From Bolinopsis microptera (taxonomy: Eukaryota > Ctenophora > Tentaculata > Lobata > Bolinopsidae): 64,000 nt of DNA. Below, piece by piece: positions 1 through 64,000 of this stretch (positions are counted from its first letter, which is position 1; every line of letters begins with the position of its first letter). Position numbers and translations under genes: made by a program. The notes beneath the pieces were generated by a model that saw nothing but the letters and a program-made list of their open reading frames with translations, ran no database searches and was not told the DNA's origin. The stretch is taken from NCBI RefSeq assembly GCF_026151205.1, contig NC_087077.1:15164983-15228982 (forward strand). Reading direction: 5' to 3'.

Positions 1-485
1 ATTGCTGCTATAATCCGTAAAATCTAACTTACATGATGGTTAGTAGAAGGGGTAAAACTATGGGCAGAATCACGTACACCATGTAGAGAAATAAATAGAG
101 ACCTCTCTCTTTTTGTCGTACTCCCAACTGAGATTTATAGTTATTATATAAGTTGAGAGATATTTACAAGCTTCGATGATGGCGGTGAACTCTGTTTGAT
201 ATACAGTGCAATAATCAGGAAGCTTGAATGATCTTTCCTCTAGGGTAGTGTTTTTATTGTCAGTGGTGATGCGATATAGCCAGCCTCGCTACCTGAGTCT
301 GTGCGTGACCCGTCTGTGTAGCAGGTGATAGTCTCACTGGTGATATTGTCGATGGTGTTTTGAAGTGAATCTCTATATTCAATGTTGTCAGCTCCAGGAG
401 TTGTGACGGTGAAGTGCCGTCCCAGCATCATGGTTGGTGTTGTTAGGTCTCTCGTTGCTCTAGGTAGGATAATGAGATCTGCCAT
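1..485 (-). pseudogene. LINE retrotransposon RNase H fragment
   Basis: On the minus strand, codons from 485 downward read ...ITCYTDGSRTDSGSEAGY..., the first catalytic-Asp block of a retrotransposon RNase H (YTDGS). A frame change follows near 240, and a second block, TVYQTEFTAI.EACKYL, lies around 150-215, equivalent to the VxxAE..A helix of RNase H. Together with the partial copy at 11230-11590 this indicates a Jockey/I-type non-LTR element carrying an RNase H domain after its reverse transcriptase. The frame is broken and the element runs off the left edge, so it is decayed. A 23 bp piece (379-401) is repeated at 520-542 upstream of the ORF start. Confidence 0.75.
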
Positions 486-852
486 GAATTGTTTGTTGAT
501 AGTGGTATGATTTTTGATAGTTCAATGTTGTCAGCTCCAGGAGAAACTTGGCAAGTTGTCCAGACACAGAAGAGATCTTGGTTGAATTTTAAATTTGTGA
601 CGCGTGGGATCAATTTAGCATGACAATGATTGATGATTAATAATCATTGACTATATCTAAACCGTTTGACGGATCACGCGAAATCGTAGGCGGGGAAGTA
701 GTTTATTAATTATTTAGTTCAAGCAGTTTATCTAGATTAGTTATTGACAGGGGTGAGACACAATATTGTCTGGGTAGTCGCCTTAAAAGGTGAATGTCTG
801 GCGAGGTTAATTAATGGTTATCAGATTGCAATCTGAAGTTCAGAGTTTGACA

Positions 853-889
853 GTTATATTATGTTATATTATGTTATATTATGTTATAT
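853..889. repeat. Short tandem repeat of TTATATTATG
   Basis: Three to four copies of a 10 bp unit lie in otherwise featureless AT-rich DNA. No gene is supported between 486 and 1190. Confidence 0.7.
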
Positions 890-1192
890 AGCGAATTGTC
901 GAACTTATATCATGGATATTATAGGTAAATACTACACGCTTATAAAATCAACTCTCCCGGTATTGTGAATTATACTAGAGAATATTTTGTAGATCGTAAA
1001 ATTAATCTTAAATTGTTGATAGGTATTTAGTATTTAAATACACGTGGCGAGACTAAACATCTTACGGCGACTTAACTTGAACTCCAATCATATGATAAGA
1101 ATTTTGACAGAATTAACTACTAAATTATGCAAATAAATTGCGCTGACGGGTTACATGTGAAATGATTTATTTGGTTCCAAGATAAAACTCAC

Positions 1193-3235
1193 CATAGAGA
1201 AGTCCCAAGTACAGAGGGAAATGAACTTGTGCTGAAAAGTGTACAACTTTCCATTAGCAAAGGGAGAGCAGGAAGCGAGAAGGGAGCAGGTCCACAGAGC
1301 CATGATAACAACCCGATATCTCCTGATGTTGATCCACGTCCTATGTATCCGCGGGTAGACAATCGTCAACCATCTGAAGTGATGTTGTTGGTAGATTTGT
1401 TTACTTCTGTTCGTCATGGTAATCGTAATGGTAGAATACTTAGGGTTAGTCTTTCAATCGGATTGGTAGAACAAGTTTATAGAACAAGTTTATAGAACAA
1501 GTTTATAGAACAAGTTTACAACAAGTTTATAGAACAAGTTTATAGAACAAGTTTATAGAACAAGTTTATAGAACAAGTTTATAGAACAAGGTTATAGAAC
1601 AAGTTTACAGAACAAGTTTATAGAACAAGGTTATAACAAGTTTACAAAACAAGTTTATAGAACAAGTTTATAACAAGTTTATAGAACAAGGTTGTAGAAC
1701 AAGTTTATAGAACAAGGTTGTAGAACTTGTTTATAGAACAAGTTTATAGATTAAGTTTATAGAACAAGTTTATAGAACAAGTTTATATAAAAATTTTATA
1801 GCAAGTTTATAGAACACGTTTATAACAAGTTTATAGAACAAGTTTATAGAACAAGTTTATAGAACAAGTTTATAGAACAAGTTCACAACAAGTTTATAGA
1901 ACAAGTTTATAGAACAAGTTCACAACAAGTTTATAGAACAAGTTTATAACAAGTTTATTAAATTGTATAAATACAATTAAATATAATGTTTGATAAACAC
2001 CTGTCACAAGTAAGAAGAAGAATGAGTTGGACACTAGTCTTACTGACCACGTTGTACAGGAATCCGGACACATTACAATACACTAGAAACAGGTCACTGT
2101 GGTGGAGAAGTGTGTCCACTGTCGTGGATCTACCCTAGAGGAGTAACCGTGTTACTGGTTACTAGGCAACCTCTACTGGTTACTAGGCAACCTCTACTGG
2201 TTACTAGATAACCTCTACTGGTTACTAGGCAATACACTAAAAACAGGTCACTGTGGTGGAGAAGTGTATCAACTGTCGTGGATCTACCCTAGAGGAGTAA
2301 CCGTGTTAGGGTCTGCCCACACTACGCCATGTGGCGACGGGCCACATGGCGTGGGTCAAAAGGCACATTGTGTTTAGAGCTACCGCACTGTGCCACTTGG
2401 TAAGGGGAATAGAGGCACGGATTTTTAAAATCCGTTTCTACCCTAGAGGAGTAACCGTGTTAACCGGACCTACATGGTATTTTAAACCAACTGCTTAATA
2501 TCTTAGTACCAGTTTAATGTTTCTAGAAATAACTTTAATTTTAATAACGTTTTCATGATCGGCAGCTGTAAATAGAATACATTATTAAACTAGATCTAGT
2601 ATCAAATTAAGATTTTAAGATGATCATATGTATCTTACTGTAGCGTGGGTGAATATAGAGAAAGGGGCGCAGATGCAACAGAGGATGAGATCGCTTCCCA
2701 GAAGATGAAAGTAGATGTAGAACGAAACGTTTACTTTGCCGGTCCGCAGTTTCAACCAGAACTCGTAGAACATCTTCCAGTTAAAGACGATACTGAGTAA
2801 GGTCATCAATCCTGGAAGTGATATTTTGTTATCTAAATGTTTATTTAGAATTATTCGCTTTCTCAGTATACAGCATAAATTTATGGGTGATTTTCTTGGA
2901 GCAAGGGCGCATCAAGATAAGCAAAAAATAATTTAATTGATTTTTGGCTCTGTTCTTTGGTGAAAATATTGCAATTCAACAATTAGTACTAATCCAAGAT
3001 GATTCATTCGAAAAGCAGTATTGTTTGCAGTCTACTTTATGTTCATTCGATGTAAAACGATCGAATAAGTTACTAAGTTAGAAGAATTACGATTAATTAT
3101 GTCTACTAAATATCTTTAAAGCAAACCTAGAACACCAGCCATAGCCCAATCGACCTCCAAGATGACGGGGTGTCGCTTATCATCGTCCCAGGGTGTTGTG
3201 ACTGGGGGAAAAGTGGCTGTCGCAGTGTAGTTCAT
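1193..3235 (-). CDS. Class A (rhodopsin-family) GPCR, 5' part, four exons
   Basis: Exons on the minus strand: 3235-3127 (start codon, MNYTATATF with an N-glycosylation site NYT, into TM1), 2811-2639 (rest of TM1, TM2), about 2096-2001 (ECL1, TM3) and 1373-1193 (TM4, ECL2). Junctions carry GT donors and AG acceptors (CTAG|GTTTGC, CCAG|GA, GACAG|GTGTTT, TTCAG|ATGG, CTATG|GTGAGT). Class A hallmarks: LLGSDL in TM2 (Asp2.50), YCNVSGFLYN at the start of TM3 (Cys3.25), LLTCDRWLTIVYP (a DRW form of DRY), Trp in TM4 (ALWTC) and SLCTWDF in ECL2 (disulphide Cys). All visible reading frames are open. The exact 5' end of the TM3 exon is uncertain because the phase of the best acceptor (2097) does not match exon 2. 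TM5-TM7 were not found; they lie beyond the left edge or were lost with the LINE insertion at 1-485. A 13-14 bp minisatellite fills the TM3-TM4 intron. Ligand and subfamily are not assignable. Confidence 0.78.
1467..1959. repeat. Minisatellite of unit AGAACAAGTTTAT
   Basis: About 36 copies of a 10-14 bp unit (AGAACAAGTTTAT, with shorter variants lacking AGA) run through the TM3-TM4 intron of GPCR 1. Copies vary by single substitutions and small deletions. Confidence 0.95.
2075..2464. repeat. Duplicated 5' edge of a GPCR exon plus intron repeats
   Basis: The segment 2077-2152 holds the first codons and the acceptor of the TM3 exon of GPCR 1, plus intron. It is repeated at about 2231-2309 with few changes, and its last 25 bp (CTACCCTAGAGGAGTAACCG and on) recur a third time at about 2439-2463. 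Between the first two copies are four units of GGTTACTAGGCAACCTCTACT-like sequence (2152-2230). A GC-rich hairpin segment lies between the second and third copies. Confidence 0.85.
2324..2352. repeat. GC-rich perfect hairpin
   Basis: ACGCCATGTGGC (2324-2335) pairs perfectly with GCCACATGGCGT (2341-2352) around a 5 nt loop. Partly matching flanks (CCCAC...GTGGG) can extend the stem. It lies in a 129 bp segment flanked by copies of the intron repeat. Confidence 0.85.
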
Positions 3236-3515
3236 CAGATTTAATTATCAAACTCTCATATTGCTCTATAATATGTTGTGTGTTAATATTTACAATAAAC
3301 TTTATTAAACTGGTGACAGGTTCAAGTTACAACAAAATTCACAAGTTTCGATATCTACTACTGCCGCACTCCGCAGTGTAGTTCGTCAAAAATAAATTAC
3401 CATACTCTCATACTGCTGTAATATGTTATGTGTTAATATGTACAATAAACTTTATTAAACTGATGAAATGAGGTATCAGGTACAACGAAATTCACAAGTT
3501 TCAATACCTACTGTG
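3221..3515. repeat. Tandem duplication over the GPCR 1 start region
   Basis: Two diverged copies of about 150 bp (about 3221-3370 and 3372-3515) share CGCAGTGTAGTTC, a run ACAATAAACTTTATTAAACTG and ACAAGTTTC. The copy nearer the gene includes the start codon. In the outer copy the equivalent codon is ACG. The duplicated segment is therefore the presumed 5' UTR or promoter. Confidence 0.8.
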
Positions 3516-3729
3516 TTTGGGCTTTTGGATAATTAGGATTAGAAATTAGAATTAGAAATTAGAAAGATCATTACAAAATTACATGTGTCAGATCCCAATC
3601 AGTTAAATGAAAGTTATACAACCAAACAAAAAATTTAATATCGTAGATAAATAAATAAATGGTTTCAAAGTGTGCACGGAATACGGATACTAAGTCATAG
3701 CTTACTTTTAGGAAATCTTTCACGAAATA

Positions 3730-4631
3730 CAGGGTGAGTTGAAAATAGTGTGTAGAAAGTAAATGGCTCTAATTTTTCTGACAAATGAAATTTCCACTTA
3801 ATTTTTGCATATTTAGGTAATGAAAATATTTAAATATTATAATAATGCAATAAAAATACTTAATAAGTATTAATTTGCTCAACCCATTGTCCTTTATTGT
3901 TGATAGGACATGTTGATAACGTGTAAGACAATTGTCTATAGCCGACTTGACTGTATTAAGGGGGCGGGGGGGTCTTCGTGGAAATGTTCTCAAAATCGAC
4001 TTTTTAGTTGTTTCTGATAGAGGGGAGCAATATCTATCAGATGCTTTTGATCCCGTGGAAAAATATCGTTCCTAGCCGAAATTAATGCCGGTCAAAGGTC
4101 AGCGCGTGTGTGGTAATTGTATTGCGCGAGCGATTTTTGATCGCGTGCCCTGAAAATCGAGTCTAAAAATCTATCTTCTCATACATTTTTTGAATCGATT
4201 TTTAAACATTTTTTATTCGATTTTTAAAATCTTGGACCTCGTTTTTTGATGGTTTTTCGAGGTCCACGATTTTCAAAATCGAATAAAATTTTTTTAAAGG
4301 CCTCTCTCAAAATTCTGTCCGGCTCATATCTTCTAAATGATCCCTAAAACATATCCTGAAAGTTTCAGGGTGATTGCTCAAAAAATGTAGAAGAAGATAG
4401 ATTTTTAGACTCGATTTTCAGGGCACGCGATTTGAGAACCCCATTAGGACGAATTTACGAATTTTTGGAAAACTGCCAAAAATCAACCAAATTATGAGTT
4501 AGAATCAAATGAGAGGCAAGAATGAAATTTGTAACGTTTATGAACTGATAGCAATTCACCTTTCAAAATTTGCTCCTTCATAAAAAAATTATCGATTTTT
4601 ACATTCTACACACTATTTTCAACTCACCCTG
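3730..4631. mobile_element. Mariner-like MITE (CAGGGTGAG family), copy 1
   Basis: The terminal inverted repeats begin CAGGGTGAGTTGAAAATAGT and are flanked by TA on both sides (3728-3729 and 4632-4633), the target duplication of the IS630/Tc1/mariner superfamily. The 902 bp interior has no transposase ORF and contains several nested palindromes of TTCGATTTTNAAAATCG type, so it could fold on itself. It is non-autonomous. Confidence 0.9.
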
Positions 4632-4633
4632 TA

Positions 4634-6437
4634 GATAATAAATAAAATTTCTGGTCTCAAAAATGTAATCCTAATTAAATAATTTACTGAATTGACTATT
4701 TGTGAGTATGTTGTGAACCCTTAAATCCAGGTAACTGTGACAAAAAAAAGTTGTCAACTAAAAGTAAATAGTAGAAATAACCTGAAAACCATGTGCTTTG
4801 CGAGGTGCGAGAGAAAAGAATTATACAGTATACACGGTACACCAATTTAGCAATTTCTCTGAAGCGAAAACGTTCGAAATTAATTTCTGTTAATATCGAA
4901 CGCGGAAATATGGCGGCCAAAGTATTACTATTGCATGAGTAATAAAATTCGGAGATACCAAATTGTCTCCTGGAAGTGTGCCAGAAACTGATCAAATTAA
5001 CTAACACATACAAATTACAATTAAATTCACAGTTCACACAGAAATATTTCAACAATGGCTATAATTCAACTTTATATATGAAATAAGACAGCTCCTAAAC
5101 CATTTAATTAGATTCAGTGCAATCAATAGACAATACTGAATACTGACAAATTACCTTTGAAATTTGAATAAAATGGTCTTATAATTTGCTATTTTACCGT
5201 ACATTATATAACCGTTATAGGGTTTAGCATCTTCCGAATCAACTGTCAAGTTCTTTAACTGATTTCTTCGAGAAAGCTGTTGCATTTTAAACAAAAGATT
5301 TGCATATATCGTCAGACGATAGGTTGCCCTAGGAGTGCACGATTGAAATATTTCTTTCTGGTATGACTTGTCATTCGAGGAATATATCAAATCAAGTACT
5401 AACGATGTTGATTTTTCCCAAATTTTCGCGTCATATTTTAGATCATAATATGTCAATTGTCAACAATGACTATGAAACAACAATATCTAGTGGTTAATTT
5501 TTCATACATTTACATAAAATGTTTAGTATTGAAATTAGTAATAGTATGTAATGAAATGACGACATGATAGTTGATATGGTATTTATAATTGCAACCTAAC
5601 TGCAAATCTAAGCAGTCCAAGAAATGAATGAATTGGCAGAAAATACTGAATATTTATATTATCACTCGCGCTGTAGTTCTACAGACTAAAAGTAAAACAG
5701 CGCGTATTTATTTATAATTATAGACACACGCGTGATTATTTTTCGCGTGATTATATGTTTTGACACTGACAGTACTTAAAACCAGGTGTGACAGCTGACA
5801 CTTTAACTTTAAGGAAGTTAAGACTAGCTTGTCATTACGCCGAATCTCTATCTTAATCTATGTTAATGAACATTATAGCCTGGGGTCCCCACGTAAGATT
5901 TGATGACTCTACAGACATAGCTGACAGAGTAGATAATTAATTTCTAGGTTAACTGACATAATGGTAAGATTTATAAACGAATTTTGGAAAGGTATCACAA
6001 ATTGACAATTGTATCTGATCAGTGGACCTTGAAATCGCATTATTGAAATCGCATACGGCCTTACGAGATATATTTATGTTCGACATAATTCTGGGAACCT
6101 AAATTGTAAATGATTTGGGAACGAAAATATGGGAATTTTTACCGAAAACCGCCACATTTCGTACCCCAAATTAAATCATGGTATTTGGGGATTTTTTTCA
6201 TCTCCTATTTTTTCATCTCCTATTTTACAAAAATGAAGCCCAATATTTGAGAAGATTAAGTAACAGTAATCTTCTATGATTAGCTATTCCATCTTGTAAA
6301 CAATTTCTCCGGAGCCACTATAAATCCCGAAATTTCACCGCCGTGACCCAATAAAGTAGTGACAGAGCTTGCTTATTTTTAATGGAACGTGTCCAAAATA
6401 ATTTTTAAATATAATATAAAAGTGAGGGTTTAAGTGA
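4634..6437. other. Non-coding AT-rich stretch
   Basis: I see no supported gene. Open frames such as 5151-5456 (minus, 101 codons) lack recognisable motifs or convincing splice sites. A diverged copy of a short dispersed repeat lies at 5832-5905. Confidence 0.6.
5832..5905 (-). repeat. Short dispersed repeat (GATTCGGCGGAATGACAG family), copy 1
   Basis: In reverse complement this reads TGGGGACCCCAGGCTATAAT ... GATTCGGCGTAATGACAAGC. It matches copies at 7085-7170, 9392-9430 and 18570-18631. The nature of the parent element is unknown. Confidence 0.7.
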
Positions 6438-6665
6438 TCAGACTATTATTGGAACCAAATGCTCAAAGGGAATAGCTTGACTCAAAAAGTGAGTCAACCA
6501 TTCCGACTGGCCTGTTCTGCAGCTACAGTTTGAGGTGCCTTTATCAAGTGATTGGTTAACTTTCACTAATTGGGTAGTAGTAGGAAAACAATTGTGTCGA
6601 TTACACCGGCCTAAACCATCTATAAGAGTATAAGGTGGACCAGTGCAAGTTATATTTATATTCAA
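6438..6665 (-). CDS. Hypothetical cysteine-rich ORF or exon
   Basis: A 75-codon open frame has six or so cysteines (ITCTGPP, RCNRHNC, NCSCRTG) and N-glycosylation sites (NIT, NQS, NCS), and ends at a stop. The composition resembles an extracellular cysteine-rich exon, but I recognise no family and find no partner exons. It could be chance. Confidence 0.2.
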   Translation of the reverse strand: MNINITCTGPPYTLIDGLGRCNRHNCFPTTTQLVKVNQSLDKGTSNCSCRTGQSEWLTHFLSQAIPFEHLVPIIV

Positions 6666-7084
6666 TAATGCAAATTTATTTACTTATTACGCTTGCAATG
6701 TAAGTGCACGTCACTGGTGTACTCACAAAATGTCAGTAGTTGTGATTGATAATGTTTTAACTTTTTAATAGACAGATTGTAAGTATAGATTATGAAGGAG
6801 GGTGACAGACCCATCACTTAGCTGATAGTGCCAAAAGCTCAACATTTTTAAAAACACTTGAAGAAATTGTCTATCGTTACAAATTTGTTTATGATAACAG
6901 AAATCCCCCTCCCCTTGGGAGGTAAGGGATTTATGAGCACTCTCAATTCTTTCTGATCCCTAATCTAAAATGTACGAGGGGTATTAAAGGTAGAGGCTAC
7001 TATAAATAAGTAGAGCAGGTTAATAGTTGAATAAATAAACATTTAAAATACCGAATTGGGAGGTCCTAATTAAGCTAGGATGAT

Positions 7085-7170
7085 TTTACCTGGGGACATC
7101 AGGCTATTATATTTATGTTCATAATCATGAATAGAGATTCGGCGGAATGACAGGCTGAGCGCCGCCCAGT
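7085..7170 (+). repeat. Short dispersed repeat, copy 2
   Basis: The sequence runs ACCTGGGGACATCAGGCTAT ... GATTCGGCGGAATGACAGGC followed by TGAGCGCCGCCCAGTAA. This is the fullest copy of the family. Confidence 0.75.
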
Positions 7171-7564
7171 AAGGATGAATTACTTGATCGAGACATATGC
7201 TCCCTTTATTATGATAATAATATGATGATTTGGCAGCGAAATCCAAGTTAACTCTTTAAATTAATTAGTTAATTAAAGTCTATTGTTGTGCTACGACAGT
7301 TAACTTTATCGCTAATAATTGCTAGAGAATTTAATATAATTTAAATTTAATACAGTATGGCACATGCTTAGTCAGAAGTCTGTCACAATATTGTCTTATA
7401 TTGTTATACTGTTATACTTATAGCGAGTCCTAATTTTTACAATTAATTCCACGCTCCCAGACATTTATGTGACCCGGCTCCATATACAATTGAGTCTGCC
7501 AGTCTGTAGCTCATATATCGAGAGTTGAATTTGGGGTGCTTAACAAGGCTGGACTGTCAGTGTA

Positions 7565-8546
7565 CAGGGTGAGTTGAAAATAGTGTGTGGAAAGTAAAAA
7601 TCGATAATTTTTTTTATGAAGGAGCAAATTTTGAAAGGTGAATTGCTATCAGTTTATAAACTTTACATATTTCATTCTTGCCTCTCATTTGATTCTAACT
7701 CATAATTTGGTTGATTTTTGGCAGTTTTCCAAAAAATCTTAAATTCGTCCTAATGGGGTTCTCAAATCGTGTGCCCTGAAAATCGAGTCTAAAAATCTAT
7801 ATTCTCCTACATTTTTAAAGCAATCACCCTAAAACTTTCAGGATATGTTCTAGGGATCATTTAAAAGAGATGAGCCAGACAAAATTTTGAGATAGGCCTT
7901 TTAAAAAATTTTATTCGATTTTGAAAATCGTCGACCTCAAAAAATCATCAAAAAACGAGGTCCAAGATTTTCAAAATCGAATAATTTTTTTTAAAGGCCT
8001 ATCTCAAAATTCTGTCTGGCTCATCTCTTCTAAATGATCCTTAAAACATATACTGAAAGTTTCAGGGTGATTGCTCAAAAAATGTAGGAGAAAATAGATT
8101 TTTAGACTCGATTTTCAGGGCACGCGATCAAAAATCGCTCGCGCAATACAATTACCACACACGCGCTGACCTTTGACCGGCAATAATTTCGGCTAGGAAC
8201 GATATTTTTCCACGGCATCAAAAGCATCTGATAGATATTACTCCCCTCTATCAGAAACAACTAACTAAAAATTCGACTTTGAGACAATTTCCATGAAGAC
8301 CCCCCTGCCCCCATAATACAGTCAAGTCGGCTATAGACAATTGTCTTACACGTTATCAATATCAATATGTCCTAACTAATAAAGGACGATGGGTTGAGCA
8401 AATTATTAATTATTAAGTATTTTAATTGTATTATTATAAAAAGTATATATTTTCATTACCTAAATATGCAAAAATTAAGTGGAAATTTCATTTGTCAAAA
8501 AAATTAGAGCCATTTACTTTCCACACACTATTTTCAACTCACCCTG
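7565..8546. mobile_element. Mariner-like MITE (CAGGGTGAG family), copy 2
   Basis: This is the same family as 3730-4631 in opposite orientation, 982 bp, with identical terminal sequence CAGGGTGAGTTGAAAATAGT and TA target duplications at 7563-7564 and 8547-8548. It retains an internal palindrome arm that is shorter in copy 1. No transposase ORF is visible. Confidence 0.9.
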
Positions 8547-8652
8547 TAAGTTGCACACTACACTATTTAATCTCTACACTATCTAATCTCCCAAAGAGTT
8601 AGATAGTCAGTACTGAAATAAAAATAATACTCATAGCTTCTTAGTCTTATAC

Positions 8653-8960
8653 TGTCGGATAGTTATTAACTTAATACGAACTCTTTGATGAATAGTATTT
8701 ATAGATGTTAGATAATCGTAAAACTAGAGCTGAAACCATGTCTAACTAGGTAGGCAGCTCTCATGAGCTCATGCACTAAATGAGCTGCACTACCTATAAT
8801 ATACTACTGTCTGATAGTTATTAACTTAATACGAACTCTTTGATGAATAGTATTTATAGATGTTAGATAATCGTAAAACTAGAGCTAAAACCATGTCTAA
8901 CTAGGTAGGCAGCTCTCATGAGCTCATGCACTAAATGAGCTGCACTACCTATTATAACTA
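8653..8960. repeat. 155 bp tandem duplication
   Basis: Two nearly identical units of 155 bp begin ACTGTCGGATAG (8653) and ACTGTCTGATAG (8808) and end in a segment that folds on itself (AGCTCTCATGAGCTCATGCA). Confidence 0.9.
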
Positions 8961-9002
8961 TAAACAGTACCACGCACAATACGAACTTAGGACATGAACT
9001 TA

Positions 9003-9310
9003 ACGCCCAAGTAGCGCAGTTGGTTCAGGTTAGAGCACTAGCTTTGCAATGGTGAGGTTGCAAGTTCGAATCCCACTGTCTGCCTGGTCGACGGTCGTGG
9101 GGTGAGCGTCATCGACGTTCTGCTAAGGATCCCATAGGATCTATGCAGCCTCCCGGTCCACCCAGCCAAATGCTCAAGAAATCGTGTGTGAGGGTTAAAT
9201 GGGGAGCTGTGCAGTGTGCAATGTAGTACAGCGAAAAAGAAAAAACTTCACTGGATGGTTACCGTAATGGGTGCCACATGCCTAGCATGAAATATTTACC
9301 TACTTACTTG
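9003..9310 (+). mobile_element. tRNA-derived SINE
   Basis: The head resembles a tRNA: the A box TAGCGCAGTTGG (about 9011-9022) and B box GTTCGAATCC (about 9063-9072) match the RNA polymerase III consensus, and the loop CTTTGCAA suggests tRNA-Ala(UGC) ancestry. A tRNA-unrelated body continues for about 200 bp and ends in a tail with ACTTACTTGC-type repeats. The acceptor stem does not pair like a functional tRNA, so this is a retroposon rather than a tRNA gene. Confidence 0.85.
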
Positions 9311-9391
9311 CACTCGTGTAAGTCTGTAGATACATTAGTATCGGGCGTTGCCTGCTACAGGCTATCCCGAAACTAGAAATATGCTTTAATA

Positions 9392-9430
9392 AACGTTCGG
9401 TGGAATGACAGTCTGAGCGCCGCCCAGTAA
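9392..9430 (+). repeat. Short dispersed repeat, copy 3 (3' part)
   Basis: GTTCGGTGGAATGACAGTCT followed by GAGCGCCGCCCAGTAA matches the 3' half of the copy at 7085-7170. Confidence 0.7.
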
Positions 9431-9686
9431 ATATTGTGCAGCAGGTTACCTAATACGTTTGTAAAATTAAACGCGTCGTGGGTAAGGCAATCCATCACCA
9501 TCCTTTCAAAATAAATCAATATCGGAATGGATGTGCGATTAAAAATGAATCCTTATACTCCCATTAATAATAATTGTGACATTACTGGTTATCTTGCTTT
9601 GCTCTTATGAGTGGGTCAATCATTTATTTTTAATTGTAGTTGACGAAATGAGAGTCTCCACTCATTGTGTTAAAACATAATTCTTT

Positions 9687-9717
9687 GTCGACGTTTCGGC
9701 TACATGCCTTTGTCATA
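9687..9717 (-). ncRNA. Degenerate hammerhead-like motif, left arm
   Basis: Mirror copy of the motif at 11040-11070. See that entry. Confidence 0.4.
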
Positions 9718-9985
9718 AACAGGACGTACTGAAAACTTACATAGCTGCAAAGATACAATGTTAAAATAATCTATTAATACTACGAAATATAACAACAAAA
9801 AATAACATCTTGAAACCCAACAACGATCACAAATTTTTCCAAAAGAAACATAAAATATAACGGCTAAAAGAATCCACAACGCAACAAGCCGTGAACAATT
9901 CCTCATAGTACTACAAACATTTTACCAAGATAGCTCCTTCATATAACTGATTAATCAAAAATTATCTAGGTTAATAAGTTCAATA

Positions 9986-10378
9986 TTACATTAACTTCCA
10001 AGTATATTTTATCCAATCACCTTCATTTACGGACTCAGACAATTGAGTATTTATTTCTGGGTTTTCACGTTTTATTAGAACCGACTGCCACAATTGACGG
10101 TCCATATAGTCTTTACATCTTTTTCGAACTATAAACCGAAACGGTATGTTTGGCATTGAAATGTCTGCATGCTCCTCTAGGTAGTGCTTCCCCATGGCCG
10201 TAGATTTGTTGCCATCCCTTACTGATTTGTAGTGTTCCCAGGCTCTACTTCTTTTAAACCTACCAGTTTCCCCAATGTAGGACTTATTACATATTTGGCA
10301 TATTAATTGGTAGCAAATGTTTTTGGTCATGCAGGATTTATCGCACTGGTAGCATTTGCTGTCACTTTGTATCACAAG
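9986..10378 (-). pseudogene. Penelope-like GIY-YIG endonuclease, left arm copy
   Basis: The minus-strand reading gives KCYQCDKSC, then CYQLICQICNKSYIGETGR, AWEHYK and EEHAD, the signature of the Penelope-like element GIY-YIG nuclease, which nicks target DNA. About 130 residues remain to the stop at 9986. The reverse transcriptase portion is absent. One residue differs from the right-arm copy (CKDYM against CKDYV). The 5' end of the open frame (10379-10450) is read out of the other arm and is not element protein. Confidence 0.85.
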
Positions 10379-10771
10379 TGCAATAAACAAAGTGACAGCA
10401 AATGCTACCAGTGCGATAAATCCTGCATGACCAAAAACATTTGCTACCAATTAATATGCCAAATATGTAATAAGTCCTACATTGGGGAAACTGGTAGGTT
10501 TAAAAGAAGTAGAGCCTGGGAACACTACAAATCAGTAAGGGATGGCAACAAATCTACGGCCATGGGGAAGCACTACCTAGAGGAGCATGCAGACATTTCA
10601 ATGCCAAACATACCGTTTCGGTTTATAGTTCGAAAAAGATGTAAAGACTATGTGGACCGTCAATTGTGGCAGTCGGTTCTAATAAAACGTGAAAACCCAG
10701 AAATAAATACTCAATTGTCTGAGTCCGTAAATGAAGGTGATTGGATAAAATATACTTGGAAGTTAATGTAA
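10371..10771 (+). pseudogene. Penelope-like GIY-YIG endonuclease, right arm copy
   Basis: This has the same C-terminal domain as the left arm, ending in IKYTWKLM and a stop. True element sequence starts at about 10371 (YHKCNKQSDSKCYQC), and the frame upstream belongs to the opposite arm. Cysteine pairs ahead of the GIY-like segment (CYQLICQIC...YIGET) fit the CCHH-type linker of these nucleases. It cannot be functional without its reverse transcriptase. Confidence 0.85.
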
Positions 10772-11039
10772 TATTGAACTTATTAACCTAGATAATTTTT
10801 GATTAATCAGTTTTATGAAGGAGCTATCTTGGTAAAATGTTTGTAGTACTATGAGGAATTGTTCACGGCTTGTTGCGTTGTGGATTCTTTTAGCCGTTAT
10901 ATTTTATGTTTCTTTTGGAAAAATTTGTGATCGTTGTTGGGTTTCAAGATGTTATTTTTTGTTGTTATATTTCGTAGTATTAATAGATTATTTTAACATT
11001 GTATCTTTGCAGCTATGTAAGTTTTCAGTACGTCCTGTT

Positions 11040-11070
11040 TATGACAAAGGCATGTAGCCGAAACGTCGAC
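11040..11070 (+). ncRNA. Degenerate hammerhead-like motif, right arm
   Basis: TATGACAAAGGC-ATGTA-GCCGAAACGTCGAC has the stem II (GGC/GCC) and GAAAC-GTC of the hammerhead ribozymes known at Penelope-like element ends. The CUGANGA core reads TGACAA, so one invariant G is changed and cleavage is doubtful. Confidence 0.4.
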
Positions 11071-11229
11071 AAAGAATTATGTTTTAACACACTGAGTGGA
11101 GACTCTCATTTCGTCAACTACAATTAAAAATAAATTGTGACATTACTAATGATTACTAATCATTCACATTATATAGTCTTACTCTTAGACTTAACTATTT
11201 CCTCAGGCTCAAAATTGAGACAATATTGC

Positions 11230-11590
11230 TTTAACTAGCTCACACTTAGAATACGAGACGATCACCTGCTACGCTGACAGTAATAATACTTTAAATGGAA
11301 AATCATTCAAGCTCCCTGCGTATGGTACTGTATATGAAATAAAGCTCACAGCCATCTGCAGACAAGCTTGCAACTTTCAATTTACACCAACACGCACATC
11401 ATCATATGGACCGACACCCTCTCGTCTATTCAAGCTATCTCCTTGCATTCAACGAGTAGTAGATCTAGTATAGAGACTGTTACGACTCCCTTAACTCTGG
11501 AGATCCGAATGATAGCATGAACACACCCCGGATTGCGTGGAAACGAAAAAGCAGATGATCTGGATTCTGGCTAAGCTTAGCACAACCCGC
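11230..11590 (+). pseudogene. LINE RNase H fragment, second copy
   Basis: Reading through several breaks gives ETITCYADSN, GTVYEIKLTAICRQAC, IIWTDTLSSIQAIS and GLRGNEKADDL. These are the four RNase H blocks of the element seen at 1-485, on the opposite strand. In-frame stops and frame changes make it a remnant. Confidence 0.7.
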
Positions 11591-11814
11591 GAATCCACTT
11601 TGTCCAGATTCACAATTTTATATCAAACGCCTGATCGACGACAAAGTCACCAGACTGAATCAGGAAGATTGATTAACTTATGGTCTCAAACACACGAAAT
11701 AAACTTGTGTCGAGCCTAAAATTGGAAATTTTGCAAGAACCCAACATGTATTGGCAACTTGTGACTTGAGTTTTTACCTTTTTTAATTTTATAGATATAA
11801 CCCAAAGAAACGGC

Positions 11815-11990
11815 CTCACTGAAACACTAACCGGAACCCCAACCCTAATAACAACCCTGAAGCAAACCGTAACCCTAACCACAATCCTAAATCTAACCTG
11901 AACCCTAAGGCTAAACAATCGAATTCGTGTTATACTAGCGTGTCACGTGACCAAAACAGTTTCTTGCTTATCGATCATCAGAGAAATAAT
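11815..11990. repeat. Telomere-like array with conserved tail, copy 1
   Basis: Degenerate CCCTAA-type units are followed by AACAATCGAATTC and then TGTCACGTGACCAAAAC. The second copy (21884-22035) has both parts, so the array and tail form one dispersed unit rather than a random interstitial telomere. Confidence 0.75.
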
Positions 11991-13570
11991 ACATCGAATG
12001 ACACTATTTTCATGCTCAGGGCCCTTTTGTAAAATTAAAAATCCTTGCCGAGTGATTTAGTGGGATCATCAGTCATAAACGAAGTAACTACAAGTAGAGT
12101 CAAGCTTGTAATAAAGTAAAGATCGGAGCGGATGGTCTAGTCACGGGGTACGAACGGTCAAGCTGATCAGGCTTATACCAAGTAAATAAAGTCCAATTAA
12201 TCGTCAAATAATACTCACACTGAAACGCTATTCATGTGACTCTAACAATACGAATATTTGTAGGAGTATCCCTTTCTTTCATCGGCCTCATGAAGCCAGT
12301 TAGTGATCACAATCTGACTAGGATTAGTCCAGTGCTGTCCCCTAAATAATATTACACTTACAGGATTAGATATTAGCTTTCCGGAATAGACATACAATAG
12401 ATGTGGATACTGGCGGGGAGGTGATAATTGTTTGTTTACATTAATAGTGAGCACATGTTAAGCAGGCTGAGGAGGTGATAATTGTTTGTTTACATTTTAG
12501 GTCGAGCACATGTTAAGCAGGCTGAGGAGGTGATACATATTTTGTATTATAGAAGGTTTGTAACACTTGTAACGCCTTCTTGTTACCCCCCTTTGAGGAC
12601 CCCGAATTATTTTCTGAACGAAAGCTCAAAAATAACCGAGAAATCGACCTTCTTATTAACTCATTTTGATGACTGTTTCTGACCTAAAATTGCACGAAAA
12701 ATCGATTTAGCTAGGTTTCAGAACCTATAAACACTTCCTTATCCCTCAAAATTGATGTTTTATAGTTAATACGACCAACAAGCAACATATATTTTGATCC
12801 TTCGGTTGTACTCATGACCTAGACAGTTAAGCTGAACCCGACAGATTGAGGCAATCCTCACCTTAACTGATCAAACTGGTACTAACACAATTTTCAGATA
12901 TAAATGTTCTTTGCGATACGTTTATTGCAGCTTTGCAACTTGAGTGAAGACCAGAGTACGAAAACACACAGCAGGTAAGCAACTCACTTTTGGTGACTGT
13001 TCCTCACGAACATTCTGATCCTGTAACATATGAACAGGGAGATCGTCTCCTTAACAAATCGAACAGGTACTATCACAATTTCCAGAGCACAGCATGATAA
13101 CAAAGTCAAAAGAAACACAATGAAGGTAGGTTACCAACACCACAATATAACAATCATACTGACAACTGAATTAAATGTATTCTGACGACGGGCAGCCCTG
13201 ATGTGCTCCGTGGTCCTCAACGAGCGACCACTTGTAATAGAGGTGTTATGTCATGTGACACCGATCCGTCCAATCACAAACAGGAAAAGTGAGCAGATCG
13301 ATGTCGTGTGTTTACTTTCCTTATCTTTATTTGACCCTCTGTTCACATTGTTATCTCTACCACATCTTGACTCGGCAAGGTTCGCGTGCAATATCTGCAC
13401 CGCGGTAAACACGCCATGATTACGTCATGAACTTGAAATAGTGTGATTGTTGTACACTTATATAACCGTGCCCATCGCCCACGTACATTACAAACTGTTG
13501 GGGGGGGGGGGTGGGGGCGGGGGATGGGGTTTAAGATAAACAACCGATCTTGATAGTGTGTTCGTCGCTC

Positions 13571-14040
13571 CTCCAACTGACTGTGATGCTTATCGTCCAG
13601 TCAGGAACAGAATAATAACATAATTTTTTAGTTATAGTATGTCTCGGCTGAACTGCGGAGATAAGTACAGTTTGCTGTAATATGTACAGTTTGCTGTAAT
13701 ATGTGGTCGCGATTATCAACTCAGTGGAATTCCAAATGATGAACTGTGCTTTAAGTTTACACCAACTGGAACCAAAGGAATATACCCATGAGTGCTCCCT
13801 AACTTAACTTGGACGGTAAGTGTTTGACAATAAAAACTAGGACACGAATTCTCTGACAAGAAATGTTAGCAGGTTTAAATAAAATATACCTGCAATTAGC
13901 AGATTTAAATAAAATATACCTGCAATTAGCAGGTTTAAATAAAATATACCTGCAATTAGCAGGTTTAAATAAAATATACCTCCAACTGACTGTGGTGCTT
14001 ATCGTCCAGTCAGGAACAGAATAATAACATAATTTTTTAT
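13571..14040. repeat. Direct repeats in the core of the long-TIR element
   Basis: A 60 bp sequence starting CTCCAACTGACTGTGATGC occurs at 13571-13631 and again at 13980-14040. Between them lie four to five copies of a 30 bp unit (GCAGGTTTAAATAAAATATA plus CCTGCAATTA) at 13867-13980. Confidence 0.9.
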
Positions 14041-14044
14041 TTAT

Positions 14045-14283
14045 TCAAGTAGCCCTGGTCATTTTAAAAAAATCGTTGTCGACCTCCCTTAAAAAAACAG
14101 GGTTCAAATTGACCAGTTGGGCGCACACGAATGCGATGTCGCTCAGATAAGGCAACATTTTCGCCACAACTTTGTTTCCCAAAATCTTGTACCGCTTCAG
14201 ATAGCCAATAGAGCGTTCCACGTGGATGCGGGCGATGCTGACTTTCCTACTGGCTGCTACTTCTTCCGGCGTGAACTGAGTCC
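14045..14283 (-). pseudogene. DDE transposase C-terminus (DDE_Tnp_4 type)
   Basis: The minus strand gives FTPEEVAASRK, ARIHVERSIGYLKRYKIL and then a short tail to the stop at 14045. RIHVER...LKRYKIL is the block carrying the third catalytic acidic residue (the Glu of HVER) in DDE_Tnp_4 transposases such as Harbinger and ISL2EU types. The coding sequence breaks off exactly at the inner edge of the right TIR (14284), so the N-terminal part, with both catalytic Asp residues, has been lost. About 80 residues remain. Confidence 0.8.
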
Positions 14284-15459
14284 AACACACTATCAAGATC
14301 GGTTGTTTATCTTAAACCCCATCCCCCGCCCCCACCCCCCCCCCCCCCCCCCCCCCAACAGTTTGTAATGTACGTGGGCGATGGGCACGGTTATATAAGT
14401 GTACAACAATCACACTATTTCAAGTTCATGACGTAAACATGGCGTGTTTACCGCGGTGCAGATATTGCACGCGAACCTTGCCGAGTCAAGATGTGGTAGA
14501 GATAACAATGTGAACAGAGGGTCAAATAAAGATAAGGAAAGTAAACACACGATATCGATCCGCTCACTTTTCCTGTTTGTGATTGGACGGATCGGTGTCA
14601 CATGACATAACACCTCTATTACAAGTGGTCGCTCGTTGAGGACCACGGAGCACATCAGGGCTGCCCGTCGTCAGAATACATTTAATTCAGTTGTCAGTAT
14701 GATTGTTATATTGTGGTGTTGGTAACCTACCTTCATTGTGTTTCTTTTGACTTTGTTATCATGCTGTGCTCTGGAAATTGTGATAGTACCTGTTCGATTT
14801 GTTAAGGAGACGATCTCCCTGTTCATATGTTACAGGATCAGAATGTTCGTGAGGAACAGTCACCAAAAGTGAGTTGCTTACCTGCTGTGTGTTTTCGTAC
14901 TCTGGTCTTCACTCAAGTTGCAAAGCTGCAATAAACGTATCGCAAAGAACATTTATATCTGAAAATTGTGTTAGTACCAGTTTGATCAGTTAAGGTGAGG
15001 ATTGCCTCAATCTGTCGGGTTCAGCTTAACTGTCTAGGTCATGAGTAGAACCAAAGGATCAAAATATATGTTGCTTGTTGGTCGTATTAACTATAAAACA
15101 TCAATTTTGAGGGATAAGGAAGTGTTTATAGGTTCTGAAACCTAGCTAAATCGATTTTTCGTGCAATTTTAGGTCAGAAACAGTCATCAAAATGAGTTAA
15201 TAAGAAGGTCGATTTCTCGGTTATTTTTGAGCTTTCGTTCAGAAAATAATTCGGGGTCCTCAAAGGGGGGTAACAAGAAGGCGTTACAAGTGTTACAAAC
15301 CTTCTATAATACAAAATATGTATCACCTCCTCAGCCTGCTTAACATGTGCTCGACCTAAAATGTAAACAAACAATTATCACCTCCTCAGCCTGCTTAACA
15401 TGTGCTCACTATTAATGTAAACAAACAATTATCACCTCCCCGCCAGTATCCACATCTAT

Positions 15460-16238
15460 AGTTCAGAGAAATTTAACAGAAAAGCTCAACAGCAGTGTTT
15501 GAGGCATTGAAATTTGTGTCTTGGGAATCCGCTGAAGATTTGTGTCATACATTAAAAATGATTGAGCTAAAATCTTAAACCACTCATGAATCATGATATT
15601 CATTCTATCAATCTACGTCATAAGGTATCGAAATTTGTTTCTTAAGGTACACGGTCAACACGTACTCTAGTTCAACACGTACCAAAGTTTGGCAGGTAAG
15701 GGGTGATTTCTGGAGCTAACTTAAGTTGTCGAACTAGATCAGTGCGTTTCAAACTAAAGTACGTGAATAGTTTCTTGAGAAAATGTCTTAGATTTAAAAA
15801 AGTTTTGTGCTAAAGTGTGCTAAAAATGGTAAAAAGAACCGGTTCCGGTTACAAAATTGAAATCTGGTCCGGCTGAAAATCTAACCCGGTCACTGGTCAC
15901 AAGGGGCAAGCAAGTATTTCAGGGCTGAATGATCTTGCAGCTTTTGCAGCGTTAAGTAACAACAATATATTGCGTCACAAATATCATGACACCAGGGCCT
16001 ATCACGGTCATGTGATAAAAATATATATGTGTTACTTTAAGCGAGGGTACCAATATTATTGTGAGTGAGTGGATCTCCACTATTCACCGAGTACAATATA
16101 AACGAACAGCGATCATAGTTCGATCACAATGTGCGTGGCAGATTAACATAACACAGCTACATGAGAATTACTCCTGACAATCAATAACGATCATTGTTTC
16201 AACACGTTTTTTCAGGACTAATTTAAAAATTCATCAAG
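15460..16238. other. Non-coding stretch
   Basis: No gene is seen. A dispersed segment at about 16038-16095 (GCGAGGGTACCAATATTATT and on) matches 18457-18520. Confidence 0.6.
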
Positions 16239-16244
16239 ACTATA

Positions 16245-16301
16245 ATTGTTGTCACAAAGGCTTTGTCACAAAGATTTTGTCACAAAGATTTTGTCACAAA
16301 T
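16245..16301. repeat. Short tandem repeat TTTGTCACAAAGAT
   Basis: About four units of 14 bp. Confidence 0.85.
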
Positions 16302-16357
16302 TGCATGTGGACAATGGAACAATTAAATCGCCGATTTTCAACACACTGTCTGGAAGA

Positions 16358-16440
16358 CACGTGGAACACACGTGGAACACACGTGGAACACACGTGGAAC
16401 ACACGTGGAACACACGTGGAACACACGTGGAACACACGTG
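16358..16440. repeat. Minisatellite ACACGTGGAAC
   Basis: About eight perfect copies of an 11 bp unit, each with a CACGTG E-box core. The open frames across it (WNTRGTHVEHT) are repeat artefacts. Confidence 0.95.
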
Positions 16441-16447
16441 GTGCAGC

Positions 16448-16509
16448 CCTCTGACGTCAGTAACACTTACACAACTATATAGTCGTGTAAGTGTTACTGT
16501 CATCAGAGG
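16448..16509. repeat. Long imperfect hairpin
   Basis: Arms of 28 bp (16448-16475 and 16482-16509) pair at about 25 positions around a 6 nt TATATA-like loop. The core is AGTAACACTTACAC. It directly follows the ACACGTGGAAC array. Confidence 0.85.
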
Positions 16510-16565
16510 TTTATCTGTTCAAGCTCAGAATAATCTACCAACTCCAATCTATTCTATTAAACAGC

Positions 16566-16614
16566 AGTACGTGGTACGGTTGTACATGGTACGGTTGTAT
16601 GTGGTACGGTTGGG
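16566..16614. repeat. Tandem repeat of GTGGTACGGTTGTAC
   Basis: About three copies of a 15 bp unit. Confidence 0.8.
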
Positions 16615-17033
16615 GTCCCCCAACACCAGCACCACGTTGGTATTTTCACATTTAGACGTGAGTGGCCGGGAAATGAAATGAAATGAAATTAAATGAGGTA
16701 TTTATATCCCGCTCATATGATTAACCAACAACACAAGGAAGGTGGTTAACCATGTCAGAGCGGCTGACTGTGAGTGATGTGAGCAAATGTGTAAAAATGA
16801 ACAAGAGTATATAACTCAATATTAATATAAGACCAAGACAAAATTAAAACAACTTTTATTTCAAACCACACTAAACTGAAAAGAAGCAGAGACCATACAA
16901 TATATGTAGGTATAATAAAGGTTAGTACAGTGACATAGAAAGGTAGAGAACTTAGACATTAAATGGAGTGCGGTAAGAAATAAAAGCCAACTAGGTGTCT
17001 TGCAAAATGAAGACAAATGGAAAGAAAAAAACA

Positions 17034-17234
17034 TCAAAACTGATTATATAAATGGTTCTTTAACATTCGCTTAAAGCAGTTGGTATCAGTAATACATCTC
17101 AACATCAGTGGAAGAGAGTTCCATGCAATCGGTGCATGGCTTGAGAAACGTCTGTAAATCCAACAAAATTCATCTAATATCATGGTAAGCCGTTCTTGCA
17201 GAGCTGCAACAAACCTTAAAGCGGTGAGGATCAA
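17034..17234 (-). pseudogene. LINE (CR1/L2/RTE-like) C-terminal fragment
   Basis: The minus-strand translation contains RRFSSHAPIAWNSLPLMLR...FKRMLKNHLYNQF, the common tail (SFSSFAPKLWNSLP...FK..LK.HL) found after the reverse transcriptase of CR1, L2 and RTE-type LINEs. Only about 66 codons are recognisable. Confidence 0.75.
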
Positions 17235-17892
17235 ATAAATGCCACTTAGTGATTACCGAGATATTGACAGCGGATGCGTTGCTTCTAAAACCCCAGTAGT
17301 GTGTTTTGTGTTTTGATCTGAATATTTTTAGGTTCGTCATTTATCGGGGTTTGTTTCTTAAGACAAATTATTGAGTGATATCAGGGAGCAGATTGGGGAA
17401 GTTAATGATTTGGTTTATGAGAATATACGGTGTGTTGAATACTACATATTATCCCTTAAAAAGTCGTGACTGATTGGTCGTTGAAACAGGTTTTTATCTG
17501 GTGCCATAAGGCAGTTTACTTATATGAATAATTTACAGAATATATTCATTAATGAAGACGATGGAGATTATAATCACCTCGGTGTGACATGTGACAGGGG
17601 TTGCTAGCACCGCTGCACCTTTTCTGAGATGACGCTGTTATTTAACTGTACAACTACTTATTATATTGTTACTTTGCTAATTAATGTAATTAAAGTTAAA
17701 CAACTTTTAACGTTTAAATCAGAAACGACATGCTGACTATGAGTATGGTAACATTCTACAAAAGACCGCAGCTTATTACGGCACGGATAGTAAGCTGCGA
17801 TTGATCAGGTCTTAATTGGGCTGCAATTCTTGACAGGCATATAATAGTATAATTACTCAATTTTAAATTAACAATATCTCATCGTAGAATAT

Positions 17893-17986
17893 GATGCTCT
17901 CTTGTAGGTTTATAACCTACCAGGACGCGCGCCGAGTTGGACTCGTCGACAAATATTTTACGAGTATCACCCGTTAAGATGCTCTC
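17893..17986. mobile_element. Tiny hairpin-bearing insertion with 9 bp target duplication, copy A
   Basis: A 76 bp insert (17902-17977) starts TTGTAGGTTTATAACCTACC, a perfect 7 bp stem with a 3 nt loop, continues through GGACGCGCGCCGAG and CGAGTTGGACTCG (a second 5 bp stem), and ends ATCACCCGTTAA. It is flanked by GATGCTCTC on both sides (17893-17901 and 17978-17986). The second copy at 53495-53583 differs by two substitutions and a 13 bp indel. There is no ORF, no poly-A and no clear TIR. I cannot assign it to a known class. Confidence 0.8.
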
Positions 17987-18456
17987 GTAAAGAGAATGCT
18001 TCCCGGAATCAGCATAATCAGTCATGAATGATAATGAACAGTCACCAGAACAAAATGATGTGTCAAATGTGAATGAGAATCCACCTGGTCTCTAAACGTG
18101 GAATCAAGTGACAGAGTTGACATTAGATCCGTACTACGGGAATCGTACAGGAAGCCCAACAAACTGTCATATGATTACCCAATCAATTTTACTAACGCGA
18201 TAGACAAATTGCTCGAAAACTTCGTCATTTCAAATATGAAACATGGCTATGACTATGTTATAAGACCCAACGTATGTGTGCTGACTGTTGGCCCCCTCTA
18301 TAAGTCTATACACGTATTATATTTATTTTATATTAACTATACTGGACTCCCAATTTTGGGATAATATGTTTATTAGAATAATTTACTTTCTTAGATATTC
18401 AACAGGAGTGCATATTTTACGAACTTCGGCCATGCATACTGCAGACAAATTCTCAA

Positions 18457-18520
18457 GCGAGGGTACCAATACTATTGTGAGTAAGTGGATGTCATCTCCA
18501 TTATTCACAGAGTACATGGC
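18457..18520. repeat. Dispersed segment shared with 16038-16095
   Basis: AGCGAGGGTACCAATA and GTACCAATACTATTGTGAGT with flanks match the earlier site at about 85 percent by eye. Confidence 0.65.
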
Positions 18521-18569
18521 ACCCTTTTATATAATACCCGCAGGAAATCTCCGCACCAAAAGAAGATTT

Positions 18570-18631
18570 TACCTGGGGACCCCAGGCTATTATGTTCATA
18601 AACAATAAAGATTCGGCGGAATGACAGGCTA
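18570..18631 (+). repeat. Short dispersed repeat, copy 4
   Basis: ACCTGGGGACCCCAGGCTAT ... GATTCGGCGGAATGACAGGC. It stops where the LINE fragment resumes. Confidence 0.75.
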
Positions 18632-18639
18632 CTACCAAT

Positions 18640-18965
18640 ACCAAAAGTTTTATGGAAGGGAGCGCTGCGGAGTATAAGTCATCAGAAAATGAGGGAAAGA
18701 TGGAGAACATTACCCAACACTCACTTTAAACGAGTATGGAGACACAAATTCGCCAGATCAATCCCGAAACTTGGCAAAGAGAGCACAAGAACAGCGATAC
18801 AATTCCTTACAGTTACTGGACATTGTGAACTAAACTATCACATCAATAAGTTCAAGCCGACAACGGTCCCTAAAACTTGTCCACACTGTCTCACGGAAGA
18901 GGAGACAATGAACCACTCTATTGTGCCCGAAGTGATCTTACCAACGAGGAGGATACTTTGACTCA
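18640..18965 (+). pseudogene. LINE C-terminal fragment after RNase H
   Basis: The plus strand reads RERWRTLPNTHFKRVWRHK..., LTVTGHCELNYHINKFK, then CPHCLTEEETMNHSI. The LTGH..L..H and CxxC...EEET..H pattern is typical of the zinc-finger tail that follows RNase H in Jockey/I-type LINEs. Together with the RNase H remnants at 1-485 and 11230-11590 it documents one LINE group in the region. The 3' end is broken. Confidence 0.75.
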
Positions 18966-20520
18966 TTCTATCTTAGTGTGACAGACATATAATGGATAAG
19001 TTCTCGCTACCTAGGATCATCGGCTTCATACAAGCAACATGAAACGATTCCCGGTCACCAAATACGGAGAAAACAAAGTTTAACTTTTTTCTCCACTAAT
19101 TAAAATTTTACCGGGGTAAGCACAGGGCTCCAATGCTCTATCTTACAGTCATTATCTTACGGTCATTATCTATCCAATAGTGATAATGACCACAGCCCCC
19201 TACCTCGCTACGCGTACGAAGAAGAAACACATACCTGTCGCAAGAAGGCCAGTTTACCTTATATTTGCTATTGAAGTTAATGCTTTTTAAAGGATTATTT
19301 TATAAAAACACCAATTTGGGGTTTAGTATTCTCTAGTGTTGGGCCATCCCTTGGGTTGTAGAGGTAGAGCTTATTTGACCGGACATTAAATGAACGAACA
19401 TAATTATGAACGGACATTAAAATGAACGCTCGAAGGCATTGATTAATTTTAATGCTTGGAAAAACAGTGAAGGGGGTATAATAGTATAAAGGGGAAATAG
19501 TATAGTGAGTATAACAGTCATGCTTGCCAGTAATGTGATGTAATTGTATTTATTAAATTATTAATAATTGTAACAATGTCGAAAAGACTGTCTACTGTTT
19601 ACACTGAATGCTTTTCGGATAACTTCAACAATTAACCATAATAATATAAAAGCGTAATTAGCTAAATTGATGCATGCTGTACAACCGCACGTAATGAATG
19701 GAATAACGTATAATTATTATGGTTAGATTCTGTTTTACAGGTCGTTGTAGTAAATTTTTTGCGGTTTTATATCATTTTATTATCAGTTTTATATAAAAAA
19801 ATAATATCGCTCTGGCAGTGGCATGACAGCGTTTCGAGGTGATTTGAAGGACATTAATTAGTCATGGTGGTTATTGCGGTGTATACTTCCGGTGGAATTT
19901 GGACAGAACTTTGTGTAACAAGAAAACAGAAATGCAGCCGCGCGGAGGATGGTTGCTCAACTTCCCGATCCATAATGGCGTCTCATATCATTACATTATA
20001 ATACATATATCACATTATTCCATATTCTCTATTGATAATTGATTAATATGAGAATCGTTTCTATTTCTATTTTCTATGGAACCCTATGCTTATGAATAGC
20101 CTATGAATAGCTTTTAATCAACTAACAAGTTAGGTAACCTTGATATTAATTAAGGTTACCTAACTTGTCGAGTTGTAATAGTGACCTTTATGGACACATG
20201 ACCAAATATTCAGCTGAACCCGGTTCTGGCATTTATAACTTATAATGTTCGGTGGTAAAAGTGCGACGAAGTATTTGCAAACAATTAACTGTTGCCACTG
20301 TAATCTTATAGTTTTAAAGTTAAATAAAGTTTAATCCCTCATGTTTTAATGATCAGATAAACAGGATTAAACAAAATTACTTCAGTGTCAGTGAACAAGT
20401 TAAATTGAAGAAGGAACTGACCGGATATTCGGCTTCAATATCCGGTTCGAACTAGTGGAGTGGGAGTGAGAGATTGAAAAGTCAGGAAATAAAGAGCAAT
20501 TTAAAGCCCTCATTGGATTG
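18966..20520. other. Non-coding stretch
   Basis: No gene is supported. AT-rich DNA with one strong palindrome at 20125-20168. Confidence 0.6.
20125..20168. repeat. Perfect 17 bp inverted repeat
   Basis: ACAAGTTAGGTAACCTT and its exact reverse complement are separated by 10 AT-rich bases. Confidence 0.95.
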
Positions 20521-20534
20521 TCCAATAGCTGCTA

Positions 20535-20650
20535 TTCGTATTCAATATTACCCTATATAGTATATATAGCCTTTCTACATGATGCAACTGTCACTGTGTC
20601 TCGGCTGGAAATTTCTACTTCCAGTTTCAAAACTGAAACTACCACAACAA
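20535..20650. repeat. Dispersed direct repeat, copy 1 (left of the GA array)
   Basis: The segment containing TATAGCCTTTCTACATGATG, CAACTGTCACTGTGTCTCGG and CCAGTTTCAAAACTGAAACT recurs at 22228-22345 in the same orientation. Confidence 0.85.
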
Positions 20651-20655
20651 GAGAG

Positions 20656-21187
<532 letters not shown>

Positions 21188-21883
21188 ACTGTGAGGGAGT
21201 GGAGAGTGCAGAGGGAGAGGAAGGGAATCTTTATTTACAATTTAGCGGTGAAGGTGGAAAGTGAGAAGCTTGAGAGTAAAGCTTGACGGGATGGTAGTCT
21301 CAAATGTAATAGCTAACTGCTAAACATCGTTGGTGCCCACGTTACTTTTAGCTAGTTACAAAATCTTGATTCAGCGACAACTGGATGAGATTCGATGAAC
21401 AATCCGGAAAACTGATAACGGTAAACGGCAGCATTTACAGCATTAACATGGCCATGGGAATGGGATAGTTATCTATAATTATATAAATTCATTTTACACA
21501 TGAGGCTCCAAGAAATCATTAGCAAATAATATATACATCTGTATATATATATATCTGCGAACCTCTGAATCCTATACTTATACTATGCGTAAGGCGTACG
21601 ATCTACTAAAGTACTGACCAGTATAAATTACATACTACTCATTATACGGAATACGGATTCAGACACAACGGTGAACTGATTGCAATGCACGAAATTCTAA
21701 TTTTTACGAGAGATTATGGCTGACAGTGAATAGTGATGCAACATTAGGGTTCCAAACTAAACGCAAGTGTGACTCGGACTTGTAGTTGTCATATTGTGGG
21801 GTCTTACTAATTCGCTCGCCCAAAAATTTCACGTGACTTTGGTTTTTATGGTTTTGCAGCCGTACAAAACGGTTTTACATAAA

Positions 21884-22035
21884 CCCTAATCCCAACCCTA
21901 ACCCTAACCATAACATTAACCCCGAAGCTATCAATAACCCTTCCCACAACCCTAACCCTAACATGACACGAGCCCTAAACAATCGAATTCATGTTTTATT
22001 AGCCTGTCACGTGACCAAAACGGTTTTTTATCCAT
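21884..22035. repeat. Telomere-like array with conserved tail, copy 2
   Basis: Degenerate CCCTAA units followed by AACAATCGAATTC and TGTCACGTGACCAAAAC, matching 11815-11990. Confidence 0.75.
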
Positions 22036-22227
22036 AACGCTCTAGGGAAGCATTCGGAATCAGCGTCCAAAAATACACCAAATAGATAAATTTCATTGGG
22101 CCTTATCACAAGAATTTTCTTAAAATTTGGGCGAGCAATTTTGTAGAAGCGCATATTGTGTTATGCAAAGATTTAATTTCGGCACTACAATTTATAGCTT
22201 TCATTAAGTCTCATATACCTGCTATTT

Positions 22228-22345
22228 ATATTTAATACCCCCTCATATAGCCTTTCTACGTGTACATGATGCTCAAGCAACTGTCACTGTGTCTCGGCGG
22301 GACAATTCTACTTCCAGTTTCAAAACTGAAACTACCGCAACAATA
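22228..22345. repeat. Dispersed direct repeat, copy 2
   Basis: Same sequence as 20535-20650. Here it is followed by ordinary DNA instead of the GA array. Confidence 0.85.
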
Positions 22346-22780
22346 CGCGATTCTTATCTTAAAGTTAAAGCCTAAAGGTAACATAACTTAAACAGTTTAA
22401 CGGTTTAAACGAAACGTAGCTTACCATAATGCAAATTATTTCAACCAAGTACGCTTAAACCAAATTCAACGTTATTAGCTAAGGATGATTCGTATTTAGA
22501 ATTAGAACCCAGAGCTTATGGCTAAGATTAATACACTCACAGTAGCAAGACTCAAGAGTAAGACGTTTCAATTAATCATCAAGGACAAAGGAGCAAACAT
22601 CGGTGCGGTCTGTTTGTCAAGAGTACTTTTATTCAATCATATTGCTCCAGCCACCTAAATTAGCCCAGTAGTACACCGGTAAAAACTTGTCCCGTTGATT
22701 AATTTGTCGAACCTACCCGCATTTTTCACCAATTCAAATTAATTAAATTCAGTTCAATTAAAATCGGGTTGATCATTTTT

Positions 22781-25194
22781 ATAGGGCCTGTCATGATATC
22801 ATGGATCGCTTAGGTTCCACCAGGATCTGATAGTCCTCATAATTCTGCGGCCTCTATGTATCGTCATCTCGCACAACTCCGTAAGACCCTTGTGAGTTTG
22901 GCATGTGAAAAGTTGTAGCCTTCCAGACATTGATTGGGTTAACGAGGTGTCGTACGTCACCTCAAGATCGGGTGACGGGGGGCTGACCAGGCCAGAAACC
23001 AATTGATTGGGTCTGAGGTAACGTTATTATGAGCCTGAGGTCACGTGACTGTGACGTCACCAGAGCTTGTTCTCCATTTCCCGCTCATTGGACCAGGTGA
23101 GCTTGCATGCTTGTGAATGTGGGTGTAAGTACAGCTGTACTGTAGTTTATATCTAATTACCCACTATTATAGAAACCATAAATTTATTTTCTGACAGAAA
23201 GCTAGAAATTTACCAAAATATTGACATTGTTATAAACTTATCTTGATGAACATTCCTGAAGCTGACCTAAAATTGCACGAATTAAACTTGGTTTCAGAGC
23301 TCAACAATGCTTCCTTATGCCTTAAAATCCATTTGATATCGATACAATCAACATTATGATCCTGTTTATCAATTAGTAACAGGTAACAAATACGCAGAAA
23401 CAACCATCACACCTACATTACATTCTTAATAACGGGTCGATTTCGAGTGACCAATAATCGTCGTGATGATACGTCATGTGTTCCTGATCATCATAAGCAA
23501 TCAAGAGACAGGAGCGGCAAGGTCAAAAGGAAACCTGCGACAAATCGCGATTTTTGACGTTTGCCGAGACAAACAGATCTTCGCGACAAATTGCGATTAT
23601 TCCAGGTCTCTGAGGACCAAATTTGCGCATTCTCCTTTAAATCCGAGGGCCAAATATCACGTTCTTTATAATTATATTGAACTTATCACATCCACAGCCT
23701 TTCGAATGTAGCTGTACGGACCGAAAAAGTATTTTCGGCTCACAATGCTCAGGGAAGCATGAAACATGAACAAAAGTAGTTTCCAGAAAAACTTTGAAAA
23801 TAATTTCGATTTAGAAAATTTCGGTCTGAGTCATTCTCGATAGGTACAATTAGGGTAAGGAAAGTGCCTCAATATGTAAGTTACTCTCCTTATTTCTATA
23901 TAAACATAACTTTTATAATAATTCTTACGTTATAATTATAATAATTTTCTATTATCACTAGAAGCCGCACAGACCTACTATCTACACATAACTTACTTAC
24001 TTGTACTTGAAAAGGTCTCCTCCTAGTCGTTGGAGTGGCCTGCACCACATAGTAACTCCTTTCTCCGGTGTATTAGACCTCTCCAGTGAACCCTGCACTG
24101 TCTGTAGCTTGTTGTTCTGCATCTTCTATCGTGATGTTATCGACACCTGTGAAGATTGCTGCATCCTCCCGGACACATGACAACCAGTTTTTCTACACAC
24201 AAACCAACTAGTAATTTTCATTACCCTAATCCAATGAACCAGTGCATCCCTAATTCATAATTCGTGTAACAACATCATGAAGAAGAGTCTGTTTAGATTC
24301 GATCTTAACACTTAAGATTATTAATATAGATGCTATTGTTTTGCCTGACGAGCCTGTCGCTCCCTAATCTATCTATACTAACAAGCTAGTTAACGAATTT
24401 ATGAAATCTAACTTAGCTCCGCAAATTCGCCGCGATTTTGCCTAGTTTGACTTGTCGCGGCGCCGCGATTTTTGGCCCAAATAATCGCGATTTTCTTTTG
24501 TCCTTGAGGAGAGGCGGTTGCTTTAAATCAATGGTTTACGTTATTTTTGTGAATTCGACCCCTGTTGAAACGGTTATCACACTTTGTAACTGCATATGTA
24601 TTGAGGATAGCTTTACAAATAAGAGGATCAGTAAATAAAATTGTTACTTGTTAATAATTAATCTTGAACAGGATCATAATGTTGATTGTATCGATAAAAA
24701 ATGGATTTTAAGATATAACTATAAGGAAGCATTGTTGAGCTCTGAAACCAAGTTTAATCGATTTCTCGTGCAATTTAGGTCAGCTTCAGGAATGTTCATC
24801 AAAATAAGTTTATAACAATGTCGATATTTTGGTAAATTTCTAGCAGTACAGCTGTACTTACACCCACATTCACAAGCAAAAACGGAGAACAAGCTCTGAT
24901 GACGTCACAGTCACGTGACCTCACAGTCACGTGACCTCAGGCTCATAATAACGTTACCACAGACCCAATCAATTGGGTTCTGGCCTGGTCAGCCCCCTGT
25001 CACCCGATCTTGAGGTGACGTACGAAACCTCGTTAACCCAATCAATGTCTGGAAGGCTGCAAATTTTCACATGCCAAACTCACAAGGGTCTTACGGAGTT
25101 GTGCGAGATGACGATACATAGAGGCCGCAGAATTATGAGGACTACCAGTTCCTGGTGGAACCTAAGCGATCCATGATATCATGACAGGCCCTAT
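22781..25194. mobile_element. Long-TIR DNA transposon, related family member
   Basis: Arms of about 560-620 bp (22781 to about 23395, and about 24637 to 25194) are inverted repeats starting AGGGCCTGTCATGATATCAT and flanked by AT on both sides. The inner part of the arms (GACCTAAAATTGCACGA, GGTTTCAGA, TTCCTTAT) is homologous to the arms of 12397-15459, so both belong to one superfamily. The 1.2 kb core has no recognisable transposase but holds inverted TCGCGATTTTTGNC-like motifs. An ORF in each arm (22799-23002, 24973-25176) is conserved only because the arms are copies. Confidence 0.8.
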
Positions 25195-25519
25195 CATTTT
25201 TATTTTCAGTGATTTATAAATCACTGATATTATTCGACTATTAGTATTTAGTATTATATAAATGTAATAATAAAAACCCGCTGATCGTTAAGTTGAAAAT
25301 AGTCAAAGCGTGAATCGTGATCAGTGTAAATATGAGCATTGAGCTAGTCCGAGTCGTATCATAATTCATCAAGTTATAGTAGTTGTACAACAATACTAAG
25401 GTATAATGGGACTACTACGGACCCTCTGCCGGATCCAGAGGATGTCACCATTTAACCTTCACACAGACATCGAACACTGTATAAGAAATGCTATATCTTA
25501 CTATATATAAAGCGAGACG

Positions 25520-25850
25520 ATATATATATATTTATTTATCCGCACCATTTTACTGACACCACGGCATCAACTTTAACACGGGTTTCTGCAAAAAACCGTA
25601 CAAGATATAAAACTGAAACTTTTTTAACTAATTCAAATGCTTTAATGGCCTTCAAATCAGCATGAAAAAATTGAAAATTGGCCAAGGAATAAGAATTTTA
25701 GTACCCAAAATTTGGACCCCCAAGTGGTGTCAAAAATTCGAATTAAATAGGTAATAATTATTTTCACTGGGAGACTTTAGAATAGGAAACTGATCCGGCC
25801 ACCAAAGAACCTTGACACCAGTCTTAAAGGTTTGACGGGCTCCTGCTAGT
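25520..25850. repeat. Dispersed repeat R1, intact copy
   Basis: This contains CCATTTTACTGACACCACGG, CAAATGCTTTAATGGCC and CCTGCTAGTA. It aligns along its length with 53445-53878, which carries two extra small insertions. It serves as an empty-site control for those insertions. Confidence 0.85.
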
Positions 25851-28800
25851 ATATGGACACGTTCATTGAAGTTTGAGGAAATTGGTAAATTTCTAAAACA
25901 GCGTTTTTGACGATAGTGGTTTAATTTTAACATATATTAATCTAGCGTGTTCATAAGTTCTGAACATTAGCCACGTGACCCATACTCCCATATGCACTGC
26001 TCAAAAATAAAATGTATTGCTTTTAGGCACTATTATGTAAAAAATGTCACATTTTTGTGACATTGTTTACCATAGCTGCCCAATTAGCATTTTTTGGTCT
26101 AAAATATAGTAGATTAGGTCAATCTAACAATTATGATACAATGTAGGCCTAAAGGGCAGTGATCGAACGGCTTTAAGGCAACATTTTGTAAACTTTGTCA
26201 CACTCAGAATACGAGACCTCTTTTCTACTGTGAGGTGTCCATAAAACCCTTTCAACTCATTATTTGATAGTTCTTCTGCCAGTCATAGCCCTAAAATATG
26301 TTGTTTTGAAAGGTTAACTTGAAATACATGCACTTGGCTATTGGGAAATGATGTAAATTCTGTCACATTATATGGAATTTAAAATTCTGGGTGAATTTCC
26401 GAAATTATTTATATCTGATTTTGGTTTGGAAGGCGGGAAAACTCTATATGAGGACGATACACGGATACAGTTGATTGAAGTATACTGTATAGCCCGGCAG
26501 TTGATGTAAACATCGTCACAAAATGATACGAAATCGTAAATGGACACGTTCATGTTGAAGTTTAAGGATATTGGTAAACCAAAAAAATAGCGTGTTCAGA
26601 AGTTCTGTACATAAGCCACGTGACCCATACTTCCATATACACGGCTCAGAAATACAATTTATTGTTTTTAGGCACTATAATATAAAAAATGTCACATTTT
26701 TGTGACTGTGTTAACCATAGCTGCCCAATTAGTATTTTTTGGTTTAAAATATAGTAGATTAGGTCATTCTAACAATTATGATACAACATTTGGCTAAAGG
26801 GCAGGGATCGAACGGTTTTAAGGCAATATTTCGTAAACTTTGTCACACTCAGAATACGATACCTCTTTTCTACTGTGAGGTGTCCTCAAAATCTTTTCAA
26901 CTCATCATTTGATGGTTTTTCTACTAATCATAGCCCTAAAATATGTTGTTTTGAAAAGTTAGCAAATACATGCACTTATTGGGAAATGATGTAAATTCTG
27001 TCACATTATATGGAATTTAAAATTTTGGGTGAATTGCCGAAATCATTTATATCTGATTTTGGTTTGGAAGGCGGGAAAACTGTATATAAGGACGATGCAC
27101 GGATAGAGCTGATTCAAGTTAAGGGCAGTTGATGTAAAAATGGTCACAATAATAATAAGGGCAGTTGATATGAAAGAAAATCTATCTAACTAATGCAATG
27201 GCTGATGTGACGAAATTTACATTTCTTGACCCTATTTTGAAGAAACATGCCTCGATTAGAATTCAATATTCTTCCAGGAATTATAAGTAGGTTATTATTC
27301 AGCAGATCATCAGAACTCAAGTTTGACAATTCTGAGTTTAATTATACGAAGTTACCGAAATGTGACGAAATTCACTTTTCCTGCCCCAAAAGTATAATTT
27401 CAATGTGATGAAAAATGGTCATGGGTTTCTATATTTCCTTTATCTCTGAATTAATCATTTCAAACTATAATTAGGACTGTTGATGTGAAAGAAAATGTAT
27501 CTAAATTTTACAATGACGTATGTGACGAAATTTACATTTCTTGACCCTATTTTGAAGAACCATACCCCGATTAGAATTCAATATTCTTCCATAAATTATT
27601 AGTAGGTTATTATTCAGCAAATCAGAACTCAAGTTTAACAATTCTGAGTTTAATTTTACTAAGTTACCGAAATGTGACGAAATTCACTTTTCCTGCCCCA
27701 ACAGTATAATTTCAATGTGATGAAAAATGGTTATGGGTTTCTATATTTCCTTATCTCTGAATTAATAATTATTGGTAGGTTATTTTTCAGCAAATCAGAA
27801 CCCAAGTTTAACAATGCTGAGTCACTAATTTACCGAAATGTGACAAAATTTACTTTTCCTGCCCCAACAGTATAATTTCAATGTGATGAAAAATGGGCAT
27901 GGGTTTCTATATTTCCTGTATAAATCCATTCCAACTATAATAAGGGCAGTTGATATGAAAGAAAATCTATCTAACTAATGCAATGGCTGATGTGACGAAA
28001 TTTACATTTCTTGCCCCTATTTTGAAGAATCATACCTCAATTAGTATATAATGTTACTTTATCACCATCACTATGTCGATAAATAAGTTATTTTGCCAAC
28101 ACGGAGCAAATAAAGTTATAATATTTTTTTTGTGACGAAATTTACAAATTTTTACCCTGTTCAGGTGTTGAAATTTATCCAATGTTAACATATCACTGCC
28201 ATATAATAATTTATATATGACCGGCGTATGGTTGAAATATTGTTAATTGATCCATAGTACGTAATATAGGGCGTTTAAGTTGGTATACTAATATTTACTC
28301 AATTTAACACATGTTGAGATATCATACAAATTTATGTGACTAAATTTACCTATTTCTGCCTTCTGTATTTGTATTTGCGTATAACAATGAAATATGTGAA
28401 CAATTCCAAACACATTCAGCTCACAAAATAATGCTAGACTATTCGGCATTTCTTGTCAGGATGTCATAAACATCCCTCATATAAATTTCTTAAATGTGTG
28501 ACGGAGTTTACATGGTGCTACCATTTAAGGAAAAAAGTCGCTAAATATGTAGATAATAGTCATATACAGCTATTCTATGAATTGGAAATTCGAAAATTTG
28601 GTCAAACACGGCAACAAGGGGTCCATATAAACTCCGTCACGTTTTTATAGTGTGACAAAGTTTACAACTCACTGCCGGCCGCATTTAAGCGATATCTTAT
28701 CGTCTGATAAAGATATCGTTATGCGACAAAGTTTATCTAGATGATGAAACGATTATCTTAGGGTTAGAGGGTTTATATAGTTTCATAGTGTGACACATTT

Positions 28801-28873
28801 TACATCATCGTGCCATTCAGTAGGGTCACTAATATTTACCAATATCCTCAAACTTCAATGAACGTGTCCATAT
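25851..28873. mobile_element. Inverted-repeat-bounded block of 155 bp-phased motifs
   Basis: A 40 bp terminal inverted repeat (25851-25890 and 28834-28873, one mismatch, starting ATATGGACACGTTCATTGAA) bounds 3.0 kb. The left third is a tandem duplication (25851-26538 and 26539 to about 27120). Throughout lie copies of a motif, TGTGAC-GAA-ATTTAC followed about 10 bp later by TGCCC. Reverse-oriented copies end at 26051, 26202, 26367, 26520, 26696, 26847, 27005 and 27148. Forward copies start at 27206, 27361, 27521, 27673, 27839, 27991, 28131, 28335, 28497, 28651 and 28789. Steps are mostly 140-166 bp. No ORF of note is present. The outer TA could be a target duplication, but the class is unknown. 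Confidence 0.75.
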
Positions 28874-28884
28874 ATAATTGGTAA

Positions 28885-29090
28885 TGGCTGCACATTTTTT
28901 ACGACCTTTCTAAAAATTGCGAGCTTTCAACTCCATTTGCAAGCTAAAATTGGTCAATGTGAATTGCGAAAGGTCACTTTTTGGTCAATTTGTTGAGTTT
29001 TTTGCCGTTGCCGGGAAAATTTCGTCAAATTTAAAATATTTATATAGTATAGAAAACAGCTAGAAGTGTTCATTGAAAAAACATGTTTTC
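28885..29090. repeat. Dispersed repeat R2, copy 1
   Basis: TTTCAACTCCATTTGCAAGC, GCCGTTGCCGGG and AAAATTTCGTCAA match 51300-51470 in the same orientation. Confidence 0.8.
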
Positions 29091-30730
29091 ATAAATCTAA
29101 GCTAAGCTTTCTTCTTTGTTACAAAAAAGGTTTATAGTTTGAAATTTATATGCTCAAGGTTGAGGTGTTTTAACTATAGATGTTGGTGGGCACCCAGTCT
29201 AGATATTTTGCAACAAATTACACCTCAAAATGCAAAAAATACACGTAAAATTATGCGAACCCGCAACCGTCGCTACTAAATGGTGCCTTTGTGGAAAATA
29301 TGTCACTCACAGAATCTTAGTCGGTTTCAACATTCCAGGTTTGCAGCCACAAAATAGATCATTTGGATTGAAAGTGATCAGAATAATCGTTTTTACAAAA
29401 CTAGTTGGTAATGTTTGTAATTAGTCAGTCATGAGTCATTATATCGCTTAGAGTCGAAATTTCACTCCCGATCCTGGATTCACAATCCAATTATGTCTGT
29501 AGAAAAAGTAAAAATCCATGGTACTATAGCCCAACAAATTATACTTTGCGAGTACTTAAAGTTTCATCACCCTCTTCTCAACCGAGGTTTGGGTTAGAGT
29601 ACTTGGTACTGGTGATCAAAAATCTTACCCGACCAACAATAACAGTAAGCGAGCTTCAAAATTTGTCATTTTCCTGTAACAAATCTTTAGGACCAAGCCA
29701 GGTATGGCAAGGACCATTGGATATTGATAATGATTTTAACCAGGTTGAATTAAACCATAAAAATCCAATTTCGAATACATTTTTGGAACAATTTATAAAC
29801 TTGAACATCGTAGACAACTGTGACACTGATAACTAGATAAGGAGAATAAAGAATTGGACGCCTAATATATAATTTGAGTGGTGAATCCATGGAAACAAGC
29901 ACTAGTTACCACTAGTTACCACTAGTTACCACATAGATTACTCAATTTACCAATTAGATAAATAGACCAGACAGATTACATTGTCTACTTTCTCTAAGAA
30001 TATAATAACTTCTGTACCCATGGAAATTTCCGCGTGGAATATATCCAGATGATATTATTCATGCAAGTGAGGCGACGTAAATATATGATATAAAACTGGT
30101 ATAACTGTTGAAATAAGCATTTATCATCAGCAGAGACTGCAAAGTGTGCAGAACATTCTCAGAAACACACCTCGGGGCATGCACAGCGTGTACTTTTCCA
30201 ATAAAACTATAGAAATCTTGCCGTTTTTGCGATTTAGTGTTCAAATGACAAACGTCATACCCATATAAACGTTTCATTGATTTTCAAGAATCGACTAATA
30301 CTCTGAAAAATTCATGCAAAACTTTTGTCGGGAAAAAGGAAAAATAACCCCCTTTGCCGAGATGGAACGTAATGGATCAGCGTCCCTAATTCATTTATAA
30401 AACTGATTATAATAAACATATCCAATAAAGATACGATATCGTCAAACCGTCTAAATGTGACTGTAGAGTGTAGACAATAGACCTTTGCAACTGTAAGAAA
30501 TGTTAGGTTAAATTTCAACCCAGATTATTCGGCTGAAGAGGTTGGGCATGTCTCAAACAAACCTTTCTCACGCGCAGCAGTGTTCGTATCAAAATAATAC
30601 ATTCATTTAGTCAGCCTCTTATCCATCTTGCTAAATGATGAACTGCGATCCCGTTAGTGATATAACTGATTAGCTAGTAGTTGTATGTTTGATATTGCAG
30701 GTAGAAATCTACACCTTATCCCCCATTTTA
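29091..30730. other. 3' flank of the Kv gene, no further gene supported
   Basis: Open frames at 29230-29424 and 29546-29836 (plus) and 30059-30518 (minus) have no recognised domain. A run of ACTAGTTACC triplicates lies at 29900-29932. Confidence 0.5.
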
Positions 30731-33700
30731 TCAAAAGAATCCTGCATGATGGTCTTTATTGGGAATTTTCTTAAACTTTCTGCGCTTCTCAGAGACTTGT
30801 TCTTGATGGGCTTGGAGCGTGGAGCTGAACTTGCTCACTATTAGTGTCATTGGTAGGGCGATGTAGATCATGCTAAGGAAGAGGATAATAGAGCCAACAG
30901 ATTGACCGAGAGGAGTTTTGGGATAGAGATCTCCGTAGCCGACTGTCGTCATGGTAACTGCCGCCCACCAGCACGCGTGTAAAATACTAAACAGGGATGT
31001 TTAGATAAGATCAATGTTGATGAGGGTTCAGATCACTAATACCAATTATATCAATTAAATAAGAAATCAATTGATGTTTTTCCTTTGACATTAAAAGATA
31101 TCGAATATTATCAAGGAAACACACAATTTGCACACCAACCTTTTGAAGTCTGATTCGGCACTTTCCTCAATATAAAACATTATGGTTCCGAAGATGAGGG
31201 TTCCCATGACCCAGGTAAGAAACAGCATCCCCAGCTCTGATAAACAGCTGCTCACCACCTATATTGGTGAGTCAAAATGTGGATTCAAATCTGCAATTTA
31301 TTGTTTCATGGAGGTATAGCAACTATGAGTGGGATACAAATCATGTATAAATGTATAAATGGTTCATCCAAATATGTCACATGGTGGTTTGAGTGTGGGG
31401 TCTGTAACTATGCTCATATAGTTTAATGATTTTATCTTCATACGGTTGTCTGATTTTTTCCTCAATATTGAAACTGTTGATGCAAACTTCATTCATGAAA
31501 TAAAAATCGAATGTAACCAGTAAAATGTACGGGTAGCTTTCAGAGGTCTTACGGAGAAAATATTACATTCTGTGATTGTATGTACAATGATAACGATGTG
31601 GCTGCATTGACAAAACTAATTAATAATTAACTAAATTAAATAAATACTAATAGATGCGGTTACCTCCATCATCAGCATCATCCTCGAAGAGTGGCGTATA
31701 AGTTTGAATAGCCTCGTTATCCTGAATAACCTTAATATTCTGAATGCTGCCAAGCCTGGGAAACAAATGTTTTTAAAATTTTAAGAGTTATATAACTTAT
31801 AAGCAATAGCTAGGTCTTGCCAATTCTATTATAATCTTCGCAACGGACAATATCCATGATTATTGGCCTAATTTGATTTCCAGCCAACAAATACAATTAT
31901 AAGCGATAAATCTTTGCGTTTCATAGGGTTTTATCGATTTAGCTGTTCTCAAAACCTCTGAAATGAACAGACAGAATATAGTATTAACTATTACCTGATG
32001 CACTCTCTCTTCCGACAATAAGTTCGACGTAAAATGGCACAATAGCGAGGAAATCAAACCAGTTAAGAACAACTTTTAGGAAATTCCCTAAACTCGGTGT
32101 GCTTATCTGAAATTAGTCATTTACTTTAATGCCGTAAACTAAAATCGTAATTCATATTGACACATTATCTACGTAGAAATTTTTAAAGATTACAACATGC
32201 TCAAATTATTAAATACGCATAATATCAAAACTGTTTAATATTGAAAAGACAGTTGATTTGATAGTTTCTTACAATTCTAAGAACCAAATCAAGTGTGAAG
32301 TAAGACACACAGACAGTGTCCACTATGAAAAAAGGTTTCGATGCTGGTATCGTTTCGGTACTTTGGAATACTCTCCCATATCAAGTTAATCTGCAGGATG
32401 ATTTTAATATTTACTGTAAAATGAATAAATTATCGTACGATTGATTAAGTTGTTGACACTGATAAATTATTCATGAATTCATGTTTTTTAAGACTTGTTT
32501 AATCCACACTATTTAACGATTTACCATGGCTACAAGTAATTAGGGCAATAAATAAAATTTACAGAAATTGAGAATTTCATCGTAAAGCCTTACCACGCTG
32601 ATAACGATAATGAGTATATTACTGTAAGCCCAAATTCGGGCTGGAATGGACGACTTTGGATACTCCACAAAACCCCATAAAGCGGACCTCCAGCGCTGAA
32701 ATCCAACCGACTGACTGCAGGAAATAGTTCGTTAAGAGTCTTCAGTGACGACAAGAATACTGCAAGAGTTGTACTATTTTTCAAAAGAATGGCCATGAAA
32801 TGATCAACATGCGTTGAAGGGGTTAGGTTGTAGATGTGCAAAACAGTTTAACTATACAACTAATTATGCAAAATATGCTCTGCGATGTTACTTTTATGTA
32901 ATCTTGTATTTCGAGAATTAAAGCTATTTCCCATGAAGGTACGGATATTTTTAATATCATCTCTCCCTGGTACGGATACCTGATAATAAGATAACAATAA
33001 GATGATACCTGATAAGCTGGCTATGAGTCATGTCCGGTTCCGGGCTCTCTCCTTGTGACTCACCACAAGTACCGTCGATCAGCTGGAAGAATTCTAGCTC
33101 TCTTTCGAAAACGATGTCGGGCAACCCCTCAGGTTGGTATATGTCCCCACCTAGGGCGATGTAGATCATGCTAAGGAAGAGGATAATCCCCACCTAAATA
33201 TATGGTTTCAACCGTCTAGTGTCCTTTGCGAAATCCTGTCACAAATGTATAGGAGGTGTCTAGACTTTATAGATCCACCTAGACGTGACAAGTCACAGGA
33301 CATTACGTTGTTCAGCTGCAAATTATGAAAAAAGGGAATGCATCGTTCGATATGGTTTCTACAATACCTCAAAACCTCAAGGTTTTAACAGTAAAAAGGG
33401 TTCTACCTGTTTGATAGTAATACAGAATAGAGTCAAAAGCAATCTGATTTCTGTTGAAGTAGTACTCGTCGCGGAAAATGTCGTAGTACTGTTTCCTCGC
33501 ATCGTGATTCCCGAGCAGGGTGTCTGGAAACTTGTTCAGATCCACCAGGGAGGTCTCGAATATTTTACCCGCTGAGGAAAGAATTTATGTGTTAATTACA
33601 CGACTGTTCATTATTTTGACGGATATTTTAGAATCTAGTGCACCTGCGATCTGATATTTTGAATATCGCCGTACGTGGTTCACATATCAGACTGAGACAG

Positions 33701-33889
33701 CGTGTTTTTTCAGATATTAAATAAGGAGAAAATAATAACGTAAAAGAAGGTGGCGATATATTAAATGTTAGTAAAAATTAGGTACTGACACACGTTAATG
33801 GTGATTCTGTCACTGCTTGGGTACACGATCTTCTCCCCGTTGTTTACTAGCATGAAGTTCTTCATTTGTCGGTCCACGGATCCAAGCAT
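30731..33889 (-). CDS. Voltage-gated K+ channel alpha subunit, Shaker-type
   Basis: Minus-strand exons: 33889-33790 (start MLGSVDRQM, to RITINV), 33571-33407 (T1: GKIFETS, FPDTLLG, EYYFNR, ILYYYQTG), 33150-33064 (T1 end: FERELEFFQL), 32695-32594 (linker, S1), about 32371-32273 (S2: KPFFIVDTVCV), 32106-31995 (S3: NWFDFLAIVPF), 31755-31664 (S4: AFRILRLFRITRLFKLIR, six basic residues at every third position), 31258-31140 (S5: ELGMLFLTW) and 30986-30731 (pore TMTTVGYGD, S6, short tail ending HHAGFF). All but three boundaries have matching phases and GT-AG sites. A T1-S1 linker piece and the S2 acceptor were not resolved. The T1 domain has no HxxxCxxC zinc motif, as in the Kv1 type. S6 reads IALPMTLIVSKF instead of the usual PVPVIVSNF, so the PxP gating hinge is missing. 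The C-terminal tail is only about 35 residues. It is predicted to be a tetrameric plasma-membrane channel; whether it conducts alone is uncertain. Confidence 0.88.
33145..33196 (-). repeat. Copy of Kv S6 coding DNA at a splice acceptor, with 9 bp duplication
   Basis: Positions 33152-33187 are identical over 36 bp to 30854-30889, the S6 exon of the same gene. The 34 bp insert (33154-33187) is bordered on both sides by CCCCACCTA (33145-33153 and 33188-33196). On the coding strand that is TAGGTGGGG, the acceptor and first bases of the T1 exon. The exon now has two acceptors. The inner one keeps the frame. Using the outer one would add 43 nt and an immediate in-frame TAG. Confidence 0.9.
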
Positions 33890-36000
33890 TCCGCATTCAA
33901 TTGACCTTCAAGGTATTTCGGCTTGTCAGTATTACTATTTGAAATGGACAGAAGAATTAGCATGAAAAACAGTAGAACAAGTGGAGATTAAAGCGGTTCT
34001 ACTTTAAGTTGGGGCCGGCTAAAGAGCTATGGCCGTTAGTTATTAAAATGTTTGAAAAGCAAAAATGTTAAAAGTCAATGAATATCAACTTATCAACTTA
34101 TAATTTCTTACATGCCGGTCCCCTTTTCCAGGCTGACCTATCAGCGCACTGAACTCATATCACGTGACAATAACGGACTAATATAAGTTAGAGGTGCCCA
34201 CAATCTAAACACAGGAAGTTTAAGTACTATCAAAACAATTTATAGTATCGGAGAAGCTTGGTTGCCAGCTAATAAAGGCAGGATTTCTGGCTGATGGCTG
34301 TGAAGAATGCGGGATATAACAGTATAACGACTAATGAAGCCTGAAGGATGTGTTTCCCAATTAGGAGGTTAACTTCCCATTCCTGTCAATTTGCTTAGAA
34401 ACAGCATAGTACGGTTGTTACACAACATAAAAATCCAAAATTACAGATCAATTGTCAACATAGACTCTTGCATTGTAAAACTCCATCATCTTGTGTTTTT
34501 ACTACAGTATATTTGTCAACGGTAAGTTGTTCTAACACAAAAAAATTGTCAGAACAATTGTACTTAATATAACGTACCTGCTTTTGACGAAGGGTGTTGT
34601 GCCCCTGCGGCAGGTGTTAGACATTTGTATGTCGGGGGTGGGAGGGGAAAGTGTATTGTTCAGGTTGTGACCTCCCACATGGTTATTCGGCGATACCACC
34701 ACTGGCACGGGACTGATACTGAAATATTTCCCTGTTAATCGTTATTAAATCCTCTCTTTAGTCTGGTCGGTGTGATTTTCATGACTTTAGCATGGCGACC
34801 AAAAAGCGGAAAGGCGACGGAATTAAATACTGTTCACAATCAATTTCAGCCGAAAACTAAGAAAGAAATACTGCGTTTTAACAATGTTATACTACTACAC
34901 CCACGGAGAATAGCCGAATTGAACTTTCTTCGACATCAGAGTCAAAACAGATTATCACTGCACATAGCGATGTTGGCAAAAACGTTAAATGGTACTACAC
35001 GGTACAATTAAGCCTTTTGCAGGAAAAGGTCAAACTTCAGAGCATCAGAGGAAACTGAACAAAAACGAATCGGTATATGGCAATAAGAAAGTGTGCTAAG
35101 TTTAACTTTATTACGCAAAGTATACCCTTGTACCTGTTTAACAGCCAGCTAACGAACCCTTAGAACCTCCAGCAACGTAAACGTGCCAAGATAAATTTAG
35201 TTTGGTGGACCCCTATGACCTGGCAATTCTAATCTAATGAGCGCCGGAATAGAGGCATGGCAACATTTATAGTAAAGGTATCGATAGTTTACACAAGCCT
35301 TTAATAATGTCCTTAATGTCAAAGCCAGTTTTCGAACTTGATAGTAACGTGGAATAAACTAGACTGTAGACCTTCTATTCAGAATAATAGACATGAAAAA
35401 TTGGTTGCGAAAAGATGTACACTTGAAAAAAAGGTGACTGGATATATAGCGTCTGCTTTACGTAAGGTCATACCGTACTAGTACAACGTAATCAAGTATA
35501 CCCTTCCAAATGAGCTGAGGGAGTGAGGGAGTTGCATTTTTTCACGCAATTTTCCGATCCCATGAAGACGATTCAGAATCTCTGAGGTCAACCTACAGGA
35601 CACAGATCCATAGTCAACATATTTGACAACTTGCTAAAAATCGAGAAGAGTCGGAGGTAATAAACTTAAATCACAAGCAACATGATAGAGCGTGACATCA
35701 AGAGTAGTTCCGCATTTACATAAGATTCTCAACTTTATCTATTGTATTTGCTTTAAACAATAAAACAATATACTTGCATAAAATGTAATGCATCGAATTA
35801 GGGGATAAGCGTAAAAAATAAAGTAGCTACATCATTTTGCTATCACAATTCAAGATCTATGGCGTCATTTGTATTCAGTTACCCATAGATTCTGTTCAAT
35901 GGAACTATTGTAAGCTTTATGTTTGACGGAAAGTTTCACAATTATACAAGCACTCGAATAAAATAGATATTAGAACATTTGTTAAAAGTTTAAAACTGGA
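33890..36000. other. Upstream region of the Kv gene, no gene supported
   Basis: The frame 34772-35011 (plus, 79 codons) has no recognised domain. A segment at 34597-34650 (GCCCCTGCGGCAGGTGTTAG) recurs at 36925-36972. Confidence 0.5.
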
Positions 36001-36007
36001 ATATATT

Positions 36008-36290
36008 AGTGATACTGTTACCCTGGTGATGTTACCTAGGGTGATTTTTACCCTGGTGATTGTTACCCTGGTGATTGTTACCCTGGTGATTGTTACCCTG
36101 GTGATTGTTACCCTGGTGATGTTACCCTGGTGATTGTTACCCTGGTGATTGTTAGTAACCTCCAGGTTTCAACAAACAAACCTCGGAAGACTGGGCTGTG
36201 CTGAGTGGGATCTGCTGAGTCTACTTGTAGTACTCTGTCTTCTGGCATTACTGCCCATGTAGGAGTGCATATCTTCCTTATTATTGCGTT
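36008..36290 (+). repeat. Repeat unit R3 with internal 15 bp minisatellite, copy 1
   Basis: About ten units of TTACCCTGGTGATTG (36018-36152) are followed by GGCTGTGCTGAGTGGGATCT and on to about 36245. The same arrangement occurs at 37005-37330. Confidence 0.85.
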
Positions 36291-36914
36291 AATTCTTACA
36301 TACTACATACTACACATATACACACTGTTACATACTACTTCATTTGTTTTCTTGTCAAGTTTTAAGGACAAATTCAAAATATCTTATAAGAATTTGTATT
36401 TTACACAAAGCTGATTAGATTTAATAATAAATTTATTGAACGTTGACGTTTATGCGCAATAGCTTTATTTCGTCTTCAACGCTGAGCTTGATGAATTACA
36501 TATTGTATCTCGTCACATGTGTGCTGTAGTGAAATTCCATGCGAATCGATGATTTACCCGAAATAGAATGGACCGGGAATTGAATACTATATTCAATTGC
36601 AATTTTGAATTTGCATTTATGCTGGACTAATGCTGATTAATCTTACGCCGTTTATTATTCGACTAAGGCGTGTAAATTTATCGGCGGCAGCGTTTGGTGA
36701 TGGCCTGTTATAGCTCTGATGCTAGATGCAAGTGTTCGGAATTCAGTTCTGTAGAAAGAAGACGAATCACTAATCTCCATCATCGTGAAGATTCAAAATG
36801 TCGTGATTTTATTAATTTTGTAAACGGTACGTTCATGTCCTTACAAAAGAATGCCCGAGGGGAATGAGGATGTAACATCCTCAGGATGTTCATGTACCTC
36901 ACGTCTCACGCTTT

Positions 36915-37330
36915 TGGAGAATAGGGTTGCGCCCCTGCGGCAGGTGTAAGATATCTGAACGTCGGGGAGGGAGGACTCCTCCCTGAGGAACGAATTTAAT
37001 GGTGCTGTTACCCTTGTTACGTAGCCCTGGTGATGCTACTTTGATGCTGTTACCCTTTTGATGTTACCTTAGTGCTGTTACCCTTGTGATGTTACGTTAG
37101 TGCTGTTACCCTTGTGATGTTACCTTAGTGCTGTTACCCTTGTGATGTTACCTTAGTGCTGTTACCCTAGTGATGTTACCTTAGTGCTGTTACCCTTGTG
37201 AAGTTACCCTAGTAATGCAACCCTGTCAACATAGTGATGGTAATCATGACGTTATCGCATACCTTGTAATGATGGGCTGCACTGAGTTGGATCTGCTGGG
37301 TTTACTTGTGTTACTTTGTCTTATCGGACT
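36915..37330 (+). repeat. Repeat unit R3 with internal 27 bp minisatellite, copy 2
   Basis: GCCCCTGCGGCAGGTGTAAG (36930 region) is followed by units of GTTACCCTTGTGATG plus TTACCTTAGTGCT (37005-37215), then GGCTGCACTGAGTTGGATCT, homologous to the end of copy 1. The array unit is a dimer of the 15 bp unit in copy 1 with new substitutions. Confidence 0.85.
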
Positions 37331-37334
37331 ATTG

Positions 37335-38085
37335 TTATTTAATTCATACGATTTTTCTGGATCCCGTACATGCATGTTACATCTTGTCCAACACTTTGTC
37401 TCCGAATGTCACTCCGCTGATGAATTGTCATCAAACTGAGATAAAACGTTTTATTTGTTACGGCATTCTGGTACAAAACGCAACGGACCTGTTACTAAGC
37501 TGTCCATTATTGCCGTCAACCAGCTATATCTCTATATTATCGAACTGTTACTAAAAATGCTAGTCCTGAATTTGTCAATGACAACAGAAAGTGGAAGTTT
37601 CATTTCGAAAACTGATATGTGTGAGAAATTGTGTCAAAATGAATGCAGGGCTCAAACATATCCACGGAGACCAAATATATTGAGAGCAACAAGATACAAC
37701 TATAACAGTATAAAGCACTTTATTTGAGGTCTATTATAATATTAATGACGATGTGATGAAACTGCAATCAACTAAAATATGAGTATCAACAAGCCCGTGA
37801 AAACAAGATATTATAAAGATACAAGTCGTTGTTGTGCAGATGTACTTTTTCAGGTAGAGCATACAGGGTGTAGATTTGGAGGCCATAAAAACACAAGATG
37901 TACAACACGGAACTTACATAAAATGACTTGGCACATAGAAATGGGACTGTGAATTATGACTGACAATGCATTTCATGGCATTAGTCACAAGATTGGCCGG
38001 GTAGAGTAAGCGAATAAACCAGCTGAATATATAAAGCAGCACAAAGCGGTTACCCGGTAGTAGGAATCCTGCAACCACCTGCCTC
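37335..38085. other. Non-coding stretch
   Basis: Overlapping short open frames at 37306-37727 have no recognised domain. Confidence 0.5.
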
Positions 38086-38150
38086 CCCCCGCCCCCTGCA
38101 ACCACCTGCTGCCCCCCCCCCCCCCCCCCCCCCCCCCACCCGGGGATTAT
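38085..38150. repeat. C-rich tract with homopolymer
   Basis: Two partial copies of CAACCACCTGC are followed by a run of about 28 C. A similar C run is found in the right arm of the long-TIR element (14335-14356). Confidence 0.9.
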
Positions 38151-41100
38151 AAACCGCTCTCCCAACCTGGTATAAATCTCTGTAATTACTGAACTTATTA
38201 CCTATTATCGTGTGACTCATGCTGGTAAACGACAGGATTTAATAACACAACAGTCATACAATACAACGTGAAACACTAACGATATCACTGCATACTGCCG
38301 GTACATTGGAATCTGTCAATCAGGCTGATACGACGAGAGTACACCTTGATACGATAAAGTGATCAGTTACAAAGTAGTCCTAGCTTCTCCTAGTACCTAC
38401 TACTAGTATAAAATTCGGATTGGAGTATTGTTTATGAGTCGAATTGTTGTAATGTATTCTGTGTAAAATTATCTTTATCCCGGTTACTGCGACAAGTAAA
38501 AATGCTCTTATTAGGGAAAGGAGTTTACTCTACGTTTCAATGTAACTACATCGTATTCATGATATAAAAACAAGTGTTAACAGTATAACAGTATAACCCC
38601 TAAGAGCAGCGTTGTCTAGACAACGCTAATCTTATAACCGGTAGTTGGATAAATTGGCAATTACAATGAATATGAAATGGAGTGGTGTCCTGACAAACCC
38701 GCTTCGTCCATTTGCTCTCCGAGTTTCTCAAAATTTGGTGTAGTAGAGCTTACACCAATGTGGTACTGATTTGAAACCATAAAATTCACAAACGTAATCT
38801 GTTGTTTCCGGTGCAATCACACAGATGTTTCCAAAGAAATGTTATGGAAATGAAGCTACAATCAATAATTCATGTCTACCCATTGTTATCCATAGGTTAC
38901 CGATATGTTTGAAATGGTTCAAATGTTCAACAGTTTTTAAGTTGTCTCATGGCATGATGCTACTACATAATTGTAAGTCTAAGTAAGACGTGTTAGATAC
39001 TAACACGTGTTTAAAACTTGGTCTACAGTGCAAACTTTTGTTTTGCTCTGAGATCTAACTATAATTTCATAGCTCAAAATCAAAGCAAAATTTCACGGTT
39101 AACAATTAGTGAAAGTTAAGCGTTCCTACTTTAAATTTACAATTTCGGTCAAACAAATGCTCTGTTGAAAGCAGTAACAATTCCGATGAAAGGGCATGTC
39201 AGTAACCTTAGGTTTTTAAACGGCATGAACTATTGTCCTACTGTTTGTTACTAAACTATTTATTACTTGAACATTGAATTATAAACCATTCTGGCCATAA
39301 ACATTTCATCAAGCACTGTTATAATTTCCAAGATCAATGATTATTGAGAAATTGTAAAAACAAACAAGCTGTTATTTACAAGTGCTTCTGGCAACAGTTG
39401 TGAAGTATGTCAGTGTAGTGTTGATATGTGTAATGGTAGGTGTTGACATGTGTAATGGTATGTGAAGTATTGGTCAGGTAGAACGGAAATAATGGGGGTA
39501 TTTTGGGAAATAAATACAAACCCTAATTCTTTGATGCAGGTTTATAGATAGCTGTTTTGAAATGGCTTTGCATTTCACGTTTGCAAGAATTTATAAATTA
39601 AGAATCCAGACATTGTGGAAAGAAATGCCTCCGACAAAAAAGACGAAAATCATTTCGATCGCCGATAAAGAAAAGTTATATACTAGTCAGTGATGATTGA
39701 AACTCAAAATTTAGAGTAGGGTTTCTATAAAAGTAGTACCATTGTGTATATAACTATATAAAAGTTGACGGTATCTCATCTTTTTGAACACCTAGTCACA
39801 CACAGGCGGGAGGTATGTTTTGCTACATATTGGGAATGTACTTATTATATAGCTCAATTTTAACGTCAATTTTCACATGCTCGTCCACGTGCCCCCTTCA
39901 GACAGATCTGAGTCAACTATCCTAACTGGATGGATAGAAATGTGTTTAACAGCTCATACGAGAATATACTTTGTTAAACCTTAAATTCAGCGCGAGTTAT
40001 TTCTGTTAAATGTTACCGCCTTTTTAAAACTGTCAGCAATCTGACGGATTCTTGTTGGGTGGGAACTAGCACAGAACAGAAAGCGGGTGGGGTGTGCATA
40101 GTGCAAAGTAAGGATGCTCAATTATTTAATTTAAAAGATGTTGGGTAACGTTGAGGTGATGGATGGAGGAAGGCAGGAATTAATAAGAGTTGTAGATGAA
40201 TAAACAAAAGATAGAAGTTCCTAACCGATATAAGCCGCACGTGTCTTGAACAATACCCTAAAGTTAATGGACACTCAATATGCATGTTCCTGATCAAACA
40301 AGCACCATCCAGGGATTTAATCTGAGCCGCACGAGACTAAACCCTTCAGTGATCCAACTATTTCTGAACTTAAGACCCAAACAAACTAAAACCTCGCTCC
40401 GCGGCGATGCAATTTTAGTCTAAAAACTAAAACCCTGATATAAACAGCCTTCAATTCTGTACCCAGGAAAACTAAGACCTTGCTATCACGATTCCCTCCT
40501 AAGTACCCACACCCCTATTGTAATCCGCCATACAAAATCGATTAACACAAGTCAGTGTAGGTGCATACGTCACGCGTTATAGGAGCCAAGCAGCATTTTA
40601 TATCCTGCCCAGTTGTCAAGTCAAAACTTTAATACCTGGTCCCTGGTTTAACTTGTTATAAACTTATAAACAAGGCGAGGATGGCTGTACACTTCACGGT
40701 ACCACTGAAGTTTGTTAAGAAAAAACAGGGCTGCCACTGTGGTTGTGCTTATAGTATAAGGATTATACAATACGAGCTTATAGTATATCTTATTCTTCAG
40801 GGGAATTAAGCTATTATCAGGCTCCTTTATCTTCTAAATACTCTACGTGTTATGCGCTTAGCCCTTATTGTAGTCCTGGCAAACTGCTTGTTATTTGTTA
40901 AGCTGCGTTGCACTATCACTAGAAATTAGCCTACAGAATGGATGGGGGTGCATCGTATTCAGCTTTCAGAATAAGATTTTCCAAAATACCTCAGATATTG
41001 ATCAGGATCATTTTGGGTAAAGTGACGACTTCAAGGAAGTTTTTACGGGTGTGTTAACTACTAAACATGCCAGAAATTTGTAGAACTCAACAAAGTCAAA

Positions 41101-44100
41101 ATCTGGATTGAAACTTCAAGAAAGGCTGTCAGAAATTGAGTTGTAAATACAAGGCAAGCATGTTTTGATATACTGAACCTGCCAGTAATTTGATTATGTT
41201 TTCTGGCCAAGAAAGATTACTTGTCAGCGCTGAATTCTACACTGTTACACTAACTAAGACAAGTGTTAAACGGTCGGACCTAACAGTAACCAAGAAACAG
41301 AGTCCAGACAGAACCAACTGTTAGGAGTTGTCATGACAACTCCTAAATACAGAACCAACTGTTGACAACTCCTAAATACCAACATGAAATTTTTAGCCAT
41401 GTAATGAAATGTTCTCGCCCAACAAAATGTTTAGAGCTGAATTTAAAACTGAATTTAGAACTGAAAACTGAGAAAGTAAGAAATATATGTATAGTGGATC
41501 GTGTCTAAAGGAAGGTTGATGACTATCATCTTTTTTGTAACAAATATACGCGGGTAAAGATTTATTGTCAGTTTTCTAATATTCAGGACATTAAAGACTA
41601 TAATGCAGCCAACATTTCAAAGATTTATGCGGGATTATAAAAGTAAGAATTTTATTAGCAAAATTTTGAACTTCTCAATTAATTAAATAACAATTGAATA
41701 AAGTATATATTTACTGAAATCATAATAGCTCGAAATTAAATATGTACACTATTATACCTGCACTGTATCACTATCTGTACTATTACTGGGTATTATGTCA
41801 TATTATTTCTATTGTTTTAAAAACTAATTACAACACTACAAATCTGTTCAATTTTATTGAGAACATAAATATCATTGAAACGATGAACAGTTTCCTTTAC
41901 CTGAAAAGAGCAATTTCCCTTGGCCGCATACACGGAATTATCAGCAATTTTGAACTCTAAACATCACAACAACGCGACTCATAAATAATGTTCCTCTCCG
42001 GATATTGAACTTATTTCGATTGTATGTATAATAATCTAGTTAAGTGAAGCCATGTTGTCTAAATTCAAAATTGAAACAGAACGAATGAACTTGCCAAAAT
42101 CGCATCAAAATATGAAATCACAAACGCCAAATGCAATATGCGTTAGGCAGTTAAAGAATTTCAGCGGCATATCGAAAAATTGAGATTTAACAGTACATTC
42201 TACGATCAAATAGAACTATAAATGCATTTGCATTTTGCTACTGCATATTGTATAAATAGCTGGTCTACTAATAAATAACTGAGTAGCGGTATAATCTGGA
42301 ACTTTTATTTTAACCCACGTACTTCTTTAAAACAAAAAATTGGTGTTGACTTGAATCTTCAATATCCTAATTTTAAGAACTCAATTGATATAGAAGTGCA
42401 ATAATGAGGCATTTAAAAACTTTTAGAATTCATCAAAATACAGATAGCACAATTAAAGTTATAATGAAGCACAACAATTCTCATCTGCGATGAAAGATCG
42501 TCTACGCTGTGTACTCTAACTGAGATCAAAGCGACCGTCAACTTCATATCAAATTAATCAAATACTCCACCAAAACTACCATGGAAAACTAACCGAACTC
42601 ATATCAGAAGTTTCACCCTAACGAAAAGAGAGCAGAAGACCATCAAGTAGCAACCAAGACTATTCCGGCGGCTGGAGCATGCGCTCAGTAATCGCCCTAT
42701 ATACTATCTCGTGTAGAGCTGCTAGCCATGTGTTAAAGGAAACTGTATGGCTGCTATATTTTTAATGCTATATGTTAATAGCAGTCGCATTGCTGAAAAT
42801 CTTAATGTCCATTAAACTGTACATGTCGATAGAGATTGAAAATGTGTAACATTTTAAGCTCAGTGCTCGGGAAAGATCTTTGATCGATCCACGTCAAGTG
42901 ATGGATATTCATGTTTACAGTTTTACCGATGAAGCAGGAAAACACTGTAAAACAAGTTTAAGGTTAACATATCAGCCGGACGCACTGATGCAACAGCCCA
43001 ACAGGGTTTAAATACACCAGCCTCTGTCAGGTTAAATTCAATTATCTTGTCGACAAAGAAAATGACGGTCGTCAATAAGTTTTTGTTGATGGCTACAAAT
43101 TAAAATTTACACCGTCCGGGAAATGAAGTTTAACTTTGTATTTTCAGAGTTTGATATCAAATTCATCACCAGCTTGATTTGATGCTAAGCTATAATATTA
43201 AAAGCCGGCTTCTCACAAGATGAATCACCGCACGAACTCAAGCAGTACCAAAGTTAAACAGACCGGTAGCTGCGTGTACTGAAAATCAAATAAACACTTA
43301 CCTTGGTGAATCTGGCTTTAAGTTTAAGGCCTCAATAATAGAATAATGGATAGTAAGTGCAATATTTGTTAGTGAGATATGATTTACATGTAAGGCCAAT
43401 TTAACCACTTCAGATGGAGAATTGTGACTGTTACTGTTAAGGGCTGGTCAGGACGGCCTGCATAGCTGGCGACTCTATGGTCTGGTGAGTAATATTTTTC
43501 AAGCAATTTGAGCAAATTTTACTAAATAGCTCGAAAGTGGTAATAACTTTATAAGTTTTGAAAGTTTAAGATTCTAAGTGATAAATTCTAAGCAGTCTAG
43601 ACGTCAGTCTGAATTTTTGACTAGCAAATAAAACTTACCTATTATAGCATCATGGGTTTTGGGTGTTCGGAGAGGAACTTAAAATCGAGTTAGAGTTAGA
43701 GGGAGACTTTCAGACTTATATGACTTTGTTAGTGCTCGGTTCTATTAGTGAGATATTTCATTTGTATTGGAGAACCTGGTTAATCTTCGACAGACTTGGC
43801 TGACGTGGCAGATTTATCGGCTCGAAGTTTAATGCTATATTTATTTTACGAATTATTCAGCTATATAATCATATTGGAACACATTAAATGTCACGCACTA
43901 TTTATTGTAAAACGGTCCTCAATTGAACGATTCTGTATGTAACATTTTGGTAAATTGAAAATTGTAATCTCGACCGCAAAATTCATTCAAAGGCTGCTCA
44001 AGTAGTCAAGTAGCAAATTGAGTTACCGATGCATGCACCACTAGTTATAACACGGGGCTTCCTACTCTAGAGCCTAGAGGTGTACTACGAGTCGACGTTA

Positions 44101-44390
44101 ACTCGAAAGTGAAGCTGTTACATTGTTTACCACCAGTCAGTCTCATTGTGGAACTGTTTTTAGCGGAAACTCTTATTGAATAATTGTGCAGACTCGAATG
44201 TGAGTTTAAATATAAATCCGTCATGCGAGCATCTATATTCTATAAGTGCATGAAAAAATAATTCTGATTGACAATGGAAGTTGAAAGTGCTATTTTTTGG
44301 AACTCGTATATCTGCAAACTTCGGTGAATAAAATGTCCTCGTCTCGACTTGATTCTGCAGGTAATTTTTGACGAGGACAAGTCAATATAA
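38151..44390. other. Long gene-poor stretch
   Basis: I find no ORF with a recognisable domain, no exon chain and no large repeat over about 6 kb. The frame at 41742-41960 is AT-rich and featureless. Short duplications such as CAACTCCTAAATAC (41341 and 41367) are the only structure noted. Confidence 0.5.
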
Positions 44391-46520
44391 CAATCATGCC
44401 TAATCTTAAAACTTGTGAGTTTAAACAAGAGGCGGAGCCAGTAAAATTAATTATGGAGCTGCGGGTGATTAGTAGACAATTTATTGACGTATTTACTTCT
44501 GAATCTACTTATGAAAGATACTCAGACCCTTTAGAAACTGAAATGTCTGCCAGGGTGTCAGGGTGTTCAATGTTCTACTGAGTGTTTGTAGCGTTAATTG
44601 TGTTTAAGGAAAGGAGCCTCACGATTCTTTCTCCGATGTAAGATGTTACAATTACATGTAAACTAGCCATTGTGTGCACTGTGCAGTCAGTAAGGCGGAG
44701 GACCCATCCATCAAGAACATACCGCCAGACTACAAATATATCTTAATCTGTAAATACAGATTCCGAATTATTTCAAGGACGAAAAAATATGTTTATGGAA
44801 GTTCATCATCTCTAATACTACAAGAACGGCAATTTACAATTACAAAGTGAAAAGTATCGTCATATTTTGTTGTTAATGGTACCTATATGTGACTTTAATG
44901 AAATAGAAAATGTTGGGAGTATAGCGATTGTTTATCCTTTATAATCAAATGTTGTTTGTTTGTGTAAAAATTCGGACGAAAGGCTCCAGATTAACAATCA
45001 GTTCGCGTCAATGCGCCGTGCTCCAAGCTGGTGAAGAATACAAGTTCACCAGTAATATTGACGGGCTCGTCATAAGTCATCCGAGACGTGCCAACCTCTT
45101 TAAGTTAATTAAACATGACATAATACAGACTTTGGCACCAAACAAGTTGGGTAATTTCTATTTGAGTTCATGTTTAAATTTACTTCACTTTCTTGAAGTC
45201 GAGAAGAATGAACTTTTAAAAGCAATTACTGAACTTTATCCGAACATTTTAACCACGTTTCAATTTTCATAGCAGTTTACCTATGTGGTCACTTTGTATT
45301 TTTTTGACTTAATTCTAAACGGACATTGATATGAACGCGTTTCAGAAACCTTTACATACCCGAAATTTGTTTGACGATTTAAAAAATGAACAAGGAAGCT
45401 GAATAAAGTATACCCACAATGAGATTTAGCCAAAAAATTGTTTAATAATAATATGTTTCTATTGATCCAATTATATCATTTAGTCTGATTGAAATTGAAA
45501 TTGACCGAAATTAAAAAGTAGTCATATCCTGGATAATAAGTTTGAAGTGGAATAATTTCGTCAAAGTCAAAGAAGGACTTTGACTTTGATGGACCGTAAA
45601 CGGACAGACTTTATTTGAACGGAAAAAAATATGAACGCTAAGGACTCCAGCCTCTTCTTAAAGTTAGTACGTTAAATAGTCAATTGACTTGACAAGGGGT
45701 AGGCCGGATAGTAAGATCATAATTTAATTTTGATGACTTGAAAGATAGAGGGTATGAGCTATAATTAATAATAACTAGTACTGACTACTTAAACGGTCCA
45801 ATAACGCCTGTCTCTTATACCTGGCAACTGTCTTGCCAGCTGAGTAGGTATCAGAGGATGTATCGCTGGAATGCTGGTAAGCTGGTAAAACCGAGTCACC
45901 GCGCCGTCTAGGGAATTAGACCAATTATTTCCCGTCTTAGAATTTTACTAAATTGAATTTTAAAATTAAAAGGTGGACTTAAAAAGGTAGACGCTGGACG
46001 CACCGTTATTGTTTTACCTTCTTGCTTTTCGTAAAATTGACGTTAGATCATTTTGTAATCGTCCTGCGTTTTTGGGACTCAAACCTGTCTAATTCGGATT
46101 ATTACGAATTATCAAAACTTTAAAACTTTGATTGTTCTGTTTCAGCTAACTGCCGTAGCTGAGATGTCCTAAAAATTACACATTTAAGCGATTATCACTC
46201 TCTTTAGGGTGGTTTATGAATATAATGAATTGTTTGGATGTTGAGGCTAAACTTGAGCTCCATAGGAGCCAGCGTTTAAACCGAAGGAACCATTCGGTTA
46301 TTTTAAATCTTATGGCAAATAAATATAGAGAGGCAAGTTCTGGTATACAGTCTTTTTTGTCCGGGTTGAAATGGCTTAACCTGGTTATCAGCGATCTCCG
46401 TAATTCTATCGATCAGAACGAAAGTATAATTGTGTTATTAGTAATTGGGAACTCATGGCCGTTGGTAAATTTTTGGGTGGGTTTCCATTATATTTTAAGT
46501 TTAAAATAAATCTGGAGCAC
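44391..46520 (+). other. Cluster of unassigned plus-strand open frames
   Basis: Frames at 44396-44581, 44928-45272 (114 codons) and 46216-46509 (97 codons) lie in the same strand with normal amino acid composition (for example KLELHRSQRLNRRNHSVI). I recognise no family and cannot link them by splice sites. They could be remnants of one decayed coding element or chance frames. Confidence 0.25.
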
Positions 46521-47982
46521 TGCAGTTAATGACCTTAACGGAAAACTGGTTGATATTGCCGCGCGGGGACACTTTGTTATGGTAATGAAGATAATGACCC
46601 CATTTACCAACTAGATCACTTGCCACGAGTTTCACTACTTGTAAAAGAGGAGTTTCTTTTAAAAAAGGTCATAAAATGTGTAAAAGAGGAGTTTCTGTCT
46701 GAATAGTCTGTAAGCTATTTTGCTCGAATGAAATGACGTCATAACGCGTCCTGCGCAAAATGAAAACCTTGCTAAATAAAAACGAATAAATTGGTAGCTC
46801 TTGCTGACTGGGAAAAAGTAGGTACCAAAAGAGCAAACCATTGTTTACAAGATGATCATAAAACGAGTGTCGTTCGATCGCTTAGTCACAATGAAAACCT
46901 CACCAAACAAACTGAAACAGGGGCATGCTAAAAGTGAATGTTTTATAACCGTTCTCGTGTACACCGAGAACACAATATAAGCGTGTACACTGATGAGCCA
47001 TGAGGGCTTTTCGTAGCCTATCTGTTACGATATTGCGGAACATAGCCTGCATCGCAATTTATAATCAACAGCAATATAAAAGTTGACGCATGCTTTTGTG
47101 ATCAAGCCTCGGATTTTGAAAACTTTAGTGGCAAATACTGACTATCTGTTTAGTCAGTACTAAGCTGATAATAAAACACAGTCGTCTTATAACCAATTAA
47201 CACGACAATTCAAACAAAGATTTGTGTGATAAAACAACTCCAGTGTTACTAGAATGATCAATAACCAAAAATAGATTAAGTGAAAGAGACAAATCTCCGT
47301 CAAAACCACCAATTCAGTCTCTCAGATCAATCCGCAATAAAGGCCATTGCAATAGACTCTGGTTAAAAATATACACATTCAGTATAAATGCGAATTGATT
47401 GATAATTGTCATTATACAATTGGAATTGTTTACAATTCTTTGTGTTTCTACCCGACATTAAATGGAGTACAATCAGGCATAAATTATACCTGAGTACCTT
47501 GATAGTTAAATTTACGCTTAAATTCAAAAGAAGGGTTGGAAACAATAAGCAGCTTAAATTATGAATGGCCCCAATTATGAGTGGTATGGGGACAAAATTC
47601 CCTTTAAAGTGCGTTATAAAACGCATAGAGTATGGGTCAGAAACTTTACTGCCGTCGGGCAACAAGGTTTGTCGACCTGAAAGATTTTACGGGGAACGAG
47701 TCAGTCCTTACTCTCGCCACGATTATAATACATCAAGAAAATAAAGGTTAGATGACTTAAAAAATAGGAAGCTTCAATAGATATTAACTTCGATAAGCAC
47801 GAAAAAGAGCCACCTCTAGTTTATTTATTGGCGCGAGATCACTAATTTAAACATTTCAACTTCAAGTCTAGAAAAGTATTTTATGCTTCTTCTTTTAGGA
47901 AATCAGGAATCGCAACGATCTTGGAATTTTCAATTCGCAGAATCATAATTAACCTAGTAAAAATTATTGATGACCCTTAGCT

Positions 47983-48273
47983 CTAAGGGATCGCCTGCAA
48001 TGAAATGATGAATAGGAAATGCGTGCCCATGGCAATTATATACATGGCGAAAGGGGGTGCCCGACAGTTGGGTTGGAGAGCTTCCACTCCATAAGGCAAG
48101 CTGTACAAGGCTTGCAATAAGGACAATGCTCCAACCGTGGAGTTGCAAGGAAATGGATTGCCAGATATTGTAGTATTGTAGTGTATTTCACTGTTAACAC
48201 AAAGGATTCCACCAGTCATGAGGCAGCGCACTCGCTTGTGCAGCTGTAACATCTTACTGTACTCGGTAGCCAA
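47983..48273 (-). CDS. Hypothetical ORF, 96 codons
   Basis: The open frame has balanced composition and several cysteines (RCLMTGGILCVNS, NPFPCNSTVG, QPNCRAPP). A part of it (48165-48207) has been copied to 49020-49062. No family is recognised, and no flanking exons were found. It could be a fragment of a mobile element. Confidence 0.2.
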   Translation of the reverse strand: MATEYSKMLQLHKRVRCLMTGGILCVNSEIHYNTTISGNPFPCNSTVGALSLLQALYSLPYGVEALQPNCRAPPFAMYIIAMGTHFLFIISLQAIP

Positions 48274-48773
48274 TGAGAAATCGGAACTGATAATATGTAA
48301 TACGTCTGATGTCTTATTGAAGTATTGTTGGTAAACTCTAGAGAGTTAGAATTAACCCAAATATCAGGGACACGAATGACTACTCCAGGATTTAAGAAAC
48401 TAAACTTTCAACACTGAAAACATTCAGATTCTTGCCAAATATATTTCGATTGTAGTCATCTCCAGTTACAGTTGGTAAACTCTAAATTTTCACATTCACA
48501 AGATCCATGAGCTCTGGATTACAGAGGTAACATAAAAATGCGATACAAGTACGTGTTAACACTTTTTTACCTGTTGTGACTGTTGCCTTTTTATTAAATG
48601 CTTTTCAAACTTTACAGAGTACAGCAATTATAACGAAAAAAAATTCGAACCATTCCCCGTTTATATCCAAATTATCGATTGTTTTCCAAGTACGACTCAT
48701 AATGGTACTGATATATTTTATACAAAACGAGAGAGGGTGAAACGTGGCAAATGAAAAACTCATTCAAAATACT

Positions 48774-48799
48774 CCGCGGTAAATCGGGGTATTACTGTA
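48774..48799. mobile_element. Solo terminal fragment of the CAGTAAAACCCCG MITE
   Basis: CCGCGGTAAATCGGGG followed by TATTACTGTA matches the terminus of the MITE at 54446-54641 with one change. Confidence 0.6.
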
Positions 48800-48901
48800 G
48801 TACTATGTCTATACTGCTAGTACTACTACGTTGGAACTAAGTCCGACCTACTCCTATAATAACCCTCCCATATTATATCCCTGTCACACATATCAGCCCA
48901 T

Positions 48902-49147
48902 CATGGGTTCGTAGTTCATCTTTAAAGTTTGTCCCAACTCCCTTCAGTAACATAAACAAATAGCTTTGTCTCGGTCAGCCTTGTTGTGCTCTATTACGAA
49001 GGTTCCCATAAGACTAAATATATTGTAGTATTGTAGTGTATTTCACTGTTAACACAAAGGATGGGACAAACTTTAAAGATGAACTACGAACCCATGTCTC
49101 GGTCAGCCTTGTTGTGCTCTATTACGAAGGTTCCCATAAGACTAAAT
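48902..49147. repeat. Rearrangement with two-part filler DNA
   Basis: A 53 bp perfect direct repeat (48967-49019 and 49095-49147) brackets a 75 bp filler. The first 43 bp (49020-49062) copy 48165-48207 in the same orientation. The remaining 35 bp (49062-49096) are the reverse complement of 48902-48936. The two pieces join at a shared AT. Confidence 0.9.
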
Positions 49148-49370
49148 CACTGGAGAGTAGCTCAGTGTGTCGCCATTTCTAATCTCTTGCTTCGAACCTT
49201 GTTTGACAGCCTTGGTAGGCTTCCATACAATACAACATTGTACTGAAGCGCCTAATTTGGCCAAATTTGCTGCACTCTTGCTGTAAATAAAGCAGTTTTA
49301 GGCAGGTGGGATCGCACTAATACTATATGCTTATATGCAACAAATTTGCTGCTGTAAGTGTTCGTTTTTT

Positions 49371-49460
49371 TGGGTTGTATCGTTTCTCTTTTCATTTTTC
49401 CATAAAATAACCAAGTTGGTTATTCTACGGAAAAATTAAAAATGGAAACGATACAATCCA
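49371..49460. repeat. Imperfect hairpin of about 40 bp arms
   Basis: TGGGTTGTATCGTTTC (49371-49386) pairs with GAAACGATACAATCCA (49445-49460), and the inner parts (TTTTTCC..., AACCAAGTTGGTT) continue the pairing. Confidence 0.8.
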
Positions 49461-51290
49461 AGATTAAAACGAAAGGCAAAATAATGTTTAGTTTTAGTAT
49501 CTTAGCCGCATTTTGGATGTCGACATAAATTGTAAAACTATGGCAATGAAGTTTCTTGATCAATGTTTTTCCTTGAATAAATGCCAAGAATCTTCTAAAA
49601 ACTAAACAAACTTAAGTTGTAAAAATAGTCTAACTTGCTGAAAAGAAGGCTTCAACTTGGCCAATAAACAAAAATATTATGAAGTTGAATATAAATTGAT
49701 TACGAGGAATTAAAAAGAATATGGTAATAAAGAAAAACAAATATTTAAAAGGTTAAAGCTGAAGATGAAACCCGATCCGCCACGATTTCCTGTCGCCCAG
49801 ATTTGCTATAGTTTTTATCAATTAAAGAATTAAGGAGAAATGTTCCGTCTCATTAGTTTCTATGTTAAAGGTAATTAGTATTCATCATCGTAATCTTTCA
49901 TTCATTCTCGGTCAAGCTGAAGCCTTCTTTGCATAATGTTGCACCAATTACTCACCAGAAATAACAGAATTGAACTTGCTAGCATTGTGAAACTATTTTC
50001 AGTTCTTCTTACTCTCAAATTTCGCGTTTTCATCTTACCTCTCAACCACAAAGCACTAAACAAGCCCTCAATTTAAACGTAAAACCACATTAACAGCGAA
50101 CAACATAAATATTAATGAACAAGCAAGTAGTGAAAACAATTTGATGTGAGCGGCTGTATGTCGAGGAAGCATTACAACTTCGTAACCGGCCGCACTTCAA
50201 CAATAAATTGCACAGTGACGGAACTCTTGGAACTTAAATTTAGGTGTTGTATAACTATTGGAACTTGCAGAAATCGGAAATAGCATTAAAGCTCATTGTT
50301 TTCATCGCATTATCCAATCATAATTGTGGGTCATTATCCTTTCTTGTAGTGTAGAACAGGACCACGTACAAGAACTAAGATATATGCCCGCCTAACATAC
50401 GTACACAATTACAATATCATCTATCAGTTCCTGCTAATTTTTGACATGGATCAAGCAGCATGCAAGAAGTAGAGGCAATCTCTAACTGCCACTAATTAAG
50501 GTATTAGAGTAGCAGATTCCTAATGGGTTCCATGACTTTGTCCTGAGCTCAAACCTGGAATTTTGGGTAATATAATTAGTAATTTACTGTTCTGCGTAAT
50601 TATAAATTTTTGTTGATCAATGAATTGAATCCAAAGAACGATCAACCGGTCAGTGGTCCGATCTCAGTGCCTCAATGGTATTGTAGAAGCTTGGTAGCGG
50701 TATGTGGGTCCATGGTAGGTTCGCGATCTTCAAGCACTTGTCTGGATATTTACAATTGTCAGAGTGCCAACTATTCTGTGTAGGTGGGCGGTACCTCGAA
50801 AGTTAAGATTTATAATGCTACCGGTGTTTTATTTCTAAGGTTCATTAAGTCGCGCTATCTACCAGGTTGTTAAAAACCAGTTTAACAAGTTACTAATTAC
50901 TTACCTTATTCTTAAACGTCGTGAATTACAGCAAACATGAACAGCTTGATATATTGATCGGCAAGTTCACCAGAGGTAAACTCAGCACTAACGCCTTAAA
51001 ATTTCATTTGCAATAAGTTCACATTTCATATTGAGACTCACAATGTGAGCGTAAATCAGTAAATGTGAGCTAGTTATGACGTATCATTATAAAGCATGGC
51101 AACGCACGTTGCTAATCTGTTTTTGCTCGCGCACGTGCAATCTCTTGATGTTGCTAAGCAACGACGCAGGTAACCTTTGATGAAATTACGCCACTATTCT
51201 AACGTTTATTTTACCTCACTTCCGACGTTAATTATAGAAAATCTAAAGTCTTAATAAAAATTTTAAGAATTATATCTCCTATTCCTATCC
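49461..51290. other. Non-coding stretch
   Basis: No gene or repeat family is recognised. Confidence 0.5.
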
Positions 51291-51299
51291 TTTTTTCTA

Positions 51300-51470
51300 C
51301 AACCCTGCTAAAAATCGCGAGGTTTCAACTCCATTTGCAAGCTGAAATCGGTCACGCCAGGTCGGTTTTTTGTCAATTTTCAGTGTTTTTTTTTGTGTCC
51401 CCGTTGCCGGGGGGATTTCGTCAAGTTCAAAATATAGTATAGATACCTCATCAAAAGGTCTCTGTGAACC
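51300..51470. repeat. Dispersed repeat R2, copy 2
   Basis: Matches 28885-29090 (TTTCAACTCCATTTGCAAGC, CCGTTGCCGGGG, ATTTCGTCAA). Confidence 0.8.
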
Positions 51471-51548
51471 TAACAATTTTAAAATCATTGCAATGTTCCT
51501 CTTTGAATCACAAAAGCTTTTAGTTTTGTTAACGAAAAAACTTACATA

Positions 51549-51595
51549 GATCAAGTTATTCAAATATATATCATATATATTTGAATAACTTGATC
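51549..51595. repeat. Perfect 22 bp palindrome
   Basis: GATCAAGTTATTCAAATATA plus TA is mirrored exactly around a 3 nt TCA loop. Confidence 0.95.
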
Positions 51596-51882
51596 AGGTA
51601 GTAAAAAGAAGAGTCATGGGTTTGGTATTCTGAATGGAGTTTGAGAATGGATGGTTTTATTTGATCTTGGACGACAACACGGATCACTGATCAGGTATTG
51701 GTCCATTTGTTGAACTGTTGGCCGCACTGGAGTGCCTGACAAGAAAACCTTATTCTCTTATTGCAATTAAAAGCCCCGAAACGGTTTCAAATAACTGCAT
51801 TTGTGAGCCAAAATTGGACACATTGAAAGATCACTTTCTGGAAAATCTCTAAAAAAATGTAGTTTGGATATAAAATATAGAT

Positions 51883-53106
51883 TTACACATTGATACTCTT
51901 TCCTTCAACACACCTGTTAACACAAATAGTAAAATTGTCAGGTACAGTTCGATTCATCTCAACTGTAACGCTGTGACGATGTAAAAAGCAATATTCGCAC
52001 AAGCAACCATCGTCAGTACTGATGTTACCGATCACATCTTCTACCTTACCCGCCCTCCATACGTCAGCATTATGAATTATAATTACTGGATCGCAATGAA
52101 GTCTAGGTCGAGAGTTGACCTCTTTATTCATCTCAACATTAACAACTGATTCTGTAGCATCGGAAGGACAAAATCGTGGATATTGTACTACCATGTCTGG
52201 TGAACCAACTTCAATTGACGTACTAAACAAATCTCTCCGAAGTCTGATTCCTGCAAGCTCCACAAAGTCCCTAGCAGTCGTTTCGGGGCGATAATTGAAC
52301 ACTTGAACTACTCTCATGAAGTCCCTCTGCAAGCAGTTTCTCAAATCCCCCATCCGCCAAATGTAAATAAGAGGGTTACACAAGGAGTTGAGAAAAACAG
52401 TTACCTGGCGAGCTAAGCTGTATCCATACAACAACATCCAAATGGACATGTTGTCATCGAAATCTGATAAGAGCATCAATTTGTTTTTGGATTTCTGACG
52501 CTGATGAAGAATTCCCAAGAGAAGTATAATGTTGAAAACCAAGCACACAGTTGATAGTGCTATAATAGATATCATTGATTGAACTTTCACCCTGTTTGAA
52601 ATTGAAATCCGTTTGCATCTGCTATTTTTACAAACGATAAGTCGTATAAGACTACAGCAGCATAGTGAGCAGCTTACTAAAATGAAAGGGAACGGTAAGA
52701 AAAGGGACACCATATGATACAGTGCCATACTCGAGTTTATTGTGCGATTACCTCTGTAATACATGTCCGTGCAACTGACTAAGAATTTGACCTAGCTGAA
52801 CTTGACATTCTGTTCATCAACTGCAAAGGGATAACTACAGTAGGGAGTAAGAAAATTGTGATGTCTAATACTAGCACTACAATCATGGTATTTTTGGATA
52901 TCTTTCGAAAGGGGGCACAAACAGCAAACAGGATACGCTCTAATTACGCTTTGAACTGCGACAATGTGAACTGAAGCTCGAGTTAAGAACTTCCAGAGGA
53001 GAGTCCAGATTTTACACCAGAGATGGTTCTGGAACATCAAGGGATCTCTCTGAGACAGCCCATAAAACACGGACAGGAGGCAGATCAAAATATGGATGAT
53101 GATTAA
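51883..53106 (-). pseudogene. Class A GPCR, 5'-truncated and interrupted by one stop
   Basis: In one minus-strand frame from 53106: end of TM2 (ILICLLSVFYG), ECL1 with HLWCKIW (Cys3.25), TM3 (FLTRASVHIVAVQSVIRAYPV), then a TAG at 52794-52792. The same frame then continues through ECL2 (SCTDMYY), TM5 (LFLPFPFILVSC), TM6 and TM7 (FLNSLCNPLIYIW, NPxxY), helix 8 and a C-tail of about 110 residues to the stop at 51883. The DRY position reads IRA and TM6 has no CWxP. A TGA at 53109-53107 and the absence of TM1/TM2 upstream point to 5' truncation or an undetected intron. Apart from the one stop, about 400 codons are open, so inactivation is recent, or the stop is a sequence error or a retained intron edge. 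It is not a paralogous continuation of GPCR 1. Confidence 0.75.
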
Positions 53107-53109
53107 TCA

Positions 53110-53440
53110 CTCTACACTCGACTGTCCCGTGACTTTTTCAACTCGTTCTCTAGCTACAATGAGCATTTTAATAACAATATTAATTCAATCCTAAAGTAAC
53201 CATGTAATAATATTAAAACCGTTGTATGTATTGTTGAGGCCTGACTATAATTGAAATATAAATGGATCAGGGTTCGAGTTCGAGCTAACTTCATCAATAC
53301 GCTATAAGGGGGAGCCTTACTAGGATAATTAATACTGTATGCTCAATGCTCAGACGCAGTGCGATCATTAACATAACATGACATAAGGGTCATGTCTAAG
53401 GTTGAAAACTCGTGCGCGAGTCGATATAATATATGGATAT
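53110..53440. other. Non-coding stretch upstream of GPCR 2
   Basis: No TM1/TM2 exon could be found here on the minus strand. Confidence 0.5.
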
Positions 53441-53486
53441 ATCCGTCCGTACCATTTTACTGACACCACGGCATCAACTTTAACGC

Positions 53487-53591
53487 GACTTTCCTTGTAG
53501 GTTTACAACCTACCAGGACGCGCGCCGAGTTGGACTCGTCGACGAATATATGGAACAGATATTTTACGAGTATCACCCGTTAAGACTTTCC
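53487..53591. mobile_element. Tiny hairpin-bearing insertion with 8 bp target duplication, copy B
   Basis: An 89 bp insert (53495-53583) is flanked by GACTTTCC on both sides (53487-53494 and 53584-53591). It equals copy A (17902-17977) apart from two substitutions and 13 extra bases (ATATGGAACAGAT region). The homologous R1 copy at 25575 lacks it, so the boundaries are confirmed by an empty site. Confidence 0.85.
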
Positions 53592-53695
53592 GCAAAAACC
53601 GTAAAAGATATACAACTGAAACCTTTTTGACTGGGTCAAATGCTTTAATGGCCTCTAAATCAGCATGAAAAAATAAAAAATTTGCCAAGGAATAG

Positions 53696-53755
53696 GAATC
53701 GACGTTGCGAAGCAAGAATGCTAGTTCGCGCGGCGCGTCGAAGTCCTCCAAGAAT
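53696..53755. mobile_element. 52 bp GC-rich nested-hairpin insertion
   Basis: The insert 53700-53751, absent from the R1 copy at 25690, is flanked by GAAT on both sides. CGACG (53700-53704) pairs with CGTCG (53736-53740), and inside it GCGAAGCA (53707-53714) pairs with TGC...TTCGC (53719-53729). It is distinct from the 76-89 bp element. Confidence 0.65.
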
Positions 53756-54136
53756 TTTATATTAGAGCCTAAAATTTGGACCCCTAGGTGGTATCAAAAA
53801 CCCGGATTAAATCTAGGTAATCATTATTCTAGTCTTTTGAGTCTTGACACCATTTTAGGGTTATACGGGGTCCTGCTAGTAATAATAATGCTCACGTCTA
53901 TATTTATAAATACATCTACTGTTCGGTGTTCTGATCAACAGCTGTACGCTCATTATATTATAGTAGAGATTATATATATCCATAGACACAGACCACAGTG
54001 TTTCGTCCTATTCAGTCCTATTCGTGCTTTTAGGATTCATCAGTATTATATGTACCTTACTCGGGAATATTATGACTAGGATAAAGTGGTGGGTTTTGGA
54101 AAATTCCGCCATATTTATGGCTCAAATACGTTTTCT

Positions 54137-54195
54137 TGCGCGCTAGCTAGCTAGCTAATAGCTGCGCGCGCTACTTAGCTAGCTAGCTTAGCTTA
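54137..54195. repeat. Self-complementary CTAG/GCGC tract
   Basis: GCGCGCTAGCTAGCTAGCT is followed by AGCTGCGCGCGCT and AGCTAGCTAGCTTAGC. It can fold in several registers. Confidence 0.85.
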
Positions 54196-54445
54196 CTTGA
54201 ATGATCATCGCGCGCGAGATTATGTAGTACAAAAGCATTCGGCGTGATCAAATATTATCAAAATAAGCACGACGCGAAATGAGGAGGGATTGTTTAGCCT
54301 AAATCACTTTTAAGTGAAACATCAAGGGTGACATTTGATGAGGAATGTAACTGAAATTCCACATGGAATAGCCACACCGCCTGTTCGAGCATCTCGGAAA
54401 CTGCTTACAACCAGAAGTTCTATAATTTCTAATTTGAATTCAATA

Positions 54446-54641
54446 CAGTAAAACCCCGATTTACCGCGGAGTTTGGGGGAAAGGAAACATCCGCGGTGAA
54501 TCGGGGTTTTGTTTGTTTACATTATGCATGTTATCTATAATGCCCTATTTGGGGGAAATAAGATGGTCGCGGTAAATCGGGGTTTGCGGTAAATCGGGGT
54601 TTGCGGTAAATCGGGGTTTGCCGTAAATCGGGATTTTACTG
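54446..54641. mobile_element. Pogo/mariner-like MITE, 196 bp
   Basis: The ends CAGTAAAACCCCGATTTACC and its complement are flanked by TA (54444-54445 and 54642-54643). Internal tandem copies of GCGGTAAATCGGGGTTT repeat the terminal motif. No ORF. Confidence 0.9.
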
Positions 54642-54916
54642 TATATAGAACGCAGTGCAACATGTTTGTTTATGCCTTATAAACAAAACATACGTTACAC
54701 TGCACTTCGGTGCATTTTACATCACGTTATACAGTATGTATACGAAATAAACACTAAAACAATACAGATTATTCACTCTGCATATTGCATATTATATAGG
54801 CAGTTCATAAGGATGCAGTCAAATTCTGTCAAACTACTGACACTCAATCAGGACACTATGATATGTAATTGCACTTCTTAGTTTCAAGCAACACCCTGTC
54901 ATGGTAAGAGAGGAGT

Positions 54917-55012
54917 ATACACTGTACACTGTACACTTTAAACTGTACACTGTAAACTGTACACTGTACACTGTACACTGTACACTGTACACTGTACACT
55001 GTACACTGTACA
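54917..55012. repeat. Minisatellite TACACTG
   Basis: About 13 copies of a 7 bp unit with a few TAAACTG variants. The VYSVQCT open frames here are artefacts. Confidence 0.95.
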
Positions 55013-56104
55013 TGTAACATGTGGATTGTGTATACTTTACAGGCCAACACCCAACTCTCCACAACATTTGTAGTTAGTAAGTTTGTGTGTGCAGACTCTA
55101 GACAGTGCAAATTAGCTGATGATTTCCGGAACATCACTGCCATAATAACATAATGATTAATTAATTGCTCATTATGTACATAATACACTGAACATACGCC
55201 ACGTGCAGTACGACTAAGTACCTGTATATTACAAGGTCTAACTACACACCAGTTATCAAGACAGTTACTGAGCTACAGACAGTGGATATCTCTCTAGGGA
55301 GTTTTCAGGTCTCTCAACCTTACTTAGTTGACTGTGTCCCACAACCAAACACCTTGCCTAGAAGTCCGGCTCTATATATACTATAATGATCCTGGACCTA
55401 AGTGACAAGCAGCTCTACATTTAAAAAAATACTGAGCTAACCCTCCTTGCGGTGAGGCTACAACAGTGAGCTCTGTGAGGTAGGTTATTTTTATCTTTTT
55501 TATTATAATAATTCTCGTTCAAAGTGGTCAGATGTTCAATGTATATAACGAGTATCATATTTGTTTTGTTGAGTGCCAATTTAAAAAAAGTACAAAACAT
55601 CTTGTCAAACACTTGTAAAATGTAGAAGGGCGTCACCTTCACAACACAACGAAGTAGTTATAGGAATCTGGGTACATTGCAGCTAGATTCTTATAGTTAC
55701 CCATGTTTATTAAGTAACCTGGGACCCACATTATCATTAATAATCATTAAATTTACACAAGGATGAAGTTAAAGTCTAAATTGAAGAATTGGCAATCGAG
55801 AAACATCATTATTGAAAATGAAATGAGTTAGTTGATTAACAGAGTTGGTACAGGAGATCAGTGAAGGGAAAATAAAAGCCAATCTTCACAGAGTATGAAA
55901 TTCTGAATTATATATTATGAAATTTCTTTGTTAATCGTAATATTTTATACATCTTAAATACTACGGAAATTGTAACAAAATTGTCAAAGCGGTCAAAGAA
56001 ATTCAAAATGTCAGACATTAATACAATAAAATACTTTAAAACGTAAACACAAAATAACTCAAACTTACAAATAATAAATTCTAAAATTAGCAAATACCTA
56101 TTAC
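55013..56104. other. 3' flank of POMGNT1
   Basis: No gene is supported. AT-rich sequence presumably includes the POMGNT1 3' UTR. Confidence 0.5.
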
Positions 56105-59100
56105 CTATAGGCCATTATCTATTTCATCTTTATATTTAGCAATCCGTATTGGCGGAATTTCTTTCGGCATAAACTGTTTACCATACTTAGTCATACTGCC
56201 GACAATCAATAGTCTATTCCCTCTAAAATGGGTCCTCAAAACCCCATTAAACATTCCTCGAACCTTGTCTACATTCCACAAATTAAGACACCCAGCAATA
56301 GCCAGTGCTTGCTTAGTTTCTCTGGAATCTCTCTGATAGTAGTAGAGAACTAGTAAGTCCTCTCCTTCAGTTATAAAATGTTGATCACAAGGATTTTCAG
56401 TGTGATCGACCGGTTTAGCCCGTGATATAAGGTCGGATAAAAGCTCACTGTAGGTTTTAGGACCTAGCTTATCTAAACCTTGCAGCTGATAATGCGAATC
56501 CTTTGCTAGCACATGTTCTCTAAAATAACCATTGAAGAACTGGTTGTAGACGTTCGCTCCAGTTTTACCAATGTGATAAGTTCTAGAAACATCCGGGTAG
56601 AGCGTATCTAGACCACGCCCTTTTAACACATCCCTCATGAATAGATCCCAGCTGTATCCTTGACAACATGCCGGCCAGGAAGGTTCAACGACTTCCAGCC
56701 AGAACTTCCTGGATAGTAACCAGCCAAGCCCAGGGAAGAAATCTGTGCGATAAATCATCGTGGAGTCCTTAGCGGAGTGTCCATAACCGTTATCATTCCA
56801 AGCACTTGCACTGAACAGAGTTTTATCTGAACGCAAAACTGGAACTAACTGGCTGAAATAATCGAAGAAGTCAGGACTAACGATCAGATCATCTTCCATG
56901 ATAAAAACAAACTCTTTATCAGGATGCATTGCCCAGAGGACGTCGAGTGAGCGCTTGTAGTTTGTAGCGATATGGTCAGCTTGATTGAATGTGTCTTCTT
57001 TGTGATTTTTAGAATCAGTTTTAGGGAACCTCACCAGTCTTATTCCAAACTGTCTGGCAACAGCGAACGTCTCCAGATCGTAACCATCCTGAAACACTAC
57101 CACGTTCTCAGCCACAAACCCGGGTGCTTTGAAGAAACCAGATAAAACTTGTCGGAGATAAGATCCCCTATCCCCGGCTATAATAGCGATAGGGAAGGTG
57201 CTAGTAACGAAGTGTCCCCCTGTGTTAACCACAGGGTCAGGTATTGCCCATGTCTTCTTACAAAACTCTCCGTAGTTATCATATGTAGCACAGAACTCTT
57301 TATGAGAGGCTGCCAGCACTTCATCATCATCTATCTTGTTGGGAATACACTGGGATATAGCAACAGGGTCAGGCCAGGAGGAAGTGTCAAGTGAAGACTT
57401 CATCGCCTCGTAGGGTGATATTGAGGTTATTCCAACCTGTCCAATAAAGACCCAGCTGTATCTCCAGCCTAGGTCGTAAATCAGGGTACTGCCGAGTTGC
57501 TCTATTGTTTGTTTAGCTTCGTTATTCAGTGCTGTACTCGCTTCGTCTTGTGCTACCATCACTACAAAACGGTCGTCGTTCAGATTCTTTAGGATATCCA
57601 CCATGTCCGTCCCTGAAATTTTTGTGAAATATTAGACAGTTCCGGCAAACATGGAAATCGACAGTTGATTTTTATAGGTACACTGTACAATCTGCACATT
57701 TCCCTTCCGGAACTATATGCAGTGTATAGTATACACGATACACGAAAATCGAAATACATTATGAAACACGCCTCATATGACACTTGGAACATAGTACATT
57801 ATTATTAGTAGTATATTATGGATTGTTATTGGCTGAATGTATTGACAATAAGGAACCTTCATTCCAACTGTTAATTCTAGAACGTTTCTAAGATTGCTTG
57901 ACATTGCTTTATATCAAGTTTCTTAGTCACGCCCACCTATAATGATAATGATAATGACAAAATAGCAGACTATACATATAATTATGATGGTTGTGTACTG
58001 ACACAGCCAAATAAACTGTGTATTGGTTAGTTACTGGGGGAATGATCACAGAGTATTGGAAATTAACCTGCTACACCGATTAAGTAACTTAAGGGGGCAT
58101 ACACCAAATCTGTCCAGACCAAATGACCTCATAGGCAGTTCAGTGACCTTCTAGCGCACCGTTTCCACACCAAAAAAAAATATTTTGAGGATACCCATTT
58201 TTGTAATCGAGCATTTCCTGGTTAGAGTGGAATTTTCGGAAAAACACAATTTGTTTCGTGGAGAGGCTATAAGTTAATCATTTCTTGCGGTATCGGGTTG
58301 AAATTTTGCTCGCCGTCTATTCACATCTATTTCAAGGTGTGTGTAAAATCTTGATATCGTATCTAAAAAGGCTGGTGTGTTATAAATTTTTAAAGTTAAC
58401 AAAAGTCAAAAAGTTGAAATTGTCCTTTTCAGACTTATTTTAACCAAAAAGTCAGTCAGGGAAGATCGGATTGATTTGATGGTTGACATAAACTTGTTCT
58501 CTGAATTCTGGCGCAGTTTTTGATGCCCTCTAAAATGTTTCTCCTCATTTGTGTTCAGATCTATTGGACTTCAAAGCCAAACAACAAATTTAGGCACATA
58601 TTTCATTTTAAATATTTACTGATTTTTCTAAAGTTTTGATAGGAATGTGCTAGTGACTTTGTGAAGGGTGCAAAATAACCGCAACTAGCACATTTATATA
58701 TGAGGTATGAACAACAAAACACCCTAAAATGCTTCCCTTTAAAGTTATGGGAGAAAATGTGATTTTTTGGCTTTGCAGATAAAAAATCACATTTTCTCCA
58801 ATAACTTCAAAGGGAAGCATTTTAGGGTGTTTTGTTGTTCATAACTCATATATAAATGTGCTAGTTGCAGTTATTTTGCACCCTTCCAAAAGTCACTAGC
58901 ACATTCCTATCAAAATTTTAGAAAAATTAGTAAATATTTAAAACGAAAAATGTGCCCAAATTTGTTGTTTGGCTTTGAAGTCTAATAGATCTGAACACAA
59001 ACGAGGAAAAACATTTTAGAGGGCATCAAAAACTGCGCCAGAATTCAGAGAACAAGTTTATGTCAACCATCAAATCAATCCGATCTTCCCTGACTGACTT

Positions 59101-60888
59101 TTTGGTTAAAATAAGTCTGAAAAGGACAATTTCAACTTTTTGACTTTTGTTAACTTTAAAAATTTATAACACACCAGCCTTTTTAGATACGATATCAAGA
59201 TTTTACACACACTTTGAAATAGATGTGAATAGACGGCGAGCAAAATTTCAACCCGATACCGCAAGAAATGATTAACTTATAGCCTCTCCACGAAACAAAT
59301 TGTGTTTTTCCGAAAATTCCACTCTAACCAGGAAATGCTCGATTACAAAAATGGGTATCCTCAAAATATTTTTTTTTGGTGTGGAAACGGTGCGCTAGAA
59401 GGTCACTGAACTGCCTATGAGGTCATTTGGTCTGGACGGCACAAACCACTGTTTTGGTGTATGCCCCCTTAAGTGGGGAGCCAATCTCTTCCGTTAGTGT
59501 AAGACTAATTGGCTGTGTATTACAAGGACTAATTATACAACATTTACTGATCTGACTGTCCTGTCTAGTGTATGTATAAATGTCTTGTGACTAACGGTTC
59601 AACTTAGGAGTGAGGAGAAGCTTCCTTCGTGTAGATTATACAATATGTACTGTACAAACATTGAAAATGACAAGATATTATTGGTATATATTCACGTCCT
59701 ACTGACATCCTAATATTATCTAGAAAGTTATAGAAAACTAAAAATAAAGTATAAATTCTAAAATACACTATGAACAAGGAATACAATGTATTCTTTCTTC
59801 TTAGTGTATTTTATAATTCAATACATACCAGGAGTACAGAAAAGCAGAACATAGAGCTTATCTATAGATAGATACTAAAATGTATTTAAAAACATGCCAT
59901 AAACTTTAGGCATACCTCTAAAAAAGTATAAATTCTAAAATACATACCAGGGTTCTGATAAGTGTCGAAGCTATGCACACTGCCAGCAGTACCACGCTCT
60001 GAGTTTATCACGACCAGGTTTATTCCTCTACCTGTCTTCCAAGCAGGCAGCACCTGATTCAGGGTGTGTTTTCAGGTGACATTTTATCAATGAAGTTGCT
60101 TTATGGAGTACAGAAAAGCAGAACTTTTCATTTAAATTTTAATGATCATAGAGCTTATACGTAATCTATACTAAAATCTATTTAAAACATGCCATAAACT
60201 GTAGGCATACCTCTTTTCCATTCAAGCAAACTTTAGCTTTCCTAGGACCAGACTCAGCGTAGATGTGAACATGATTGTCAGGGCACTGAACCAGAGTAGG
60301 GCAGAGATCTGTAATCACTACATCCCCCTCCACGTGAGTAGCTAGTTCCTCACTCAGTACAGGTGGACCTGCAGCTTCTTGTGCGCTGTTTACTTTACCT
60401 GCTTGCTGGTCAGCTTCATGTTGTGCTATGGGGTTCACATCAAATCCTAGATCTGAAGAGTAAGTTTACGTCAACTAAATTACACAATATGAAAATGCTA
60501 TCATATGAAAATGCTCTGTTTCAAAGATAATTTCACTGCTCCAAAAAAATTGAATTATTTATTTTAAGGGAACATATTTGCTTTTTAAGTTAAATATTCT
60601 TAGGAATAAGATGTTTTTGAATTTCTCTGAAAAGGAAAATCGTACTTGCACTGAGAATTCAAATTCTTTGAATAATTAAACTTTACCTATATGAGGCAGG
60701 TTCTCTTCCTGCTCGATGTAGTTGTTCTCATTGTAAATAGCAAGTATCATCTGAGCATTGATGTAACAGAGGGCGATGATGAGGAATATTGCTATGCGCT
60801 CTGTGGTAAGTGGGCCTTTCTTCCACGTTAGAAACCTCTCCAGGCGAGATTTAGGGCCATACAACCGCAGTCTACGAGCTTTTGTCAT
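56105..60888 (-). CDS. POMGNT1: Protein O-linked-mannose beta-1,2-N-acetylglucosaminyltransferase 1
   Basis: Four minus-strand exons with matching phases: 60888-60687, 60452-60211, 60053-59948 and 57612-56105, giving 685 codons (human POMGNT1 is 660). Residues 1-30 are basic, a single membrane anchor spans about 31-51 (type II Golgi protein), and a stem domain follows (AKVCLNGKE, GRGINLVVIN, HSFDTYQNPG). The GT13 catalytic domain runs from about residue 323 (PIAIIAGDRGSYL). It has the metal and nucleotide-binding EDD at about 423-425 (FIMEDDLIVSPDFF), SAWNDNGYGHSA, PGLGWLL, PDVSRTYHIG and the C-terminal NPCDQHFI block. In animals the enzyme adds GlcNAc to O-mannose on alpha-dystroglycan. The GRGI stem distinguishes it from GnT-I. 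Intron 3 carries a 1.4 kb foldback element. A 120 bp tandem array directly abuts the start codon. Confidence 0.95.
58089..59472. mobile_element. TTAA-flanked foldback element (piggyBac-like MITE)
   Basis: Two nearly perfect arms of about 680-690 bp, starting GGGGGCATACACCAAA, meet at about 58775 around a 12 nt centre and are flanked by TTAA on both sides. The TTAA duplication suggests a piggyBac-type transposase acting in trans. There is no ORF. The right arm has about 12 extra bases (GGCACAAACCAC region) near its outer end. It lies inside POMGNT1 intron 3. Confidence 0.85.
59830..60212. repeat. Duplicated splice-donor region in POMGNT1 introns
   Basis: The segment 60106-60212, covering the end of exon 2 and its GTATGCC donor, is repeated in diverged form at 59830-59925 in intron 3 (GGAGTACAGAAAAGCAGAAC, ACATGCCATAAACT, TAGGCATACCTCT). 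The copy keeps an AGAG|GTATGCC donor sequence. Confidence 0.8.
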
Positions 60889-61490
60889 TCTAGAATAAGT
60901 CCATTCTTATTGTAATAGAGAAATGTATAAGTTGGGTAGGTTTTAAACATCAAGATATATTTAATATTCTATAAAATTAATAAAAAATATACTTCTACAA
61001 TAGAGAAGTATTCTAGAATAAGTCCATTCTTATTGTAATAGTGAAAGGTATAAGTTGGGTAGGTTTTAAACATCAAGATATATTTAATATTCTATAAAAT
61101 TAATAAAAAATATACTTCTACAATAGAGAAGTATTCTAGAATAAGTCCATTCTTATTGTAATAGAGAAAGGTATAAGTTGGGTAGGTTTTTAAACATCAA
61201 GATATATTTAATATTCTATAAAATTAATAAAAAATATACTTCTACAATAGAGAAGTATTCTAGAATAAGTCCATTCTTATTGTAATAGAGAAAGGTATAA
61301 GTTGGGTAGGTTTTTAAACATCAAAATATATTTAATACTCTATAAAATTAATAAAAAAATATACTTCTACAATAGAGAAGTATTCTAGAATAGGTCCATT
61401 CTTATTGTAATAGTGAAAGGTATAAGTTGGGTAGGTTTTTAAACTTCAAAATATATTTAATATTCCATAAAATTAAGGGGGTGTAATGAA
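60885..61490. repeat. 120 bp tandem array upstream of POMGNT1
   Basis: Five units of 119-122 bp (TTCTAGAATAAGTCCATTCT ... TTCTACAATAGAGAAGTA) run from immediately before the start codon. On the gene strand every unit ends in CTTATTCTAGA, an acceptor-like CTAG/A, the first of which lies one base before the ATG. Confidence 0.95.
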
Positions 61491-63708
61491 AAAGATTCTT
61501 CTACAATAGTCGAAGTGATTTAAAAACTCGTTTCACTCAATGACATGTCATCCATCCAATGTGTAATATGTATCGTTATTCTGGACCATGCTATAAACAA
61601 AATACCATGGTTTTTTTTTTATAGAATAAGCTGCTTTTTACCACATTTTGCAAAAGATAAGGTTTATTGGAGGTCAAAGAATACAAAAAATTAGTGACAT
61701 TTTTATTCAGTGAATTTTTTTAAGTGAATGTACACAATCCATATCAAAATAATGAAACGACTTAATAAAACTAGATGTCAAGGTTTCAATTTCATCTCTT
61801 CTTTGCAGTACATTGCAACAAATCACATGGCACAATGACGCTTTTTAGAACTTACATAACATGAGTGAGATACAAAATGGCTAAATCAAGGCCAATAGAC
61901 GGGAAGAGTAATAATATAGCAGAGACAGCAAGTAGAACAAAACATAGTGGCTCATGGAAACAATGAATCAACTTCCTGCTTGAACTGTGGATCCCCTCAG
62001 CAAATTGTATAACATTTACAGTAAAATATCTGACAAATTTGCTTGTACAAATGTAGGTGACATGCAATAATGTGCTACGTAGCAGGTCGAACCCGAATGA
62101 TGTTTTGATGTGATTTGTGTCCTGACTTAACATTTCTTTCTTCTGGTGATTAAAATATGACGCACAGCAATTCCACACCTCCAGAATCCAGATGTTATGA
62201 AGATTGAAGGCTAGTAGGAAAAAGAATTCTTTCTCAGGATGAAATACCTCTCTTCATAGAAATCTTTCTTCTCTGTAGATTTATGAATGGTTTAAGCAGG
62301 CAGGTTCAGCCTAAATTTATTGTGGAACTTGATTTCACGGTAGCCATTTGGCCAACAAATTAAGGGCCATTGTCGAAATTTTGAGAGGTTCACGAACCAG
62401 TGCCCAAAATAAATATATATATATTTTTATTTTTATAATTCGAACAACATACATAAATAAATTCAGCAATCGTAATTGTCTAACTATAAGTTTGGACACC
62501 TGAAAGTAAACTTATGTCAACAAATAAATAAATAGAAACGTTATAAATTTTAAAACTAGAGTAGAAAACAAAACCCTTCATAACTTATATAAAATTATGT
62601 TATAAAATGGTCAACTAAAAACTAAAAATAAAATTGAAATATAGTAAAAGGTCATTCAAACAATGTGTACATTCAATTAAATCAAGTGATGCAAGTGGCA
62701 GAGCACAATCAAATTAAGTATTGCATTTGGCAGAGCACAATACATTGCTACCAATATTTTTAAACTTTAACAATTAAATATATAGTACACACAAGTTTCA
62801 AAACACAATAGGCTCTACTCCATTATAGGGGCAGGGATGAGGTTGTGTGAAACTTCTGTGCATCGATGAGCCTGTCATATTTGATGCAGATGTCCACCTT
62901 CCATAAATTCACATCACAACAAGTACAACATGCAGTTCATTCACCATTAAACACTTCCGACCTTTTTGCAGTCTGCATCTGACAAATGACATCACATCCA
63001 ACATCACAGTTAGTAAGTACCTAGCTTTGTGTTTTGTAATTGTGAAGCCTCAAATGCCATTCCTCCTGTTATACTTAACATCAAGTGCTTAAAAATGGTG
63101 AAGGAATTCAAAACACGGTCACCAAATTTTTTTTGAGCCAAAATTAAAAATCCTTAAACACAAATTGGTCAAAATATCGCTTACTGAATGTAATTTAATA
63201 TTTTTTATAATTCTGACCAAGTGCAGCACCGCGCGGCACAACAAAATATTTGGCAAGTTTTTTTAAAATTACAAATATATATATTTACGTTTATAATTTG
63301 AATTTTTAAATTTGTAGTTAGTTGATCATCGTTTGACTTAATGTCGTAAATGCATTTCATTTAACAGACAAAATTGTAACTGTGTATATTTTATTTAATA
63401 ATTTAAAATGTTGAATTTCGCCTATGTTATATTGAAATCGCGCCGCGCGCATATTATAGACTGTATAAATCGAGCGCTGTATTGTATTATTTGGCAATAC
63501 TCATTTATAACTGGAGGGATGAGTATTTTGTATTCTCGGACCTCGGTTCGTCTTTTCTGTAGTTCTTTGTTCTTGTTTGCTAATTATGAAGTAACCCGTA
63601 TACTCATCAATCATATGCGCATTATCATAATTTATAGTAGCAGTCGATACAATTTCTATGCCAGCCATTTTCTTACACTATTTATGAAACCTAAGTATCT
63701 CGTGACAC
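61491..63708. other. AT-rich stretch, one unassigned ORF
   Basis: The minus-strand frame 62178-61852 (108 codons) has a hydrophobic C-terminal segment (FVLLAVSAILLLFPSIGLDL) but no recognised family. Otherwise nothing is seen. Confidence 0.35.
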
Positions 63709-63888
63709 TCACTCAGGACTGCTCCCATTAAAAAGGTCTTCAGCATTCTTGACTAACAAAATTGTCTTCTCAGCATTGGTACGATAGACATACCAAGGAC
63801 CAATTTTCAAATAGTCTATTCCACCATTGCATTGGAGAAGATGGATGAAGCTCCCATAGGCAAAGCTCCCATCAGCGTACTTAACCAT
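63709..63888 (-). CDS. Hypothetical short ORF or terminal exon
   Basis: From ATG 63888 the frame reads MVKYADGSFAYGSFIHLL, then GPWYVYRTNAEKTILLVK and stops at FNGSSPE, 59 residues. Composition is protein-like and the frame ends cleanly, so it may be a last exon of a gene to the right. The upstream CTTACTTACT repeat resembles a SINE tail. Family unknown. Confidence 0.3.
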   Translation of the reverse strand: MVKYADGSFAYGSFIHLLQCNGGIDYLKIGPWYVYRTNAEKTILLVKNAEDLFNGSSPE

Positions 63889-63928
63889 GATTAGTAAGTA
63901 AGTAAGTATAAGTAAGTAAAGATTATGA
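63889..63928. repeat. TAAG tetranucleotide repeat
   Basis: TAGTAAGTAAGTAAGTATAA and on, about eight units. It resembles the ACTTACTT tails at 9295 and 23990. Confidence 0.8.
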
Positions 63929-64000
63929 CATAACATCATCACAAGTGTCTACAAAATATCATTGCACTAAATAAAAAAATAATTTAAATAAATATATTTT

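Follow-up and report, generated by a model that had tools for sequence, protein, structure and literature searches.

A 64,000-bp stretch of the Bolinopsis microptera genome (C6:15164983-15228982 in an assembly of 232 contigs totalling 264.65 Mb; hereafter, the window) carries two very short elements of similar sequence, each flanked by a direct duplication, and the question was what these elements are and how they arose. Copy A, a 76-bp mini element at 17902..17977 (+), was read with exact 9-bp target-site duplications (GATGCTCTC) at 17893..17901 and 17978..17986. Copy B, an 89-bp mini element at 53495..53583 (+), was read with 8-bp duplications (GACTTTCC) at 53487..53494 and 53584..53591. Both copies, with both exact duplications, had been placed at these positions by the first-pass annotation, and re-reading of the sequence agreed. 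A 31-bp core of A and B gave two matches in the window (≤3 mismatches) and none in 100 shuffles. The two copies had been called almost identical, which holds for their outer arms and not for their internal joining points. Copy A consists of 49 bp of a parental left end (17902-17950) and 29 bp of the right end (17949-17977), with 2 bp common to both arms; copy B consists of 50 bp of the left end (53495-53544) and 39 bp of the right end (53545-53583), joined without overlap. What had been missed is that the element consists of both ends of a parent measured in kilobases, fused at a joint that is usually copy-specific.

Copy B is located inside a dispersed repeat, of which a diverged paralog was found at 25512..25762 (+). 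The site near 25575 had been offered as an empty-site control for copy B; the element is indeed absent there, but the target, GGGTTTCT, agrees with GACTTTCC at only 5/8 bases (alignment by eye). Cleaner empty paralogs were present in loci L073 and L117 (...GACTTTCCGCAAAAACC...). Since these have a single GACTTTCC and lack the element, copy B is a precise 89-bp insertion that duplicated 8 bp of its target. For copy A, the fetched loci and the window yielded no empty site. To the right of copy B, a GC-rich stretch at 53700-53760 (GAAGCAAGAATGCTAGTTCGCGCGGCGCGTCGAAGTCCTCC), possibly another micro-element family, was seen again in many of the fetched loci (L063, L064, L065, L080, L090 and others).

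The description of the element as GC-rich held only moderately, with copy A at approximately 46% GC (counted by eye) compared to 32-40% in 4-kb blocks across the window. Two hairpins had been noted at the left end and are present in the sequence, the first of them a palindrome, GTAGGTT-TAT-AACCTAC, at 17904..17920 (+) that forms a stem in the computed fold. The RNA folds were no better than those of shuffled sequences (+ strand, z of 0.00 and -0.87; - strand, z of -1.35 and -0.75), and a functional RNA fold was rejected for the mini element on these unremarkable scores. The statements that the element has no poly-A, no open reading frame and no clear terminal inverted repeat (TIR), and that its copies show low divergence, were judged to be right. 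Elsewhere in the window, two nearly identical 154-aa open frames lie on opposite strands at 9986-10450 (-) and 10307-10771 (+), with a GIY-YIG match that falls below threshold (E 0.033). A long AG-repeat tract at 20470-21290 produces spurious Arg-Glu and Ser-Leu open frames, and two long open frames at 51883-52791 (-) and 56105-57631 (-) resemble those of a receptor and a glycosyltransferase.

Only two copies had been reported, a picture that did not extend to the genome. A left-end 31-mer (≤2 mismatches) matched 2250 genomic sites (1079 and 1171 by strand) and a right-end 25-mer (≤1 mismatch) matched 2855 (1378 and 1477 by strand), these being counts of end sites and not of whole copies; read-backwards controls for both searches gave 0 sites. 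There were no exact matches to the left-end 31-mer in viral contigs. From the fetched loci and the window, 83 mini copies were taken that had a left anchor with ≤5 mismatches, a right anchor with ≤3 and 15-110 bases in between; one copy, cut by the end of its locus, was dropped, leaving 82. Loci L002-L047 had been picked because they resemble copy A, which biases them towards short forms, and L048-L077 followed list order on contig C1. Diverged copies and copies with deleted arms fall outside the 82, for example one in L095 that is only 51 bp long yet has an exact 8-bp duplication (ATTTAAAA). In L047 one copy was nested within another. Element length showed no helical phasing in 40 copies (10.5 bp, P = 0.73).

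Exact duplications of 8 bp flanked 26 of the 82 mini copies and exact duplications of 9 bp flanked 11; these 37 support the earlier view that the element is mobile DNA and duplicates 8-9 bp of its target. A further 10 copies had an 8-9 bp duplication with one mismatch. Exact matches of 7, 10 or 11 bp were absent (0/82), and one of 6 bp was found. When right flanks were shuffled, matches with ≤1 mismatch averaged 0.5 at 8 bp (maximum 3) and 0.2 at 9 bp (maximum 2). In the remaining 35 copies, a duplication of 8-9 bp could not be recognised at the edges set by the script. Some of these have altered ends, such as the copy in L031, where the duplication lies seven bases further out; age may account for the rest.

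A search for longer elements that share these ends had also been proposed, and it yielded 11 long copies with matching duplications. Left ends that ran on into GGTAGGTAGAAATACG numbered 22, and right ends preceded by TTTCGCCCGTACAATATATGGAAC numbered 23 (≤2 mismatches in each case); pairs of such ends in the same orientation, approximately 4-17.5 kb apart, defined the long copies. All 11 had duplications of 8-9 bp, exact in 10. In the set of ten pairs, nine duplications were exact (eight of 8 bp and one of 9 bp), and the tenth pair, on C6, had a 9-bp duplication with one mismatch when its true left end was used. The eleventh long copy (L096/L083) had ACATAACA at both sides, so that nine of the 11 duplications were of 8 bp and two of 9 bp, one of these with a mismatch.

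Three of the 11 long copies (L096/L083, L098 and L117) were read whole and the remaining eight at their ends only. Inside the 8.5-kb long copy, L096 holds approximately four tandem copies of a unit of about 0.9 kb, and the L096/L083 element had no open frame of 90 aa. L117 held a frame of 147 aa that contains a FLYWCH zinc finger (E 7.7e-10). It was rejected as the family's own transposase because this part of L117 corresponds to another Mutator-like element, in L118, which has an intact 474-aa frame and lacks these ends, and because it is missing in the aligned parts of L096 and L098; a protein search with the 474-aa frame found a match in L117 alone among L096, L083, L098, L117 and L087. The intact frame is a FLYWCH-MULE (Mutator-like element) open frame at L118:2895-4319 on the - strand (G000:C1:13851500-13858500), and shortened relatives, accompanied by short repeats of the type GTAGTGATTCAGTCCG, occur in L117 and L119.

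The arms retained in the 82 mini copies measured 35-57 bp on the left and 24-41 bp on the right; the minima are partly set by the anchors (35 and 22 bp), and the maxima are not. The maxima lie close to where two palindromes, read by eye in the longest forms, have their inner edges (left, CAGGAC...GTCCTG; right, AATATTTGGAACAAATATT). An unselected sample was formed from the first 30 exact left ends in list order on a single contig, C1. It comprised 24 mini copies, three long copies (classed by the sequence after the end), one form of about 200 bp (204 bp) that held other repeats and two broken copies. Among the 24 mini copies 22 joint strings were different, forming 21 clusters when differences of ≤2 substitutions were merged, and the most conservative reading gave approximately 17 distinct joints (range 17-21). 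On reading, a 93-bp joint was common to seven of the 24, barring substitutions and small end changes, and the copies in L069 and L076 belonged to a single duplicated segment. The full set of 82 copies had 75 different middle strings (56 clusters after the same merging).

This diversity was also present in copies with ≤1 change in 57 arm bases, where 46 of 50 middle strings differed (38 clusters); by type, 21 of 23 differed among G copies (18 clusters) and 25 of 27 among A copies (20 clusters). Two segments duplicated together with their element, on the other hand, had kept their joints. The 1.1-kb pair L069/L076 had the same joint despite 38 mismatches in 1119 columns, as did a duplicated pair within L093 with 5 mismatches in 196 columns. 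The joints also agreed in the trio L034, L036 and L037, which at 99.6-99.9% identity is uninformative; the evidence for joint stability consists of two informative duplicated pairs. Because copies with near-identical arms differ and older duplicated segments keep theirs, the joint appears to have been formed at or before insertion and to have been fixed thereafter.

These results bear directly on whether the family is an ordinary set of miniature inverted-repeat transposable elements (MITEs), in which a deleted master of approximately 93-97 bp was copied faithfully and its palindromic centre then gained insertions and deletions in each copy. The mini copies do resemble MITEs in general, being short, non-coding pieces from the ends of a longer DNA transposon, present in many copies and flanked by target duplications. 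The 93-bp form was the commonest length (11/40 copies outside the similarity-chosen set), and many joints are readable as insertions or deletions of 1-20 bp in it. MITE families usually have one deletion joint and TIRs; here, most copies have their own joint, and one common internal structure was not found, even though the 93-bp form recurs. The variety of middles between almost unchanged arms, and the two duplicated segments whose joints persisted at approximately 3% mismatches, make faithful copying of a master unlikely.

The joints themselves were also compared with simulated random joins. Under strict matching, 25 of the 75 distinct middles were clean joins, with 22 distinct breakpoint pairs, and their overlap averaged 1.04 bp compared to 0.50 bp in the simulation (P = 0.0014, n = 25). 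The other 50 middles scored as filler or substituted arms; a looser count classed 46 of the 82 mini copies as clean, and several fillers looked, on reading, like copies of nearby sequence. As judged from these sequences, the signature resembles that of microhomology-mediated end joining.

We consider it probable (at roughly 70%) that the element is a non-autonomous, TIR-poor and probably Mutator-like DNA transposon, with a centre that was deleted and end-joined at or before insertion. A transposase supplied in trans, probably Mutator-like, would cut the target with a stagger of 8 or 9 bp and so give rise to the duplications, acting on element ends that are unlike one another (TTGTAGG... and ...CGTTAA). 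Each micro copy combines up to 57 bp of the left end and up to 41 bp of the right end of a parent of several kilobases, the interior having probably been lost through breakage near the palindromes followed by end joining. Mini copies may each derive afresh from a long element, or they may be re-cut whenever they move. Healing of the break with short microhomology or fillers would give most insertions a joint of their own. Mobilisation in trans had already been suggested in the first-pass annotation, probably correctly.

A related but rather doubtful possibility is that unlinked left- and right-end fragments are paired and inserted at one target, after which host microhomology end joining closes the gap with a new joint each time. 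Such split-end transposition would be like laboratory tagmentation, in which separate ends are inserted together, and the arm lengths that are kept would correspond to the transposase footprint. This route would gain favour from the stiffness of duplexes shorter than 100 bp, which do not readily bend into the loop that a two-end complex requires. It is less probable again that each mini copy marks the former site of a long element whose excision gap was refilled from the ends only and then joined. Abortive gap repair of this kind predicts unique joints with correct duplications, and the long copies are indeed few, at 22 and 23 extended ends, compared to thousands of ends. However, it should leave a spread of sizes, and the 30 left ends of the unselected sample fell almost wholly into the mini and long classes, with a single 204-bp form and two broken copies; in addition, none of the 82 copies retained more than 57 bp on the left or 41 bp on the right, in an extraction that allowed up to 110 bases between the anchors. 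Derivation from a SINE, or from a small RNA gene by retrocopying, might be suggested by the small size and the hairpins but is scarcely credible. The constant length of the duplications and the existence of long parents already contradict it, as do the missing poly-A, the 8-9 bp size of the duplications and the retention of both ends around a variable middle. Searches of the window against Rfam (gathering score) and for tRNAs gave no matches, and an RNA-gene origin was rejected. A hammerhead-type ribozyme was considered as well and dropped.

For the deleted, end-joined transposon that we favour, the class of the transposase had been hinted to be hAT or Mutator. The Mutator half of this suggestion fits the duplication length, and hAT membership is disfavoured because 11 of the 37 exact duplications were of 9 bp, where hAT elements give 8 bp, and none of the 150 scored hits to the hAT domain PF05699 (of 365 candidates) lay, by eye, inside the 11 long intervals. 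The MULE domain PF10551 gave 88 hits, with all 131 candidates scored, and again none was seen by eye in the 11 long intervals; the long copies that were read yielded no transposase of any class. Non-autonomous copies may lack one, and an autonomous member may therefore exist. Two other MULE loci, L120 and L121, had no matching ends. Duplications within the 8-11 bp expected of MULEs were found in mini, long and sister copies (for the last, see below). Long TIRs were absent, the tips TTGTAGGTTT and TTAACGGGTG agreeing at 5 of 10 positions by eye. Membership of the Mutator group, which rests mainly on duplication length, would be consistent with the mixture of 8 and 9 bp, since this matches the MULE families of Aedes and since MULEs without TIRs exist.

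In the parts of the literature consulted, Muta1 and the other Mutator-like elements of Aedes aegypti have duplications of 8 or 9 bp, as reported for all 14 MULE families (PMC5225508). Muta1 is also similar in its many non-autonomous derivatives with common ends and heterogeneous interiors and in a palindromic end motif; it differs in its 145-bp TIRs and its longer, often foreign interiors (PMC5225508), whereas the present element has no TIRs at its tips and nothing but a joint for an interior. The Tm1 Mutator/Foldback elements of root-knot nematodes are described as having 8-10 bp duplications (mostly 9 in Tm1), MITE-like members and asymmetric outer motifs, and in these respects are alike; their tandem-repeat TIRs set them apart, and the end sequences differ (PMC3169594). 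On our reading, the tandem motif of Tm1 looks nearer to another MULE of the B. microptera genome (L118 and L119). As in the accounts of the non-TIR MULEs VANDAL and Curupira, a Mutator-like duplication length occurs here without TIRs, with the difference that such families are defined by their transposase (PMC6446971), and none was tied to the present element. Merlin shares duplications of 8 or 9 bp, but has TIRs with a terminal GG, unlike the tips TTGTAGG and TTAACGG found here (PMC8101967). At title and abstract level, in a search that mostly did not reach subscription papers and so leaves absence unproven, no description of this family or of copy-specific joints was found.

A second, related family was found in the flanks, with a left end TTGACCATTGTTAATGATC... 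and a right end ...GACGAGTAACATCCGTCAA; it had no match in the window. By eye, 15 of its last 18 bases agreed with those of the first family, and its left and right tips agreed with one another at 13 of 19 positions. Among 23 copies met by chance there were 22 different middles (20 clusters), and the duplications were exact and of 9 bp in seven, exact and of 8 bp in two, present with one mismatch in five and absent in nine, compared to shuffled-flank means of about 0.3. These sister micro-elements (TTGACCATTGTTAATG...GACGAGTAACATCCGTCAA, mostly 88-135 bp) occurred in L025, L053, L054, L084, L093, L094 and other loci. Since a related family behaves alike, a one-off accident is unlikely as the origin of the variable joints.

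In another comb jelly, Mnemiopsis, a GC-rich motif containing two CpGs is reported at loop anchors, and more than 90% of looped promoters contain DNA-transposon insertions (PMC12221973); micro-elements like the present ones might conceivably supply such a motif.

Internally deleted transposons are common; what is unusual here is a copy-specific joint between near-constant ends. So large a natural set of joints could map the minimal ends that the transposase needs, and the joints could record germline end joining in a comb jelly. They also pose a testable question, namely whether both ends of a transposon must sit on one DNA molecule for joint insertion.
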